DNA from: Streptococcus sp. Marseille-P6264
GTDB taxonomy: Bacteria > Bacillota > Bacilli > Lactobacillales > Streptococcaceae
Direction: 5' to 3'
Assembly: GCF_902460355.1 (NCBI RefSeq)
Contig: NZ_CABPTO010000001.1
Coordinates: 558,001-622,000 of the forward strand
DNA: 64,000 nt
A program made the position numbers and the translations under genes. Positions within the stretch are counted from its first letter, which is position 1, and every line of letters begins with the position of its first letter. Under the pieces are notes generated by a model, which ran no database searches, was not told the DNA's origin, and was given only the letters and a program-made list of their open reading frames with translations. Shown here piece by piece: positions 1 to 64,000 of this stretch.

Positions 1-930
1 TTTCTCTGAATCAATGCCACTCATTTCCAAGACACTTGGATGCACCATTCCAGCTCCCATGATTTCGATCCAGCCAGTCTTCTTGCAGACATTACAGCCG
101 GCACCACCACACTTAAAGCAAGAGACGTCCACTTCGACAGATGGCTCTGTGAATGGGAAGTAAGATGGGCGCAGACGAATCTTACGATCCGCACCAAACA
201 TTTTTTGAATAATCAGCTGCAAGGTTCCTTGCAAGTCAGCCATAGAGATATTTTCCCCTACGACCAGACCTTCAATCTGGTGAAACTGGTGTGAGTGAGT
301 CGCATCGTCTGTATCACGACGGAAAACACGTCCCGGAGAGATCATCTTGAGCGGTCCTTGGCTAAAGTCATGGGCATCCATCGCACGAGCCTGAACAGGA
401 GATGTGTGAGTACGCAAGAGGATCTCTTCTGTGATGTAGAAGGTATCCTGCATATCCCGCGCAGGGTGGTCTTTAGGCAGGTTCATCCGCTCAAAGTTGT
501 AGTAGTCTGACTCAACTTCGAAACCATCCACAACCTGATAGCCCATGCCGATAAAGATATCTTCGATTTCTTCACTCGTTTGGGTCAAGATATGGCGATT
601 TCCAGCCGGAATCTTACGTCCTGGTAGGGTTACATCCAAGGCGTCATTGGCCAGCTGGGCTGCGACTTTCTGTTCTTCCAAGATTTGAGCTGCTTCTTCA
701 AAGGCTGCATTCAGCACATCTCGTGCTTCATTGACGTGCTTCCCGATAATTGGGCGCATCTCAGCAGAAACATCCTTCATCCCTTTGAGAATCTCAGTAA
801 GACTCCCTTTTTTCCCTAGGACAGATACTTTCAGCTCCTGCATATCCTTAGCATTTTCCAGAGTAATGGTCTGCAATTGGGCTAAAGTTTCCTCACGCAG
901 ACTCTGCAATCGTTCTTCAATTGTTGACAT
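1..930 (-). CDS. pheS: Phenylalanyl-tRNA synthetase alpha subunit (3' end cut off)
   Basis: PheS is the catalytic subunit of the cytoplasmic alpha2beta2 enzyme that charges tRNA-Phe. The visible 310 residues begin [14 protein letters not shown], with the N-terminal coiled-coil tRNA-binding arm in roughly residues 1-85. The class II catalytic core follows, with [11 protein letters not shown] near residue 213 and [10 protein letters not shown] further on. The family is about 347 residues, so roughly 38 C-terminal codons lie outside the window. The start at 930 has a GGAGG ribosome binding site. A T-box leader lies directly upstream, so expression should follow tRNA-Phe charging. pheT is expected just outside the window. 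Confidence 0.97.
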
Positions 931-944
931 AGTTCCTCCAAAAT

Positions 945-1140
945 AAAAACCGCGGTCTTACTCACACCGAAGCGGAGCGTTGACACGCGGTACCATCCGT
1001 TTTTTATCTGGCAAGCCAGACCTTAATTACCAATCCTAAAGCAAGTGAATTCGCCTAGCTTTCATCTAGAGAGCTCTCAGTCGCTGGCTCCCCTCCCTGT
1101 CAAACCTCCCCTAGGTTACTGGTCTTGCGGATTGCTATTC
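945..1140 (-). promoter_or_regulatory. T-box riboswitch leader of pheS (probable Phe specifier)
   Basis: On the minus strand the motif TGGTACCGCG (986-996) is followed by a terminator whose 3' arm CGCGGT (951-956) can pair with ACCGCG and ends in a T run at 945-949. This is the canonical T-box antiterminator/terminator layout. Upstream is a Stem I-like region. It contains GAATTCAC around 1045-1052, which offers a UUC (Phe) specifier. A TATAAT -10 at 1142-1147 fits the transcript start. The specifier is inferred from position and not from a folded model. Confidence 0.9.
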
Positions 1141-1205
1141 AATTATAATTCATTCTAACAAATTTCTAAACATTTCGCAAGCTCAGTTAAAGATTTTACA
1201 AGCAG

Positions 1206-1238
1206 AAAAAGAAGCCTGTCAAGCAACAGACTTCTTTC
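1206..1238 (-). terminator. Intrinsic terminator after the trpX-like gene
   Basis: On the minus strand AGAAGTCTGT pairs with ACAGGCTTCT (one mismatch) around a short loop, followed by a run of T. It begins a few bases after the stop codon and separates this gene from the pheS leader. Confidence 0.85.
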
Positions 1239-1241
1239 TTT

Positions 1242-2249
1242 TTATTTGATAACCTGGCCAGCTTCTTTGAGGACATCTTCTGGTACAGTGATACCGAGTT
1301 CTTTGGCATTTTTAGTATTGATAACAGATTTACCTGTATCGAAAATATCTACTGCAGTATCAGCAGGCTTGGCACCTTTAAGGACTTTAGCAGCCATTTT
1401 ACCTGTCGCAACACCGAGATCGTACTGGTCTACAACGACAGAGGCAAGACCGCCTTCTTCAACCATGGCTGTCGCACTTGGATAAATCGGTTTCTTAGCT
1501 TCTTTATTGCTGGACACAACTGTCGCAAACGCTGACGCAATGGTATTATCAATTGGAATCCAGATAGCATCAACCTTACCAGTCATGACATTCATGGTTG
1601 AAGCAATCTCATTGGTTGAAGGAACAGAGTATTCCTCTACCTTGAAGCCTGCCTCTTCGGCCAATTTTTTAAACTCTTCTACCTGAGCTTTAGAGTTGTC
1701 TTCACTGCTAGAATAAAGGGCACCGATTGTTTTCACATTTGGCGTTAATTTTTTAATCAACTCTAGTTGTTGCTTAGCTGGATTGTGGTCAGAAACACCT
1801 GTGATATTACTACCTGGCTTATCCAGATTTTTCACTAAGTTTGCTCCGACTGGATCTGTGATAGCTCCCATGACGATAGGCTTGTCCTTAGTAGCCGCAG
1901 CCAAGCCTTGCGCAGACGGAGTCGCAATCCCAATCAGCACATCATTGTCATTGGACACCAGTTGCTTACTCATGGTAGAGACTTTGCTCTGATCTCCCTC
2001 GGCATTCATAAAGTCAATCTTAATCTTGTCGCCCTTGTAGCCTTCCTCAGCTAGACCGTCCTGAATCCCCTTGTAAATCAAATCAAGCGAAGGGTGGCTG
2101 ACATACTGCAAGACACCAACCTTGACTGTTTTACTATCGTCGCCAGTCTTAGATCCGTTGCTCTTTCCACTCAAGCTGGAATAAGCCATCCCACCGATTA
2201 CCAAAATAGCCAAGAGGCCCAAAATAGTCATTAAACGTTTATTTTTCAT
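1242..2249 (-). CDS. trpX: TrpX-type ABC transporter substrate-binding protein (orphan)
   Basis: This 335-residue protein belongs to the ABC_sub_bind family (TrpX/YtfQ-like folds), which in lactobacillales is assigned to tryptophan or aromatic amino acid uptake. A single N-terminal hydrophobic helix (residues 4-22, ILGLLAILVIGG) has no lipobox cysteine, so the protein is probably membrane-anchored and not a lipoprotein. I chose the ATG at 2249 because GGAGAA lies just upstream. An in-frame start 13 codons earlier lacks a good site. The leader is a T-box with a possible Trp (UGG) specifier. Oddly, the expected permease and ATPase genes (trpY, trpZ) do not follow: a terminator and the pheS leader come next. 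The ligand is inferred and not shown. Confidence 0.85.
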   Translation of the reverse strand: MKNKRLMTILGLLAILVIGGMAYSSLSGKSNGSKTGDDSKTVKVGVLQYVSHPSLDLIYKGIQDGLAEEGYKGDKIKIDFMNAEGDQSKVSTMSKQLVSNDNDVLIGIATPSAQGLAAATKDKPIVMGAITDPVGANLVKNLDKPGSNITGVSDHNPAKQQLELIKKLTPNVKTIGALYSSSEDNSKAQVEEFKKLAEEAGFKVEEYSVPSTNEIASTMNVMTGKVDAIWIPIDNTIASAFATVVSSNKEAKKPIYPSATAMVEEGGLASVVVDQYDLGVATGKMAAKVLKGAKPADTAVDIFDTGKSVINTKNAKELGITVPEDVLKEAGQVIK

Positions 2250-2291
2250 ATTTTTTCTCCATTTCTTTATTTCATTTTTTCTATTCAATCC

Positions 2292-2315
2292 CTAGGGACG
2301 CCATCGTTTAAACAT
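2292..2315 (-). CDS. Candidate leader micro-ORF, 7 residues, between T-box and trpX
   Basis: After the T-box terminator the minus strand carries AAGGAG, 8 bases of spacing, then an ATG opening a seven-codon frame MFKRWRP that ends in TAG. The Shine-Dalgarno sequence is better than that of trpX itself. The fifth codon is TGG (Trp), in a gene governed by a Trp-type T-box. It could be a real leader peptide, a ribosome-loading site or a remnant. No homologue is recalled. The only support is the ribosome binding site, the position and the Trp codon. Confidence 0.4.
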   Translation of the reverse strand: MFKRWRP

Positions 2316-2348
2316 GGGCAATTCTCCTTATTTTTTTATAATAAGCAA

Positions 2349-2600
2349 CAAAAAACCTCACACAGGTATTCTGTGTGAGGGCGTAAATCGCGGTGCCACC
2401 TCAATTATGGAAAAATAGCTAATATTCCCCATATCTCTGTCTTGTCATCAAACAAGCTGCACTGTAAGGTGTGCACACCGAATTCTTATTGTTTCAAATT
2501 CATAGTTATCAATTAGCCCAATTTCGTAAAGATTTGCTGCTCGTTTCCACCAACCACAAGCTCGCTAAAAACAAATGCATCTACTACTTTTCTAATTTCC
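2349..2600 (-). promoter_or_regulatory. T-box riboswitch leader of trpX (probable Trp specifier)
   Basis: The minus strand has the T-box motif GTGGCACCGCG (2389-2399). A strong terminator follows, with arms CCTCACACAG and CTGTGTGAGG (2356-2380) and a T run. Some 200 bases of Stem I-type sequence lie upstream. It includes a candidate specifier region GAAATTGGGCT near 2520, where UGG (Trp) fits. UUG (Leu) cannot be excluded without folding. T-box control of trpX-type transporters by tRNA-Trp is established in streptococci. Confidence 0.85.
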
Positions 2601-2603
2601 TAT

Positions 2604-2632
2604 ATTGTAAATTTTTCCTAAATAGATGTCAA
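2604..2632 (-). promoter_or_regulatory. Sigma-A promoter of the trpX T-box transcript
   Basis: Perfect -35 TTGACA (2627-2632) and -10 TACAAT (2604-2609) are separated by exactly 17 bases. The start of transcription would be near 2597, at the head of the T-box leader. Confidence 0.85.
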
Positions 2633-2746
2633 GGCTTTTTTGAAAATTTTTATAAAATGTTCGGTTTTTGTTTATGTCGATAATCATTGAAAAAAAATAA
2701 ATTTCTTTTTGATGAGACTTTAGAAGCTTTTGGCTTGGTTTTTTGT

Positions 2747-2752
2747 TATAAT
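2747..2752 (+). promoter_or_regulatory. Extended -10 promoter of rqcH/pavA
   Basis: TATAAT is preceded by TGT, forming an extended -10, with only a poor -35. It lies 30 bases before the ATG of the plus-strand gene and diverges from the trpX promoter. Confidence 0.65.
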
Positions 2753-2781
2753 CTTCTTTAGCAACTTTCAAGGAGAAAAGC

Positions 2782-4431
2782 ATGTCTTTCGACGGATTTT
2801 TTTTACACCACATGACAGAGGAGCTCCGCCGCGAATTGCTGGGCGGCCGCATCCAAAAGATTAATCAACCTTTTGAACAGGAGCTGGTTTTACAGATTCG
2901 CAGCAATCGCAAAAGCCACAAGCTGCTCCTATCAGCCCACTCGGTCTTTGGGCGCGTCCAGCTGACAGATACCACGTTTGAAAATCCAGCTGTTCCCAAT
3001 ACCTTTATCATGGTTATGCGCAAATACCTGCAGGGCGCTGTTATTGAAGCAATCCAGCAGGTGGACAATGACCGGATTTTGGAAATCAGTGTCTCCAATA
3101 AGAACGAAATCGGCGATAGCGTGGCTGTGACCCTGGTCATCGAAATCATGGGCAAGCACAGCAATATCATTCTCTTGGACAAGGCTAGCGGTAAGATTAT
3201 TGAAGCCATTAAACACGTCGGATTTTCTCAGAATAGCTATCGGACCATCCTGCCGGGCTCAACCTATGTCGCACCGCCTCAGACTGGCAGTCTCAACCCT
3301 TTCACTGTGGGTGATGAAAAGCTCTTCCAAATCCTACAGACAGAGGATATCGAGCCCAAACGCCTGCAGCAGATTTTTCAGGGCTTGGGTCGGGATACGG
3401 CAACTGAGCTCAGTTGCCGTCTAACAGTTGACAAGCTCAAAACTTTCCGAGCATTTTTTGCCAGTCCGACTCAGCCAAGCCTGACCGAAAAATCCTTCTC
3501 TGCTCTGCTATTTTCCGACAGTAAGACCCAAATGTCCACGTTATCCGAGCTTTTAGATACTTTCTATAAGGACAAGGCTGAGCGCGATCGGGTCAACCAG
3601 CAGGCCAGCGAACTCATCCGCAGGGTAGAAAATGAGTTGGAAAAGAACCGGAAAAAACTGGGTAAGCAAGAGGAAGAGCTCCTAGCAACGGAGAATGCAG
3701 AAGAATTCCGCCAAAAAGGGGAACTCTTGACCACCTTTCTCCATCAGGTGCCCAACGACCAAGATCAGGTAGAGCTGGACAATTACTACACAGGTGAGAA
3801 GATTAGCATCTCGCTTGACAAGGCCCTGACCCCAAACCAAAATGCCCAGCGCTATTTTAAACGCTACCAGAAGCTCAAGGAAGCCGTCAAACATCTGACC
3901 AGTTTGATTGAGGAGACTCGGGCTACCATTCTCTACCTAGAGAGCGTGGAAACCGCCCTTGCTCAGGCCAGCTTAACTGAAATTGCGGAAATTCGAGAAG
4001 AACTGATCCAAACTGGCTTTATCCGCCGACGCCAAAGAGAGAAAATCCAGAAAAGGCAGAAACCGGAGAAATATTTGGCAACTGACGGTCAAACTATTAT
4101 CCTAGTCGGCCGTAACAACCTACAAAATGACGAACTGACTTTTAAGATGGCTAAGAAGGACGAGCTTTGGTTCCACGCCAAGGATATTCCGGGTAGCCAT
4201 GTGGTCATTACAGGCAATCTTCAGCCTAGCGATGAGGTAAAGACAGACGCTGCCGAGCTAGCGGCCTACTTCTCCAAGGCCAGACTCTCTAATCTGGTCC
4301 AAGTGGACATGATTGAAGTCAGAAAACTCAACAAACCAACTGGCGGCAAGCCCGGATTTGTCACCTATACAGGCCAGAAAACCCTGCGCGTCACACCTGA
4401 TGAAGAAAAGATTAAAAGCATGAAAATGTAA
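2782..4431 (+). CDS. rqcH: RqcH/PavA: ribosome-associated quality control factor, fibronectin-binding protein
   Basis: This 549-residue NFACT-family protein is the bacterial homologue of Rqc2. It binds stalled 50S subunits and adds C-terminal alanine tails. In streptococci it is also known as PavA/FbpA, an adhesion and virulence factor that binds fibronectin without a signal peptide. The NFACT-N domain is residues 1-230. It carries the Asp97-Arg98 pair (NDRILEI) implicated in tRNA handling, at the same numbers as in B. subtilis RqcH. A helix-hairpin-helix and a long coiled coil (about 270-420) follow. The NFACT-R domain at the C terminus has DELWFHAKDIPGSHVVI. No secretion signal is visible. 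An AAGGAG site precedes the ATG. The gene is monocistronic, with its own terminator. Confidence 0.95.
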   Translation: MSFDGFFLHHMTEELRRELLGGRIQKINQPFEQELVLQIRSNRKSHKLLLSAHSVFGRVQLTDTTFENPAVPNTFIMVMRKYLQGAVIEAIQQVDNDRILEISVSNKNEIGDSVAVTLVIEIMGKHSNIILLDKASGKIIEAIKHVGFSQNSYRTILPGSTYVAPPQTGSLNPFTVGDEKLFQILQTEDIEPKRLQQIFQGLGRDTATELSCRLTVDKLKTFRAFFASPTQPSLTEKSFSALLFSDSKTQMSTLSELLDTFYKDKAERDRVNQQASELIRRVENELEKNRKKLGKQEEELLATENAEEFRQKGELLTTFLHQVPNDQDQVELDNYYTGEKISISLDKALTPNQNAQRYFKRYQKLKEAVKHLTSLIEETRATILYLESVETALAQASLTEIAEIREELIQTGFIRRRQREKIQKRQKPEKYLATDGQTIILVGRNNLQNDELTFKMAKKDELWFHAKDIPGSHVVITGNLQPSDEVKTDAAELAAYFSKARLSNLVQVDMIEVRKLNKPTGGKPGFVTYTGQKTLRVTPDEEKIKSMKM

Positions 4432-4473
4432 ACTAATCAGTTTCTAAAATATGGATTTGGCGGATATTAAAAA

Positions 4474-4497
4474 ACAAAAGAGGAGCCTCGGCTCCTC
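4474..4497 (-). terminator. Terminator after alsD, perfect GAGGAGCC hairpin
   Basis: GAGGAGCC pairs with GGCTCCTC (4480-4497) around two bases. On the minus strand it is followed by TTTTGTTTTTT, so it ends the alsD message. Confidence 0.75.
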
Positions 4498-4532
4498 AAA
4501 CTTACTGAATTTAAAAATCTAGTTATCTTTCA

Positions 4533-4566
4533 GAGGTTGGGACAGCAGATTCCTAGCCTCTTTTTT
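4533..4566 (+). terminator. Terminator after rqcH/pavA
   Basis: GAGGTTGGG pairs imperfectly with CCTAGCCTC, followed by TTTTTT on the plus strand. The arms resemble the GAGGCTGGGAC stem seen at other gene ends in this window. Confidence 0.75.
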
Positions 4567-4597
4567 ATCAGAAGTAGACAATTATCACAGCAATTGG

Positions 4598-5317
4598 CTA
4601 CTCAACCTTGTCCATGTCCGATCTTACTTCATCGACATTGAATTTTGCAAAGAGGAACTTACGGTCTTGAACTGGGAAACGTTGATCCAACTGATCGACA
4701 GCACCTAGCTCCACAACCCCTTCCTTGATAACAAAGTCCATAACGTGACCACCAAAGGTATGGTCGTCTGAAATAAAGTGAAGATGATAGCCGGCTACAC
4801 TGACACCGTGGAAAATTTCGGGTGTCCAAAAGCCAACAATAGTTCCAGAAACATTGTCCGCATGGTACTCAGGCTGACTCACGGCCACCTCAGCAAACTT
4901 TTTCTCTGAGGTTGATTTTGGAATCATTCGCACATGCATGTGGGAAAATTCTCCATGAATCTTGATGGAGCGGAATAGATTTTCCCCATCGTAATAGGAT
5001 TCAATTCGCTTTTCCAGCTCTTCATCTGTCATTTCGAAACGTTGGCGGAAAATGACCTCCGCTTGGTGGGGAACAACCGCAGCGTAAGGCACTGTTACAT
5101 CATCCGAAACTTCTACAACTTCAGGCACATTGCCAGATCCCTTAGCCTGATAGGCCTTACCATCAAGAACAATCAATTCCCCATCAATGGAATCCAGTGT
5201 ACCAATCCCTAAATCGCCGTATTTCAGGAGCTCCCCAATCGTCATGCTCCCACCATAAAGTCCAGCCATCAAAGCTCCTAGGGTATTATACTGAAATAAT
5301 TTCACTGGCTCTGCCAT
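4598..5317 (-). CDS. alsD: Alpha-acetolactate decarboxylase
   Basis: The enzyme converts alpha-acetolactate to acetoin, diverting pyruvate to a neutral product and draining acetolactate from valine/leucine synthesis. The 239 residues match the family length. The zinc site is visible in the C-terminal half as GYHLHFISDDHTFGGH (three His). HGEFSHMHVR and the basic residue needed for catalysis lie before it. The start has GGAGAAAAA upstream. It stands alone, with no acetolactate synthase gene beside it, and has its own terminator. It is cytoplasmic. Confidence 0.95.
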   Translation of the reverse strand: MAEPVKLFQYNTLGALMAGLYGGSMTIGELLKYGDLGIGTLDSIDGELIVLDGKAYQAKGSGNVPEVVEVSDDVTVPYAAVVPHQAEVIFRQRFEMTDEELEKRIESYYDGENLFRSIKIHGEFSHMHVRMIPKSTSEKKFAEVAVSQPEYHADNVSGTIVGFWTPEIFHGVSVAGYHLHFISDDHTFGGHVMDFVIKEGVVELGAVDQLDQRFPVQDRKFLFAKFNVDEVRSDMDKVE

Positions 5318-5431
5318 TTTTTCTCCTATATCAACAAATTTCTGTATTTTCTAAGATAATTAAGTATATCATATTCTGGTCAAAATTCAAAAAAAGCGTT
5401 TAATGGACAATGAGAATCCGCACGGGATGCC

Positions 5432-6181
5432 TTAAATCAGCTGGCTTTCCTCAATACCGACATCAGCGAGGATTTGAGCCACTTGGTCAAACTTCAAGCG
5501 AAAATGTTCCAGCTTGTGGCCGTCTGATCCCACTGAAAAGCGCTGACCACCAAGCTCCTTGACAAGACCAAGAGCGTAGATATAGAGATCTTCATGACCG
5601 TAGAGATACATAGACTTGCAGTTGAGTTCAAAGGCCAGATCATGATCAATCATCTTTTGAAAAAGCTGTCGCAGCTGCGGTTCAAAAGTTTTTAACTCCT
5701 CCACGGTAAGGTCGAATTTCCGAAAGCCATAGTCAAAGTGGGCTAGGACATCCGCCGGAACAGCCTCGATGGCCTCTTCTAATTCTCTCAGGTAGCGGGG
5801 AATTAACTCCATCTTGTCCAGCTGCAAGACAGGCTCTTCCAGATAGTCAAAACTGCCATTGTGGTGGACAGACAGGAGCTTGAGGTCGTATTCCTTGTCG
5901 GCTAGGAAAGCTAAAATATCGGCCTTACGCGGAGCATAGTAACCAATTTCAATCCCCTTTTTGATGCGGTTGCCATATTGCTGGTTTAGCTCTGCTATTT
6001 TTGCTGAATAAGCCGCATAGTCAGGTACATCATCATGGGGCGAGGCAGCTTGGTAAGGGTAGGGATTGGACAAATCATAGTGCTCGGTGGTGACAATCTC
6101 GCCCTCGTAATGGTCCAGATAGTCAGAAAAATCCGCCTCAGAATCATAGGAAAAATAGGTATGAAGATGATTGTCGCGCAT
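5432..6181 (-). CDS. hisK: PHP-family histidinol-phosphatase-like protein
   Basis: This 249-residue PHP-domain metallophosphoesterase has metal-binding signatures in order: DNHLHTYFSYDSEADF at the N terminus, LLSVHHNGSF near residue 120, LAHFDYGFRKFD near 165 and SVGSDGHKLEHF near 225. It matches the HisK/HisJ type histidinol-phosphatase that removes phosphate from L-histidinol phosphate. No other his gene is nearby, which is common in streptococci, so the physiological substrate is uncertain. The ATG at 6181 has AAAGGCGG upstream. Confidence 0.85.
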   Translation of the reverse strand: MRDNHLHTYFSYDSEADFSDYLDHYEGEIVTTEHYDLSNPYPYQAASPHDDVPDYAAYSAKIAELNQQYGNRIKKGIEIGYYAPRKADILAFLADKEYDLKLLSVHHNGSFDYLEEPVLQLDKMELIPRYLRELEEAIEAVPADVLAHFDYGFRKFDLTVEELKTFEPQLRQLFQKMIDHDLAFELNCKSMYLYGHEDLYIYALGLVKELGGQRFSVGSDGHKLEHFRLKFDQVAQILADVGIEESQLI

Positions 6182-6340
6182 GCTGGTCCGCCTTTCTGCA
6201 AATCTTGTGTTCCTTTAATAATGTCAATGATTGGTCGGCCTTTGTTTTAGATTTCCCACATTTCCTATCCTTTCGTTGACGTTATCCATGCTTTATCTTT
6301 TCGACAGAAGCCATTTTATTTCAAAAATCCTCCTAGGCCT

Positions 6341-6646
6341 TTACCTTTCTTTCAGCATGGCACTGGATAGGTCTAGCAGCTGCAGCGCTGTCTCAAAGTG
6401 TTCCCCCATCAGGTCATAAACAGCATCTTCGCTCAGAACGCCACAGGCCACATCCTCAGGAAAGTCTGGTCGATTGGAAAATTCCAAATCATCAAAGAAA
6501 ACTTGGCTGGTGTAATAATCTCGGAGCTGGATATAATTCTTCTGGCTGGCCTCCAGCTCAGCCAAAGCTGATTGAGCTGCAGCCAGCGTCTGAGCGTATT
6601 TATTTAAATACTCTTCCATTTCTTGGATTCGTTTCAATTGGGACAA
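6341..6646 (-). CDS. DUF4298 domain protein
   Basis: This is a small acidic, helical protein of about 101 residues. The segment from QEMEEYLNKYAQTL to the C terminus matches the streptococcal DUF4298 family, whose function is unknown. I place the start at a TTG (6646), because GAAGGAG lies 8 bases before it. An upstream TTG at 6670 would put that site inside the gene. Two short helical halves are joined by a DDLEFSNRPDFPED loop. It is followed by the TPR/AI-2E gene pair but not clearly co-transcribed with it. Confidence 0.75.
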   Translation of the reverse strand: MSQLKRIQEMEEYLNKYAQTLAAAQSALAELEASQKNYIQLRDYYTSQVFFDDLEFSNRPDFPEDVACGVLSEDAVYDLMGEHFETALQLLDLSSAMLKER

Positions 6647-6745
6647 TATCTCTACTCCTTCTCTAATCAAACTATCGTGTCAGCAAGAAAATCTTCTTCC
6701 TAATATACCCGAAAGACAGTACAAAAGAGCTTTCTCAATAAAATT

Positions 6746-7975
6746 CTACAAACTTTCGTACAAATCTGCCATAGCAGTATCATCTGGAACCAAACGCAGG
6801 TACTTACCAGCCTGTATTTTCGCTTCTTCCACACACCCTAATTCGCGCAAGAGATAAACGTATTCTTCCAGAAATTCAGGATTTTCCTGCAAGTCAACTG
6901 CCAGTTCCTGATAAAGCTCCCCAGCTTTCTCCAGATTTTCCAAGGCCTGATAAGCACGCGCCAGATTCCAGCGAGTTAAGACATTGTCTAGCTCTTGTTC
7001 CTCAAAAGCTAAGACCTCATCGTAGCGTTCCTGCTCCAGATAGAGATTGGTCAGGCGCAGAGCAATCTCCTCTAAATCATCTGCATTTTCCTGAGCTGCT
7101 AGCAAGTAGTTTTCAGATTTTTCCACATCATGCAGTTCATAAGATAGTTGGGAAGCAAGGAGCAGAAGGCGAGTCTCGAAAGGATTCTTGGTCAAGCCTT
7201 GCTCAGCCATTTCCAAGGCTTCCTCCGTCTTATGCTCCGCGTGGAGAGACTGCGCATAGGCATACTCATAGCCTTCAAAATCCGGCGAAATCGTATCCAG
7301 CTGCTTGAAGTACAAATTAGCTTTTTGGTACTCCTCTTGCTCATACAAGATAGCTGCTAATTCATAGACCGTCTCTTCGTCGTACTCCAGCTCCACAGCC
7401 TTTTCCAAAAATTCAATGGCTGCTTCGATTTTCCCCAGACTGGCATAGCAAAGGCCAATACGCTGATAAGTGGACACTCCTGTCTGCTCGTAGATAGAGC
7501 GATTATCTAGCTGAGCATATTCCTTGATGGCCTGGGCAAAATTTTCCAATTCAAACTCAATTTCTGCCAAACCAAAAGTCACCAAAGGTTCGTCCGACAG
7601 TTTGGCAGCTTCCAGCAATTTCTCCCTTGCCACATCGGGCAATCCCTCTAGCTGATAAAGGTCAGCTTTTGCCAGGAGAGCGGCCACATACCATTCACTT
7701 TCCGAGTTAATTTCCTCTAAATAGGCAAAAGCTTCCTCCAAATCACCATCGTCAGCAGCAATCGTTGCCAGACTGATATAGGATTCAGGGAAAAGCGGAG
7801 CCAATTTTTCATAAATTCGCTTGGCTTGAGGGAAAAAGCCGATACTTTCTAAGTAATCGGCTAATTCTAATAACTCTTGATCGGTATCTTGGCTCAAAGC
7901 CTCTTCAAAATACTTTTCAGCCTGCCCTAAATCTTGATTTTGCAGGGCTGTTAACATTTGTTCACTCTTATTCAC
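6746..7975 (-). CDS. Tetratricopeptide-repeat protein
   Basis: This 409-residue protein is built almost wholly of TPR helices, about ten units of 34 residues (for example YQRIGLCYASLGKIEAAIEF). It is strongly acidic, with no signal peptide or membrane segment, so it is a cytoplasmic scaffold. The start is GTG at 7975, preceded by GGAGAAGGCA. It overlaps the stop of the AI-2E-type permease gene by 8 bases, so the two are translationally coupled. The partner is unknown. Confidence 0.85.
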   Translation of the reverse strand: MNKSEQMLTALQNQDLGQAEKYFEEALSQDTDQELLELADYLESIGFFPQAKRIYEKLAPLFPESYISLATIAADDGDLEEAFAYLEEINSESEWYVAALLAKADLYQLEGLPDVAREKLLEAAKLSDEPLVTFGLAEIEFELENFAQAIKEYAQLDNRSIYEQTGVSTYQRIGLCYASLGKIEAAIEFLEKAVELEYDEETVYELAAILYEQEEYQKANLYFKQLDTISPDFEGYEYAYAQSLHAEHKTEEALEMAEQGLTKNPFETRLLLLASQLSYELHDVEKSENYLLAAQENADDLEEIALRLTNLYLEQERYDEVLAFEEQELDNVLTRWNLARAYQALENLEKAGELYQELAVDLQENPEFLEEYVYLLRELGCVEEAKIQAGKYLRLVPDDTAMADLYESL

Positions 7976-9137
7976 TGCCTTCTCCTAATTCTTGAACACT
8001 TTCTTCATACAAACCGCTAACCTTCTTGTACCACTTAAAGAGCGCTGTGATAGCAACCTTAGCTGATGCATAAGCTGGAATTCCCAGCAAGACGCCCCAG
8101 ATACCAAACATGGTTCCTGAAGTCAGCAAAACAAATAAAATCGTAATCGGATGGATGCTTAATTGGCTTCCCAAGATCAATGGAGACACGAAGCGCCCCT
8201 CAATGGTCTGCTCCACGATAAAGACGATAATGACTTTCAACAGCATGATCGGACCAGCAATCAATCCAAGAACCAAAGCCGGCAACATCGCAAGGAAGCT
8301 TCCCAGATAAGGCACCAAGTTCAAAACTCCTGCCACAACGGCTAGAGTCACACCGTACCGCAAGCCGATAATCTTGAAAAGAATCATAAACATAAAGGCC
8401 ACAATAATCGCTACAGTCACCTGACCACGAACATAATTGGCCAACTGGGTATTCACATCTGTCATGACCTGACCAAATGACTCGCGGAATTTCGTTGGCA
8501 AGAACTGAACCACATATCCTTTGAGATTTTTCCCGTCGCGCAGCAAATAGAAAAGAATAAAAGGCATGATGATAATAGCCACAATGATTTGTGAAGCCGT
8601 ACTAATCAAATTGCTGGCCCAATTGACTGCCTTAGATGAAAAATTGCTGGCCCATGAAGTGATCTGAGTCGAAAGCTTATTCGTAACTTGCTCAATTTGT
8701 GGCTTCAAATCATCTGAAATATGATTGGTCAAAACATCATCAATCATTTTATTGGCTTGCTTGAGATAGGCGGGAACATTTTTTGAAAAACTCACTATCT
8801 GATGCTGCAAGTTAGGAATTGCAACCGCCAAGCCCCACACAATCAAAACACCAATCAAGACAAAGACAATTGTAATCCCAGCCACACGGTTAATCTTGCG
8901 CTTTTCCATCCAGTCTACAATGGGATTGAGCAGATAGTAAAGCAGCCCAGCCAAAATCACTGGCAACATAATGACACCAATAAACTCAATCACCGGTGTA
9001 AAAATAAAGCTAATTTTGCTAAGAATAAAAATGTTCAAACCGATGAGCAAGGTCACCAAAAATACGGTAATAGCCTTGTTATCCAAGAACCATCTAAAAA
9101 ACCAGGATAAACTAAAATCTTTTTCTTTGTGTTCCAT
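7968..9137 (-). CDS. AI-2E family (PerM/UPF0118) membrane transporter
   Basis: This 389-residue polytopic membrane protein has about eight hydrophobic segments in the PerM arrangement: a pair of helices near 20-70, a soluble stretch 90-150, then a C-terminal bundle with LNLVPYLGSFLAMLPALVLGL. Family members are proposed exporters of small molecules, including AI-2 or Na+/H+ antiport. The substrate cannot be read from the sequence. I chose ATG 9137 (MEHKEKDFS) because AAAGGAG lies 6 bases upstream. The longer in-frame extension has no such site. It is coupled to the downstream TPR gene. Confidence 0.85.
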   Translation of the reverse strand: MEHKEKDFSLSWFFRWFLDNKAITVFLVTLLIGLNIFILSKISFIFTPVIEFIGVIMLPVILAGLLYYLLNPIVDWMEKRKINRVAGITIVFVLIGVLIVWGLAVAIPNLQHQIVSFSKNVPAYLKQANKMIDDVLTNHISDDLKPQIEQVTNKLSTQITSWASNFSSKAVNWASNLISTASQIIVAIIIMPFILFYLLRDGKNLKGYVVQFLPTKFRESFGQVMTDVNTQLANYVRGQVTVAIIVAFMFMILFKIIGLRYGVTLAVVAGVLNLVPYLGSFLAMLPALVLGLIAGPIMLLKVIIVFIVEQTIEGRFVSPLILGSQLSIHPITILFVLLTSGTMFGIWGVLLGIPAYASAKVAITALFKWYKKVSGLYEESVQELGEGSE

Positions 9138-9291
9138 ATTCGACTCCTTTGGATATTCCATTTCATTGTAACATTTTTCAGAAAAAATATCTTCAAGCAA
9201 CCATGATGAAATGCCTTATTTATTGGACTTTTTCACCGACTGCAGTTAAGGTCCTGTTTTCTCTATCCATTCTGCTGAAATAAAGAAAAAT

Positions 9292-9462
9292 GAGGCTGGG
9301 ACTTTTGTCCCAGCCTCTCAATTGTCTCTGGATTGTCGAGCAAGACGCAGTGGTTGAGTGAGCTTTACTACGCTGATTTCATCAGCTTTTACAACCCTAC
9401 TCAACTGTGCGGAGGTGGGACGACGAAATCGAATTCTAACGAATTACCGATTTCTGTCCCAC
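9292..9462. repeat. Structured intergenic repeat with three hairpins
   Basis: Three hairpins fill the gap between manA and the permease gene. The first is GAGGCTGGGAC and its exact complement around TTTT (9292-9317). The second is an outer CAGTGGTTGAGT/ACTCAACTG stem (9348-9407) enclosing GCTGAT/ATCAGC (9372-9386). The third is GTGGGAC/GTCCCAC (9415-9462) enclosing a second stem that contains GAATTC. On the minus strand the first hairpin ends in ATTTTTC, so it can terminate manA. Elements of this kind are scattered in mitis-group genomes. The rest of the gap 9138-9480 shows nothing further. Confidence 0.75.
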
Positions 9463-9480
9463 TCTCATTTATTTTTCTCA

Positions 9481-10422
9481 CTATGGATGACTGACAATCA
9501 GCTGTAAGTCTCCAGACAAGGTCCACTCTGTGACATCGCTCAGCAGGATGAAATGAGAGCCTTTTTCGATTGGATAAACTAGTCCATCCACCGTCAACTC
9601 GCCACTACCTTCCAAAACGCTAAACAGACTGTAGTCTGCTGTCTTTTTAAATTCAACAGAACCAGCAATGTCCCACTTGTAAACAGCAAAGAAGTCATTG
9701 GCTACCAAAAGAGTAGAAGTCAAATCATCTGCCTGAATGGTAACGGGACGGCTATTGGCTGGCTCACCGATAGTCAGAACATCAATAGACTGCTCCAGAT
9801 GTAGCTCACGAAGATTGCCAGCATCGTCCTTACGATCAAAGTCATAGACCCGATAAGTGGTATCGCTAGATTGCTGAGTCTCCAAAATCAGAATCCCTGA
9901 GCCAATAGCATGCATAGTGCCACTTGGCACATAGAAGAAGTCTCCAGCCTTGACCGGAATTTTGGTCAAAAGATGATCCCAGTCCTTGCTCTCGATTTGC
10001 TGGCGTAGCTCTTCCTTGCTCTGGGCATTGTGACCGTAGATAATCTCTGCTCCTTCGTCTGCAGCGATAACATACCAGCACTCAGTCTTGCCAAGTTCGC
10101 CTTCGTGCTCTAGTCCATAGGCATCATCTGGATGGACCTGAACACTGAGCCAGTCATTGGCATCTAAAATCTTGGTCAAAAGCGGAAAGACAGGCTCAGA
10201 ACGATTGCCAAAGAGCTCACGGTGCTCGGCATAGAGCGCATCTAGCTTCTGACCTGCAAAACGGCCATTCTTGACGGTTGAGACACCGTTGGGATGAGCC
10301 GAAATCGCCCAACACTCGCCCACATGGTCGCTGGGAATTTCATAGCCAAAGACATCATGCAGCTTGGTGCCACCCCAAATTTTCTCCTGCATCACAGACT
10401 CTAGAAATAACGGTTCTGACAT
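9481..10422 (-). CDS. manA: Mannose-6-phosphate isomerase, class I
   Basis: The enzyme interconverts mannose-6-phosphate and fructose-6-phosphate, linking mannose PTS uptake to glycolysis and to sugar-nucleotide synthesis. It is a 313-residue cupin of the short Firmicute type. The zinc ligands lie in LSVQVHPDDAYG (near 95), KTECWYVI (near 118) and PSGTMHAIGSGILILETQQSSDTTYRVYD (near 175-200), with the catalytic Arg in the last motif. The ATG has AAGGAG upstream. It is monocistronic, with the structured repeat behind it. Confidence 0.96.
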   Translation of the reverse strand: MSEPLFLESVMQEKIWGGTKLHDVFGYEIPSDHVGECWAISAHPNGVSTVKNGRFAGQKLDALYAEHRELFGNRSEPVFPLLTKILDANDWLSVQVHPDDAYGLEHEGELGKTECWYVIAADEGAEIIYGHNAQSKEELRQQIESKDWDHLLTKIPVKAGDFFYVPSGTMHAIGSGILILETQQSSDTTYRVYDFDRKDDAGNLRELHLEQSIDVLTIGEPANSRPVTIQADDLTSTLLVANDFFAVYKWDIAGSVEFKKTADYSLFSVLEGSGELTVDGLVYPIEKGSHFILLSDVTEWTLSGDLQLIVSHP

Positions 10423-10545
10423 AATAGTCTCCTTACATATTTTTCATCTTCCAAAATCAGGCATTCCTTGATGATAAAAGTTTGGTACTGCTTACATTAT
10501 AATATAGACTCGGGCACTTTGTCTACTCCTCAACTTACTTTACAA

Positions 10546-10571
10546 AGAAAAATCTGGCTCTGGCCAGACCT
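10546..10571 (-). terminator. Terminator after the PAP2 gene
   Basis: TCTGG/CCAGA stem with flanking A/T pairs, followed on the minus strand by TTTTTC. It starts at the PAP2 stop codon. Confidence 0.6.
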
Positions 10572-11072
10572 TTATAATAAAAAGAGAAGACTTCCCCAGC
10601 AAATGCCGCAAAGGTATCCTATCACTACATCCTTTGGATAGTGCACTCCGCCAATCACGCGCACTAGAGCCAGCCCTGCAGAAAGCAAGAGGCAGATAAA
10701 CCCCGGCAGCCAGAAAAAGTAGAGCAGGCACATAGAAATCACTGTCGCCGAAAAAACATGGCGGCTGGGCATGGACTTGCCTGATGTATTCTTGGCCAGC
10801 AAGGGTTGAATAGCCCATTTCTCGTAGGGGCGTGCTTGATTCAGCCGTTTACGAATCGCTGACAAGAGACCAAATCCGATAGTTGGAAGGAGAAAAAAAG
10901 CAAGCAGCCCTTTCCAACCCTCTGTCAGAAGGGCATCAATCAAGACCAATCCATACACCAGAGGCATAAAAACAGTCATCCCCCTATTAAAATAGCCCAT
11001 CCCTTTCACTAGCCTAGGGCAACTGCGAAAAGGAGCTGTTAATTGTTGGTAAAAAATCTTGTAGTCTTTCAT
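10572..11072 (-). CDS. PAP2-family membrane phosphatase
   Basis: This 166-residue integral membrane protein has about five hydrophobic segments. The three PAP2 signature blocks are visible: KRLNQARP (K-x6-RP) near residue 72, MPSRHVFSATV near 101 and RVIGGVHYPKDVVIGY near 140. The family dephosphorylates lipid pyrophosphates or phosphatidic acid at the membrane, for example undecaprenyl pyrophosphate recycling. Which substrate applies here is inferred only. The first residue of the third block is Val instead of the usual Ser. Confidence 0.85.
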   Translation of the reverse strand: MKDYKIFYQQLTAPFRSCPRLVKGMGYFNRGMTVFMPLVYGLVLIDALLTEGWKGLLAFFLLPTIGFGLLSAIRKRLNQARPYEKWAIQPLLAKNTSGKSMPSRHVFSATVISMCLLYFFWLPGFICLLLSAGLALVRVIGGVHYPKDVVIGYLCGICWGSLLFLL

Positions 11073-11374
11073 ACTTGCTTTCCCTGTTTTTCAAAAAGTC
11101 GAATTCTCATACTTTCTCTACTATAGCATATTTCTAGACAAGATGGTAGATAGATAGCAAAAGAGACTGAGACCCAAGCCCCAATCTCTTATTGTTCATG
11201 TTTTCTGAAGAGTATTATTTCTCCAAGTTTCAGATTTCCATTCTTACGAATCAACTTCCTTTCTTTTGGGGAAAAGCATCCGCCTGGATAAGATGTCAAC
11301 ATGAGAAAGACCACTTACCCGACAAATCCTCTCTTGTCAGAAACAAGAGAGGATTGTTGTTCTAATGCAACATA
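11073..11374 (-). terminator. glgA 3' region with two hairpins
   Basis: This gap of about 300 bases holds two hairpins on the minus strand. The first (11325-11355) is a perfect 13-base stem, AATCCTCTCTTGT, with only a weak T tract, just after glgA. The second (11161-11190) is an AAGAGATTG/CAGTCTCTT stem followed by TTTTG. Either could end the glycogen operon. No ORF with a ribosome binding site was found in between. Confidence 0.6.
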
Positions 11375-12805
11375 CTAGAGTAGTGACTCATATAAATCAC
11401 TGTATGCTCGACTAGCTGTATCCCAAGAGAAATCTCTTTCCATCGCCTGTATTTGCAGACTATGCCAAGCTTCTCGGTCATGCCAGTAAAGATTGAGGGC
11501 TTCTTTGAAAGTCCATGTTAGCCAATAACCAGAGAAGTTGTTGAAGCTAAAACCTGTTCCCTGTCCGCTATAAACGTTGTAAGGTTCAACCGTATCACGC
11601 AGGCCACCAACCTCGTGAACCAATGGCAGTGTACCGTAACGCATGGACATCATCTGAGACAGACCGCAAGGTTCAAAGCGACTCGGCATGAGGAAAATAT
11701 CACTAGCCGCATAGATTTCCTGAGCCAAAGTAACATCAAAAAGGATATTAGCGGATAGTTTTTCAGGATAAGCCTGGCCAAACCAAGCGAAGGCACGTTC
11801 AAATGCTGGGTCACCTGTTCCAAGTAGCACAATTTGCACATCTTCCTGAAGCAGATTATGCAACTCTTCCACCACCAAATCAAAGCCTTTTTGACGTGTC
11901 AAACGAGAGACGATACCAACAACAGGAACATCATCCCGAACTGGCAAGCCTACTTTCGCTTGGAGAGCCCGTTTGTTTTCTAATTTTCCAGTCAAATCAT
12001 CTTTATTAAAGTGGTAAGCCAGCAATTTATCGGTTTCTGGATTGTAGATATCTGTATCGATACCATTGACAATACCGACTAGCTTACCTGACTCCATCCG
12101 AAGAATCTGATCCAGACCACAACCAAACTCAGCCGTCCGAATTTCGTTGGCATAGCTTGGTGAAACAGTCGTCACGCGATCCGCATAGAGAATGCCCGCC
12201 TTCATCCAGTTGAGGCAGTCGTTCCAGCGGAGAGTTCCGTCCGCATAACGTTCATAGCCGACACCAAAGAGTTCCCAGAGCATGCTGTCCGAAAACTGTC
12301 CCTGAAACTCTAAGTTGTGAATCGTCAGCACTGTCTTGATATTATTATAGGCCTGAATCCAGCGATATTTTTCCTTGACCAAGAAAGGAATCATGGCCGT
12401 ATGGTAGTCGTGCGCATGGAGAACATCTGGAATAAAGTCAATGCGCTCCATCAGTTCGATTGCTGCTAATTGGAAGTAAGCAAAACGTTCGCCGTCATCA
12501 AAATCGCCATAGACATGCCCACGGAAGAAATAATGCTGATTGTCAATAAAGTAGAAGTTCACACCTTCTAACTCAATCTTTTTGACACCGACATACTCCC
12601 GACGCCAGCCGACACTAACTTCAAAGAAGAAGAGGTCTTCAACTTGATCACCAAATTTAGCATCCGTCATGTCATAGTATGGCAGAATGACTCCAACTTC
12701 ATGGCCAGCTTTGACCAAGGATTTGGGGAGGGCGCCGATAACGTCCCCCAAACCACCCGTCTTGGAAAAAGGTGCCCCTTCTGCTGCTACAAATAAAATT
12801 TTCAT
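11375..12805 (-). CDS. glgA: Glycogen synthase (ADP-glucose)
   Basis: This GT5 glycosyltransferase transfers glucose from ADP-glucose to the growing alpha-1,4-glucan. Its 476 residues are typical of the family. The N-terminal ADP-glucose motif is [14 protein letters not shown] (residues 15-28). The C-terminal half carries [18 protein letters not shown] with the catalytic Glu. The ATG overlaps the glgD stop by four bases (ATGA). It is the last gene of glgB-C-D-A. A phosphorylase gene (glgP), which closes this operon in some streptococci, is absent here. Confidence 0.97.
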
Positions 12806-13941
12806 GAAACGATGTCCTCTGTAACTTTTTGACCTTTCTTCAGTACAACTGGATGTTCAGCTGTACCTCGAACGACTACTCCTTCAGCAATCTCAACGCC
12901 CTTGTCCGCAATTGCATATTCTAGCACTGCATTTTTTCCAACGACAACACGTGGGAAGAGGAGACTGTCTTTGACACTGCTGCCTGCTAAAATTCTTGTA
13001 TTCCGCGAAATAACAGAGTTTTCAACTTCACCTTCTACGATACTACCTGATGCAAACTGAGAGCGATTTACTTTTGATCCTGTAGCATAGTAAGTCGGCT
13101 CTTCGTTTTTCACCTTGGTATAAACCTTTTGATTTGGTGAGAAGAGAGAATAGAATTTCTGCCGTTCAAGCATGTCTATGTTAGCTTTATAGTAGGAACC
13201 AACAGAGTGGATATTTGCCAGATAGCCTGTGTACTCGTAAGCAAAAGCTCCAACTTCAGCTGCCAAGTCCCGAAGAACATAGCGTAGCTTTTGTGGGAAT
13301 TCTTTTTGGGCTTCTTCTTCCAATTTTTCAATTAACCACGGCGTATCTACTACAAAAATATCTGTAGACATATTGAAAAGCTCGCCCTCGTCTCTATCAC
13401 TATGCAGCTTATGTCCTAGGACATGGTCTGTTTCACTGACTTGCAGAACTGCATTGACATCTGAAATATCTTTAGATGGCAATTTCTTGTAAACCACCGT
13501 CATCGGTTGTTTGGTTGTATTATGCAAGTGGAAGACTTGATTAAGGTCAATGTTGATCAACACATCACAGTTGAGGGCTACAGTTTGGTTAGAGCCTGAA
13601 CGCTTCAAGTAAGTCAATAACTGTTCATAATATTCCTTACCAACTGTGCTGCTTTCTACACGAGTATTGTAAATGCCTAGATAGTAGTGGCTCAAAAGTG
13701 TGGACAAGCCCCACTCACGACCTGAACGAATATGGTCAAATACAGAGCTGATATTGTCTTGCTGAAAGATACCAAAGACGCTACGAACACCAGCATTAGC
13801 AAGGCTAGAAAGGGGGAAGTCAATCAAACGGTATTTCCCACCAAATGGCAAACTGGCAACTGGACGATGCTCTGTTAAGGTTGACATGTCGTGGAAACCG
13901 ACCGTATTTCCTAAAATCGCTGAATATTTATCAATCTTCAT
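12802..13941 (-). CDS. glgD: Glucose-1-phosphate adenylyltransferase subunit GlgD
   Basis: GlgD is the companion subunit of GlgC in Firmicute ADP-glucose pyrophosphorylase. It keeps the fold but has lost the nucleotide loop: where GlgC has [12 protein letters not shown], GlgD has [13 protein letters not shown]. It therefore probably raises GlgC activity and does not catalyse by itself. The start ATG at 13941 ([13 protein letters not shown], 379 residues) overlaps the last codons of glgC. The upstream in-frame start would extend the overlap needlessly. A left-handed beta-helix forms the C-terminal third. Confidence 0.93.
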
Positions 13942-15073
13942 CTGTTGGTACCCCCACTTTTTCATTATATCCGACTACTTGCACTTCATCTGTTCCGTCA
14001 ATCTCTACACCATCAGAAATAACAGCGCCCTCACCAATGATTGCACGTTTAATCTTAGCTCCCTGCCCGATAATAGCGCCACTCATAATGACAGAATCAG
14101 TGACTTCCGCGCCTTCACGAACTTGAGCACCTGTTGAGAGGATAGAATGCTTAACAGTTCCATCTACGAAACAGCCATCAACTACCAAAGAATCTTCAAC
14201 ATGAGCATTCGCACCAAGGTAGTTTGGTGGTGAAATCAAGTTGCGTGAGTAAATTTTCCACTGACGATCACGACTGTCTAAAGCATTTTCTGGACTAATG
14301 TATTCCATGTTAGCTTCCCAAAGTGACTCAATCGTACCAACGTCTTTCCAGTAGCCACTAAATTCATAAGCATAAACGCTTTCGCCAGATTCAAGATAGT
14401 TAGGGATAACATTTTTACCAAAGTCGGACATATCTACATTGCTCTTTTCAGCAGCAATCAGCATATTGCGGAGACGTTGCCAGTCAAAGATATAGATTCC
14501 CATAGAAGCCTTGGTAGATTTAGGATTTTCTGGTTTTTCTTCAAATTCAACGATCCGATTGTTAGCATCGGTATTCATGATACCAAAACGGCTAGCTTCC
14601 TTGAGAGGTACATCCAAGACAGCAACCGTCAAACTAGCGCTATTATCCTTGTGGGATTGGAGCATGTCATCATAGTCCATCTTGTAGATATGGTCTCCAG
14701 ATAAGATTAAAACATATTCAGGATTGATACTATCGATATAGTCAATATTTTGGAAAATAGCGTGGCTAGTACCCTCAAACCAACGATTTCCTTCACTGGC
14801 GGAGTATGGCTGAAGAATGGATACACCTGTATTGATACCATCCAAGCCCCAGCTTGAACCGTTCCCGATGTGGCTGTTCAAAGCAAGTGGTTGGTACTGT
14901 GTAATCACACCGACATTGTTAATCCCAGAGTTGGCACAGTTTGACAGCGCGAAATCAATAATGCGATAACGACCACCAAACTGTACTGCTGGTTTCGCAA
15001 TACTTTGTGTGAGCTTTCCAAGACGAGTTCCTTGCCCACCGGCAAGAATCAAAGCTAGCATTTCATTCTTCAT
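13931..15073 (-). CDS. glgC: Glucose-1-phosphate adenylyltransferase, catalytic subunit GlgC
   Basis: GlgC makes ADP-glucose from ATP and glucose-1-phosphate, the committed step of glycogen synthesis. The 380 residues include the Rossmann nucleotide loop [16 protein letters not shown] at the N terminus and [15 protein letters not shown]. The Asp-containing metal site [10 protein letters not shown] is near residue 125. The C-terminal hexapeptide-repeat beta helix has [18 protein letters not shown]. The start has AAGGAG upstream, three bases after glgB. Partner GlgD follows. Confidence 0.96.
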
Positions 15074-15076
15074 ATC

Positions 15077-16990
15077 CTACTCCTTTGTGGAATCTTTTTT
15101 AGCATTTTTACGAACATTCACACGACGCTTGATTTTCCAAATACTTGCTCCCAAAGCTGGTAGCGTAAAGGTCAAGGTCTGCGGATAATCTTTCCATAGT
15201 CCCTCTTGAGACTGAACTGTTTCGTTGTGTTCTTTCCAAACACCTCCCCATTTCTCTAATTCAGTATTCCATACTTCTTCATAAACGGCTGCCACTGGCA
15301 CACCAATGGTAAAGTTTTTGCGCTCTACTGGCACCATATTGAATACACAGACTAGCATATCCCCTTTTTCCGTCTTACGGATAAAGGAAAGGACGCTCTG
15401 ATCGGTATTGTCGGCATCAATGATTTCGATGCCATCATAGCTCAAATCAATCTCCCAAAGCGGACGATTGTCTTTATAGAAGGCATTGAGCTCAGAAGTG
15501 AAGGTTTGCATCTTCTTATTCATATGATCGTCCAGATTTGACCATTCCAACTGCTCTTCTGACTTCCACTCTAGGAATTGACCAAATTCTGAACCCATAA
15601 AGAGCAATTTCTTGCCTGGATGGCAGATTTGATAGGTCAAGAGGTTTCGTAGACCAGCAAATTGATTATAGCGGTCACCCCACATCTTATGCATCATGCT
15701 CTTCTTACCGTGAACGACTTCGTCGTGAGAGAAAGGCAAGAGGAAGTTTTCAGAAAATGCATACATAAAGCTGAAGGTCACCAGATTGAAATCGTACTTA
15801 CGGTAAATCGGGTCTTCTTCGTAGAAACGGAGAATATCGTTCATCCAACCCATATTCCACTTGAAGTCAAAGCCCAAACCGCCCATCTCTCTCATACCCG
15901 TAATCTTGGTTTCGGACGAACTTTCTTCGGCAATCATCATAACATCTGGATGAAATAGCTTGATAACTGTGTTCAAGCGTTGCAAGAAATAATAGCCTTC
16001 ATAGTTACGATTACCGCCGTCCCTGTTTGGCTGCCAAGGACCACTATCGTAGTCTAGATAGAGCATGTTGCTAACCGCATCCACACGAACCCCATCTAGA
16101 TGGTAGAAATCAATCCAGAACTTGATGCTAGAAATCAAGAAGGATTGCACTTCATTTTTTCCTAGGTCAAAATTCAAGGCACCCCAGCCATAGTTATGAG
16201 CTCGGTCATGATCCTGGTACTCAAAGGTTGGTGTTCCATCATAGTAGGCCAAGGCATCATCATTGATGGTAAAGTGACCTGGAACCCAGTCCACAATGAC
16301 ACCAATATTATTCAAGTGACATTCTTCGACGAAGTCCTGAAATTCCTCTGGCGTTCCGTAAGTATGCTCAAAGGCAAAATAACCCATGAGCTGGTAGCCC
16401 CAGCTGAGTCCCAAAGGATGCGCCATGAGTGGCATGAACTCAACGTGTGTATAGTTCATTTCTACCAGATAAGGAATCAATTCCTCCTTAAGCTGAGCCA
16501 TAGAATATGGACTGCCGTCAGGATTACGTTTCCAAGATCCAGCGTGTACTTCATAGATATTGACCGGTCTTGAGAAAAAGCCCCAACGCTTTCTCCGAGC
16601 CAGCCAAAGTCCATCTTGCCACTTCTTCTCTGGAATAGTCCGAACAATGGCTCCCGTACCTGGGCGCTCTTCCAAATAGATAGCCAGCGGATCAATTTTC
16701 AAGATTTCCTGACCACTACTGCGTTTGATATTGTACTTGTAAATATCTCCTTCCTTAGGCAAATCCGTGAAGACTTCCCAGACACCGCCTTCATTGCGAG
16801 TCATAGGAATCTGCTCTCCATACCAATTGGTGAAATCTCCAATCAGATGCACATTCTGCGCATTTGGGGCCCAAACTCTAAAGGTGTAGCCAACCTTGCC
16901 ATCCACCACATCCTGATGCACTCCCAAATAATGCTGCAAATGAAAGTTTTCACCTGTTGTAAAGGTTCTTAATGCTTCTTTTTTATCCAT
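15077..16990 (-). CDS. glgB: 1,4-alpha-glucan branching enzyme
   Basis: GlgB is a GH13 enzyme that cuts alpha-1,4 chains and reattaches them as alpha-1,6 branches. The 637 residues hold an N-terminal carbohydrate-binding module (about 20-110) and a TIM barrel. The catalytic triad is visible: nucleophile Asp304 (VRVDAVSN), acid/base Glu355 (MMIAEESS) and Asp423 (FSHDEVVHG). A C-terminal beta domain ends in a basic tail. It is first in the operon, 18 bases after a perfect cre site, so CcpA should repress glycogen synthesis genes in rich sugar. Confidence 0.97.
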
Positions 16991-17007
16991 TTAGTCACCT
17001 TTCTATT

Positions 17008-17021
17008 TGTAAGCGTTTTCT
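17008..17021 (-). promoter_or_regulatory. CcpA cre site before glgB
   Basis: TGTAAGCGTTTTCT (read on the plus strand) matches the cre consensus TGWAARCGYTWNCW at every position. It sits at or just after the predicted transcription start, a position that favours CcpA roadblock repression. Confidence 0.85.
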
Positions 17022-17029
17022 ATGTTTCT

Positions 17030-17058
17030 ATTTTACCCCATTTTCTTATATTTTTCAA
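17030..17058 (-). promoter_or_regulatory. Promoter of glgBCDA
   Basis: -35 TTGAAA (17053-17058) and -10 TAAAAT (17030-17035) with a 17-base spacer, pointing into glgB. The remaining gap up to 17345 is AT-rich and shows nothing else. Confidence 0.8.
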
Positions 17059-17345
17059 GTAAATTTCCAAAAACTATCTCAAAAATTTCAAAAGCCCAAT
17101 TTCTTTACAAGAATGAGTTGCTATATCAAGGTTTTTGTGGAAAATATCTGATAAAATACTGATTTCAAAGAGTTTGAGGCTAATATCTGTACTTAAAAAT
17201 CAATCCCTGTACTAGGATTCCTAAAATAATTTATCTAGACCAATATGTAAATTTACATTTTAAAATGATAAGCAATCAAAAATATCAACGCCTGCTTATT
17301 TTTATATTATTCGAACACTTGTTAGAATTACAAGTTCATAAAGGT

Positions 17346-17373
17346 AAGAAAAAAGGCCGCACAAAGCCGCCTT
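17346..17373 (-). terminator. Terminator after gapN
   Basis: The minus strand has AAAGGCGGC pairing with GCGGCCTTT, with minor bulges, followed by a T run, directly after the gapN stop. Confidence 0.8.
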
Positions 17374-17378
17374 TCTCA

Positions 17379-18803
17379 TTATTTCACATCAAACACGATG
17401 GATTTCACTTGTGTCATCGCTTCGATACTGTAACGAATCCCTTGCACTCCGGCTCCAGATCCCTTAACACCAAGGAATGGGAAGTTATCTGGACCACGTT
17501 GGGTCTTATTATTGATGTGTACAGTACCTACTTCCAGTTTCTCAGCAATTTCAAATGCTTTAGGGAAATCATTTGTAAAGACTGAAGATTGAAGACCAAA
17601 CTCTGACTGGTTACAGATCTGAATAGCCTCTTCAACGGAAGTCACACGAATAATCGGAAGAACAGGACCAAATGGCTCTTCCCAAGCTAATTTCATATCC
17701 AGTGTCACATGGTCAAACAAGGCAGGCCAGATGAGATTTGCTTCACGTTTGATTTCTGTCAGGGCTGACGCTCCCTTTTCTTGAGCATCTTCAATCAAGC
17801 CCCAGATGAAATCTGCTGATGCATGATCAATGACTGGTGTGATATCCGCATTATCAAAGGGATCACCAACCGTCAGTTTCTCTACCTCTGCCTTAATCAG
17901 CGCCGCTAATTTATCTGCTACGCTCTCCATGACAATGACACGTTTAATAGCCGTACAGCGCTGGCCTGAATAACTGTATGCCCCGCCAACAATCTGCTTA
18001 GCTGCATGCTCCAAGTCGGCATCTTCCAGCACAACTGCAGCATCCTTACCACCCAATTCTAACATAATGGGACGCATACCAGCCAACTTACCGATGCGTT
18101 CACCGATTGGAGTAGAGCCGGTAAAGTTAATGTAGTTCACTTCCTTATGCTCAATGATGTAGTCCCCGATTTCTGAACCGCGGCCAGTGATAGTATTGAA
18201 AACACCAGCAGGCAGACCAGCCTCAGAAAAAGCCTGAGCCAAGAGCAAACCAGAGATTGAACCTTGAGTAGGTGGCTTAAACATCACAACATTTCCGCCG
18301 ATAAGGGCAGGAGCAATTTTCGAAGCTGACAGATTAACTGGGTAGTTAAATGGCGCAATGGCCAGTACAACTCCTACAGGCTCACGACGGACCACAGCCA
18401 GTTTTTTCTTGCTGGCTGCTTCAAAGCCTCCACCTTCCATAACCTGGCCATGAATACGGATGCCCTCTTCAGCTGCATAGCGAATCAAGTCTGCTGTCCG
18501 GACTACCTCTCCGACTGCCGCTTTGATACCCTTGGCAACTTCCTTTGCAAGGATTTCACCAATCTTCTCCTGATCGCGCTCCAAAATATCCGCAGCCTTA
18601 TGCAGATAAGCTGCACGTTCGACTGCTGAAAGGTCGCGCCAAGCTGGCAAAGCCGCACGAGCGCTCGCCATCGCATAATCAACCTCTGACTGACTCATCG
18701 CAGGAACAGTTCCTAAAATCTCATTATTGATAGGAGATGAGATGGTGATTTCATTTTCAGAAGCTCTCCACTCTCCATTTATATAGTTCTTATATTGTGT
18801 CAC
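17379..18803 (-). CDS. gapN: NADP-dependent non-phosphorylating glyceraldehyde-3-phosphate dehydrogenase
   Basis: GapN oxidises glyceraldehyde-3-phosphate directly to 3-phosphoglycerate and yields NADPH, the main NADPH source in streptococci without a complete oxidative pentose pathway. The 474 residues show the aldehyde dehydrogenase fold, with Glu249 (IMLELGGKD) and catalytic Cys283 (SGQRCTAIK). The length and motifs match S. mutans GapN. The start is GTG at 18803 behind GGAGGGG. It is monocistronic, with its own promoter and terminator. Confidence 0.96.
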   Translation of the reverse strand: MTQYKNYINGEWRASENEITISSPINNEILGTVPAMSQSEVDYAMASARAALPAWRDLSAVERAAYLHKAADILERDQEKIGEILAKEVAKGIKAAVGEVVRTADLIRYAAEEGIRIHGQVMEGGGFEAASKKKLAVVRREPVGVVLAIAPFNYPVNLSASKIAPALIGGNVVMFKPPTQGSISGLLLAQAFSEAGLPAGVFNTITGRGSEIGDYIIEHKEVNYINFTGSTPIGERIGKLAGMRPIMLELGGKDAAVVLEDADLEHAAKQIVGGAYSYSGQRCTAIKRVIVMESVADKLAALIKAEVEKLTVGDPFDNADITPVIDHASADFIWGLIEDAQEKGASALTEIKREANLIWPALFDHVTLDMKLAWEEPFGPVLPIIRVTSVEEAIQICNQSEFGLQSSVFTNDFPKAFEIAEKLEVGTVHINNKTQRGPDNFPFLGVKGSGAGVQGIRYSIEAMTQVKSIVFDVK

Positions 18804-18832
18804 GTGTCCCCTCCAAAATCTTATTAAGTATC

Positions 18833-18860
18833 ATTTTATCAAATTTTCTGAAAATTTCAA
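18833..18860 (-). promoter_or_regulatory. Promoter of gapN
   Basis: -35 TTGAAA (18855-18860) and -10 TAAAAT (18833-18838) with a 16-base spacer, 30 bases before the GTG start. Confidence 0.7.
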
Positions 18861-18997
18861 CTAAATTTTATAAATTTAAAGAAATTTTTCACAAATTTCA
18901 CAAATCATTTTCTTTTGTTTATATGAACTCTCCATATTTCTCGATTTTTCATCGAGTCTCACTTTCTACACTAGGTCTACTATGGCGCTGAAGAAAA

Positions 18998-19028
18998 CAA
19001 AAAAAGACCAGGAAAATTTCCTGATCTT
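18998..19028 (-). terminator. Terminator after ptsHI
   Basis: AAGATCAGGAAA pairs with TTTCCTGGTCTT (one G-T pair), followed by TTTTTTG on the minus strand, ten bases after the ptsI stop. Confidence 0.85.
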
Positions 19029-19038
19029 AATTTTCAGA

Positions 19039-20772
19039 TTAATCAAAGTCAAGATATTCTTTTTCAAGTTCAAGAACTTCTTCCATCGTTGCACATTCAG
19101 TCAATGCGCGTTGTGCAAGTTCTTCCATCTTCTTCGTATCCAATTTCTTCATAAGGCTACGAGTCCGAAGGACAGAAGTGGCACTCATAGAGAATTCATC
19201 CAAGCCCATTCCGACAAGAAGCGGCACAGCTGTTTGGTCACCGGCCATTTCCCCACACATACCTGCCCATTTGCCTTCAGCGTGAGCAGCCTTGATAACG
19301 TTGTTGATCAAGCGAAGGATTGATGGGTTGTATGGTTGGTAGAGGTATGAAACTTGTTCGTTCATGCGGTCGGCAGCCATTGTATATTGGATCAAGTCGT
19401 TAGTACCGATAGAGAAGAAATCAACTTCTTTGGCAAATTGATCAGCTAGCATTGCTGCTGCTGGAATTTCAATCATGATACCCACTTGGATATTATCCGC
19501 TACAGCAACTCCTTCCGCTTGCAATTTCGCTTTTTCTTCTTCGTAAACTGCTTTAGCCTTGCGGAATTCTGTCAAGAGAGCAACCATTGGGAACATGATA
19601 CGCAATTGTCCATGTACAGAAGCACGCAAGAGAGCGCGGATTTGTGTACGGAACATAGCGTCACCAGTTTCAGAGATAGAGATACGCAATGCACGGAAAC
19701 CAAGGAACGGGTTCATTTCATGCGGCATATCGAAGTAAGGAAGCTCCTTATCTCCACCGATGTCCATCGTACGGACAACCACTGGTTTTCCATTCATGCC
19801 TTCCAAGACAGCCTTGTAAGCTTCGTATTGCTCATCTTCTGTTGGGAAGTCTTGTGAATCCATATAAAGGAATTCTGTACGGTAAAGACCTACGGCTTCA
19901 GCACCATTCGCATTGACACCTTCAACGTCTTTTGGTGTACCGATATTAGCAGCGAGTTCAAAGTGTTTGCCATCAGCAGTCACTGTTTGAGCATCTTTCA
20001 AGAGAGCCCATTCAGCTTTTTGCTTCGCATAAGCTTCACCAGCTGCCTTGAATGCTGCTGCCTGCTCTTCAGTTGGGTTAATGATAACTTCACCAGTGAT
20101 ACCATTTGCTGCAATGATATCGCCGTCTTTAACGAGTTCAGTAATATTATTGGTCCCCAATACGGCTGCGATTTCAAGCGTACGCGCCATAATCGCAGAG
20201 TGGCTTGTTCGTCCACCGATATTGGTTACAAACGCTTTAACAAATTTCTTGTCTAATTGAGCTGTATCAGAAGGAGTCAAGTCATGTGCAATGACAACTG
20301 ATTCTTCATTGATAGAAGCTGGATTTGGTAATTTCTTGCCCAAAAGGTTTGCCAAAACACGCTTCGTTACGTCACGAATATCTGCCGCGCGTTCTTGCAT
20401 GTATGGATTGTCTTCCATACCTTCAAAAATAGCGATAAACATGTCTGTAACTTCTTTCAGACCAGCTTCCGCATTTACTTTCTTAGTACGGATCGTTTCT
20501 TTGATTTGACCAACCATTTCAGGGTCAGCGAGTACCATTAAGTGAGCGTCAAATACTTGAGCCGCTTCCTCACCAAGGCTATCTACTGCTTTCTCACGGA
20601 TAACAGAAAGCTCGTTCTGTGAAGCTTCAAGAGCTGCATCCAAACGAGCCTCTTCTGCATTCGTATCATCGACTGAAACAGTCTCAAATGACAAATCCGG
20701 TTGAACTAATAGATATGCCTTAGCAACGGCAACACCGTCAGATGCTGCAATTCCTTTAAGCATTTCTGTCAT
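19039..20772 (-). CDS. ptsI: PTS enzyme I (phosphoenolpyruvate-protein phosphotransferase)
   Basis: Enzyme I takes phosphate from phosphoenolpyruvate and passes it to HPr, powering all PTS sugar uptake. The 577 residues include the phosphorylated His191 ([12 protein letters not shown]), the PEP-binding barrel with [14 protein letters not shown], and the active-site Cys in [13 protein letters not shown] near 500. The start [11 protein letters not shown] at 20772 lies 4 bases after the ptsH stop, as in other streptococci. It has little Shine-Dalgarno sequence of its own, so translation is probably coupled to ptsH. Confidence 0.97.
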
Positions 20773-20776
20773 TTTC

Positions 20777-21040
20777 TTATGCCAATCCTTCTTTTTCCAT
20801 TGTTTCTGAGATAGCAGCGATAGCATCATCCGCGTCTGCACCTTCAGCTGAGATTGTAACGTCAGCACCTTGGCCAACACCAAGACTCATAACACCCATG
20901 ATTGATTTAAGGTTTACTGATTTACCTTTGTACTCAAGAGTGATATCTGAAGCAAATTTGCTAGCTGTTTGTACCAACAATGTTGCTGGACGCGCGTGAA
21001 TACCTGTTTCTGCCACAATGTGGAAATCTTTAGAAGCCAT
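20777..21040 (-). CDS. ptsH: HPr phosphocarrier protein
   Basis: HPr carries phosphate from enzyme I to the sugar-specific EIIA proteins. When phosphorylated at Ser46 it is the co-repressor of CcpA. The 87 residues have His15 (ETGIHARP) and Ser46 ([12 protein letters not shown]) at the canonical positions. The ATG at 21040 has AAAGGAGAG upstream. It is first in the ptsHI operon. Confidence 0.98.
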
Positions 21041-21101
21041 AGTTAGACTCTCCTTTAAAATAATTCTTTTTGAGTTAAAGTGATAACCCTTACAAGTTGA
21101 T

Positions 21102-21130
21102 ATTATATCACTTTTTGAAATCTTTTTCAA
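21102..21130 (-). promoter_or_regulatory. Promoter of ptsHI
   Basis: -35 TTGAAA (21125-21130), 17-base spacer, -10 TATAAT (21102-21107). The stretch 21131-21341 between this and the nrd control region shows nothing I can name. Confidence 0.85.
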
Positions 21131-21341
21131 GAATTTTATAGCCCGCTTACAAAATATTTCGTTAGACTTTGAAAATGAATTCTGTTTTAAATATAGTAGA
21201 TTAGATAGTCAACTCCCTCTCTTTCCGAAATAGTTTCAAGGCTTTCTTCCCTATAATGAATTCTTCTTGGTCTAGCTTCGCTTAAAGTACAGTAAGCGCT
21301 GTGACTCCTTGTGGTTATTTCTCTTTGTTTTGATGTTTTAC

Positions 21342-21399
21342 ACACTATATATTGTATCTCAATAGTTGCTATAAGAAAATATCATACAATATTTAGTTC
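21342..21399 (+). promoter_or_regulatory. Two NrdR-type boxes upstream of nrdHEF
   Basis: ACACTATATATTGTAT (21342-21357) fits the NrdR box consensus acaCwATATaTwGtgt. ATACAATATTTAGTTC (21384-21399) is a weaker copy. The box starts are 42 bases apart, about four helical turns, so both face the same side of DNA. They lie immediately before the -35. NrdR senses dATP/ATP and represses ribonucleotide reductase genes. Confidence 0.8.
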
Positions 21400-21406
21400 A
21401 AAACTG

Positions 21407-21435
21407 TTGACATCGAATTCGCTTTTAGATATACT
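21407..21435 (+). promoter_or_regulatory. Promoter of nrdHEF
   Basis: Near-consensus -35 TTGACA (21407-21412), 17-base spacer, -10 TATACT (21430-21435), about 50 bases before nrdH. Confidence 0.85.
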
Positions 21436-21483
21436 AGTTTCAGATTTAAATTTAAGAAAATGAAAGTATAGAGGAATCATCTA

Positions 21484-21702
21484 ATGGTAACTATTTACTC
21501 TAAAAACGATTGTGTTCAATGCAAGATGACCAAACGTTTTCTTGATACCAACAATGTGGAATATCGCGAAATCAACCTTGATGAGCAACCAGAATACATC
21601 GACCATGTTAAAAGCCTCGGTTTCAATGCAGCGCCTGTTATTCAAACGCCAACTGAAGCATTCTCTGGTTTCCAGCCTGGTAAACTTAAAAAATTATCAT
21701 AA
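21484..21702 (+). CDS. nrdH: Glutaredoxin-like NrdH redoxin
   Basis: NrdH donates electrons to the class Ib ribonucleotide reductase and is itself reduced by thioredoxin reductase. The 72 residues form a single thioredoxin fold with the active-site CVQCKMTKR at residues 11-19. The AAPVIQT cis-Pro loop and the SGFQPGKL C-terminal motif are typical. It leads the operon and is followed 30 bases later by a hairpin that may reduce transcription into nrdE. Confidence 0.95.
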   Translation: MVTIYSKNDCVQCKMTKRFLDTNNVEYREINLDEQPEYIDHVKSLGFNAAPVIQTPTEAFSGFQPGKLKKLS

Positions 21703-21730
21703 TCTCACCAGTATTTAGAGCTTTGTTGCC

Positions 21731-21756
21731 GCTCCTATCATTCGTAGGAGCCGTTT
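21731..21756 (+). terminator. Hairpin between nrdH and nrdE, possible attenuator or processing site
   Basis: GCTCCTA (21731-21737) pairs exactly with TAGGAGC (21745-21751), followed by CGTTTATTTTG. The T tract is interrupted, so partial termination or RNA processing is more likely than a full stop. Confidence 0.5.
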
Positions 21757-21796
21757 ATTTTGTAAAAGCAAAAGACATTTTAGAAAAAGGAAAATT

Positions 21797-23956
21797 ATGG
21801 GACTCAAACACTTAGAAGATGTGACTTACTTCCGTCTAAATAACGAAATCAACCGTCCAGTCAATGGGCAAATCATGCTTCACAAAGACAAAGAAGCCTT
21901 GGATGCCTTCTTTAAAGAAAATGTTGAACCAAACACGATGAAGTTTGCTTCTATTACGGAAAAAATTCAGTATTTAATTGAAGAAAACTACTTGGAAAAA
22001 GAATTTATCCAACTCTATTCTCCTGAATATATTGAAGAGTTAGCTGCTTTTATCCATGCTCAAGATTTCAAGTTCAAATCTTTCATGGCAGCCTACAAAT
22101 TCTACAACCAGTATGCGCTGAAGACAAATGATGGTGAATACTATCTGGAAAGCATGGAAGATCGGGTACTCTTCAACGCCCTCTACTTTGCCAACGGAGA
22201 CGAAGCTATTGCCAAGGATATTGCCAATGAAATCATCCACCAACGCTACCAACCAGCGACACCAAGCTTCCTCAACGCAGGTCGGGCTCGTCGTGGCGAA
22301 TTGGTTTCCTGCTTCCTCATCCAAGTAACAGATGATATGAACTCTATTGGTCGCTCCATCAACTCTGCCCTGCAATTGTCTCGTATCGGAGGCGGGGTCG
22401 GTATTTCCCTCAGCAATCTGCGGGAAGCTGGCGCCCCTATCAAGGGTTATGAAGGAGCTGCGTCTGGCGTTGTGCCTGTTATGAAGCTCTTTGAAGACAG
22501 CTTCTCTTACTCAAACCAACTTGGGCAACGTCAGGGAGCAGGGGTCGTCTACCTCAACGTCTTCCACCCAGATATCATCGCTTTCCTTTCTACTAAAAAA
22601 GAAAATGCCGACGAAAAAGTTCGGGTTAAAACCCTCTCGCTCGGTGTTGTGATTCCGGATAAGTTCTACGAATTGGCACGTAAGAATGAAGATATGTACC
22701 TCTTCAGCCCCTACTCAATCGAACGTGAATACAGCGTACCATTTGCCTACCTTGACATCACTGAAAAATACGATGAGCTAGTTGCCAATCCTAAGATCAC
22801 CAAGACTAAGATCAAGGCCCGTGATTTGGAAACAGAGATTTCTAAATTGCAACAAGAATCTGGCTACCCTTATGTCGTGAATATCGATACTGCCAACCGT
22901 TCTAATCCAATCGATGGCAAAATCATCATGAGTAACCTTTGCTCTGAAATCCTGCAGGTGCAAGAGCCTAGCCTCTTGAATGATGCTCAAGAGTATCTCC
23001 ACTTGGGAACAGATGTATCATGTAACTTGGGCTCTACCAACGTTGTCAACATGATGACTTCGCCTGACTTTGGAAAATCCATCCGGACTATGACACGCGC
23101 CCTGACCTTTGTTACAGACAGCTCGCACATCACAGCTGTTCCTTCGATTGACCATGGTAACAGTTTGGCCCATACCTTTGGTCTGGGAGCTATGGGCTTG
23201 CACAGCTATTTGGCTCAGCAGTTGATTGACTATGGATCAGCGGAGGCTGTCGAGTTTACCAGCATCTACTTCATGCTCATGAACTACTGGACCTTGGTTG
23301 AGTCTAACAATATCGCTCGCGAGCGTGGCGTGACCTTCCATAATTTTGAAAAATCTGACTATGCCAACGGCACTTACTTTGACAAATACCTGACAGGTGA
23401 ATTTGTACCTAAGTCTGACCGTGTGAAAGAACTCTTCGCAGGCATCTTTATCCCGTCTGCAGAAGATTGGGCAGAGTTGCGCGACAAGGTCAAGGCTGAT
23501 GGCCTCTACCACCAAAACCGCCTAGCTGTTGCGCCAAATGGCTCTATCAGCTACATCAACGATGTTTCTGCTTCAATTCACCCAATTACCCAGCGGATCG
23601 AAGAACGTCAGGAAAAGAAAATCGGTAAGATTTACTATCCTGCGGCAGGTTTGTCAACTGAAACCATTCCTTACTATACTTCTGCCTACGACATGGACAT
23701 GCGCAAGGTGATCGATGTCTACGCAGCTGCAACCGAGCACGTGGACCAAGGACTTTCACTGACACTCTTCATGCGCAGCGATATTCCTAAAGGCCTCTAC
23801 GAGTGGAAAAAAGAAAGCAAGCAGACAACCCGCGACCTTTCTATCCTGCGTAACTATGCCTTCAACAAGGGAATCAAGTCCATCTACTACGTCCGCACCT
23901 TCACTGATGATGGCGGCGAAGTAGGCGCTAACCAATGTGAAAGCTGTGTGATCTAG
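21797..23956 (+). CDS. nrdE: Class Ib ribonucleotide reductase, alpha subunit
   Basis: NrdE reduces ribonucleoside diphosphates to deoxy forms in aerobic growth, using a radical from NrdF. The 719 residues show the catalytic landmarks: the first redox cysteine in ELVSCFLIQV, the NLCSEILQ active-site block near 380, and the C-terminal electron-shuttle pair QCESCVI. The ATP-cone allosteric domain is reduced, as expected for class Ib. The ATG has AAAAGGAAAA upstream. nrdI, needed for the manganese cofactor, is not in this cluster. Confidence 0.97.
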   Translation: MGLKHLEDVTYFRLNNEINRPVNGQIMLHKDKEALDAFFKENVEPNTMKFASITEKIQYLIEENYLEKEFIQLYSPEYIEELAAFIHAQDFKFKSFMAAYKFYNQYALKTNDGEYYLESMEDRVLFNALYFANGDEAIAKDIANEIIHQRYQPATPSFLNAGRARRGELVSCFLIQVTDDMNSIGRSINSALQLSRIGGGVGISLSNLREAGAPIKGYEGAASGVVPVMKLFEDSFSYSNQLGQRQGAGVVYLNVFHPDIIAFLSTKKENADEKVRVKTLSLGVVIPDKFYELARKNEDMYLFSPYSIEREYSVPFAYLDITEKYDELVANPKITKTKIKARDLETEISKLQQESGYPYVVNIDTANRSNPIDGKIIMSNLCSEILQVQEPSLLNDAQEYLHLGTDVSCNLGSTNVVNMMTSPDFGKSIRTMTRALTFVTDSSHITAVPSIDHGNSLAHTFGLGAMGLHSYLAQQLIDYGSAEAVEFTSIYFMLMNYWTLVESNNIARERGVTFHNFEKSDYANGTYFDKYLTGEFVPKSDRVKELFAGIFIPSAEDWAELRDKVKADGLYHQNRLAVAPNGSISYINDVSASIHPITQRIEERQEKKIGKIYYPAAGLSTETIPYYTSAYDMDMRKVIDVYAAATEHVDQGLSLTLFMRSDIPKGLYEWKKESKQTTRDLSILRNYAFNKGIKSIYYVRTFTDDGGEVGANQCESCVI

Positions 23957-24034
23957 TAAGCACCGAATTGCCAAACTAGGTCACTTAGTTCAAGCAAATA
24001 AGCAATTTTTGAAAAAGCCTATCGCAATGTTGCT

Positions 24035-24053
24035 GAAGGAAATCGTTTCCTTC
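24035..24053 (+). other. Hairpin between nrdE and nrdF
   Basis: GAAGGAAA pairs exactly with TTTCCTTC around TCG in the 137-base gap. No T run follows, so it is not a terminator. It may be an RNA stability or processing element that sets the nrdE/nrdF ratio. Confidence 0.45.
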
Positions 24054-24093
24054 ACGGCATAAGCAAGTATTAAAAATTAAAAGCGAGATTATC

Positions 24094-25059
24094 ATGGAAA
24101 CTTACTATAAAGCCATAAACTGGAATGCCATCGAAGATGTCATCGACAAATCAACTTGGGAAAAGCTGACGGAGCAATTCTGGCTCGATACTCGTATCCC
24201 TCTGTCAAATGACCTAGACGACTGGAGAAAACTTTCAAACAAAGAAAAAGACTTGGTAGGAAAAGTCTTTGGTGGGTTGACCCTTCTTGATACCATGCAA
24301 TCTGAAACTGGTGTACAAGCTCTTCGTTCAGACATCCGTACACCGCATGAGGAAGCTGTTTTCAATAACATCCAATTTATGGAATCTGTCCACGCAAAAT
24401 CTTATTCTTCTATCTTTTCTACCTTGAATACCAAGGCTGAAATCGAAGAAATCTTTGAATGGACTAACACTAACCCCTACCTACAAAGAAAAGCTGAAAT
24501 TATCAATGAAATCTACCTCAATGGTAGCCCACTTGAAAAGAAAGTTGCTAGCGTCTTCCTTGAAACCTTCCTCTTCTACTCTGGTTTCTTTACGCCACTC
24601 TACTATCTCGGTAACAACAAACTGGCTAACGTTGCGGAAATCATCAAACTGATCATCCGTGATGAATCTGTTCACGGAACTTACATTGGTTACAAATTCC
24701 AACTCGGTTTCAACGAATTGCCTGAAGAAGAGCAAGAAAAACTTAAAGAATGGATGTACGACCTGCTCTATACCCTCTATGAGAACGAAGAGGGCTATAC
24801 AGAAAGTCTCTATGACGGTGTTGGTTGGACCGAAGAAGTTAAAACCTTCCTTCGCTACAATGCCAATAAGGCCCTTATGAACCTAGGACAAGATCCACTC
24901 TTCCCGGATTCAGCGGATGATGTCAATCCTATCGTCATGAACGGAATCTCAACAGGAACATCCAACCACGACTTCTTCTCTCAAGTCGGAAATGGTTACC
25001 TTCTTGGTGAAGTTGAAGCCATGCAAGATGATGACTACAACTACGGTTTAAGCAAATAA
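24094..25059 (+). CDS. nrdF: Class Ib ribonucleotide reductase, beta subunit
   Basis: NrdF holds the dimetal (Mn or Fe) and tyrosyl-radical cofactor that starts catalysis in NrdE. It is a four-helix ferritin-like protein of 321 residues. Metal ligands are in DTMQSETGVQ (near 70-75), NIQFMESVHAKSYSSIF (near 96-108, with the radical Tyr in the second half), VFLETFLFYSGF and IIRDESVHGTYIG (near 190-200). The gap before it is 137 bases, with a hairpin. A terminator shared with phoH follows. Confidence 0.97.
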   Translation: METYYKAINWNAIEDVIDKSTWEKLTEQFWLDTRIPLSNDLDDWRKLSNKEKDLVGKVFGGLTLLDTMQSETGVQALRSDIRTPHEEAVFNNIQFMESVHAKSYSSIFSTLNTKAEIEEIFEWTNTNPYLQRKAEIINEIYLNGSPLEKKVASVFLETFLFYSGFFTPLYYLGNNKLANVAEIIKLIIRDESVHGTYIGYKFQLGFNELPEEEQEKLKEWMYDLLYTLYENEEGYTESLYDGVGWTEEVKTFLRYNANKALMNLGQDPLFPDSADDVNPIVMNGISTGTSNHDFFSQVGNGYLLGEVEAMQDDDYNYGLSK

Positions 25060-25073
25060 TTTGCAGACACTAG

Positions 25074-25110
25074 AAAACGACTAACTTGCTCATCAAGTTA
25101 GTCGTTTTTT
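25074..25110. terminator. Bidirectional terminator between nrdF and phoH
   Basis: AAAACGACTAACTTG pairs with CAAGTTAGTCGTTTT around five bases. T or A runs on both sides let it serve the convergent nrdF (plus) and phoH (minus) transcripts. Confidence 0.9.
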
Positions 25111-25111
25111 A

Positions 25112-26110
25112 TCAGCTAGCGCTTTCGTCATCAGCTATTTCGCTATCCTCTTTCTTAGGAGCTGGCGGTTCATAGGCACGGATAATCTGTGCCACTACTG
25201 GATGGCGAACCACATCCTTGGCTGAGAAATGCACAAAATCAATCTGGGAGATATTTTTCAATTTCTCTTGAGCGTCGATGAGACCAGATTTGACATTGCG
25301 AGGCAGATCAATCTGACTGATGTCACCATTGACAATCATCTTGGACTGGAAACCCAGACGTGTCAGAAACATCTTCATCTGCATGATGGTGGTATTCTGC
25401 GCTTCATCCAGAATGACAAAAGCATCATCCAGCGTCCGCCCCCGCATATAGGCTAGGGGAGCAATCTCAATGATTTCTCGCTCCATCAGACGCGTCGTCT
25501 GGTCCTTACCCAAAATCTGATACAAGGCATCATAGACTGGACGCAGATAAGGATCCACCTTTTCCTTAAGGTCACCAGGCAGAAAGCCTAGACTCTCACC
25601 AGCTTCTACTGCTGGTCGCGTCAAGATGATTCGTTTGACTTGCCCACGCTTGAGAGCCGTCACCGCTAAGGTCACCGCTAGAAAGGTCTTCCCTGTTCCA
25701 GCTGGTCCGATCCCAAAGACAATATCATGATTTTTAACACTGTCCACATAGATTTTTTGACCAAGTGTCTTGACCCGAATTGGCTTGCCATAGCTATCCT
25801 TGATAATCTCTTCTTCGTAAAGAGCTACAAACTTATCAATTTCATCATTTTTGACCATGGTAATGGCTGTCACCACATCGGGCGTACCGACTGTCATGCC
25901 ACGATTGACCAAGACCAAGAGAGCCTGAATGACCTGTCGACTCTCCTCGCAGGCAGCCTCCGTACCCAAAATCTGCACAATCTCGGTTCGGGCATGAATG
26001 GTTACCTTTAATTCCTGCTCCATCAAGCGCAGATGACGTTCATTAGAGCCAAAGAGATGAAAGGCATCATCTGGATGACCCAGTTTTAATTCTACTGAAT
26101 GTTCCTGCAA
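25112..26110 (-). CDS. phoH: PhoH-family ATPase
   Basis: This 332-residue cytoplasmic P-loop ATPase related to the helicase core has Walker A GPAGTGKTFLAV near residue 138 and Walker B DDAFVILDEAQNT near 230. A small N-terminal KH-like segment precedes residue 100. PhoH-like proteins are linked to RNA metabolism and often neighbour ybeY. The start is TTG at 26110 behind GAGAGG. Later ATGs lie inside the conserved N-terminal region. The C-terminal tail is acidic. Confidence 0.92.
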   Translation of the reverse strand: MQEHSVELKLGHPDDAFHLFGSNERHLRLMEQELKVTIHARTEIVQILGTEAACEESRQVIQALLVLVNRGMTVGTPDVVTAITMVKNDEIDKFVALYEEEIIKDSYGKPIRVKTLGQKIYVDSVKNHDIVFGIGPAGTGKTFLAVTLAVTALKRGQVKRIILTRPAVEAGESLGFLPGDLKEKVDPYLRPVYDALYQILGKDQTTRLMEREIIEIAPLAYMRGRTLDDAFVILDEAQNTTIMQMKMFLTRLGFQSKMIVNGDISQIDLPRNVKSGLIDAQEKLKNISQIDFVHFSAKDVVRHPVVAQIIRAYEPPAPKKEDSEIADDESAS

Positions 26111-26200
26111 ACAAAGAACCTCTCTATTTTAATTTTTTGAATGTATTACATTTATTATATCAAAGCAAGCAGAAAATGACTATCCCTAGCCACTGTCCAC

Positions 26201-26416
26201 TCAATGGGCCTGATATTCTTCCCATATCGCATCAAACTCCCCCAAGTTAAAGGAAAAATTTGCATGCTCCTCTAGAAAGCGGCTGACCTCGTCAAAATCA
26301 TCCGTGTGCTTGGGAAAGACCGTATCCTGAAATGCCAAGTCCGCCAAAATAGCCTTTGGCTTATTACTTTTGGGATTACGCTCCGTCATCAGCCAACTGT
26401 AAAAAGATTTTCTCAT
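26201..26416 (-). CDS. YozE family (UPF0346) protein
   Basis: This 71-residue protein, [16 protein letters not shown] onward, matches the YozE/SAM-like family of small helical proteins found across Firmicutes. Its function is unknown. It starts directly after the cvfB stop codon (TAAATG), so it is translated with cvfB. There are no signal or membrane segments. Confidence 0.88.
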
Positions 26417-27271
26417 TTAAATCAACTCCGTTCCAGTCGGATCTTGCTTGATTTTACCAGCTTTCATGAGACCGCCCAGGGCTTTTTTAAACTGACCTTT
26501 GGAAATGCCAAAAGTGGCCTTGATGTCGTCTGGTGAAGATTTGTCGTTCAAGGTCATGAAGCCGCCATTGCTCTCCAGATAGGTCAAGATCATCTGAGCA
26601 TCGTTTTCCAGCATTTCAAAGGAGCGAGGCTTGAGGGAGAGGTTAAGGGTGCGGTCTACTTCACGGAAGCCAATCACCCGTGCGTCCAAGACCTGCCCCA
26701 GACGTGGCTCTGCATAGCGCTCGCTCGGATGGATAAAGCCCAGCATATTATTCTCTGGCAGATAGACGAAGGTGCCAGAAAGCTTGAGGCGATAAACGAT
26801 GGCTGGCCAATTTTGGTTCTGCATGTTATTGTAGGCAGGACGAGCCAAGCGCTGGAAATCCTCCTGATAGGCCAGCTGTCCCCAGATGCGGTCTTTCTTG
26901 TCCACACTGAGACGAATATAGAGACGGTCGCCCTTCTTAGGCCAAAGTTCCTTGATTTCTGGCAAAATGTCCAGTGACACCACGATTTGCTTATCTGGCA
27001 GACCCGTATCGACAAAGACCCCCAGATCCTTGCGAACCTCCGTCACTGTTCCCCAGCCAAACTGCTCCTGGGTCGCTGTGACTTCAAGAGTCGTCAGACG
27101 AAGCTTCTGCTTCATATCGCTATAAGCAAAGCCCTTGACAGACTGACCGAGCTCATGTTGCCCTTCTTCCTTAGAAAGGGCATAGGTTTGTCCATCCTTC
27201 TGGACAAAGTAAAAACGATCGTTTTCATCTGTGATAATCCCCACGATGAAGCTAGCAAGATTTGTGTTCAT
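26417..27271 (-). CDS. cvfB: CvfB-type S1 RNA-binding protein
   Basis: This 284-residue protein has S1/OB folds in tandem and a C-terminal winged helix (residues 225-284, with GGFMTLNDKSSPDDIKATFGISKGQFKKALG). The middle S1 region includes FVDTGLPDKQIVVSLDILPE. In staphylococci and streptococci CvfB binds RNA and affects virulence gene expression. The exact targets here are unknown. It is first of two genes with yozE. Confidence 0.9.
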   Translation of the reverse strand: MNTNLASFIVGIITDENDRFYFVQKDGQTYALSKEEGQHELGQSVKGFAYSDMKQKLRLTTLEVTATQEQFGWGTVTEVRKDLGVFVDTGLPDKQIVVSLDILPEIKELWPKKGDRLYIRLSVDKKDRIWGQLAYQEDFQRLARPAYNNMQNQNWPAIVYRLKLSGTFVYLPENNMLGFIHPSERYAEPRLGQVLDARVIGFREVDRTLNLSLKPRSFEMLENDAQMILTYLESNGGFMTLNDKSSPDDIKATFGISKGQFKKALGGLMKAGKIKQDPTGTELI

Positions 27272-27320
27272 ATAGTCCTACTTCTACCTTGCCTCTTCTA
27301 ATCGCAAGGATTTTTATGTT

Positions 27321-27354
27321 AAAACAACTCAGTCAGCCAAGGCCAACTGAGTTT
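27321..27354 (-). terminator. Terminator after pyrH-frr
   Basis: AACTCAGT pairs with ACTGAGTT, with inner GGCC pairing possible. TTTT follows on the minus strand, shortly after the frr stop. Confidence 0.75.
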
Positions 27355-27370
27355 TGATTCTGCTAAAATA

Positions 27371-27928
27371 TTAAACTTCTAGAAGTTCTTTTTCTTTAGT
27401 CGCTGTCATATCATCGATATGCTTCACTGCATCATCAGTGACTTTTTGGATATCCTTTTCAAGAACCTTCAATTCATCTTCAGTGATTTCTTTAGCCTTT
27501 TCCTGTTTCTTAGCTTCGTCCATCGCGTCGCGGCGGATGTTACGAATCGCAATCTTAGCATTTTCACCGACTTTTTTCACTTCTTTAGCCAATTCACGAC
27601 GAGTTTCCTCTGTCAGAGCTGGAATAACCAATCGAATGACAGATCCGTCGCTAGATGGTGTGATACCTAAGTCAGAGGCATTGATCGCACGCTCGATATC
27701 CTTGATAGAAGACTTGTCAAAAGGTGTCACCAAAAGCACACGCGCTTCTGGAATTGTGATAGAAGAGAGTTGGTTAAGCGGTGTCTCTACTCCATAGTAT
27801 TCCACATGGATACGATCCAAAAGGCTAGCATTAGCGCGGCCTGCACGGATGCTACCAAATTCACGCGCCAAGCTTTGGTGCGAGTGGGTCATTCTTTCTT
27901 TTGCTTTTTCTACAATTACATTTGCCAT
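27371..27928 (-). CDS. frr: Ribosome recycling factor
   Basis: RRF splits post-termination ribosomes together with EF-G. The 185 residues have the family length, with the three-helix bundle and the small beta domain in between. Recognisable blocks are [19 protein letters not shown] at 23-41 and [19 protein letters not shown] near 122-140. The ATG has GGGAGAAAAG upstream. It follows pyrH by 18 bases, the usual order. Confidence 0.97.
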
Positions 27929-27946
27929 TTTCTTTTCTCCCTGATT

Positions 27947-28672
27947 TTATAAATTATTTGAGACAGTTGTCCCGATTTGCTCACCAAAGACCACTCGTTT
28001 GATATTGCCAGGTTCATTCATATTGAAGACGACTAGGTCAATGTCATTGTCCATAGAAAGGGTAGAAGCAGTCGAGTCCATGATACGCAAGCCTTTGTTA
28101 ATAACGTCGCGGTGGGTCAATTCATCAAACTTCACAGCTGTTTTATCCTTGTTTGGATCGGCATTGTAGACCCCATCCACACCATTTTTAGCCATGAGGA
28201 TAGCGTCTGCCTCAATTTCCGCAGCCCGCAGGGCAGCTGTCGTATCTGTTGAAAAATATGGTGAACCAATACCAGCACCGAAAATAACAATCCGACCTTT
28301 TTCCAAATGACGAAGAGCACGTCCACGAATATAAGGTTCAGCTACCTGCTGCATGGCAATTGCTGTCTGAACGCGGGTGTCAACGCCCACTTGTTGCAAA
28401 GAATCTGCCATTACAAGTGCATTCATGACTGTTCCCAACATGCCAGTATAGTCCGCTTGAACGCGATCCATACCTGCTTCTGCTGCTGGCTCGCCTCGCC
28501 AAAGATTACCACCACCGATAACCAAGGCAATTTGAATGCCCAGTTCATGGACTTCCTTGATTTCTTCAGCCATTTTTTGAACAGTGGCGATATTGATGCC
28601 CACACCTTTTTCGCCAGCCAAAGCTTCTCCAGATAGTTTAATCAAAATACGCTTATATTTAGGTTCTACCAT
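27947..28672 (-). CDS. pyrH: UMP kinase
   Basis: UMP kinase phosphorylates UMP to UDP and belongs to the amino acid kinase fold, not the NMP kinase fold. The 241 residues show [16 protein letters not shown] at the N terminus, [10 protein letters not shown] near 53 and [13 protein letters not shown] near 164. AAGGAG precedes the ATG. It is co-transcribed with frr. Confidence 0.97.
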
Positions 28673-28760
28673 TTTTCCACTCCTTGTTTTATCTGTACTA
28701 TTTTACCATAAATTCCACTTTTTACCTAGCCCTATTATTCAAAATATTAAATTAAAATAC

Positions 28761-28796
28761 AAAAAGAAAACTCCACCAGATGACTCCAGTGAAGTT
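28761..28796 (-). terminator. Terminator after the ABC-2 export genes
   Basis: An imperfect stem, AACTTCACTGGA with TCTGGTGGAGTT, is followed by TTTCTTTTTG on the minus strand. Confidence 0.6.
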
Positions 28797-28801
28797 GCGA
28801 T

Positions 28802-30016
28802 TTATTTATATTTTAAAGCACGTTTGAAGGTCTTCCAAGCTCCCAAATCATCCGTCTGCAGGACAAGGCTGGAGTAAATACGCGCGATGAAGACTGTCAT
28901 GATAATCGCAAAAGCAGCTGTAATTCCTAGAGAAAGCCAAGCTTCCAAGCTGGTTGCATAACCATTGATAGCTCGGAAGGGCATGAAAAAGGTTGAGATG
29001 AAAGGAAGATAAGAACCAACCTTCAAAATCACATTATCTCCTGCTGCCCCCAAAGCTGAAACTCCCATAAAGCCGACTAAAATCAGCATGATAACTGGCG
29101 AAAGGACTTTTCCTGTATCTTCTGCTCGTGCCACCATTGAACCAAGAAAGGCTGACAAGACAACATACATAAAGATACTAACTGCTACAAAAGCTAGAGT
29201 ATTCAAAGACACAGCTTCTCCGATATACTGCTGAATGGCTGGATTGCTCTTCAAGACTTGGGATACAAGAGGAATGCTGTCCGCAAAGAGAAAGGCTGCC
29301 AGTCCACCAAGCACATAAATACCCAGATGGCTAAGAATCACTGCAAAAATTCCAATCATACGGGCATAGAAATAATCGGTCGCCTTAATACTGGAGAAGA
29401 TGACTTCCATGATTTTTGTGCCCTTTTCACTGGCCACATCTTGGGCAGTAACGCTGGCATAAGTAATCAAAATCATATAGAGCAGGAAGCCCAGCCCTAT
29501 TGCAGCAAAGGTCTGAACCATCTTCTTACTTTCTTTATTTTCATCAATTTTCTCTTCAAACTGGACTGTCCGTGCAAGAATTTGACTCTGCTCATCTGAC
29601 AAATCGGCCTGAGCCAAGTTTAAAGCCTGCTGGACTTGGATGAGGGAATTGGACAGAGCCATTTTCGTTGCAGCATTCATGCTGGTTTCTGCGTAGTAGG
29701 TGGCAGAAAGCTGTCCATCTCTTTCCTCAATCGTCAGATAGCCCGCGATTTTCTTATCTTTTACAGCCTGCTTGGCTGCAGTTTCATCTTTGTACTGAAA
29801 ACTCAGCTGATCTTCAGCTCTTAAAACTTCCCTGACAGAATCAAGCTGGGTCAGAACTGCTACCTTTTGAGAGGAAGCCATAGAGCTTCCCTGCAGATAA
29901 CCAATCCCCAAGCTCAGCCCAAGAAAGAGGAAAGGAGACAAGACCATAAAGACAAAACTCCAAGACTTGACATGACGAAGGTAGGTTTCTTTGATGACGA
30001 TTAACATTTGTTTCAT
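28802..30016 (-). CDS. ABC-2 type export permease
   Basis: This 404-residue membrane subunit has one N-terminal helix (20-42), a large extracytoplasmic domain (about 45-170) and five or six C-terminal helices. This is the ABC2_membrane_3 layout, as in NatB. It forms an exporter with the ATPase encoded just upstream; their frames overlap by four bases (ATGA). The substrate is unknown: Na+ extrusion, drugs and lipids are all possible for this family. Confidence 0.87.
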   Translation of the reverse strand: MKQMLIVIKETYLRHVKSWSFVFMVLSPFLFLGLSLGIGYLQGSSMASSQKVAVLTQLDSVREVLRAEDQLSFQYKDETAAKQAVKDKKIAGYLTIEERDGQLSATYYAETSMNAATKMALSNSLIQVQQALNLAQADLSDEQSQILARTVQFEEKIDENKESKKMVQTFAAIGLGFLLYMILITYASVTAQDVASEKGTKIMEVIFSSIKATDYFYARMIGIFAVILSHLGIYVLGGLAAFLFADSIPLVSQVLKSNPAIQQYIGEAVSLNTLAFVAVSIFMYVVLSAFLGSMVARAEDTGKVLSPVIMLILVGFMGVSALGAAGDNVILKVGSYLPFISTFFMPFRAINGYATSLEAWLSLGITAAFAIIMTVFIARIYSSLVLQTDDLGAWKTFKRALKYK

Positions 30017-30906
30017 ACTACCACCCCTGATTCTAATTTGAAAATTTCATCAATTGTCGGTGCCTGCTGGTCAAAAGTTGCCACATAGCTTCCCTGAGTC
30101 AAGCGATCAAACAATTCAGGACCCGCTGTTTCGTCGTCCAAAATCAATTTCCAGATTCCTTGCTTGGTCTGCGTCGCCTTGACAACATGAGGCAGGGCTT
30201 CTAATTCAGCCTGAGACAGGTCACTTGAGACGAAAAGACGAGTCTTGCCATATTGGTTGCGGACTGCCTGTACATCGCCATTGAGAACCACTTGCCCGTC
30301 ACGAATCATCAGGACATCATCGCACAGCTCTTCCACATTTGTCATGACATGATCCGAGAAGATAATCGTCGCTCCGCGCTTTTTCTCCTCAACAATGACT
30401 TCCTTCAGGATTTCAGTATTGACAGGATCCAGACCGCTGAAGGGCTCATCTAAGATGATCAAGTCTGGCTCATGCAAGAGCGTGATAATCAGCTGAACCT
30501 TTTGCTGGTTCCCCTTGGACAAACTCTTGATTTTGTCGGTTAATTTCCCCTTGACCTGGAGCTTTTCCATCCACTGGGGCAGTTTTTCTTTGACAACAGC
30601 TGTCGGCACACCCTTTAGATTTGCCAGATAGCGCACTTGCTCAAAGACCGTCAGCTTGGGCATCAGGCTTCTTTCCTCAGGCAGATAGCCAATCCTATTA
30701 TAGGTCTCCTGCTTGATAGCCTGCCCTTCGAAACGAATCTCTCCACTATAGTCTAGGAAGCGCAAAATACTGTGAAAAATCGTTGTTTTCCCAGCACCGT
30801 TTTTCCCAATCAAACCAAGGATATGCCCCGGCTTGGCTTCAAAATCAATACCGAACAACACTTGCTTTTGCCCAAAACTTTTTTCTAGTTTTTCTACATG
30901 CAGCAT
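30013..30906 (-). CDS. ABC transporter ATP-binding protein (NatA-like)
   Basis: This 297-residue ATPase has Walker A GLIGKNGAGKTT (near 33), signature LSKGNQQKVQL (near 133) and Walker B LIILDEPFSGLDP (near 154), then the switch His in IFSDHVMTNVEE. A C-terminal extension of about 80 residues follows, typical of ABC-2 exporters. AGGAGG precedes the ATG. It is coupled to the permease gene. Confidence 0.93.
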   Translation of the reverse strand: MLHVEKLEKSFGQKQVLFGIDFEAKPGHILGLIGKNGAGKTTIFHSILRFLDYSGEIRFEGQAIKQETYNRIGYLPEERSLMPKLTVFEQVRYLANLKGVPTAVVKEKLPQWMEKLQVKGKLTDKIKSLSKGNQQKVQLIITLLHEPDLIILDEPFSGLDPVNTEILKEVIVEEKKRGATIIFSDHVMTNVEELCDDVLMIRDGQVVLNGDVQAVRNQYGKTRLFVSSDLSQAELEALPHVVKATQTKQGIWKLILDDETAGPELFDRLTQGSYVATFDQQAPTIDEIFKLESGVVV

Positions 30907-31047
30907 ATGAAACCTCCTGTTATGATACTAAGATTATTATACTACTTTGAAAGCAGTTTTTCATCTTTTTGTCTCACCATACAAGAAATTTTCTCTCTAT
31001 TTTTCATAAATAGAATATGAAACTCACTCGAGCTAGCACCACAAAAA

Positions 31048-31069
31048 AATGAGGCTCGAAAACCTCATT
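31048..31069 (-). terminator. Terminator after corA
   Basis: AATGAGG pairs with CCTCATT, followed by TTTTTT on the minus strand, right after the stop. Confidence 0.85.
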
Positions 31070-31086
31070 CGTTTAATGTATTTTAT

Positions 31087-31998
31087 TCATCGCTCTTTAT
31101 TGACCACCCAGTTGAGGAGCTTGGTCAGAAGAACCCAAAGAACAATACTGATGGTGACAATGTAAAGCCAAGCATTCTTGTCCGTTGCCCAAGGCAGGGG
31201 GACATTCATACCAAAGAAGCCAGTGATGACTGCTAGAACTGCCAGAAGAACCGAAATAATGGTCAAGACAGTCAAATTATCATTCAGATTGTTGTTCAGG
31301 ATATTATTGTAGGAGCCCGAAAGCTGGCTAAGAACCTGAGCAATCAAATCCGTCATTGACACCAGCTGACGTGCCTCAATCATGGCATCTTCAAACTGCT
31401 CGGTTTCTAGTTCATCAAAGCCACGATAAACAGCATGTCTCTTGATGTGCTCCAGAAGTATAGTATTTTGCTTGGATGCCGCCACCAGATAGACCATGGA
31501 GGTTTCCAAGTCGGAGAGGGCAAACAAGTGCTTTTTAGTCGTTTTCTGACGCAAAAGTCGGTTAATCTCATCCTTGCGCTTGTCCATCTGCTCAATGACC
31601 GGATAGTAGGAATTGGAAATCAACTCCAGACTGGCAAAAAGAAACTTATAGACCGACACAGGCTCATGATTCTCCGTGTAGGCTTTCATTATATCGACCA
31701 CATAGGCATTGTCTTGATTGCTGATCGTGATGAGACGGTCCTGCTGTACCACGAAAGTCATCGGAATGGTCTCATAGTAGTCCTTCTCTGTCGCTAAATT
31801 CAGCACATTATAGATGAAAAGAACCGTTCCATTCTCACGATTGTAGTCCATGTGAGCTCGCTCGTTTTTATCCAGCGCATACTCGATAGTTTCAAGGTCG
31901 ATATTATAATCCTGATAAATCTGTCCATTCTTTTTAACATCATCTGAGTCAATGTTGATCCAGATAGATTGGTCTTTTAGTTTTCTTTCCAGAAACAT
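31087..31998 (-). CDS. corA: CorA family magnesium/divalent cation channel
   Basis: CorA is a pentameric Mg2+ channel. The 303 residues have a large acidic cytoplasmic N-terminal domain and two C-terminal membrane helices (about 240-262 and 275-295). The selectivity motif GMN (FFGMNVPLP) lies between them. A short basic tail follows. AAAGGAG precedes the ATG. It stands alone, with the modular hairpin region upstream in its leader side. Confidence 0.93.
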   Translation of the reverse strand: MFLERKLKDQSIWINIDSDDVKKNGQIYQDYNIDLETIEYALDKNERAHMDYNRENGTVLFIYNVLNLATEKDYYETIPMTFVVQQDRLITISNQDNAYVVDIMKAYTENHEPVSVYKFLFASLELISNSYYPVIEQMDKRKDEINRLLRQKTTKKHLFALSDLETSMVYLVAASKQNTILLEHIKRHAVYRGFDELETEQFEDAMIEARQLVSMTDLIAQVLSQLSGSYNNILNNNLNDNLTVLTIISVLLAVLAVITGFFGMNVPLPWATDKNAWLYIVTISIVLWVLLTKLLNWVVNKER

Positions 31999-32173
31999 AG
32001 AACTCCTTTCTGGGATCTAGAATGATTGTCTAATAGCTCACGCCTAATGTCCACACTTAGCCTCATAGCCAAAACTCCTATGTCCTGGCAAGAAAGCCAG
32101 CAAATCAATATCGTCTTTTAAATATAGCTGTAAGGAAGTTAGCTAAATCAAGTCACTAGCTACGACACGAAGA

Positions 32174-32427
32174 GGCGAAAACGATTATTGTTCACCGATG
32201 AGTTAGTGAGGTAGGTAGGCACTGCGCTTATTTCCTAGTGAAGTGTTTAGGTAAACCGCCATAGCGGTTACCGATTTTTACACCACGACACGGAGTTTGG
32301 CAAATCGATTTCATTTGCCAAATGTAGTTAGATAGCTTGACTGCGACGACGTAAAGTTTTACGAATCGATACTATTCGTATAACTTTACTAGTGAAGCGT
32401 TTAGGTAAGCCGCCATAGCGGTTACCG
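32174..32427. repeat. Modular hairpin repeat array between prfC and corA
   Basis: Two module types alternate. Type A has a CGACACG-like flank, a self-complementary arm pair and a 7-base loop starting CGAT. Copies are at 32174-32196 (decayed arms), 32296-32322 (arms TTTGGCAAAT/ATTTGCCAAA) and 32351-32389 (16-base arms from GTAAAG). Type B is a 38-base direct repeat present at 32236-32273 and 32390-32427, differing at two positions and holding a GGTAA-CCGC/GCGGTTACC hairpin. There is no ORF inside. The rest of the 471-base gap (31999-32173, 32428-32469) shows only a small GCAAC/GTTGC hairpin. Confidence 0.85.
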
Positions 32428-32469
32428 TCAAATGACAGCAACTCTCTGTTGCTAGTTATTTGTAACGAT

Positions 32470-34014
32470 TTACATCTTCTCTTCTAACTCTACATCTGGA
32501 TACTTATCCGCAAACCAGCGGAGGGCAAAGTCATTTTCAAAGAGGAAGACTGGTTGGTCGAAACGGTCCTTGGCCAAGATATTGCGGCTTGAGGACATCC
32601 GTTCATCCAAGTCCTCTGGCTTGATCCAACGAACTGTCTTTTTACCCATTGGAGTCATGACAACTTCAGCGTTGTACTCCCCTTCCATACGGTGCTTGAA
32701 AACTTCAAACTGGAGTTGGCCGACGGCGCCCAGCATGTACTCGCCTGTTTGGTAATTCTTATAAAGCTGAATGGCTCCCTCTTGAACCAACTGCTCAATC
32801 CCCTTGTGGAAGGATTTTTGCTTCATGACGTTCTTAGCAGAAACTTTCATGAAAATCTCAGGTGTAAAGGTGGGCAGTGGTTCAAATTCAAACTTATTTT
32901 TTCCAACCGTCAAGGTGTCCCCAACTTGATAAGTACCGGTATCGTAAACTCCGATAATATCTCCTGCTACGGCATTGGTTACATTCTCACGACTTTCCGC
33001 CATAAACTGAGTAACATTCGACAGTTTGGCAGCCTTACCAGTACGAGGCAGGTTGACACTCATGCCTCGCTCAAATTCACCCGATACGATACGGACAAAA
33101 GCGATACGGTCTCGGTGACGAGGATCCATGTTGGCTTGGATTTTAAAGACGAATCCTGAGAAATCCTTATCATAAGGATCCACAATTTCACCATCTGTTT
33201 TCTTGTGTCCGTGTGGTTCTGGAGCAAATTTCAAGAAAGTTTCAAGGAAGGTCTGCACACCAAAGTTAGTAAGAGCTGAACCAAAGAAGACCGGAGTTAG
33301 CTCACCAGCTAAAATAGCTTCCTCTGAGAACTCATTTCCTGCTTCCTTCAGGAGCTCAATGTCATCCTTGACTTGCTCATAGAAAGGATTGCTGGCAAAA
33401 AGTTTGTCCCCATCTTCCAGACTAGCAAAACGCTCATCCCCTTTATAGAGCTCCAAGCGTTGGTTATAGAGGTCATATAAGCCCTCAAAGGCCTTCCCCA
33501 TCCCGATTGGCCAGTTCATGGGATAGCTGGCAATGCCCAAAACTTCTTCCAATTCTTGCAAGAGGTCCAGTGGCTCACGACCATCACGGTCTAGCTTGTT
33601 CATAAAGGTAAAGACAGGGATTCCACGGTGTTTCACAACTTCAAACAATTTCTTGGTTTGGGCCTCGATACCCTTGGCAGAGTCCACGACCATGACCGCA
33701 GCATCCACCGCCATCAAGGTCCGATAGGTATCTTCTGAGAAGTCCTCGTGCCCTGGTGTGTCTAGGATATTGACGCGTTTGCCGTCGTAGTCAAATTGCA
33801 TAACAGATGAAGTGACCGAAATCCCACGTTGTTTCTCGATATCCATCCAGTCAGACTTAGCAAAGTTACCCGTCTTTTTCCCCTTGACTGTACCAGCCTC
33901 ACGAATCTCGCCTCCAAAGTAGAGCAACTGCTCAGTAATAGTTGTTTTCCCCGCGTCCGGGTGGGAGATAATGGCAAAGGTACGTCGTTTCTTAATTTCT
34001 TCTTGTAAAGTCAT
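32470..34014 (-). CDS. prfC: Peptide chain release factor 3
   Basis: RF3 is a GTPase that removes RF1/RF2 from the ribosome after termination. The 514 residues show the G-domain motifs [14 protein letters not shown] (G1, near 19), [12 protein letters not shown] (G3, near 85) and [10 protein letters not shown] (G4, near 140), followed by translation factor domains II and III. The length fits bacterial RF3 and not EF-G. The ATG is preceded by GAAGAAG. Confidence 0.97.
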
Positions 34015-34264
34015 CTTCTTCTCTTTCTTTTCCTTTTGGATAATGGTGAATGTCAGTATTTTTATTTTTTACATTGGAATATTCTAATCCTTTCAACCTA
34101 CCTATTATAGCGGATTTAGCGCTTTTTTTCAATTATATAAGAAAGATAAAAATCGCCCTTGCCAGCGATTCTATTCTTTATATTTGGCTAACTTATCTTA
34201 AGATCTGACAATGACACTACTAAAAAGGAAAATTACAAAGATTAAGATTAAAATCAGATTTAAG

Positions 34265-34293
34265 AAAAGTCCTGCCAAATAAACTTGACAGGA
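34265..34293 (-). terminator. Terminator after the first YwaF-like gene
   Basis: TCCTGTCA pairs with TGGCAGGA (one mismatch), followed by CTTTTC on the minus strand. The gap 34015-34264 is AT-rich and otherwise unremarkable. Confidence 0.6.
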
Positions 34294-34309
34294 GCTATAA
34301 AATGCAATA

Positions 34310-34990
34310 TTAAACAATTTCTAGCTGCTTTTTCCAGCGTTTCTTAAATATTTCATCAAAAAGAAGCAAGGTAGCGGACAAAATAATCGACACAGCTAAA
34401 TATTTTACTAAAAGATTATGCTGACTGATAAAAGGCGGACTTTTTAGCAGACCGTAATTCCCACCCGTCACTTGATTGACAGCGACAAGAAAGGCATCGA
34501 GCACAAAAGTATAGAGAACAATCATGTATTTCTTGAGCTGGGTCTTATCGTAGTGATTCATCAGATAAATCAGGGAATTAACCAAGAGGGCATAGTGACC
34601 AATCAGGAAAGAGAAGATGGTAATATGCGGGAAATCATAAGGATCAAAGACTGGATAGCCGAGGGCGAAGACTGCTCCGCTGGCTCCTAAAAGAGCGAAA
34701 TACTGCTTGCTGGGCCATTTATCTGGCAGAAAGACCACCGCAAACATGGCCAAGCGGCAATGGTACAAAGGCAGACTATTTGCCAGAGGGAGCTGAAAAC
34801 CCACATACCAGCTATAAAGAACTGCCAGTTGGCACAACTGAAGAATTTTCATGCTTTTTACAAAGCTAGGATTCTTATGGTATTTTATCGATGCGTAGAC
34901 AGACAGCAAAAGCAATGCCATCATCAAAGAGTAGGCCAAAGCTGAAACAAAGGGCGGTTCAGTTTGGTTGGTAGTCAAAAAATGATGCAT
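34310..34990 (-). CDS. YwaF/TIGR02206 family membrane protein (copy 1)
   Basis: This 226-residue polytopic protein has about seven hydrophobic segments and belongs to the YwaF family of unknown function. Shared family features are the TEPP segment at the N terminus, SLPLYHCRLAMF with the His-Cys-Arg triplet near residue 75, FPHITIFSFLIGHYALL and the GGNYGLLKSPP loop. The neighbouring gene at 35099 is a paralogue with the same motifs. The role is unknown. Confidence 0.85.
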   Translation of the reverse strand: MHHFLTTNQTEPPFVSALAYSLMMALLLLSVYASIKYHKNPSFVKSMKILQLCQLAVLYSWYVGFQLPLANSLPLYHCRLAMFAVVFLPDKWPSKQYFALLGASGAVFALGYPVFDPYDFPHITIFSFLIGHYALLVNSLIYLMNHYDKTQLKKYMIVLYTFVLDAFLVAVNQVTGGNYGLLKSPPFISQHNLLVKYLAVSIILSATLLLFDEIFKKRWKKQLEIV

Positions 34991-35098
34991 CCAGTTTCCT
35001 TTCTACTTTTAAAATCTGTATGTTCAAACTCGCAGTCAGCTTGAAAATCTAGGCAGAATTTTTCTAGTTACCAGAGAAATCATTTCCTCTTCCAATCT

Positions 35099-35791
35099 TT
35101 ATTGGATCAATCGCTCTGCCTGTCTTTCCTTCATTTCTTTGAACAAGTAAGAAAATAGAAGCAAGGCCGTCGCTAAGACCACAGACACAATCATATAATT
35201 CCCAAGCATACCATGATCTCCTACCAGAGGCGGATCCTTTAAGAAACCGTAGTTGCCCCCGAATGCAATATTTCCAAGCAAGATGAGGAAGTCTAAGCCA
35301 AAGGTAATTTCTACGATACGGCGATAGGACAAATTAAGTCTATCATAATGCTTCATCAGGTAGATAATCGAATTGCCTAACAGGGCCAAATGACCGATGA
35401 AAAACGAAAATAGGGTTATATGCGGAAATGAATAGGGATCTAAAATCGGATAGACAATAGCGCAAATCGGTCCAAATACTCCCAATAAGGCGAAATATTG
35501 CTTATAAGCTACTTTATCTGGCAGTAGCAAGACAGCAAACATAGCGACTCGGCAATGGTACAAGGGGAGACTCTCCGACAAAGGCTCCTGAATAACCAAG
35601 TACCAGCCATACAAAGAGACTAATTGCACGATTTGGGCAACTCTAAAAAAAGTCTGTACTTTCTTTCGCTCAAAAAAACGACTGGCAACATAGATGACAG
35701 ACACTAGGCTCATCAAGAGCAGAATATAAGCAAAAGGCGTCATCACAGGCGGTTCTGTTTTGTGACTAGTAAAAAAATCTAGTAAATTCAT
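35099..35791 (-). CDS. YwaF/TIGR02206 family membrane protein (copy 2)
   Basis: This 230-residue paralogue of the adjacent protein has the same order of motifs: TEPPVMTPFAY, SLPLYHCRVAMF, FPHITLFSFFIGHLALLGNS and GGNYGFLKDPP. About seven membrane helices are predicted. Both genes read in the same direction with a 108-base gap, so they look like a tandem duplication that has since diverged widely. Confidence 0.85.
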   Translation of the reverse strand: MNLLDFFTSHKTEPPVMTPFAYILLLMSLVSVIYVASRFFERKKVQTFFRVAQIVQLVSLYGWYLVIQEPLSESLPLYHCRVAMFAVLLLPDKVAYKQYFALLGVFGPICAIVYPILDPYSFPHITLFSFFIGHLALLGNSIIYLMKHYDRLNLSYRRIVEITFGLDFLILLGNIAFGGNYGFLKDPPLVGDHGMLGNYMIVSVVLATALLLFSYLFKEMKERQAERLIQ

Positions 35792-35983
35792 CTTTCAAAT
35801 TTTCATCCTAATAAATAATTTTTAAGGACACGGGCTTGCTCTTCCTAGCAAAGTCCTTAATTTTTCTCAAAAAGTTTTTCAACTTTCTAGAGGTAATAGC
35901 TTCTGGCCCTTATAACTCTGGACAGATTGAGCTAGATTATCTGGTCTATTGGATATAAGCATCCAATCAGCATCAACTTCAAT

Positions 35984-36595
35984 CTAGTCTATATATTGTT
36001 CTTGCTGATTCTGATAAATATCCCAGAGAAGTTGCATCTGCTCTTTTGTTATCCTTTTCTCGGATAGAAGAGGCAAATCCTGTTGATCAAAGAAACTCAA
36101 CTCAGCGATTTCTAAATTGGGCTGAAAATCTCCCTCTTTCAGCTGACATTCAAACACGAGCTTGACGTACTGCTTACTTTGTGGCTGAAATTTATTGCTA
36201 TCAAAGACAGCCAGCAAGCGTACTACGCTAGCTTGAAATCCCGTTTCTTCCTGAATTTCTTTTACAATATTTTCTTTGGGAGATAAGCCTACTTCGCAGA
36301 AACCACCCGGCAGAGCCCATGTCTCCTCTTGCTGTCCTCGTACTAGACAAATCTTGCCCTGCTGAACGATAAAAGCTCGGACATCGACCAAAGGAGTCGC
36401 ATAAAAATCTGTCGGTCGGAGCAAGTCAGACAGCTCATCCGGTTCCAGATGACCGGTCTCGCTGAGCAACTGATTCAGATTTTCTCTGATATCCGCATAG
36501 CGTTCTCGATCAAAGTCACTGGCAGCAAAAGACAAACCTGTATCCGTTATAGCCAGCAGTCGTTGCAGAATTAAAGCTGTATCACTTGTCCCCAT
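35984..36595 (-). CDS. NUDIX hydrolase with N-terminal helical domain
   Basis: This 203-residue protein has an N-terminal helical domain (1-60, NUDIX_N2-like) and a NUDIX domain. The Nudix box is GGFCEVGLSPKENIVKEIQEETGF near residue 97, with the essential REXXEE written here as KEIQEET. Family members with this layout hydrolyse ADP-ribose or similar nucleoside diphosphates. The substrate is not determined by sequence. The ATG overlaps the end of murF by 14 bases, so the two are co-translated. Confidence 0.85.
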   Translation of the reverse strand: MGTSDTALILQRLLAITDTGLSFAASDFDRERYADIRENLNQLLSETGHLEPDELSDLLRPTDFYATPLVDVRAFIVQQGKICLVRGQQEETWALPGGFCEVGLSPKENIVKEIQEETGFQASVVRLLAVFDSNKFQPQSKQYVKLVFECQLKEGDFQPNLEIAELSFFDQQDLPLLSEKRITKEQMQLLWDIYQNQQEQYID

Positions 36596-37955
36596 GCTCC
36601 AAGGCCTCCACTAGTTTATCCAACTTCATCGAATTACTGCCCTTGAGCAAGATTTGGTCGGCTGATTGCAACCAAGTCTTAACGGTCTTGATCAAATCTT
36701 CAAACTGATCCTTGTCACTATTTTTGACAAAATAATGTACTCGATTTGATGGGTAGATTTCCCGAGCATAGATGTAGAGGGCTTCCATATCCTCTCCATA
36801 GAGAAAAAGATCGGTGATAATCTCTGGATTGAGACTGGTAATCATGGCTCCGTGCATCAGCTTGGAGTCAGCTCCCAGCTCCTTCATATCAGCCAAGACT
36901 GCAGCCTTGCGGCCGCCCTGACTAGCTGGAATAGCTGAGAAGGTTTCAAGAATCAAGCGCATAGCTGTTGGATTGGCATTGTAAACATCTGACAGGATAT
37001 CGGCCCCATTAGCCGCCTTCTTCCACTCGGTTCGATTGCGGGTCAATTCCAGCTGGGCAAAGGCCTGACGAATTGCCGACTCACTGACACCCTCCTGCAA
37101 GGCTACGTAAGAGGCGATCATAGCGTTGGTCGCATTGTATTTGCCAGTCACGGGCAAGTCAATCGCCTGCTCCAGAAAATTCGCTTCAAAGGTCAAGCTG
37201 TCTTTGCGCTCTTCTAGACGAGTCAGACAAATATCTGCATCGGGACCAAAGCGAATCACTTTTTGCTGGTCTGGCAGAAAATCATTAACGATCTTATCAG
37301 CTGGAGCCAAGAGCAGACCGCCTTTCTTCATGCCATCTGCAATTTGCATCTTTCCTTTGGCAATTTCCGTACGGCTTCCGAAAAATTCTAAGTGAGCTTC
37401 GCCAACCAAGGTCACAATGCCCGTTTTAGGCTTAGCAATTTCAGACAGAAGATGGATATCTCCCAAATGATCCTGTCCCATTTCCAAAACTAGCTTTTCT
37501 GTGTCGTCTGGCATGTGGAGCACCGTGTAGGGCAGGCCGATTTCATTATTATAGTTGCCCTGGGTTTTATAGGTTTTGTAGCTAGTAGCCAGTAGCTGAG
37601 CCAGCATATCCTTGGTTGTAGTCTTCCCATTGGATCCCGTCACAGCGAGCACATCTACGCCTGTCTTTTCCAGATAGTATTGAGCCAAAGCTTGAAAGGC
37701 CGCGAGCACATCATCGACCAAAATATAGGGTCCTTCTGCTACCGGACGCTCAGACAAGGTAGCCGCAGCTCCCTGAGCAAAGGCTGTCGCGATAAAGTCA
37801 TGTCCGTCACGCGCGCCCTTAAGCGGGATAAAAAGATCCCCCGTCTCAATCAAACGGCTGTCAAATTCAGCATTTCTAAAAGTCACATTTTCAAACTGAC
37901 TGACATCATTTTTGGCAGCCAAGACTTCTGCTATTTCATATAAATCTAATTTCAT
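36582..37955 (-). CDS. murF: UDP-N-acetylmuramoyl-tripeptide-D-alanyl-D-alanine ligase
   Basis: MurF adds D-Ala-D-Ala to the UDP-MurNAc tripeptide, the last cytoplasmic step of the peptidoglycan precursor. The 457 residues include the ATP loop AVTGSNGKTTTKDM near 105 and the central-domain block LEMGQDHLGDI near 155. The C-terminal Mur ligase domain has SDVYNANPTAMR near 335. It lies downstream of ddl, its substrate supplier, as in other streptococci. Confidence 0.97.
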   Translation of the reverse strand: MKLDLYEIAEVLAAKNDVSQFENVTFRNAEFDSRLIETGDLFIPLKGARDGHDFIATAFAQGAAATLSERPVAEGPYILVDDVLAAFQALAQYYLEKTGVDVLAVTGSNGKTTTKDMLAQLLATSYKTYKTQGNYNNEIGLPYTVLHMPDDTEKLVLEMGQDHLGDIHLLSEIAKPKTGIVTLVGEAHLEFFGSRTEIAKGKMQIADGMKKGGLLLAPADKIVNDFLPDQQKVIRFGPDADICLTRLEERKDSLTFEANFLEQAIDLPVTGKYNATNAMIASYVALQEGVSESAIRQAFAQLELTRNRTEWKKAANGADILSDVYNANPTAMRLILETFSAIPASQGGRKAAVLADMKELGADSKLMHGAMITSLNPEIITDLFLYGEDMEALYIYAREIYPSNRVHYFVKNSDKDQFEDLIKTVKTWLQSADQILLKGSNSMKLDKLVEALEHGDK

Positions 37956-38059
37956 ATTTTTAACTCATTTTTCCGCTTTTTCCCAAAAAAGAAGGGAGTG
38001 AGGCCAAACTCAATGTTGAACATTCAGTCTGTCAGCTCAGTCCCTCTATTATATCATAT

Positions 38060-39106
38060 TTATAAAAGATGCGCTTCTCTCTTAGCAAAAGCCTCTTCAG
38101 CTAGACTCACCAAGTTCTCAATCAAATCGGAATAAGACAGTCCCATATTTTCCCAAAGCAAGGGATACATAGACCATTGAGTAAAGCCTGGCATGGTATT
38201 GAGCTCATTGAGGAAAATATCGCCCTCTTCTGTGTAGAAGAAATCACAGCGGGCCAATCCCTGTCCTCCCAAGGCACGAAAGGCTGTCTCAGCATTGATA
38301 CGCATGACTGAAATAACCTCGTCTGAGATTTTCGCAGGAATATCCATGGTAATCTTATTGTCAATATACTTGGCTTCATAGTCGTAGAAAGCCACATCCT
38401 TGACCACTTCGCCCGGCAAGGTGCTCCTAACGTCATAATTTCCTAAGAGACCAACCTCAATCTCACGCGCATTGACTCCCTGCTCAACCAAGACACGGCT
38501 ATCGTACTTGAAGGCCAAATCCAATGCCGCCCGCAGCTCCTCTTGATTCTCAGACTTGGAAATACCGACACTAGAACCCATATTAGACGGTTTGGTAAAA
38601 ATCGGATACGTCAATTTTTCTTCGATTTCGACAATTTTTTCTTCAAGATTTTCACCCTCAATCACCGCTACATAAGGCACCTGCGGAATTCCAGCAGACT
38701 CCAGAATACGCTTAGTAGTGATTTTGTCCATGGCAACACTGGACGACAAGATATTACAGCCCACATAAGGAAGTCGCAGCACTTCAAGAAAGCCTTGAAT
38801 AGAGCCATCCTCGCCCATCGGTCCATGAAGAACAGGAAAGACAACTGCATTTTCCTCATAAATATCACTCGGTTTGACTTGCCGTGAAATATCAACCGTT
38901 GCATTGGTCATAAGCTTTTCATCTGCAGCCGGCTTTTCTGTAAATTCCTGCGTCTTGATAAAATCGCCAGCTTTTGTGATGAAATAAGTTTTGACAGAAA
39001 ATTTGTCATAGTTGACAGCTCGCATGACACTCTCAGCCGACAAGACTGAAACTTCTCGCTCCGCACTGCGGCCACCGTATAGTAAAATCAAGGTTTGTTT
39101 GACCAT
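38060..39106 (-). CDS. ddl: D-alanine-D-alanine ligase
   Basis: Ddl joins two D-alanines using ATP, feeding MurF. This ATP-grasp enzyme of 348 residues has [20 protein letters not shown] at the N terminus, [15 protein letters not shown] near 190 and [18 protein letters not shown] near 310. The Tyr/Phe specificity position should be the D-Ala type, as no resistance context is present. GGATAAGATA precedes the ATG. Confidence 0.97.
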
Positions 39107-39254
39107 TATCTTATCCTAACATTTCTAGCTATAAGTTCATTTGGGGTTGTCCCATCTTCTTTTTAGACTGTTTCAGTATATCATATTTCCCAGCATTTTT
39201 GAATAGAAAAAAGACTCCCAAAGCTGTTTTTCAGCAGGAAATCTTTCTTTCATC

Positions 39255-39851
39255 TTACAATTCTGTCCGATTTTCAATGGCTCGGAGCAAGGTCACTTCG
39301 TCTGCATATTCGATATCAGCGCCGACAGCCAATCCGCGGGCCAGTCGAGTCACCTTGATACCTGCAGGCTTGAGCACCCGCGAAATATACATAGAAGTTG
39401 CTTCTCCGTCAGCCGTTGCATTGGTGGCCACAATCACTTCCATTACTTGGCTGTCCATCAAGCGAGTCAAGAGGCTCTTGAGGTTGATGTCATCTGGTCC
39501 TACACCGTTCATAGGGGAAATGAGGCCGTGAAGTACATGATAAAGGCCGTGGTATTCTTGGATATTTTCCATGGCAGACACGTCGCGGCTATCCTCAACG
39601 ATCAAGATCACAGTCTGATCGCGCGTTTGATCCGTACAGATGGCACAAGGATCATCGTCCGTCAGATTGCCACAGATAGAGCAGTAGGTCAGCTCACGCT
39701 TGGCAGCTAGTAGATTTTTGGCGAATTCATTGACATCATCGTCACTCATCCCGATGGTATAAAAGGCCAGGCGAGTAGCTGTCTTGATGCCGATACCCGG
39801 CAGCTTGGAAAAGCTATCAATCAATTTGGCGATAGGAGTTGGATAAAGCAT
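39255..39851 (-). CDS. recR: Recombination mediator RecR
   Basis: RecR works with RecO (and RecF) to load RecA at gaps. The 198 residues have an N-terminal helix-hairpin-helix ([18 protein letters not shown]), a four-cysteine zinc finger ([17 protein letters not shown], near 57-73), a TOPRIM domain with [11 protein letters not shown] and a C-terminal Walker-B-like part. The start has no clear ribosome site, but the N terminus matches the family. The order pbp2b-recR-ddl-murF is the conserved streptococcal one. Confidence 0.96.
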
Positions 39852-39904
39852 AATAGTAATAGTTGAGCAATAAAATCTCGATCCGATTCTACTGCTTTTC
39901 CTTT

Positions 39905-41950
39905 CTAATTCATAGGGTGCTGTTGGTTATAAAGATTGATAATATCACGGGTGATACTGTGGCTGACTGTTGAAGAGAGGTCAGTATTGTGTGGAAAGAC
40001 TACGGCCACAGCTATTTTAGGTCGATCGCTTGGTGCATAGGATACTACATTGGTATTGATAGCAGATGTGCCACCGTTGACAAAAGTTTCGGCAGTCCCT
40101 GTTTTTGCGCTGATGGAGACCATGGCGCCTTGCGCAATCGTCCGTCCAGTTGTCAAGCCACTCCATCCATTGACCACCTGATAGGAACCTTGTTTTATAA
40201 GAGCCATATCTTCCTCAGAAATATTGACCTGATTTAGCTCTTTGGTTTCCTTCTTCTCAATCAAGTCTCCTAGGCCGCCTTGGTCATTGTTGGCATAAAT
40301 GCCTTCGACCAGATGCGGAGCTACCCGTTTGCCGTTATTGGCTACCGTCGCCGCATATTGAGCTAACTGAAGTGGAGTGTAGTTATCAAACTGCCCAAAA
40401 GCATTGGTAATGTAATTACTAACTGTGAAGTTTTTGGGAATGTAGCCTGTTGATTCTGTTGGCAAATCAATACCTGTTCCAGTTCCCAGACCGTATTCTG
40501 CAAAAGTCGAACGGAGTTTTTTCATTGAAGCATCGACATTGTTGGTTCCTAAAGCCATATTTGGGCTATACGGAGTCCCAAGCATATTTAGGGCTACCTG
40601 AACCATATAGGTATTAGACGAATACTCCAAGGCTTCCACTGCCGTAATAGAGCGTGAGCCATAGGCCGTAAACCAAGAATTGATGGGAGCAGAACCCGCG
40701 AAAAGAATCGGCTGATCAACCAAGGATTGATTTCCTGAAATGGCCCCGTACTGCCAACCAGCGGTCAAGGTAGCCGCTTTAACGACAGAACCAGGAACAA
40801 AAACATTGGTAATAGTACCCAGCGCATCCGCCGAGATATCGCCTGTTTCCAGGTCGTGCTTGACACCAGCCAGGGCCAAGATTGACCCCGTATTAGGATC
40901 CATGGCCACAGCATAGACACCTTCTGAATAGGTGGCATTGCCCTTTGCCAGCTCTAGATTAAAGGCATTTCTGAGAATATCCTCAACTCCCTGCTGAAAG
41001 CTCAGATCCACCGTTAGCTTCAGGTTGTTCCCTTTGCTGCCCTCGGAAATGGTCTCAACGCTCTCCATGTTGCCATTTTTGTCCAGCCGAATTTCTTTTT
41101 CCGCTCGTTTTCCTTGCAAAACAGACTCATACTCTTTTTCCAGATAAGAAATTCCCACTCGGTCATTCAGAGAATAGCCCTTCTTGACATAGTCATCTGC
41201 TTCCTCGGCTGGCAGACCCGTTTTTTCGGTCGAGATATGACCAACAATCGAAGCCAACGATGTTTCCAAGACTTTTCGGTTCCAGCTGGTTGAAATACTA
41301 ATACCCGGAAGTTCTTTGCCATTTGAAGCAATCGTAGCGACTTGCTCCGTCGTCAAGTCATCCGTCTGAATCGTCCCTGTTGAAAAGTTTGGTACAGCAT
41401 TCATCTGGCTAAATAAAGCGATGGTCCTCTTTTCCTCATCTGTATAGCCTAGTTGGCTTGGATCAATACTCTCTACCGCCGCTTTATAAATTTTGGATTC
41501 AGGTAGACGATTGCCATCTGTATCAAATTTATCTTCCTTGGGTAATTTTTCAACCACTTCTCGGTAGACCCTATTATCCGCCAGATAATAGTCAACTTCT
41601 TGGCGCTCGGTCACTTTTAGATCCGACACCGACACATATTGCAGTAACTTTTGTGCTGTTTCACGGATTTCTTCTGCTGTCAGTTTATTGTCTCGCGTAA
41701 AGGTCACCACTTGCTTGGTTGTATTCTCCACCAGGGGCTTGCCCGAAGCGTCATAGATTTGCCCACGAACCGAACTCGATTTAATCTTCGTTTTACTTGC
41801 TTTAGCTAATTTATCTGTATAAAATTCTTGATTGACGACCTGCATGTAGCCCAGACGAGCGATCAGCACCAAAAATAAGGCTCCGACAATTCCAAATAGA
41901 AGGTAGAGTCGGCCTGTGATAGAATGACTATCAAATTTTCTCTTAGACAT
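39905..41950 (-). CDS. pbp2b: Penicillin-binding protein 2B, class B transpeptidase
   Basis: PBP2b is the elongasome transpeptidase and a main beta-lactam resistance determinant in streptococci. It has a single N-terminal membrane helix (about 13-35), a PBP dimerisation domain and the transpeptidase domain. The active-site motifs, with ATG 41950 as residue 1, are SVVK at 388-391, SSN at 444-446 and KTG at 616-618, almost the same numbers as in S. pneumoniae. I chose 41950 over an in-frame ATG four codons upstream because it matches family N termini. No mosaic structure can be judged without comparison. Confidence 0.95.
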
Positions 41951-42055
41951 TTCTTCTCTCATCCTCGTAAAAATCTATCTTTTATTTTACCACATTTCCC
42001 CAGCAATGAAGCATGGAAATCTAAAAGGATCGAAAAAGAATTTTTCTCCAACAAT

Positions 42056-42083
42056 GAGAAAAAGCCCTGCTAGGCAGAGCTTT
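42056..42083 (-). terminator. Terminator after gpmA
   Basis: AAAGCTCTGC pairs with GCAGGGCTTT (one G-T pair), followed by TTCTC on the minus strand, ten bases after the stop. Confidence 0.8.
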
Positions 42084-42091
42084 ATCACCAA

Positions 42092-42784
42092 TTATTTTCC
42101 AAGATAGTATTCAGCAACTACGTTCAATTTTTCGTCGAATTCGAATACCAATGGTGGGAAGTTAGGGATTTCCACATCCATGATTTCGTCATCTGACAAT
42201 TGTTTGATGTGTTTTACAAGGGCACGGATTGAGTTACCGTGAGCTCCTACGAATACATTTTTACCATCTTTAAGTGCTGGAGCAATTTTATCTTCCCAGA
42301 ATGGAAGGGCACGTTCCAAAGTTACTTTCAAGTTTTCAGCATCTGGAATAACTGAATCGTCAAGTGAAGCGTAACGACGGTCAGTGTGAGCTGAGTGCTC
42401 ATCATCACGGTCCATTGCCGGAGGCAACACATCGTATGAACGACGCCAGATGTGAACTTGCTCATCACCAAATTGCTCAGCTGCTTCAGCCTTGTTTTTA
42501 CCAGTCAAACCACCGTAGTGACGTTCGTTCAAGCGCCATGATTTTTCAACTGGAACCCAGAGTTGGTCAGCAGCTTCAAGCGCCAAGTTTGTTGTTTTAA
42601 TCGCACGTTTCAATACTGAAGTATAAGCTTGGTCAAATTCGATACCTGCTTCTTTGATCAATTTACCAGCGTCAATCGCTTGTTGTGTACCTTTTTCAGA
42701 AAGATCTACATCAGCCCAACCAGTGAAAAGGTTAGCTTTGTTCCATTCAGACTCACCATGGCGAGCAAAAACCAATTTTACCAT
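42092..42784 (-). CDS. gpmA: 2,3-bisphosphoglycerate-dependent phosphoglycerate mutase
   Basis: GpmA interconverts 3- and 2-phosphoglycerate in glycolysis. The 230 residues start [22 protein letters not shown], with the phosphorylated His in RHGE. The second catalytic His is in [13 protein letters not shown] near 183. AAGGAG precedes the ATG. It is monocistronic. The codon usage looks highly biased, fitting high expression. Confidence 0.97.
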
Positions 42785-42935
42785 TAGATGGATTCTCCTT
42801 TTATTTTCCGGGGTTTGCCCCGTTTATCTATTCTATTTTACAAAATTTTCTCTCAAAAATCTAGTCTCAGTGAGATATTTGTGAAATTTTCCACTTGATT
42901 AGACTTTTGAGAAAATGAATTCTCATTCAAGACCT

Positions 42936-43388
42936 CTAGCTAGCCACTTGTTCTTGCTGGGCGCACTCTGGACAAATGCCATAAACGACCATCTGACTCT
43001 TGGTAATTTGATAGCCAGTCTGCTCTGCCGCTTCCTGCTGAACATCTGGCAAATCCAAGTCCATATCTGCAATTCGACCACATTTTTCACAAATGACATT
43101 GAGGTGCTGATGCCCCATAAAATCATAATAGGTCGTCGTGTCATTACGAACCTTGAGCTCTGAGACAAAGCCTTCATCAATCAATACTTTTAAATTATTA
43201 TAAACAGTCGCCAAGCTCATATTGGGAAATTCAGGCAAGAGGGCTTGGTAAATCATCTCTGCACTAGGATGGTCATGACTGCTGATGATAAAAGCAATCA
43301 CAGCCTTTCTCGTCTCTGTGATTCGAACACCTTTCAGCCTCAGATGTTCAATTACTTCCTGGTAATTCTTTTCATACTCTTCATTCAT
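42936..43388 (-). CDS. perR: Peroxide-responsive repressor PerR (Fur family)
   Basis: PerR is a metal-dependent repressor that loses DNA binding when H2O2 oxidises its Fe-ligand histidines. The 150 residues have an N-terminal winged helix (MSLATVYNNLKVLIDEG), the metal site in TTYYDFMGHQHLNVICEKCG and the second zinc pair CPEC at the C terminus. It closely resembles S. pyogenes PerR and is the only Fur-type regulator expected in many streptococci. A PerR-like box lies upstream, suggesting self-control. Confidence 0.94.
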   Translation of the reverse strand: MNEEYEKNYQEVIEHLRLKGVRITETRKAVIAFIISSHDHPSAEMIYQALLPEFPNMSLATVYNNLKVLIDEGFVSELKVRNDTTTYYDFMGHQHLNVICEKCGRIADMDLDLPDVQQEAAEQTGYQITKSQMVVYGICPECAQQEQVAS

Positions 43389-43459
43389 CTTCTCTATACT
43401 CCATCTACATTCATTTCTAGCTTATTTCCATTATATCATGACAAACATAGATTTTCTAT

Positions 43460-43474
43460 TAAGAATGATTGTAA
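43460..43474. promoter_or_regulatory. PerR-type box upstream of perR
   Basis: TAAGAATGATTGTAA matches the 7-1-7 per box TTAGAATGATTCTAA at 13 of 15 positions. It lies 72 bases before perR and just upstream of a TATAAT -10, where binding would block the promoter. Confidence 0.7.
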
Positions 43475-43569
43475 ATAAGGAAAATTATTAACCCACCTAA
43501 TAGACCTATTCATTTTAATTAAGTAGATTTTTGCCTCAAAGCACGATATGATAGAGATGTCAACAAATA

Positions 43570-43583
43570 TGTAAGCGCTTAAA
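43570..43583 (+). promoter_or_regulatory. Probable cre site before the MFS gene
   Basis: TGTAAGCGCTTAAA matches the cre consensus at 13 of 14 positions and contains the palindromic core AAGCGCTT. A candidate -10 TATGAT lies just upstream (43547-43552). CcpA repression of this carrier is inferred. Confidence 0.65.
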
Positions 43584-43734
43584 TTATTTGACATGTCAGC
43601 TTTATAGTAACAAATTCTGTAGCCATACTTCTGCTATTTTACCTGCCTTGCAGGAAACATGCAGGACAAGTATTTGGGTACAGCTGGTTTTCTATCACTT
43701 TTTAGAAAAAAATTATATAAATGAGGATATCATT

Positions 43735-44928
43735 ATGAAAAAAACACCAAATCGCTGGTTAATTTTAGCAGCAGCTATCTTAACCAACCTTTCTTTAGGT
43801 GCTGGATACGCCTGGTCTGTTTTTCAAAAAGCGTTGCTGGAAGCCAATGCTAGCCAAGGATGGGTACAAGCTCAAACCTCTCTAGCCTTCAGTATCTCTT
43901 TTGCAATGGTGCCAATCGGCATGATTATTTTCGGACCTAAAGTCGATTCATTAGGCCCTAAGAAATTTGTCTTTCTAGGAGGAATTCTCTTTGGTGCGGG
44001 TATGTTTGCTACAGGATTTGCAACTTCTCTTCCTGTACTCTACTTGACCTACGGGGTTATCCTTGGTCTCGGTATCGGATCAGCCTATGGCGCTTCAACT
44101 TCTGTCGCTACCAAATGGTTCCCTGATAAAAAAGGTCTCGCGGGTGGTTTAACCGCAGCGGGCTTTGGACTTGGGCCACTAATCATCGGACCACTTGCCA
44201 AAACTCTCATCGCTTCAATGGGCGTCTATTCTACATTTAAAGTTCTGGGTATTGCCCTGCTTGTCGTTATCTGCTGCTCTTCTCTTGTCATGGAAAAAGC
44301 TCCTGTAGCTGCTCCTGCAGCAGGAAGTTCTGCACCGACAGGAAAAACTCACAAAGAAATGCTACGCGAAGGCAACTTCTGGTTGCTGTGGCTCATCTAC
44401 ATTTTAGGTGCTACTGGTGGTATGATGATTATCGGTTCAGCAGCGTCTATCTCCGACCAATATAAACTAGTTGGAGAAGCGACTCTATTCGTTATGCTAG
44501 TTTCTATTGCCAATACTTTTGGACGGATCTTCTGGGGAGCTGTATCGGACAAAATCGGCCGCTATCCGACCGTAATCGCTATGTTTGCTGCTGTAGCTGG
44601 TGGCTTGGCGCTGACCGCTCTCTTTAAAGGGGAAGGAAGCATCCTTGCAATCTTAGGCGTCATGCTTGTCGCCCTGTCTTTCGGTGGCTTCCTTGGATCT
44701 TTCCCAGGTATTACAGCTGAAAATTGGGGCGTAGCAAATGTCGGTACAAACTACGGCTGGATGTTCACAGCCTATGGTGTTGCAGCTATTGCTGGACCAC
44801 AGTTGGGAGCTCGACTTGCTCAAGCAAACAAGGGAGACTATTCAATGGCCTTCTACATCGTTATTGGTATGGCACTCCTTGGTATCGTTCTACAATTATT
44901 CTATATTTCTAAATCAAAGAAAGCTTAA
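43735..44928 (+). CDS. MFS transporter of the OxlT/L-lactate (OFA) type
   Basis: This 397-residue major facilitator has twelve predicted membrane helices. The N terminus NRWLILAAAILTNLSLGAGYAWSVF is typical of the oxalate:formate antiporter family, whose streptococcal members are annotated as L-lactate or monocarboxylate carriers. The DKIGRYP loop motif between helices 8 and 9 is visible. I chose ATG 43735 (MKKTPNRW) because GAGGATATC precedes it. A longer open frame upstream lacks a ribosome site. It has its own cre site and terminator. Confidence 0.87.
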   Translation: MKKTPNRWLILAAAILTNLSLGAGYAWSVFQKALLEANASQGWVQAQTSLAFSISFAMVPIGMIIFGPKVDSLGPKKFVFLGGILFGAGMFATGFATSLPVLYLTYGVILGLGIGSAYGASTSVATKWFPDKKGLAGGLTAAGFGLGPLIIGPLAKTLIASMGVYSTFKVLGIALLVVICCSSLVMEKAPVAAPAAGSSAPTGKTHKEMLREGNFWLLWLIYILGATGGMMIIGSAASISDQYKLVGEATLFVMLVSIANTFGRIFWGAVSDKIGRYPTVIAMFAAVAGGLALTALFKGEGSILAILGVMLVALSFGGFLGSFPGITAENWGVANVGTNYGWMFTAYGVAAIAGPQLGARLAQANKGDYSMAFYIVIGMALLGIVLQLFYISKSKKA

Positions 44929-44938
44929 AACTATTACT

Positions 44939-44966
44939 AACTCTGGGGTAACCCAGAGTTTTTCTT
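44939..44966 (+). terminator. Terminator after the MFS gene
   Basis: AACTCTGGG pairs exactly with CCCAGAGTT, followed by TTTCTTTG. Confidence 0.88.
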
Positions 44967-45020
44967 TGACAAAGAAACTATTAGCCAGCAAAAATTGAAA
45001 AGAGCTCTCCTGACTAGCAT

Positions 45021-45045
45021 AAAAGCCGAGACAAACTCGGCTTTT
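45021..45045 (-). terminator. Terminator after mtaD-like gene
   Basis: AAAAGCCGAG pairs exactly with CTCGGCTTTT around five bases, next to the stop of the minus-strand gene. Confidence 0.88.
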
Positions 45046-45049
45046 ATGT

Positions 45050-46321
45050 TTAGCGGAACGATTCTAAATCAACGGTCAGTATCTGACCATCTCGGACAAC
45101 CTGCTGCCCAGCAATGTAGACATCCTGAACATCGCTGCCTTTGACTGCGTATACTAGGTGTGACAGCATATTTTCCAACGGATAGAGGTGAAGTCGTCCC
45201 TTAGGTTGAATGACAATGAAATCGGCTTGCTTTCCCGTTTCCAGACTGCCGATTTTCTTCTCCAAACCCAGCGCTTTGGCTCCTTCGATGGTCAAAGCTT
45301 TCAAGGCCTGCTCGATCGTAAACTGGGTTGCATCACCTGCTCGCATCTTCTGAAGGAGGGCTGCTGTCCGACCTTCTTCAAACATGTCCAGATTATTATT
45401 GGAAGCGACAGAGTCCGTCGCTAAGCCAACGGTCACCCCAGCGGCTACTAAGTCTGTCACCGGGGCTACTCCAGAAGCCAGCTTGAGGTTGCTGATAGGA
45501 TTATGGGCGATGCTGACTGGAGATGCTGCTAAATCTGCAATCTCTGACGGATTCAGCTCAACTCCATGTGCAAAAATGGCTGGCTGCTCCAAGTAGCCCA
45601 ATTCTTTTAAAAAAGCGAGAGGTCTTTTACCATAGCGCTCCAGGATAATTTTATTTTCTTCCTGAGTCTCTGCCACGTGGATATGAAGCTTCAAATCCAG
45701 CTCACGCGCTAACTCAAGACTGCCCTTAAGTAGAGCCTTATCACAGGCATAAGGCGAATGAGGCGCCACCATGACCTGAAAATCTTCATCGTCATAGGAG
45801 CGAATTTTCTCAATAATGGCCCGAGTACGAGCCAGAGTCTCTTCGGCTGTTTCCGCCACTGAGCTAAAGAGTGTTGGTGAGAAATAGCAACGCATACCAG
45901 ACTGCCGCACAGCCTGATAAATTCGGTCAATCTCCACTCCCTGAGGATTATACATGTCGTTAAAAGTCGTTGTTCCCGATTGGAGCATTTCAGCTAAAGC
46001 CAGCTGGACAGCCTGGGTCGTTAGTTCCGTTGTGAACTGGCTTTCTGCTGGCCAAATATAGTCCTCCAACCATTCGTGCAGATTGCTGTCGTCACGAATC
46101 CCACGTAGCAAGGTCATGGCCGAGTGCGTATGGCAGTTGACCAGCCCCGGCATGAGCCAAGCTCCTTCATAATCCACTAGCTCGCTGCATTGTTCTAACC
46201 AAGCCTTGTCATGGGGACCACAGTAGGCAATGCGTTCATCTTCCACGACCAACAAGCCTTCCCGATGAACATGAAATGCGCTGTCACAGGTCACCAGATT
46301 GACATTTGTATAAGCTTTCAT
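45050..46321 (-). CDS. mtaD: 5-methylthioadenosine/S-adenosylhomocysteine deaminase-type amidohydrolase
   Basis: This 423-residue TRZ/ATZ-type amidohydrolase has metal ligands in MPGLVNCHTHSAMTLLRG (near 57-74), IHVAETQEEN, FAHGVEL and GLATDSVASNNNLDMFEEGR. The family deaminates methylthioadenosine, S-adenosylhomocysteine or other amino-purines. The substrate cannot be fixed from sequence, and guanine or other aminohydrolase activity is possible. It is cytoplasmic and monocistronic. Confidence 0.85.
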   Translation of the reverse strand: MKAYTNVNLVTCDSAFHVHREGLLVVEDERIAYCGPHDKAWLEQCSELVDYEGAWLMPGLVNCHTHSAMTLLRGIRDDSNLHEWLEDYIWPAESQFTTELTTQAVQLALAEMLQSGTTTFNDMYNPQGVEIDRIYQAVRQSGMRCYFSPTLFSSVAETAEETLARTRAIIEKIRSYDDEDFQVMVAPHSPYACDKALLKGSLELARELDLKLHIHVAETQEENKIILERYGKRPLAFLKELGYLEQPAIFAHGVELNPSEIADLAASPVSIAHNPISNLKLASGVAPVTDLVAAGVTVGLATDSVASNNNLDMFEEGRTAALLQKMRAGDATQFTIEQALKALTIEGAKALGLEKKIGSLETGKQADFIVIQPKGRLHLYPLENMLSHLVYAVKGSDVQDVYIAGQQVVRDGQILTVDLESFR

Positions 46322-46391
46322 CCTTGCTCCTTCTCATTTCGTTTTAGCTATTATAGCAAGCCTAGTAAACTAGCGCAAGAACTTTCCAAGA

Positions 46392-47093
46392 TTATTTAAA
46401 ATAAAGATAATCAGGATTGGGAGTCATATAATACAACTCTCCTTTAGAGAAAATCAGATTAATTTTATGTTGCTTGTAGCTATATAAAATATAATCACTC
46501 TCCAACTGATAGTCTTGGTTCAAGCTAGCTGCCTGAGCAATATCCGCTGCTGTTACATAGAAAGCTTTTGCCTGCTCTTCCGTCACATACTGACCTCGAT
46601 AGAGCTCTTTTATATTTTCTAACTCCTGAGCTTTAAAAGTGTCCTTAATGTAGTTCGGATCCTTTATGACGGCCTCTGGCTCGCCAAGAACCTTTTTGAC
46701 TTGCTCCTCCGTATAGCCTTTGAAATCAGGCGTTTGAGCACTAAATCCTCCTTCAAAAGAACGATAATACACCTTGGCATTACCTGTTGCATAGATCTTG
46801 TCTTTATTGGCAGACTGTGCATCTTGAGGCAAGCCATCCGTTACTTCATCTAGCGAACTTGTAGCCTTACTCTCAGAAGCTGGAGCACTAGATGATGAGG
46901 TCTGGCTGCTCTTTGATCTTTCTTGCTGACTAGAGCTTGTAGCCTTCGTCGATTCTGATTTCTTTGGTATTTTCACCTTTTGGACAGAAGAGGCTTCAGA
47001 CCTAGGAACCCTTTTCCTTGGATAATAGCAAGCTGTCAAAGCCATGACAGCTGCAAGCATGGTTAAAAAGATTATTACTTTTTTAAAATACAT
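46392..47093 (-). CDS. Putative lipoprotein, DUF4947-like
   Basis: This 233-residue protein has a lipoprotein signal peptide, with lipobox ALTAC at residues 18-22. A Ser/Thr/Lys-rich linker follows (about 35-90, many SS and KS runs). A compact C-terminal domain (about 100-233) resembles streptococcal DUF4947 and includes FKGYTEEQVKKVLGEPEAVIKDPNYIKDTF, a segment also reminiscent of SmpA/OmlA-type folds. It should be anchored outside the membrane. The function is unknown. Confidence 0.75.
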   Translation of the reverse strand: MYFKKVIIFLTMLAAVMALTACYYPRKRVPRSEASSVQKVKIPKKSESTKATSSSQQERSKSSQTSSSSAPASESKATSSLDEVTDGLPQDAQSANKDKIYATGNAKVYYRSFEGGFSAQTPDFKGYTEEQVKKVLGEPEAVIKDPNYIKDTFKAQELENIKELYRGQYVTEEQAKAFYVTAADIAQAASLNQDYQLESDYILYSYKQHKINLIFSKGELYYMTPNPDYLYFK

Positions 47094-47245
47094 AGTACCT
47101 CCATTTCTTAGCTACATTATATCATATTTTAAGTTGAGCAGGAGGAGCATCCTGATTTTTGCTGTTTTCTCTAACAAACAAATATTGTGTCTTCTAGAAA
47201 GCTGAGAAAAATAGTTACGATGATTGATGTTATGCCAAAACATAA

Positions 47246-47291
47246 GAAAAAACCTACTGCACAAGCTAGAAAGCTTGATACAGTAGGCTTT
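47246..47291 (-). terminator. Terminator after hup
   Basis: CCTACTG pairs with CAGTAGG, enclosing CAAGCTT/AGCTTG. TTTTTTC follows on the minus strand. Confidence 0.85.
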
Positions 47292-47302
47292 TGATTTTTG
47301 TC

Positions 47303-47578
47303 TTATTTAACAGCGTCCTTAAGAGCTTTACCTGCTTTGAAAGCTGGAACTTTAGAAGCTGCGATTGTGATTTCTTTACCAGTTTGTGGGTTGCGACCTT
47401 TACGTGCTGCACGCTCACGAACTTCAAAGTTACCAAAACCGATCAATTGAACTTTTTCACCTTTTGAAAGGTATTCTGTAACTGCTGCAAATACAGCGTC
47501 AACTGCTGCTGCTGAATCTTTTTTAGTCAATTCTGTAGCTTCTGCCACTTTTGCGATCAAATCTTGTTTGTTAGCCAT
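47303..47578 (-). CDS. hup: DNA-binding protein HU
   Basis: HU is the abundant nucleoid protein that bends DNA. It is the only HU in streptococci and is essential. The 91 residues [21 protein letters not shown] onward contain the HU signature [23 protein letters not shown], with the conserved arm Pro. GGAGGATTTG precedes the ATG. It is a single gene with a near-consensus promoter. Confidence 0.98.
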
Positions 47579-47627
47579 TTAACAAATCCTCCAATTTTTT
47601 TCTGGGTTAATAACCCTAACAGATATT

Positions 47628-47656
47628 ATCATATCTAAAAAAAGCGTCTAGGTCAA
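47628..47656 (-). promoter_or_regulatory. Promoter of hup
   Basis: -35 TTGACC (47651-47656), 17-base spacer, -10 TATGAT (47628-47633). A perfect palindrome GGGTTATTAACCC lies just downstream at 47604-47616 in the leader. Confidence 0.8.
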
Positions 47657-47688
47657 GTCTTAAGCAGATATTTTACAAATAATTTACC

Positions 47689-48522
47689 TTATTTATAGCG
47701 AACTAGAACAGCCCATGCATTTTCTCCAGTGTGAGTTTGGATGATGGAACCTGTTTCTAAGACAGGGATTGGTTGTTCAACAAACTCCTGCAGCTCTTCC
47801 TTCATTTGATTAGCAAATTCTGGTCCACCCGCATAGGAAATTCCGATTTCTTCAATTTCCTTTTCTTTCAGAGACTCTTTCAAGTCATCCAGCCATTTCT
47901 TAAAGGTTTTAGCGCCCCGTCCTTTGACAACAGGAGTCAAGGTATGATTTGTCATCTGCATGACGACACGAATATTTAAGAGCGAGCTAATCAGACCTGT
48001 CACACGACCGATACGGCCACCTTTGACCAAATTTTCTAAAGTTGATACGCCGATGTATAGCTCTGTCTTGGCTTTGACTTCCTCAAGTTTTTCTAAAATC
48101 TCCTCCAAAGTCGCTCCAGCTTTTGCCATTTTAGCAGCCTCAACGACTTGGAATTTCATAGCTTGGTCCGTAAAAGAACTGTCTACAACTGTTACATCTG
48201 CCTTGGCCAAGGTAGCACCCTGACGAGCTGCCTCTACGGTGCCAGATAAAGCATGAGACATGTGAATAGAGATGATTTGGACATCTTCTGCTGACAAATC
48301 TTCGAAAACCTCGGCAAATACTCCAACTGGTGGCTGGCTGGTCTTAGGCAGATTTTTACTAGACTTCATCAACTGAAGGAATTCTCCCTCTTTCAAATTT
48401 GCATCCGAGTAGACCACACCGTCAATCATGACTGTCAAAGGAACTATTGTAATATTCAAATCTTTTGCTAATTCAGGCTCAATCGTAATTGAAGAGTCTG
48501 TCACAATTTTAATTTTTGTCAT
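47689..48522 (-). CDS. DegV family fatty-acid-binding protein
   Basis: This 277-residue cytoplasmic protein of the EDD fold starts [20 protein letters not shown], with the conserved [15 protein letters not shown] near 60-70 and [20 protein letters not shown] near 90-109 are the lipid-binding signatures. DegV/FakB proteins hold a fatty acid for FakA kinase, which activates exogenous fatty acids. Which fatty acid this copy prefers cannot be read. AGGGAAAAT precedes the ATG. Confidence 0.9.
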
Positions 48523-48620
48523 ATTTTCCCTACTTTTATCCTGTTATTGACTCTATTATACCAAAAAATCCTAATTTTTGTGAATCAATCTTAGCTTAAT
48601 CCATAAATCCCAGAAAAATA

Positions 48621-48656
48621 AGAGCCTTCTAAGTAAAATGCTACTTAGAAGACTCT
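48621..48656 (-). terminator. Terminator after the surface protein gene
   Basis: AGAGTCTTCTAAGT pairs with ACTTAGAAGGCTCT (one mismatch), followed by TATTTTTC on the minus strand. Confidence 0.85.
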
Positions 48657-48707
48657 TAACTAGTTGATTGAAGCACTAGCCAAAACTTGCATCAAGGAGA
48701 TGCCCTT

Positions 48708-51700
48708 TTATGCCTCATCATCTTTGCGCTTGCGACCAAGAATCATAAATCCTAGACTCGCAAGAAGAGCACTTGTCGTTGCTCCCTCGATTGAAACTGG
48801 AGCAGTGCTACCTGTATTTGGTAAGGTCGCTTGTTTAGCCTTATCTCCTGCTGGAGTTGGGACAGCTGGCTTATCATTTGAAACAGGTTTGCTTTCAGGC
48901 TTCACTAGCTGATCCGTTTGAGCTTTATCTGCTGAATCAGTCTCTTGATCTGGCTTCACTTCTGGAGTCACTGGTGGAACCGGACTTGGCTGTGGTTGTG
49001 GCTTCGGAACCGGTTGCGGCGCTGGTTCCGGTTGTGGCTGCGGTTGCGGACTAGGAGCTTGCTTAGCTTCAAAGGCCCATTTACCGATGAAGGTTAAACT
49101 TGTTTCCTCTTCCACTTTTTCGTAACCCACGAATTTCCAAGTACCACTTGCAACAGCAACTTCTACAGGCATCGGTGCTTCTGGAACAAAAGCAATCGCT
49201 GCAGAACTACTTGTAGTATATGTTCCACTTTGTGGAAGTAGACTCAATACTTCTGTTGGCAAGTTATTGTCTGCCGTAGCACCTTCGAAGCGGTAGGTTA
49301 CTTTATAGGTTTCAGTTACCGGTGCAGGCAGAACATTAACTGGTACAGAAAATTCAGTAGAAGAACCATCTGGATAATCAACACGAACTGTACCGCTATA
49401 AGTTCCTGGTTTTGTAGTATCGATTTGACCCACAGGTGTGATATCAACTACCTTAGTGCCAGCTGGAAGGCTTGACAAGTTCGTCACATTATCGATCAAG
49501 TTTGGTTTGTCTCCAACCTTGATGATTTCTTCCGTTACCCGAGGCGTATAAATTTCAGCATTTTTCGGATTTGCCTTGAATTCCCACTTACCGGCGAAGA
49601 CTACGTTGGACTTGTTCACGACTGCATTGGCTGCGTCATAGCCCTTGAAGGTCCATGTACCGTCGTTCACACTATCTGTGTAAGTGGTTTGGGATGGTTG
49701 TTGAGCTGAAACAGAGGCGCCATTCACATAAGTTACACTGTCGCTTGGGGTCAATGCGGTGATGGCTGCTGGAAGAGCTTTATCTGATGTTGCGCTCTCG
49801 AAGCGATAAGTAGCTTGGTACTTCTTAGCTTCGAAGGTCCATTTACCTACAAACTCTACATCAGCCTTGTTGACAACGGCGCTAGCTGCGTCATAACCCT
49901 TGAAGGTCCAGGTGCCATCATTCACTGTATCTGTGTAAGTGGTTTGGGATGGTTGTTGAGCTGAAACAGAAGCACCATTCACATATTTTGCACTGTCGCT
50001 TGGAATCAAGGATGTGATAGCCGCTGGAAGAGCCTTACCTGCTGTCTCACTCTCGAAGCGGTAACTTGCTTGGTACTTGTTAGCTTCAAAGACCCACTTA
50101 CCTACAAACTCAACATTAGCCTTGTTCACGACTGCATTGGCTGCGTCATAGCCCTTGAAGGTCCATGTACCGTCGTTCACAGTATCTGTGTATGTGGTTT
50201 GGGATGGTTGTTGAGCTGAAACAGAGGCACCATTCACATAGGTTGCACTGTCGCTTGGGGTCAATGCTGAGATGGCTGACGGAAGAGTTTTATCTGCTGT
50301 TGCGCTCTCGAAGCGATAAGTAGCTTGGTACTTATTGGCTTCAAAGGTCCATTTACCTACAAACTCAACATTAGCCTTGTTCACGACTGCATTGTCTGCG
50401 TTGTAACCCTTAAACGTCCATGTACCGTCGTTGACAGTGTCTGTGTATGTCATTTGAGCGGGTTGTTTAGCTGAAACTGCTGCGCCATTCACATAAGTTG
50501 CACTGTCGCTTGGAGTCAAGACAGTGATGGCTGACGGAAGAGCTTTGCCTGATGTTGCACCTTCGAAGCGGTAACTTGCTTGGTACTTATTGGCTCTAAA
50601 TTCCCACTGACCAACAAAGGTAACATCTGCCTTATTGACCACTGCGCCAGCTGGAATATACCTCTTAAAGGTCCAGATACCATCGTTCACTACGTCTATG
50701 TAGGTAGTTTGGATTGGCTGCTTAGCAGAAACTGCAACACCATTCAGATAGGTCGCACTGTCGCTTGGAGTCAAGGCTGTAATAGCTACTGGAAGATTCT
50801 TCCCAGCAGTCGCACTTTCGAAGCGGTAACCTGCTCGATACTGGTTTTCCTTAAATTCCCATTTGCCTACAAAATCCACATTAGCTTTGTTGACAACGGT
50901 GCTATCTGCGCCGTAACCCTTAAACGTCCATGTACCGTCATTCACGGTATCTGTGTAAGTCGTTTGAGCGGGTTGTTTAGCTGAAACTGCTGCGCCATTC
51001 ACATAAGTTGTACTATCATTTAGAGATAAGGCAGTGATAGCTGCTGGGAGATCTTTACCTGCGGTCGCACTTTCGAATCGGTAAGCTACTTGATACTGAT
51101 TCGCCTTAAACTCCCACTTACCAACGAAAGCTAGATCAGCCTTTTTCACAGTCTTACTCTTAGCATCGTAACCAACAAAAGTCCAGATACCGTCGTTCAC
51201 ATCATCTGTATGCGTCGTTGTAGTTAGCTCTTCTGGTAGAACTTTTTGTTTATTGTAGTAAGTTGAGGTGTCTTTTGGTGTTTTCTTCTGGATAAAGTCA
51301 GGTAAAGAAAGTCCAGTCGTCCCACTTTCAAAACGATAGCTTACATGGTGGGGTCTAGGCGTTACTTCCCATATACCAGTATATATCACGCGCTTGCCAT
51401 CATAAGTCGCATTCTTGTGATCATATCCCTTGAAGGTCCATATGTAATCTTTTTCAGCTTCTTCTACTGATTCTTTAGCCGGTTGTTTAGCTACAATTGT
51501 GTCACCAACCTTGTAAGAGGTCTCATCTTTCGGAAGCATGTCCAAGATACTTTGTGGCAATGGAACACCTGCTTTAGATGATTTGAATACATATTCTGGA
51601 TTAGGAGTGGGGGCCCATCTTCCAACAAAAGTTCGTCTTCCTACTCCAATAATGACTTTTTCTTTATCGTATCCTTCGAATCTCCAAGTTACCTTATTTG

Positions 51701-52850
51701 CTCTATCAACATAAGTCGTTTCACTTGGTTGCTCAGCATCTACTTCTGTAAGAAACAGGCCGCCCATCTTATAATCAGTTGGATTTTTCGGAGTCAGCTT
51801 GGCGATATGATCTGGTAATGCAATATCAGGATTGGTTGACTGGAACTCATAGTCAACACCATTTGGCTCAAAGCTCCACGTTCCAGTTATGGTTTTGACT
51901 TTCGTTCCTGCAATAGCTTTTCCATATTTAGCTGTATCAAAACCATTGAAAGTCCAAGTACCAGTTGGAACACTTACTGTAGTTGGCTCAAGTTGAATCA
52001 CATCTTTGTAATCGTCCGCTTGAGCTACAAATTCACTAGCAGCTGGAAGCAATGAGCGAATTTTATTGGGCAGAGGATAGATCGGAGTTGAGTTCTTAAA
52101 TTTATATTCTACTCTGTAGGTAGTATCAGTCTGTTTTGCAGAATCCTCAGGCAATTTTCCTTTAGAGGAAGTATCTCCAGACTCTGCTTCTCTTGAAGGA
52201 ATTTTATCCTTTCCCAAGATGACTTTTGAATTTTTACTACGAAGTCCCGAATTAACGAAGGTTACCAGATTTCGGTAAACTTTATCAATTTCTTCTTGCT
52301 TTGTCGCAGTTTGAAGCACGCTATCAGCCGCTGTCATCAAATCATTAAGGATTTCTAAACTCTCATCTGTTTTCCTTGAAAAATCCTTGTTGCGCAACTC
52401 TTTGAGATAGTTTTCTAAAGCACTCTTCTTCAGACTAACGTTTGCAGAGGGCGACTGTGCAGCTCCTCCTGTGGATGGCTGAACCGTTTCAGCAGCTGGT
52501 TGAGAATTTCTAAGAGCAGTTGAATCTGTCACTTGACTCGTCTCTGTCACAGTAGGGGTAGCAGATTTTATGATGGCTTGATTGTCTTCTTTAGTCTCTG
52601 CTTGTACTGACGCAGAAGCCATCGCTGAAGTTGTCACTTGATTCTCTATTTTTGTTGCTTCAGACGCTCTTTCTGAGGCTTGATTATCTGACTTATTCCC
52701 CACTTGTGCTGTAGATTCGAGCTCATCTGCGTGAACTGTTTGGTCCACTCCAATCGCAGTGGGTGCAAACAAAAATCCAATCGCAAGGGACACAGTAGCA
52801 ACTGATAATTTGCGGATCGAATATTTTATCTTTCTATCCTGAAAAGACAT
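48708..52850 (-). CDS. LPxTG-anchored surface protein with SHIRT repeats
   Basis: This 1380-residue protein is exported and sortase-anchored. A YSIRK signal peptide (YSIRKLSVATVSLAIG, cleavage near AHA41) leads into a Ser/Thr/Gln-rich region (42-140) and a small helical FIVAR-like domain (141-205). Eleven SHIRT domains follow, ten in a row: 245-328, 331-415, 417-498, 501-582, 586-667, 670-752, 756-837, 840-922, 926-1007 and 1010-1092. A Rib-like domain (1095-1177) precedes SHIRT number 11 (1181-1262). A Pro-Gln linker (1264-1300), LPNTG at 1343-1347, a membrane helix and an RKRK tail end the protein. SHIRT stalks, known from S. gordonii Sgo_0707, project adhesive tips. Here no large tip domain is present. 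GGAGGAAAGG precedes the ATG. Confidence 0.93.
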   Translation of the reverse strand: MSFQDRKIKYSIRKLSVATVSLAIGFLFAPTAIGVDQTVHADELESTAQVGNKSDNQASERASEATKIENQVTTSAMASASVQAETKEDNQAIIKSATPTVTETSQVTDSTALRNSQPAAETVQPSTGGAAQSPSANVSLKKSALENYLKELRNKDFSRKTDESLEILNDLMTAADSVLQTATKQEEIDKVYRNLVTFVNSGLRSKNSKVILGKDKIPSREAESGDTSSKGKLPEDSAKQTDTTYRVEYKFKNSTPIYPLPNKIRSLLPAASEFVAQADDYKDVIQLEPTTVSVPTGTWTFNGFDTAKYGKAIAGTKVKTITGTWSFEPNGVDYEFQSTNPDIALPDHIAKLTPKNPTDYKMGGLFLTEVDAEQPSETTYVDRANKVTWRFEGYDKEKVIIGVGRRTFVGRWAPTPNPEYVFKSSKAGVPLPQSILDMLPKDETSYKVGDTIVAKQPAKESVEEAEKDYIWTFKGYDHKNATYDGKRVIYTGIWEVTPRPHHVSYRFESGTTGLSLPDFIQKKTPKDTSTYYNKQKVLPEELTTTTHTDDVNDGIWTFVGYDAKSKTVKKADLAFVGKWEFKANQYQVAYRFESATAGKDLPAAITALSLNDSTTYVNGAAVSAKQPAQTTYTDTVNDGTWTFKGYGADSTVVNKANVDFVGKWEFKENQYRAGYRFESATAGKNLPVAITALTPSDSATYLNGVAVSAKQPIQTTYIDVVNDGIWTFKRYIPAGAVVNKADVTFVGQWEFRANKYQASYRFEGATSGKALPSAITVLTPSDSATYVNGAAVSAKQPAQMTYTDTVNDGTWTFKGYNADNAVVNKANVEFVGKWTFEANKYQATYRFESATADKTLPSAISALTPSDSATYVNGASVSAQQPSQTTYTDTVNDGTWTFKGYDAANAVVNKANVEFVGKWVFEANKYQASYRFESETAGKALPAAITSLIPSDSAKYVNGASVSAQQPSQTTYTDTVNDGTWTFKGYDAASAVVNKADVEFVGKWTFEAKKYQATYRFESATSDKALPAAITALTPSDSVTYVNGASVSAQQPSQTTYTDSVNDGTWTFKGYDAANAVVNKSNVVFAGKWEFKANPKNAEIYTPRVTEEIIKVGDKPNLIDNVTNLSSLPAGTKVVDITPVGQIDTTKPGTYSGTVRVDYPDGSSTEFSVPVNVLPAPVTETYKVTYRFEGATADNNLPTEVLSLLPQSGTYTTSSSAAIAFVPEAPMPVEVAVASGTWKFVGYEKVEEETSLTFIGKWAFEAKQAPSPQPQPQPEPAPQPVPKPQPQPSPVPPVTPEVKPDQETDSADKAQTDQLVKPESKPVSNDKPAVPTPAGDKAKQATLPNTGSTAPVSIEGATTSALLASLGFMILGRKRKDDEA
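49575..51350 (-). repeat. Tandem 255-base repeats encoding SHIRT domains 4-10
   Basis: The YRFES/YRFEG motif recurs at residues 505, 590, 675, 760, 845, 930 and 1015, an exact 85-residue (255-base) period. Nucleotide identity is highest among copies 8, 9 and 10, which share long stretches, such as the segment coding ASVSAQQPSQTTYTD. Such arrays change copy number by recombination. Confidence 0.92.
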
Positions 52851-52881
52851 CCTTTCCTCCTCTTTTACTTTCTTGGCAACT

Positions 52882-52887
52882 ATTATA
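52882..52887 (-). promoter_or_regulatory. Extended -10 of the surface protein gene
   Basis: TATAAT preceded by TGC, 32 bases before the ATG, with no clear -35. The gap to 53020 shows nothing else. Confidence 0.6.
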
Positions 52888-53020
52888 GCATAAATAGCGA
52901 TAATTGCATATTAGGAGAGCCTATTCTTCACGTTTTTGGTTTCCTATGAAATAAATAATCATCATAAGTAAAAATAGGTATTGACTATACTTCTATCTTC
53001 ATTTACTTTCTGTTAGGTAC

Positions 53021-53062
53021 AAAAAAAGATTGAAAAAACACTAAAAGGGCTTCTTCAATCTT
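53021..53062 (-). terminator. Terminator after the metallophosphatase gene
   Basis: AAGATTGAA pairs with TTCAATCTT across a long AT-rich loop, followed by TTTTTG on the minus strand. Confidence 0.7.
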
Positions 53063-53099
53063 CTTGATTTCTCTATCAAGACGCTAGCAGGCAAATATT

Positions 53100-53831
53100 C
53101 TATTTGTCCTCTGCTGCAAAACCATCATTTCTAATCGCATAGTGCTCTATGATGCCATTCTCACCGAAAAGAATACCGTGGAGGACTCCGCCATAAACAG
53201 CTCCGCCATCCATGCCAATCTTGCCATCCTCAGTCATCCATAGTTGATCTGTTCCTGGCGCCTCATGCAAGAGGTAAAATGTCGGCGTATGACCAAAGAC
53301 GATCCTTTTGCCAGTCTGATTGCTGCCTTCATGAAAAGGCGCACGAATCCAAACTTTTTGATAATCACTGGTCTCTCGCCAGTCTTTCAGTTCCAAATCT
53401 AGGCCAGCATGGACAAAAATGTACTGCTCCGTCTCCAATAGGAAAGGCATCTGACGAATAAAATCTACTAAATCGGCCGTCTCCGTCTTGACACGTTCTG
53501 CATCCGCTACTCCATCTACAGGAGCATTGAGAGGCCGGCCCAAAAGCGAATTAATCGTCGTATCTCCGCCATTGCGTCGGTAATGGTCATAAGATTTTTC
53601 AGGATTGTCCAGCCAGGTCAGAAACATATACTCATGATTGCCAGAAAGACAGATAGCTCCTTTCTGCTCCACTAAATCCTTGACCCGCTCCAAAACTGCT
53701 CGGCTGTCTTCGCCACGATCGATCAAGTCCCCTAGAAAAACTAGTTGGCTGCGACCATCCCAGTGTTGGAGCAACTCATCAAGCATGCCTGCCTTACCAT
53801 GGACATCACCAATTGCAAAATATTCTGTCAT
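53100..53831 (-). CDS. Serine/threonine-type metallophosphatase
   Basis: This 243-residue calcineurin-like phosphoesterase has all the metal motifs: GDVHGKAG (near 7), GDLIDRGEDS (near 36), GNHEYMF (near 67), FVHAGLDL (near 140) and FGHTP (near 180). It resembles PrpE/bis(5'-nucleosyl)-tetraphosphatase and Ser/Thr phosphatases of the PPP family. Protein or dinucleotide substrates are both possible. I prefer ATG 53831 over the GTG three codons upstream. A hairpin separates it from recN. Confidence 0.88.
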   Translation of the reverse strand: MTEYFAIGDVHGKAGMLDELLQHWDGRSQLVFLGDLIDRGEDSRAVLERVKDLVEQKGAICLSGNHEYMFLTWLDNPEKSYDHYRRNGGDTTINSLLGRPLNAPVDGVADAERVKTETADLVDFIRQMPFLLETEQYIFVHAGLDLELKDWRETSDYQKVWIRAPFHEGSNQTGKRIVFGHTPTFYLLHEAPGTDQLWMTEDGKIGMDGGAVYGGVLHGILFGENGIIEHYAIRNDGFAAEDK

Positions 53832-53849
53832 AGTCGTCACTTTCTAAAG

Positions 53850-53877
53850 GAGACCGAAACACTAGTGTCTCAGCCTC
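53850..53877 (-). terminator. Hairpin after recN
   Basis: GAGGCTGAGACACT pairs with AGTGTTTCGGTCTC (mismatches), a palindrome centred on CTAG. The T tract (CCTTT) is weak, so some readthrough into the next gene is likely. Confidence 0.6.
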
Positions 53878-53883
53878 GCTTGT

Positions 53884-55542
53884 TTATTTTTTTAATAATT
53901 CTCTGGCTTGAGTCAAAGCAGCATCCGTTACATCTTCGCCAGCCAGCATCTTAGCAACTTCCTGAACACGCTCGTCAGCCGTCAGCAGCCGAACCGTTGA
54001 GACGGTCGAATTCTCATCCGAAATCTTCTCAATAAAGAATTGATAATCGGCAATCGCAATGACCTGCGGCAGATGGGAAATTGCCAAGACTTGACCGTTG
54101 GAGCCAATCTTGTAAATCTTCTGAGCGATGGCTTGAGCCACACGGCCAGAAACGCCCGTATCCACTTCGTCAAAGACAATGCTGGTCTTGCCTTCCTTAC
54201 GAGAAAAAGCTGACTTGATAGCCAACATGAGACGGGAGAGCTCCCCACCAGACGCAACCTTCACCAAAGGTTTGAAATCCTCGCCCGGATTTGCCGAGAT
54301 GTAGAATTCTACTTGCTCATTGCCTTCACGGTTGAACTTGCCCTTACTGAACTGCACTTTAAAGCGTGCCTTTTCCATGTAGAGATCCTGCAGCTCCTGC
54401 TTGATTTCTGCTTCCAGCTGGGCTGCTAGGCCGTGACGAGCTTGACTCAGCTCCTGGGCCAGCTCTACCAGCTCTCTCTCCAAGGCCTTCAGCTCTTGGT
54501 CCATATCCTCTGAGGACAAGTTACTTCCAGTTAAAAGGCTGTATTCTTTGGAAATCTGAGCAAAGTATTCCAGCACATCATCTACTTGGCCACCGTATTT
54601 ACGTGTGATGCTGTTAATCAAGTCTAGGCGACTCTCGACCTGCAGCAAACGATCTCCGTCAAAATCCAGTCCATCCAAAATATCCTCTAGGCGCTTGCTG
54701 ACATCTTCCAAGACATAATAAGTCTCTGACAAGCTGCCAGACAGTTCCTTGTAGGCTGGATCGTAATCCTCGATAGACTCAAGGTCATTCATAGCTGATC
54801 GGACATTGGTCAGACTGGAAAAATCTTCATTATCCAGCATGGTATAGGCGTTCGTCAGCGTATCGGCAATGAATTTGTGGTTGAGCAAGCGGTCCCGCTC
54901 CTGATGCAGGGCAGTATCTTCACCGCTTTTGAGGGCTGCGCTCTCAATCTCCGCCATCTGAAACTCCAGCATCTCAATCCTGGCCTTATGCTCCTGCTGA
55001 TTTTTCTGCAAAGTCAGGACTTTCTTACGCAGGCTTCGATAGCGGTCAAAGGATTCCTGATAGCAGCCTTTGAGATTTAAAAAGTCTGCTGTTCCAAACT
55101 CGTCTAACATAGCAATATGAAGCTGAGGTCTCATCAGTTCTTCCTGATCATGCTGACCATGGATATCCACCAAATGCTGGCCGACAGCCTTTAGAACAGA
55201 CAGATTAACCATCTGGCCATTGATACGGCTGACACTGCGGCCGTTTTGCAGGATTTCCCGACGGATAATCAGCTCATCGGTCAGCTCCCAGCCCTGCTCC
55301 TCAAAAATCTCTCGCAAAGCTCGGCTATTTTCCAGCGAAAAAAGTCCCTCTATCTCAGCCTTGGGGGCTCCATGACGAATAACATCCGTCGTAGCACGGC
55401 TGCCCAGCATCATGTTCATCGCGTCAATAATAATAGACTTACCGGCTCCGGTTTCCCCGGTCAAAACCGTCATACCTTGCTCAAAATTAAGGGAAATCTC
55501 CTCAATAATGGCAAAATTTTTAATCGAAATTTCTAATAACAT
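53884..55542 (-). CDS. recN: DNA repair protein RecN
   Basis: RecN is an SMC-like ATPase that gathers broken DNA ends for recombination. The 552 residues have Walker A LTGETGAGKSIIIDA near 27-41, long coiled coils (about 150-375) and the C-terminal ATPase half with VASGGELSRLMLAIK (signature) and TSIVFDEVDTGVSG (Walker B). I chose ATG 55542 because GGAAAG lies 3 bases before it. It is the last gene of the xseA operon, 9 bases after argR. Confidence 0.96.
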   Translation of the reverse strand: MLLEISIKNFAIIEEISLNFEQGMTVLTGETGAGKSIIIDAMNMMLGSRATTDVIRHGAPKAEIEGLFSLENSRALREIFEEQGWELTDELIIRREILQNGRSVSRINGQMVNLSVLKAVGQHLVDIHGQHDQEELMRPQLHIAMLDEFGTADFLNLKGCYQESFDRYRSLRKKVLTLQKNQQEHKARIEMLEFQMAEIESAALKSGEDTALHQERDRLLNHKFIADTLTNAYTMLDNEDFSSLTNVRSAMNDLESIEDYDPAYKELSGSLSETYYVLEDVSKRLEDILDGLDFDGDRLLQVESRLDLINSITRKYGGQVDDVLEYFAQISKEYSLLTGSNLSSEDMDQELKALERELVELAQELSQARHGLAAQLEAEIKQELQDLYMEKARFKVQFSKGKFNREGNEQVEFYISANPGEDFKPLVKVASGGELSRLMLAIKSAFSRKEGKTSIVFDEVDTGVSGRVAQAIAQKIYKIGSNGQVLAISHLPQVIAIADYQFFIEKISDENSTVSTVRLLTADERVQEVAKMLAGEDVTDAALTQARELLKK

Positions 55543-55550
55543 AGACTTTC

Positions 55551-55982
55551 CTACCAATTATTGATTTCAGCCGTGACTTTTTGGGCTGCACTTTCACTCA
55601 CTGCAACGACTAAGATACTGTCATTATCCGCAATGATGCTGAAAATTTCCTCAGAAAATTCTTTACTCAGGTGGCGTTTGACCACCGCTGCACTCCCTGG
55701 CACCAGATTGAGATTGAGCATATTTCCTAGATTCTGACAGGCCAAAATATTATTTTCTGCTAACTTCAGACTATTGGTCGCTGTTTTAGGAAGCTCATAG
55801 ATATAGGTATTATCTTTAAAAGGGATTTTTACAATCCCTAGCTCCTTGATGTCTCGTGAAACCGTTGCCTGTGTCGCTGTAATACCAGACTCCCTGAGAT
55901 GTTCCACAATTTCCTCTTGGGTGCCAATCTCAAATTCGCTGACAAATCGTCTGATTTTCTCTAATCTATCCTTCTTCTTCAT
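55551..55982 (-). CDS. argR: Arginine repressor ArgR/AhrC
   Basis: ArgR is an arginine-responsive hexameric regulator. The 143 residues contain the N-terminal winged helix (ITATQATVSRDIKELGIVKI, near 32-51) and the C-terminal oligomerisation and arginine-binding part with SIIADNDSILVVAVS. Streptococci usually have two or three ArgR-type regulators. This copy is the one embedded in the xse-isp-tly-recN cluster. It overlaps the tlyA end by 17 bases. Confidence 0.94.
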   Translation of the reverse strand: MKKKDRLEKIRRFVSEFEIGTQEEIVEHLRESGITATQATVSRDIKELGIVKIPFKDNTYIYELPKTATNSLKLAENNILACQNLGNMLNLNLVPGSAAVVKRHLSKEFSEEIFSIIADNDSILVVAVSESAAQKVTAEINNW

Positions 55983-56790
55983 CTTTAAATTCCTTGTGGG
56001 CTGCCTCTACGACAGCGACTAAGTCTTGCTCCAAGTCATTTTTCGGCTGCTCGCTTTTCTCCAGAAAGGCTAGAAATTCAACATTGCCATGCCCGCCTTG
56101 AATCGGAGAAAAATCTAAACCTTTGACTGAAAAACCTGCTTCTACCATAAAGGCTGTCACGGTTTCCAGTACCGCCAAATGAACTTTCTTGTCCTTGATA
56201 ATCCCCTTCTTGCCAATCTGCTCGCGACCAGCCTCGAACTGAGGCTTAATCAAGGCCACGACCTGACCTCCCTCATCTAAAATCTGATAGAGGGCCGGCA
56301 AAATCAAGCTGAGCGAGATAAAGCTGACGTCAATGCTGGCAAAGCTGGGCTGAAAGTCAAAATCAGCTGGCTCGGCATAGCGAAAATTGAACTGCTCCAT
56401 GCTGATAACCCGTTCATCTTGGCGAAGTTTCCATGCCAACTGGTTAGTCCCAACATCAACAGCATAGACCAGCTTAGCTCCATTCTGCAACATAACATCG
56501 GTAAAGCCACCGGTCGAAGCTCCGATATCCAAGGCCACTCGGTCTGCCACCGAAAGGCCAAACACTTGCAAAGCCTTTTCTAATTTTAGGCCGCCCCGAC
56601 TGACATACTTAAGTTTTTCTCCCTTGAGCTTGAGCTCTGTTCCATCATCGATTTTTTCACCCGGCTTATCAAAGCGCTCTCCATTCGCAAGTGACACGAC
56701 CAGACCAGCCATCACTCCACGCTTGGCCTGTTCTCGAGTCTCAAAGAGTCCTTGTCGATAGGCCAGTACATCCACTCTCTCCTTAGCCAT
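55966..56790 (-). CDS. tlyA: TlyA family rRNA 2'-O-methyltransferase / hemolysin-like protein
   Basis: This 274-residue protein has an N-terminal S4 RNA-binding domain (RVDVLAYRQGLFETREQAKR, 5-24) and a FtsJ-like methyltransferase domain with ALDIGASTGGFTDVML near 85 and YAVDVGTNQLAW near 111. TlyA methylates the ribose of 16S/23S rRNA in mycobacteria. A hemolysin role is not implied. The ATG overlaps the ispA stop by 8 bases. Confidence 0.94.
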   Translation of the reverse strand: MAKERVDVLAYRQGLFETREQAKRGVMAGLVVSLANGERFDKPGEKIDDGTELKLKGEKLKYVSRGGLKLEKALQVFGLSVADRVALDIGASTGGFTDVMLQNGAKLVYAVDVGTNQLAWKLRQDERVISMEQFNFRYAEPADFDFQPSFASIDVSFISLSLILPALYQILDEGGQVVALIKPQFEAGREQIGKKGIIKDKKVHLAVLETVTAFMVEAGFSVKGLDFSPIQGGHGNVEFLAFLEKSEQPKNDLEQDLVAVVEAAHKEFKDEEEG

Positions 56791-57658
56791 CCAGTCTCAA
56801 ACTTTCTATTATTTTTTGAATTTCTTTAGCTGAAAAATCACTTTCTTTTTCTAGTTGCCCCAGTAGACTTTTCGCTTGTTCCAGCGTTTCATCGAAAAAA
56901 GCTCTAGCTCCATCCAAACCTAGTAAGGCTGGATAAGTTGATTTCTCAGCCGCCAGGTCCTTCTGCGGTGTCTTACCAATCTGCTCAAAACTGGCTGTCA
57001 CATCTAAAATATCATCCCGCACCTGAAAAGCCAAACCCAAGAGCTCTCCCGCTTGACGGAGCTTCCCTAGGACTGATTGACCAGTCTGAGCAATGATCCC
57101 CGCTGCTACAAAAGGATAGGCCAAGAGCTTGCCTGTCTTATTGGCATGGATGGACTGGAGCTGGTCCATGGTCAACTTGCGACCTTCTCCCTGCATATCC
57201 AAAACCTGCCCAGCCACCATACCAAAGGAACCAGCCGCCAAAGACAGCTCTGCTATCAGATCCACCTTGACCTGACTAGGGAGCTCTGTCATTGCCACCA
57301 AACCATAAGGATCCAAAAAGAGAGAATCTCCCGCCAAAATGGCCATATCCTCCCCAAATTTCTTGTGGCTGGTCAGACGGCCTCGGCGGTAGTCATCATT
57401 ATCCATAGCTGGCAAATCATCATGGATCAGGCTACCAGTGTGAATCATCTCCAGAGCTGCTGCCACCTGAAAGTGAGCGGGAGTTAATTCCAGACCAAAT
57501 CCCTCCAGCAACTCCAAAAGCAAGAGAGGGCGGATCCGCTTGCCACCAGCCTCGACAGAATAGAGAATGGTCTCAGTCAAATCCGATGACACTTCCTTGC
57601 TCTGATAAAAATCTTGAATCATCAGGCCAATTTGCCTGATTTTATGCTCTCTTGTCAT
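56783..57658 (-). CDS. ispA: Polyprenyl synthetase, farnesyl/geranylgeranyl diphosphate synthase
   Basis: This 291-residue trans-isoprenyl synthase condenses IPP with allylic diphosphates to make the precursor of undecaprenyl phosphate. The first Asp-rich motif is [15 protein letters not shown] (near 84-98) and the second is [11 protein letters not shown] (near 216). The helical fold matches IspA. The ATG overlaps the xseB stop (ATGA). Confidence 0.95.
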
Positions 57659-57867
57659 TCCATATCCGTTTCCGTGCCATCCGCCTGCATGACCTTGACC
57701 AAGGTCTTCTCTGCCTGATCTAGCGTCTTTTGCAAGTCTTTAGACAGCTGCATGCCCTTCTGGAATTCAGCGATGGCCTCTTCCAAGGCCACGTCTCCAT
57801 TTTCCAACTTCTGGACAATAGCTTCCAAATCAGCTAAGTTTTCTTCAAATTTTTTGTCTTTTGACAT
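57655..57867 (-). CDS. xseB: Exodeoxyribonuclease VII small subunit
   Basis: XseB is the small helical subunit that binds XseA in multiple copies. The 70 residues [36 protein letters not shown] show the family core. The frame begins inside the last codons of xseA and ends in ATGA with ispA, so translation is coupled on both sides. Confidence 0.96.
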
Positions 57868-59185
57868 CTTTTACCTCAACTTGGACTTGACCATCCCGCA
57901 TGAGAATGGTCAGCTGGTCCTTCTCCTTGATATCCTGACTGGACTCGATTACTGTTTCATTTTTTTGAATAATAGCATAGCCCCGCGCCACAATGCGACT
58001 GGTATCCAGCATGAGTAGCGCATCTGACAGCCGTTTGGCTTCAGCCACCTTATGATCATAGATCACTGCCATATTGCTACGCAACAAGCGCTCTTGCTGC
58101 TGAACCTGCTCCTGATAGCGCTGCACCTGCCGCAGAGGTGACAAAGATTCCAAGCGATGCTGGAGAATCTTGACCTGCTGGACTTCTTCACTATAATATT
58201 CGCGAATTTTTTGCTTTAAACGCAGATTAAGCTGGTCTATCTTTTGCAGATAGCCATCATAAAGTCGCTCTGGCTGCCGAAAAATAACAGAGGAAGCCAG
58301 CTTGTGCAATCGTTCCCGCTGGTAAGCCAGTCGATTTGAAACTGCATTGGACAGGCGATTCTGCTGCTGGCTCAAATGCCCCAGAAGATCCAGCTTGGTG
58401 ACTGGCGTGGCCAATTCCGCTGCTGCTGTGGGGGTTGCTGCACGTCGGTCTGCCACAAAGTCAGCCAGAGTCGTGTCTGTTTCGTGCCCCACGCTGGAAA
58501 TGATCGGAATCCGAGACTCAAATATGGCTCGCACCACCACTTCCTCATTAAAAGCCCAAAGATCCTCGATGGACCCGCCGCCCCGACCAATAATCAAAAC
58601 ATCCAAATCTTCTCGCTCATTGGCTCGACTGATATTAGTAGCTACCTCGGTGGCCGCTCCTTCGCCCTGAACCTTGGTCGGATAAAGCAGGATATCCACG
58701 CCTGGAAAACGGCGGCTGACTGTCGTGATGATATCTCGGATGACAGCCCCGCTAGGACTGGTCACCACCCCAATTTTCTTAGGAAATTGAGGTAAGGGCT
58801 GTTTAAACTTATCTTGGAAAAGACCTTCTTCTCCCAGCTTTTTTTTGAGCTGCTCGAACTGAACAGCCAAGGCGCCAATGCCGTCTGGCTCAGCCTTTTC
58901 AATGACAATCGAATAGGAACCACTTGGCTCATAGAGCTGCACGCGACCAATGACATTGACCTTCATGCCCTCTTCTAGTTCAAAACCAAGCTTTTTATAA
59001 ACACCTGACCAGATAGTCGCCTGAATCACTGCCTTCTCATCCTTAAGGGAAAAATACTGGTGATTGGGGCGCTTGCGAAAATTGGAGACCTGACCTGTCA
59101 GATAAACCCGCTCCAAATAAGGATCTCGGTCAAACTTCATCTTCAGATAACGGGTCAAAGTAGAAACCGATAAATAATCTGGCAT
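57845..59185 (-). CDS. xseA: Exodeoxyribonuclease VII large subunit
   Basis: XseA is the catalytic subunit that degrades single-stranded DNA from both ends. The 446 residues have an N-terminal OB fold (1-100, [24 protein letters not shown]), the catalytic domain with [31 protein letters not shown] near 230-260, and a C-terminal coiled coil. GGGAGCGAC precedes the ATG. It heads the operon xseA-xseB-ispA-tlyA-argR-recN, in which every junction overlaps or is very short. Confidence 0.97.
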
Positions 59186-59225
59186 GTCGCTCCCTTTCTA
59201 TTTTCTAGTATTTGCCGTAACTTTT

Positions 59226-59231
59226 ATTATA
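59226..59231 (-). promoter_or_regulatory. -10 element of the xseA operon
   Basis: TATAAT 41 bases before the xseA ATG. ACTGAC, a weak -35, lies 16 bases further upstream. Confidence 0.6.
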
Positions 59232-59287
59232 CCAAAAAATGGAGGAAGTCAGTGCTTCCAAGTTCCCAATTTTCATGATAAAAATCA

Positions 59288-59512
59288 CTAAGATTTTGTA
59301 CTTTCCTTAATAATTTGATACATTTCAATGCGCAACTGTTGCGCAATGAATTCTAAGGTTAGTAAACTAGGAATCGAATCGCCCGCCTCAATACGAGCTA
59401 GCTGTCTGACCGTCAAACGAGTCTCATCTTCACACAGCAATTCCCTTGTCATTTTACGTTGTTCCCGCAGTTCTCGAATTTTTTTCCCAATTGCTACTTT
59501 TAGCTCTGACAT
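59288..59512 (-). CDS. Stand-alone HTH protein resembling the ComR DNA-binding domain
   Basis: This 74-residue XRE-type helix-turn-helix protein, MSELKVAIGKKIRELREQRK onward, includes MTRELLCEDETRLTVRQL and RIEAGDSIPSLLTLEFIAQQL. The pattern G-x2-I-x3-RE...M-x-RE-x-LC...LTVRQL-x-RIE-x-G-x-S-x-PSL is what ComR-type (RRNPP) regulators carry in their first 70 residues. The peptide-binding TPR domain of about 220 residues is wholly absent, and the frame stops cleanly. It could be a true minimal regulator, a dominant competitor for operators, or a degenerate remnant. GGAAAG precedes the ATG. Confidence 0.85.
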   Translation of the reverse strand: MSELKVAIGKKIRELREQRKMTRELLCEDETRLTVRQLARIEAGDSIPSLLTLEFIAQQLRIEMYQIIKESTKS

Positions 59513-59576
59513 GGCACTTTCCGCACTTATCCTTTTCTACTAGTTTTTATACTTTTAACTCTCATACTTTGTTTTT

Positions 59577-59616
59577 ATTATAGCACAAAAAAGTTTTCTA
59601 TCGTATTAACTTTTTT
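59577..59616 (-). promoter_or_regulatory. Promoter and inverted repeat upstream of the HTH gene
   Basis: A -10 TATAAT (59577-59582) is preceded, over the -35 area, by an inverted repeat of AAAAAAGTT and AACTTTTTT (59587-59616, 12-base spacer). The position suits an operator for self-regulation, but no ComR box (GACAT-ATGTC) is seen. Confidence 0.5.
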
Positions 59617-59698
59617 AATATATATTTAAAAAATAGATCATGTGAAAAAGAAGAAAAATCCTAGTTTTTCCCAGTCGGGACAAGATTCCCAAAATCAC

Positions 59699-59728
59699 AA
59701 AAAGAGACTCGGATTTTTCCAAGCCTCC
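59699..59728 (-). terminator. Terminator after nnrD
   Basis: GAGGCTTGGA pairs with TCCGAGTCTC (two mismatches), followed by TTTTTG on the minus strand. Confidence 0.8.
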
Positions 59729-59734
59729 CAAGAT

Positions 59735-60577
59735 TTATTGACTAAAATTTTTCATCCAAGTTGAAATTTGTTGACTCAATTCTGTCGGTAACACCACATA
59801 AACTTCTTTGGCTAACTCATCCGCAATGGCTGAATGCAAGTAGGTCGCAGCTGTTACTCTTTCAAAAAGTGAAACCTGCTCAAATTGACCGGCAAAGCCG
59901 GCAATCATTCCTGCCAAGGTATCTCCCATACCGCCAGTTGCTTGATAGGGGCCACCAACCTGCAGTTGATAAACATCCTTTTCCCCACTCTGAAAAACTC
60001 GCGTTCCGTTCCTTTTCTGTACAACTAGAGTCCCCTTAGGAAATTGGTCAACAGCCTTTTGACTAGATTTCTCGTCCTGTGACTCGATGGGCAAGCCAGA
60101 CAAGCTTTCCCATTCTTTCTGGTGAGGGGTAAAAATTGTCTGGGAGTTTGGAAAAGGCAGAGCTTGCTTGGCAAAAAGCGAGGTAGCGCCCCCATCCATA
60201 ATCAAGATTTGTTGCTTGTTTACAAGCTGTAAAACCAACTGCAGCACCGATTTCCCTAAAGAATTTTCAGCCAAACCCGGTCCGATTAAAATAACAGTAG
60301 CCTTGCGGATCTGCTCCATCAGCCGCTCTTGCTCCCACAAATCAAAGGCCATAGCCTCTGGCAAATGAGCATGGAGGGCGGGAATATTTTCCCGTTCAGT
60401 TGCAACAGTCACCAAACCAGCTCCGCTCCTTACTGCGGCCAAAGCAGCCATGATAATAGCCCCTCCGTAAGGATAGGTCCCACCAATCAATAGCAAACGA
60501 CCATAGTCACCTTTATGACTGTCTGGCGATCGATTTATAATAACCTTTTTCAAAAGCCTGTCACTGACTAGTTTCAT
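59735..60577 (-). CDS. nnrD: ADP/ATP-dependent (S)-NAD(P)H-hydrate dehydratase
   Basis: NnrD repairs hydrated NADH and NADPH. This ribokinase-like protein of 280 residues has HKGDYGRLLLIGGTYPYGGA near 21-40, VILIGPGLAENSLGK near 96, FTPHQKEWESL and the catalytic Asp in GGPYQATGGMGDTLAGMIAG near 218-237. The epimerase domain (NnrE) is not fused here, in contrast to the fused proteins of some bacteria. It is monocistronic. Confidence 0.94.
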   Translation of the reverse strand: MKLVSDRLLKKVIINRSPDSHKGDYGRLLLIGGTYPYGGAIIMAALAAVRSGAGLVTVATERENIPALHAHLPEAMAFDLWEQERLMEQIRKATVILIGPGLAENSLGKSVLQLVLQLVNKQQILIMDGGATSLFAKQALPFPNSQTIFTPHQKEWESLSGLPIESQDEKSSQKAVDQFPKGTLVVQKRNGTRVFQSGEKDVYQLQVGGPYQATGGMGDTLAGMIAGFAGQFEQVSLFERVTAATYLHSAIADELAKEVYVVLPTELSQQISTWMKNFSQ

Positions 60578-61059
60578 CTTTGATCCTCTATAGCCATTTA
60601 AATGTTTCCAAAAACCAATATTACCCGCTCAAGCACATTAAGCAAAGAAATTTAACTGCCATTTTCTATCCCTCATAAGCATATCTTTATTGAATTCTAG
60701 TTGCGTAAGAGAACAGTGTTGAGGCCAACAAAAAGCATTATCTTTTTTCACTTCAAAATCAAAAGCTAAAATGACTCTCCATCTCACCAGTTACCGCTAA
60801 TACGTATATCCTATACTTTGACAATTTTTTCCGAAATTTCCATTCTTCATTTCGACCCGAGCAATTTTTCTTCTCCCATATTTTACCATATTTTCGCTCG
60901 ATACTTAAAATGAAGAAACCGATTCAGAGAAAAGGCCGTTTGAAACTATTATATTGCTTACTACCACAGCACTTAAAAAATGGAAACTTCCATCAAAGAA
61001 AACTATACCACGAAACTCTAGTCTAATCTAAAAAAACAGCGGATTTTTAAAAACATTCA
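60578..61059. other. Intergenic stretch without identifiable gene
   Basis: About 480 AT-rich bases between nnrD and the hairpin array. A 38-codon open frame at 60910-61026 on the plus strand has no ribosome binding site and looks like chance. No promoter pair, RNA gene or repeat could be supported. Confidence 0.6.
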
Positions 61060-61339
61060 GTTACCACTGCAACTCTTTGCTTGTAACCAAAAACGGCTAT
61101 CGGCTCATCCAAATAAACAAATTTATCTTGAAAACAAAAAAGGTCCAGTGGACCTTTTCTAAATGTTAAGTTACTACCGTAACTTTCTATCAACAACCTA
61201 AAAATGTCTCCCAGACATTTTGAAGAAAACTCTGTTTTCTTTATCTGCAACTTAAAAAGGTCCAATGGACATTAATAAACGAAAACTCGCTCTCGCGAGC
61301 TCCCATCTGCAACCTGAAACAATCCACCGGATTGTTTCA
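61060..61339. repeat. Hairpin array downstream of livF with constant linkers and variable arms
   Basis: At least seven hairpins lie in 280 bases. They are GTTAC/GTAAC with nested GCAA/TTGC (61060-61087), AAAAGGTCC/GGACCTTTT (61138-61158), AAGTTAC/GTAACTT (61168-61185), AAAATGTCT/AGACATTTT (61201-61221), GAAAAC/GTTTTC (61225-61239), CTCGC/GCGAG (61286-61299) and TGAAACAATCC/GGATTGTTTCA (61315-61339). A partial GGTCC/GGAC lies at 61259-61270. A linker of the form ATCTGCAACCTG recurs at 61189, 61243 and 61305, each directly before a hairpin. The last hairpin contains the livF stop codon. The linker is like the ATCTGCAACCT found in repeats of S. pneumoniae. Confidence 0.85.
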
Positions 61340-62047
61340 GCCACCTAGATATGCTTTTCGGACTTCGTCAGAAGCGAGAAGTTCTTGGCCTGTTCCAGAT
61401 AGAACAATTTTTCCTGTTTCAAGAACATAACCACGGTCTGCGATAGAGAGTGCCTTGTTGGCATTTTGCTCGATCAAAAGCACAGTTGTACCCTGCTTTT
61501 GAATATCTTGGATGATGTCAAAGATTTCTTGGATGAAGATAGGAGCCAGCCCCATTGACGGCTCATCCAAGAGTAAGAGTTTAGGCGTAGACATGAGCGC
61601 TCGGCCCATAGCTAGCATCTGCTGCTCACCACCAGATAGAGTCGCTGCATCTTGGTTCTTACGCTCTTCCAAGCGTGGAAAACGAGAGAAGACCTTTTTG
61701 AGATTGGCTTGGTTCTCTTCACGATTTTTCTTAAGAAAAGCTCCCATTTCAAGATTTTCCAAAACGGTCAAACCTGGAAAGATATGACGGCCTTCTGGAA
61801 CTTGCGAAAGCCCCGCAGCTACAATCTTTTGAGCAGGCACTTTTTGAATTTCATTGCCTAAAAATTCAATCTTCCCAGCACTTGGGCGAACCAAACCAGA
61901 GATCGTGCGAAGGATAGTCGTTTTACCAGCACCATTGGCACCGATAAGGGAAACAACCTCTCCTTCGTTGACTTCAAAGCTGACATCACGGACAGCCTGA
62001 ATCATGCCATAGTGGACAGATAGATTTTCAACTTTGAGCATGGACAT
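61337..62047 (-). CDS. livF: Branched-chain amino acid ABC transporter ATP-binding protein LivF
   Basis: This is one of two ATPases of the high-affinity leucine/isoleucine/valine importer. The 236 residues have Walker A SLIGANGAGKTTIL near 33, signature LSGGEQQMLAMGRAL near 137 and Walker B LLLLDEPSMGLAP near 157. The start overlaps the livG stop (TAATG). The stop codon is inside a strong hairpin. Confidence 0.96.
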   Translation of the reverse strand: MSMLKVENLSVHYGMIQAVRDVSFEVNEGEVVSLIGANGAGKTTILRTISGLVRPSAGKIEFLGNEIQKVPAQKIVAAGLSQVPEGRHIFPGLTVLENLEMGAFLKKNREENQANLKKVFSRFPRLEERKNQDAATLSGGEQQMLAMGRALMSTPKLLLLDEPSMGLAPIFIQEIFDIIQDIQKQGTTVLLIEQNANKALSIADRGYVLETGKIVLSGTGQELLASDEVRKAYLGG

Positions 62048-62811
62048 TAGGCTTCACCTCCTAGATAAGCTTCAATAACGCGTTTGTCATTCTTAATCTC
62101 ATCTGGTGTGCCGTGGGCAATCAAGCGACCGTACTCTAGTACGTAGATGCGCTCAGTTACTTCCATAACCAGACTCATATCATGCTCAATCAGCATGATG
62201 GTAATGTTAAATTCATTTTTAATCCGACGGATCAGGGCAGTCAGCTCAGCTGTTTCCTGTGGATTCATCCCAGCAGCTGGCTCATCCAAGAAGAGAATCT
62301 TTGGCTCTGTGGCAAGCGCTCGGACAATCTCCAGACGACGCTGTTGACCATAAGCTAAATTTTTAGCCAAGGTTTCTGCTTCCTTATCCAAGTCAAAGAT
62401 GGCTAGCAATTCCAAAGCTTTCGCTTTCAATTCTTCTTCATTTTTATAAAATGCTGGAAGGCGGAAGAAAGAAGCCAACACGTGAGGTTTATGGTGATTC
62501 CCGAAAGCAATCAATACATTGTCCAACACAGTCAAATCTTTAAAAAGGCGAATATTTTGGAAGGTCCGACTGAGACCCAGAGTCGCAATTTTATAAGGTT
62601 GCTTGCCATTCAGCAAGTGACCATCCAAAGTGACCGTTCCCTCACTCGGCTCGTAGACCCCTGTCAAAAGGTTGAAAAGCGTTGTTTTCCCAGCACCGTT
62701 GGGACCGATAAGACCGACCAGTTCACCCTCGTTCAATTCCAGACTTACATCACTAACAGCTGTCAGTCCTCCGAAATTTTTGGTTAATTTTTTTACTTCA
62801 AGAAGCGCCAT
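62047..62811 (-). CDS. livG: Branched-chain amino acid ABC transporter ATP-binding protein LivG
   Basis: This is the second ATPase of the Liv importer, 254 residues. Walker A is GLIGPNGAGKTTLF near 34, the family insertion is FKDLTVLDNVLIAFGNH, the signature region is LAYGQQRRLEIVRALA near 148 and Walker B is ILFLDEPAAGMNP near 170. The C terminus HGTPDEIKNDKRVIEAYLGG is characteristic of LivG. It overlaps livM and livF by single codons. Confidence 0.96.
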   Translation of the reverse strand: MALLEVKKLTKNFGGLTAVSDVSLELNEGELVGLIGPNGAGKTTLFNLLTGVYEPSEGTVTLDGHLLNGKQPYKIATLGLSRTFQNIRLFKDLTVLDNVLIAFGNHHKPHVLASFFRLPAFYKNEEELKAKALELLAIFDLDKEAETLAKNLAYGQQRRLEIVRALATEPKILFLDEPAAGMNPQETAELTALIRRIKNEFNITIMLIEHDMSLVMEVTERIYVLEYGRLIAHGTPDEIKNDKRVIEAYLGGEA

Positions 62812-63764
62812 TATTCTTTGACCTCCTTATTCTTTTTAAGGAGCTTAGACAAGCTCAATTCCCAAGTACCAAGCAAGCCGCCTGGACGGAAAATCATCAC
62901 CAAGATTAAGGCAAGTGAATAAACGATCATCCGAACGCTTGAGATATCTTGTAAAAGCATATTGAGGATACCCAATACTACTGCCGCAACAATTGCTCCA
63001 GTCATTGATCCAAGGCCGCCAAAAACGACGATAATCAAGACATTGATTGTATTGATAAAGGAATAGTCTTTTGGTACAACAGAGCCAACAAATCCAGCCT
63101 GCAAAGAACCTGCAATAGAAGCCGTAATAGCTCCAAAAACGAAAGCAATGACTTTAATTTTTGTTGTATTGACACCGACAGACTCTGCCGCAATCTCGTC
63201 CTCGCGAACAGACAAGGTGCTACGTCCGATAGGACTGCGGAGGAAGTTAAGAGTCAAAATAGTTGTAATTACAACAAAGACATAAACCAACTGCCAAGAG
63301 GTAAAGTTAGGAATGGATAAGATACCTGCCGCACCATTAGTCAGGTCACCTCCATTGACAATCAGAATCCGGATAATTTCAGAAACACCCAGGGTCGCAA
63401 TCGCCAAATAGTCTCCCTTTAAGCGCAGGGTCGGAATACCAACAAGCAGAGCTACTGCACCTGCAATCACAGCGCCAACCAACATAGCAATAAAGAAAGT
63501 ACCATAGTTTGGAGATTTAGAGCCCATAATAGCTACTGCATAGGCACCAATCGCCATAAAGCCAGCATGCCCAAGCGAGAATTGCCCAGAAAAACCAACG
63601 ATAAGATTGAGGCCAACAGCCAAGATAATATTAATCCCAATCTGCTCAAAGATTTGCAGATAGAAAGGATTGAGAATACCTGTGCTAGCAAGCACTGTCA
63701 GCAATAGGTAACCAAAAAGGATCAGAGCAAGCCATAACGCATTTACTTTTAAATTATTTTTCAT
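62811..63764 (-). CDS. livM: Branched-chain amino acid ABC transporter permease LivM
   Basis: This 317-residue permease has about nine membrane helices. The family signature GFSGQFSLGHAGFMAIGAYAVAIM is near 58-81, followed by the cytoplasmic coupling segment RSPIGRSTLSVREDEIAAESVGVNTTKIK near 180. It starts 3 bases after the livH stop. It pairs with LivH to form the channel. Confidence 0.95.
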   Translation of the reverse strand: MKNNLKVNALWLALILFGYLLLTVLASTGILNPFYLQIFEQIGINIILAVGLNLIVGFSGQFSLGHAGFMAIGAYAVAIMGSKSPNYGTFFIAMLVGAVIAGAVALLVGIPTLRLKGDYLAIATLGVSEIIRILIVNGGDLTNGAAGILSIPNFTSWQLVYVFVVITTILTLNFLRSPIGRSTLSVREDEIAAESVGVNTTKIKVIAFVFGAITASIAGSLQAGFVGSVVPKDYSFINTINVLIIVVFGGLGSMTGAIVAAVVLGILNMLLQDISSVRMIVYSLALILVMIFRPGGLLGTWELSLSKLLKKNKEVKE

Positions 63765-63767
63765 ACA

Positions 63768-64000
63768 TTACACCTTCTCTTTCACATTTTTACCTAGAAT
63801 ACCAGCTGGGCGAACCAATAGAATGATAATTAAGATCGCATACACAATCGCATCACGGAAATCTGACAGTCCAACTGCTGTTGCAAAAGTTTCCAAGAGA
63901 CCGATTACAAAACCACCCAAAGCTGCTCCTGGGATGATACCAATTCCTCCCAAAACTGCCGCAACGAAAGACTTGATACCTGGGGTCATTCCCATCAGTG
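63768..64000 (-). CDS. livH: Branched-chain amino acid ABC transporter permease LivH (5' part outside the window)
   Basis: The last 77 or so codons of a LivH permease are visible. The segment GMTPGIKSFVAAVLGGIGIIPGAALGGFVIGLLETFA and the C-terminal LVRPAGILGKNVKEKV match the end of the family, with three hydrophobic segments. The rest of the gene, and probably a binding-protein gene livJ, lie to the right of the window. Confidence 0.95.
   Translation of the reverse strand, partial: LMGMTPGIKSFVAAVLGGIGIIPGAALGGFVIGLLETFATAVGLSDFRDAIVYAILIIILLVRPAGILGKNVKEKV

Follow-up and report, generated by a model that had tools for sequence, protein, structure and literature searches.

An array of boxB-type hairpins at the livF stop codon in streptococci

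The closest described relatives of the repeat analysed in this work are the BOX elements of S. pneumoniae, S. mitis and S. suis, in which an A hairpin, a linker of the type GGTTGNNGATAG and a B hairpin likewise follow one another in tandem. The excerpts of the BOX survey that we used (PMC3049150) describe elements able to provide the stop codons of upstream genes, in 36 cases, and report BOX as almost wholly missing from the sanguinis group; the array described here, in contrast, occurs in that group. SPRITE elements, compared by their description in the same excerpts, resemble the array in their terminator-like hairpin, their A/T ends and their place near gene 3' ends, but they are described as an 18-bp duplex with a long U-rich tract and not as an array with linkers (PMC3049150). 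The REP/BIME repeats of enterobacteria are also palindromic units that build composite intergenic mosaics (PMC3049150, in excerpt), although their linker and their host group are different. Template-switch mutation at imperfect inverted repeats, according to the part of PMC8794818 used here, can make the arms of a hairpin complementary in a single event, as may have happened at livF; unlike the array it is a mutational process and not an element, and at this locus its action would be read from the sequence only.

Layout and affinity of the livF array

In the window, the whole 64,000-nucleotide stretch of streptococcal DNA that was analysed, the array spans 61138-61340 on the minus strand, with boxB-type modules from the livF stop codon onward (Table 1). 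The best NCBIfam match of the livF product is LivF, at 307 bits and so below the curated cut-off of 441, and the closest named proteins, at 98%, are those of S. sanguinis and S. sinensis. On the minus strand each unit reads hairpin A, linker GGTTGNNGATA and hairpin B, and the whole array runs A1, linker, B1, A2, linker, B2, A3, linker, B3, A4 and a T run; on the plus strand linkers 1 and 2 read ATCTGCAAC and linker 3 reads ATCAACAAC. The array begins one base ahead of the livF stop codon: A1 opens with the third base of the last livF codon, and TGA forms stem positions 2-4. The full 5' arm is present in this first hairpin, the head, and mostly absent from the inner ones, which retain the T-rich 3' arm on the livF-sense strand.

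Table 1. Parts of the array and the adjoining gene (positions in the window)
Feature	Position	Strand	Evidence or remark
livF, branched-chain amino acid ABC transporter ATPase	61337..62047	-	stop TGA 61337-61339 inside head hairpin
A1, head hairpin, 12 bp, loop GGT, CTGAAACAATCC/GGATTGTTTCAG, includes livF stop	61314..61340	-	R1 55.5 bits
Linker 1 GTTGCAGATG, boxB-type	61304..61313	-	
B1 hairpin GGGAGCTCGC-GAGA-GCGAGTTTTC, three G-U pairs on minus strand	61281..61304	-	terminator-like in scan (offset 40)
A2, complete 3' arm GGACCTTTTTAA; outer 5' arm lost or chimeric	61252..61273	-	R1 23.2 bits
Linker 2 GTTGCAGATA	61242..61251	-	
B2 hairpin AAGAAAAC-AGA-GTTTTCTT	61223..61241	-	stem count
A3, AAAATGTCT-GGG-AGACATTTT(TAG), 9 bp, outer 5' arm unpaired	61198..61221	-	R1 51.5 bits
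Linker 3 GTTGTTGATA	61188..61197	-	
B3 hairpin AAGTTAC-GGTA-GTAACTT	61168..61185	-	stem count
A4, final A hairpin, not followed by a linker, then T run; terminator-like array end	61138..61158	-	scan (offset 185)

The hairpin cluster that a sequence-only reading had placed at 61060-61339 is real. That segment holds five perfect stems, each of 7 bp or more and with a loop of 1-4 nt, against a mean of 0.115 and a maximum of 2 in 1000 dinucleotide shuffles; adding A2, which is imperfect, and B1, which contains G-U pairs, brings the count to seven hairpins. Its extent had to be redrawn, as no array units were seen in 61060-61137 and the first hairpin runs into livF. Among 456 tiles of 280 nt across the window the top value of four stems was reached in only two, one of them the array; the other, 18761-19040, is AT-rich, and no boxB linker array was seen on reading it. 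RNA folding of 61050-61345 gave z = -6.1 for the minus and -7.3 for the plus strand. Rfam has no family match at the array, and the structured RNA that had been suggested is not indicated as a described family; the sole Rfam match in the window is a T-box leader (RF00230, 2374-2610, minus strand, 96.2 bits).

The conserved linkers of the earlier reading stand as three copies within the array, but not as a clear signal by themselves. The pattern GGTTGYNGATR matches the own genome (2.04 Mb, 13 contigs) 32 times, against 16 for the reversed control, and when up to 2 mismatches are allowed the linker shows no excess in the window (36 matches, 29.7 expected). Only 3 of the 32 genome matches lie in the livF array and in a second array, described below, behind a sufB-like gene, on which ground we reject the linker alone as a dispersed signal; 7 others come from one region, C1:318524-321489, of repeats about 366 bases apart that look coding.

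Is this array a BOX element? The published boxB probe (PMC2444020, in excerpt), when reverse-complemented, reads ...TTTTGAGGTTGTAGATAGAACTGAC, and its linker is the same as that of the array. Linkers 1 and 3 share 11/14 and 12/14 positions with the published boxB consensus and linker 2, when compared by hand, 10/14; the boxB succession of hairpin, linker and hairpin is present at livF. Model R1, made of hairpin A and linker from 18 units with 12 pairs and built without any canonical boxB, nevertheless hits canonical boxB: in genome G001 six 30-nt whole-model hits were listed, five were fetched, and all five lie inside boxA-boxB-boxC-like elements, whose ends we take to be boxA and boxC. The number of tandem units differs among related genomes, as does boxB copy number between strains. 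The assignment to a dispersed class of pneumococcal-type repeats is upheld, the class being boxB of BOX. In contrast to BOX, the livF array carries no boxA or boxC, consists of three unit types, has a fixed place at the livF stop, and has an A stem of 12 bp, against 8 in BOX, with truncated 5' arms in its inner A hairpins. A BOX of G001 (L190) used as query found 47 places in that genome and three weak partial matches in each of the sanguinis-type genomes G034 and G045 (best E 9.8e-9); it found none in the own genome at E 0.01, and no boxA or boxC was seen in the flanks of the array. Our best reading is a stand-alone boxB-type array, a variant of the known BOX module without boxA and boxC. No printed description of boxB arrays at livF or sufB was found in the open-licence literature, where sufB was not queried by name.

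Occurrence of the array and its units

A DNA search of the own genome gave one further match, C6:123393-123484, directly past the stop codon of a gene that we take to be SufB-like from reading its translation, and beyond the livF and sufB arrays R1 found weaker palindromes. A second array type lies on contig C7 (see below); BOX-like dispersal in many copies was not found in this genome. At C5:178084-178390, in what by eye looks like a broken transposase-like gene, a pair of A-hairpin-type palindromes is spaced by about 240 bases. Other genomes have many R1 matches, and dispersed BOX-type copies occur for example in G024, G035 and G001. The elements of G024 (L194-L200), like L244-L247, combine a boxB-like core with long ends that do not resemble pneumococcal boxA and boxC; they recur at many sites within one genome and are possibly of the boxE/boxF type described for S. 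suis.

The arms had been called unrelated, with linker and architecture alone being kept. This was not borne out: three unit types, AAACAATCC/GAACTCGC, AAAAGGTCC/AGAAAAC and AAAATGTCT/GAAAGTTAC, recur whole in sanguinis-type relatives, so that the array is a copied repeat, with whole units copied within arrays and between genomes. The same arms at many loci, which the sequence-only reading had itself named as the mark of a standard copied repeat, are what we found. At E 0.001 the array DNA has matches in 89 of the 147 genomes searched in the genus, in many cases through short hairpin stretches only, while R1 at the same threshold matches 261 of 284. In an order-wide draw of 148 genomes R1 matched 19, all in the genus of the window (1 of 48 genera). 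Among the R1 matches listed (30 loci), 6 lie at livF and 1 at sufB, and 23 have no start at a stop codon.

The livF end was located in 138 of the 147 genomes and read in 133, of which 86 carry the array at the livF stop. The head is matched in 85 of these (74 of them fully Watson-Crick) and a mismatched chimera in one (G008). In 76 genomes the head is 27 nt long, begins one base ahead of the stop and forms 11 or 12 of 12 Watson-Crick pairs; 8 others have a 28-nt head and G023 a 13-bp one. Array carriers with names include S. sanguinis, S. sinensis, S. mitis SK579, S. suis HCJ31 and Streptococcus sp. Marseille-Q0941; S. anginosus, S. ovuberis and S. porci are named examples that lack it. None of the 47 other genomes shows the pattern at the livF stop; among them, a lone unit lies some 100 nt past that stop in G052, and a single pattern match in G026 was taken as chance.

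Matched heads and chimeric inner hairpins

Heads and inner hairpins differ sharply in their pairing. With a fixed linker pattern, 67 heads were collected in 84 genomes; of the 41 distinct ones, 40 form all 12 pairs. The 99 inner units from 59 genomes reduce to 79 distinct forms, and none of these forms all 12 pairs: TTT follows the core on the 3' side in 78 of the 79, and AAA precedes it on the 5' side in 15. Since heads were recognised by their pairing, the weight of this contrast lies with the inner units and with the low frequency of half-paired heads (1/86). At sufB, in 11 genomes, the head is perfect in 7, has one mismatch in 3 and is shifted by one base in 1, and the six distinct inner units are chimeric. 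Outside the loop-closing pair, mismatches in heads favour neither strand, with 3 distinct G-U and 4 distinct A-C cases, and these counts of G-U against A-C give no clear sign either way of selection at the RNA level.

The arms co-vary throughout the family. Among 22 distinct heads anchored at the stop, two-sided change was seen in 44 cells and one-sided change in 6, with 1 cell unpaired, whereas shuffles gave a mean of 14.1 two-sided cells; the number of pair types was not above that of shuffles (13 vs 14.2). A livF tree of 599 bases and 96 rows (76 with matched heads, G008 being among the 20 others) requires at minimum 33 changes of 3' arm type, 31 of 5' arm type and 6 of presence or absence, counts that may be inflated because 24 of its 93 inner branches are unsupported. 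In 72 of the 76 heads the arms are exactly complementary, the innermost pair aside.

The array in G008 (L036, L258) is the exception. Its 5' arm CTGAAACAATCT and 3' arm AGACATTTTTAG are mismatched at the type-specific pairs 7-9, where no other array head has a mismatch; it has the appearance of two unit types joined by a crossover in the loop (TCTGGGAGA), and is a possible intermediate of head switching.

Close pairs of genomes show how a head may differ where livF hardly does. In L275 and L387 livF is identical but for 1 of 600 bases, 33 nt from the stop, yet their heads differ at four positions of the 5' arm, with the type-specific pairs matched, and one array has one head-end unit more (read in L328, of the genome of L387). 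One of the two heads, CTAAAAAGGTCT with a T-G closing pair, is also present in other genomes. Between L386 and L388, 8 of 14 livF differences fall in the last 100 nt. This is not general: the last 100 nt hold 90 of 500 livF differences in the 24 nearest pairs with different heads and 88 of 535 in 24 same-head pairs (Fisher p = 0.51), and import tracts as the general cause of head switching are unsupported. What needs explaining is the rarity of chimeric heads, which in our view a local one-step process fits best.

Role, upkeep and wider family of the arrays

What are the roles of these arrays, and how are their heads kept matched? Terminator-like sites per 400 nt number 2.79 on the sense and 0.25 on the antisense strand in the 85 array genomes, against 0.71 and 0.25 in the other 48 (including G008). 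The first 90 nt hold such a site in 53 of the 85 and none in 32. In the window the scan gave sense sites at B1 and A4 only, none at the head, and one antisense site, and a stricter terminator scan gave 0 at the array. RNA polymerase outruns ribosomes in many low-GC Gram-positive bacteria (PMC13323073, in excerpt), which would make a terminator overlapping a stop codon plausible, and BOX elements have been seen transcribed as operon 3' extensions (PMC3049150, in excerpt).

We lean towards the view that the stand-alone boxB-type array supplies terminator-like hairpins of the liv transcript, that its units are tandem-copied, and that the two arms of its head are rewritten together, possibly by template switching; for function and rewriting alike we argue from DNA comparison. 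The array would act as a row of terminator-like or RNA-end hairpins. Units would be gained and lost by tandem recombination with breakpoints within hairpins, which would account for the shortened 5' arms of inner units and for the rare occurrence of a chimeric head. Both head arms would then be re-matched together, most simply by fold-back template switching in replication, where copying would begin at the GC core and loop and return at the conserved outer CTNAAA/TTTNAG, and selection for a hairpin close to the stop codon may maintain matched heads. Local inverted copying, which the sequence-only reading had raised for all arms, stays a live idea for the head hairpin.

Heads could instead have been swapped between strains as ready-made blocks, by homologous recombination (natural transformation), their matched arms having arisen once per type long ago under selection. 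We regard this as possible rather than probable: head types are few and recur across clades, the imperfect head CTAAAAAGGTCT is shared between genomes, and such an exchange also fits L275/L387, whose sole livF difference lies near the stop, as do most of those of L386/L388, but the comparison of pairs with different and same heads reveals no general import tract. It seems unlikely that the heads arose by stepwise compensatory mutation, under selection for a terminator hairpin overlapping the stop codon and with no special mutational process. Such selection is consistent with the 85 of 86 matched heads, 74 of them fully Watson-Crick, and with terminator-like hairpins within the first 90 nt past the stop of 17 of the 48 other livF genes (including G008); G008 also shows that mismatched heads exist, so that its head may be an intermediate and stepwise repair is conceivable. 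Against it, pairs 7-9 are mismatched in G008 alone, the heads of L275/L387 differ at four 5'-arm positions against one in livF, and inner hairpins tolerate chimeric arms.

We think it slightly more doubtful still that the array is a parasitic MITE-like element, sitting at gene ends by chance and without a host role, as Croucher 2011 argues for the nature of BOX (PMC3049150, in excerpt). The dispersed BOX-type copies of G024, G035 and G001 would agree with this, whereas the livF array lacks boxA and boxC ends, its own genome has 0 BOX matches against 47 in G001, and a single fixed position at livF is shared by 86 of 133 genomes. An independent trans-acting small RNA or a riboswitch is very improbable, for in spite of strong folding on both strands Rfam gives no match, the size and order of the array vary between genomes, and it directly adjoins the livF stop instead of being set apart.

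Stop-anchored arrays are not confined to livF and sufB. At C7:22554-22721 of the own genome (L147, L398) a second array has the same A hairpin, a linker CCCGAGC...GCGAGG and a period of 49; it begins at the stop of a small gene (NCBIfam PRK13678, which we take to be UPF0473), and the outermost position of its head is a G-G mismatch. Its DNA matches 123 of 147 genomes, a number that may include matches to other arrays, which are not separable there. Among 20 loci from its top hits, 17 open, at a stop codon behind an open frame, with a hairpin of 11 bp or more in which one mismatch was permitted; several different genes are involved, and the arrays have the C7-type linker. By eye, the outer base of the head is carried in the inner 3' arms of 13 of 18 arrays, and 5 are mixed or different. 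The perfect palindrome TAAAAAGGTCCNNNGGACCTTTTTA, a test not chosen by array or linker, is present in 43 of 98 genomes. In 28 of 30 loci its TAA serves as in-frame stop to an open frame of 60 codons or more, while among other hairpins of at least 9 bp, with both strands of each counted, the figure is 2 of 80; the 28 loci, of which 10 are livF and 2 sufB, are related and not independent. In 20 of the 28 the last codon base has its pairing partner in the base past the 3' arm of the palindrome, and all 8 exceptions are G-G. We tentatively suggest, at less than even confidence, a genus-wide class of arrays nucleated at stop codons, with boxB and CCCGAGC-type as two linker families. A 12-bp palindrome would form the head, its 5' arm being the gene end (last wobble base, stop and A run), and the tandem array would repeat the 3' arms only. 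The head would be written by inverted copying across the stop, for which reason the outermost array base would tend to follow the last codon base, and turnover would occur by repeated rewriting of the head.

BOX has been judged a late arrival and parasitic partly because S. sanguinis seemed to be without it (PMC3049150, in excerpt). That sanguinis-, mitis- and suis-type genomes carry stand-alone boxB arrays at a single fixed gene end speaks for a module that is older and possibly useful. The array head, which is matched in 85 of 86 genomes although its type changed at least 31-33 times on one gene tree, offers a test bed for template switching, recombination and selection in the upkeep of hairpins.
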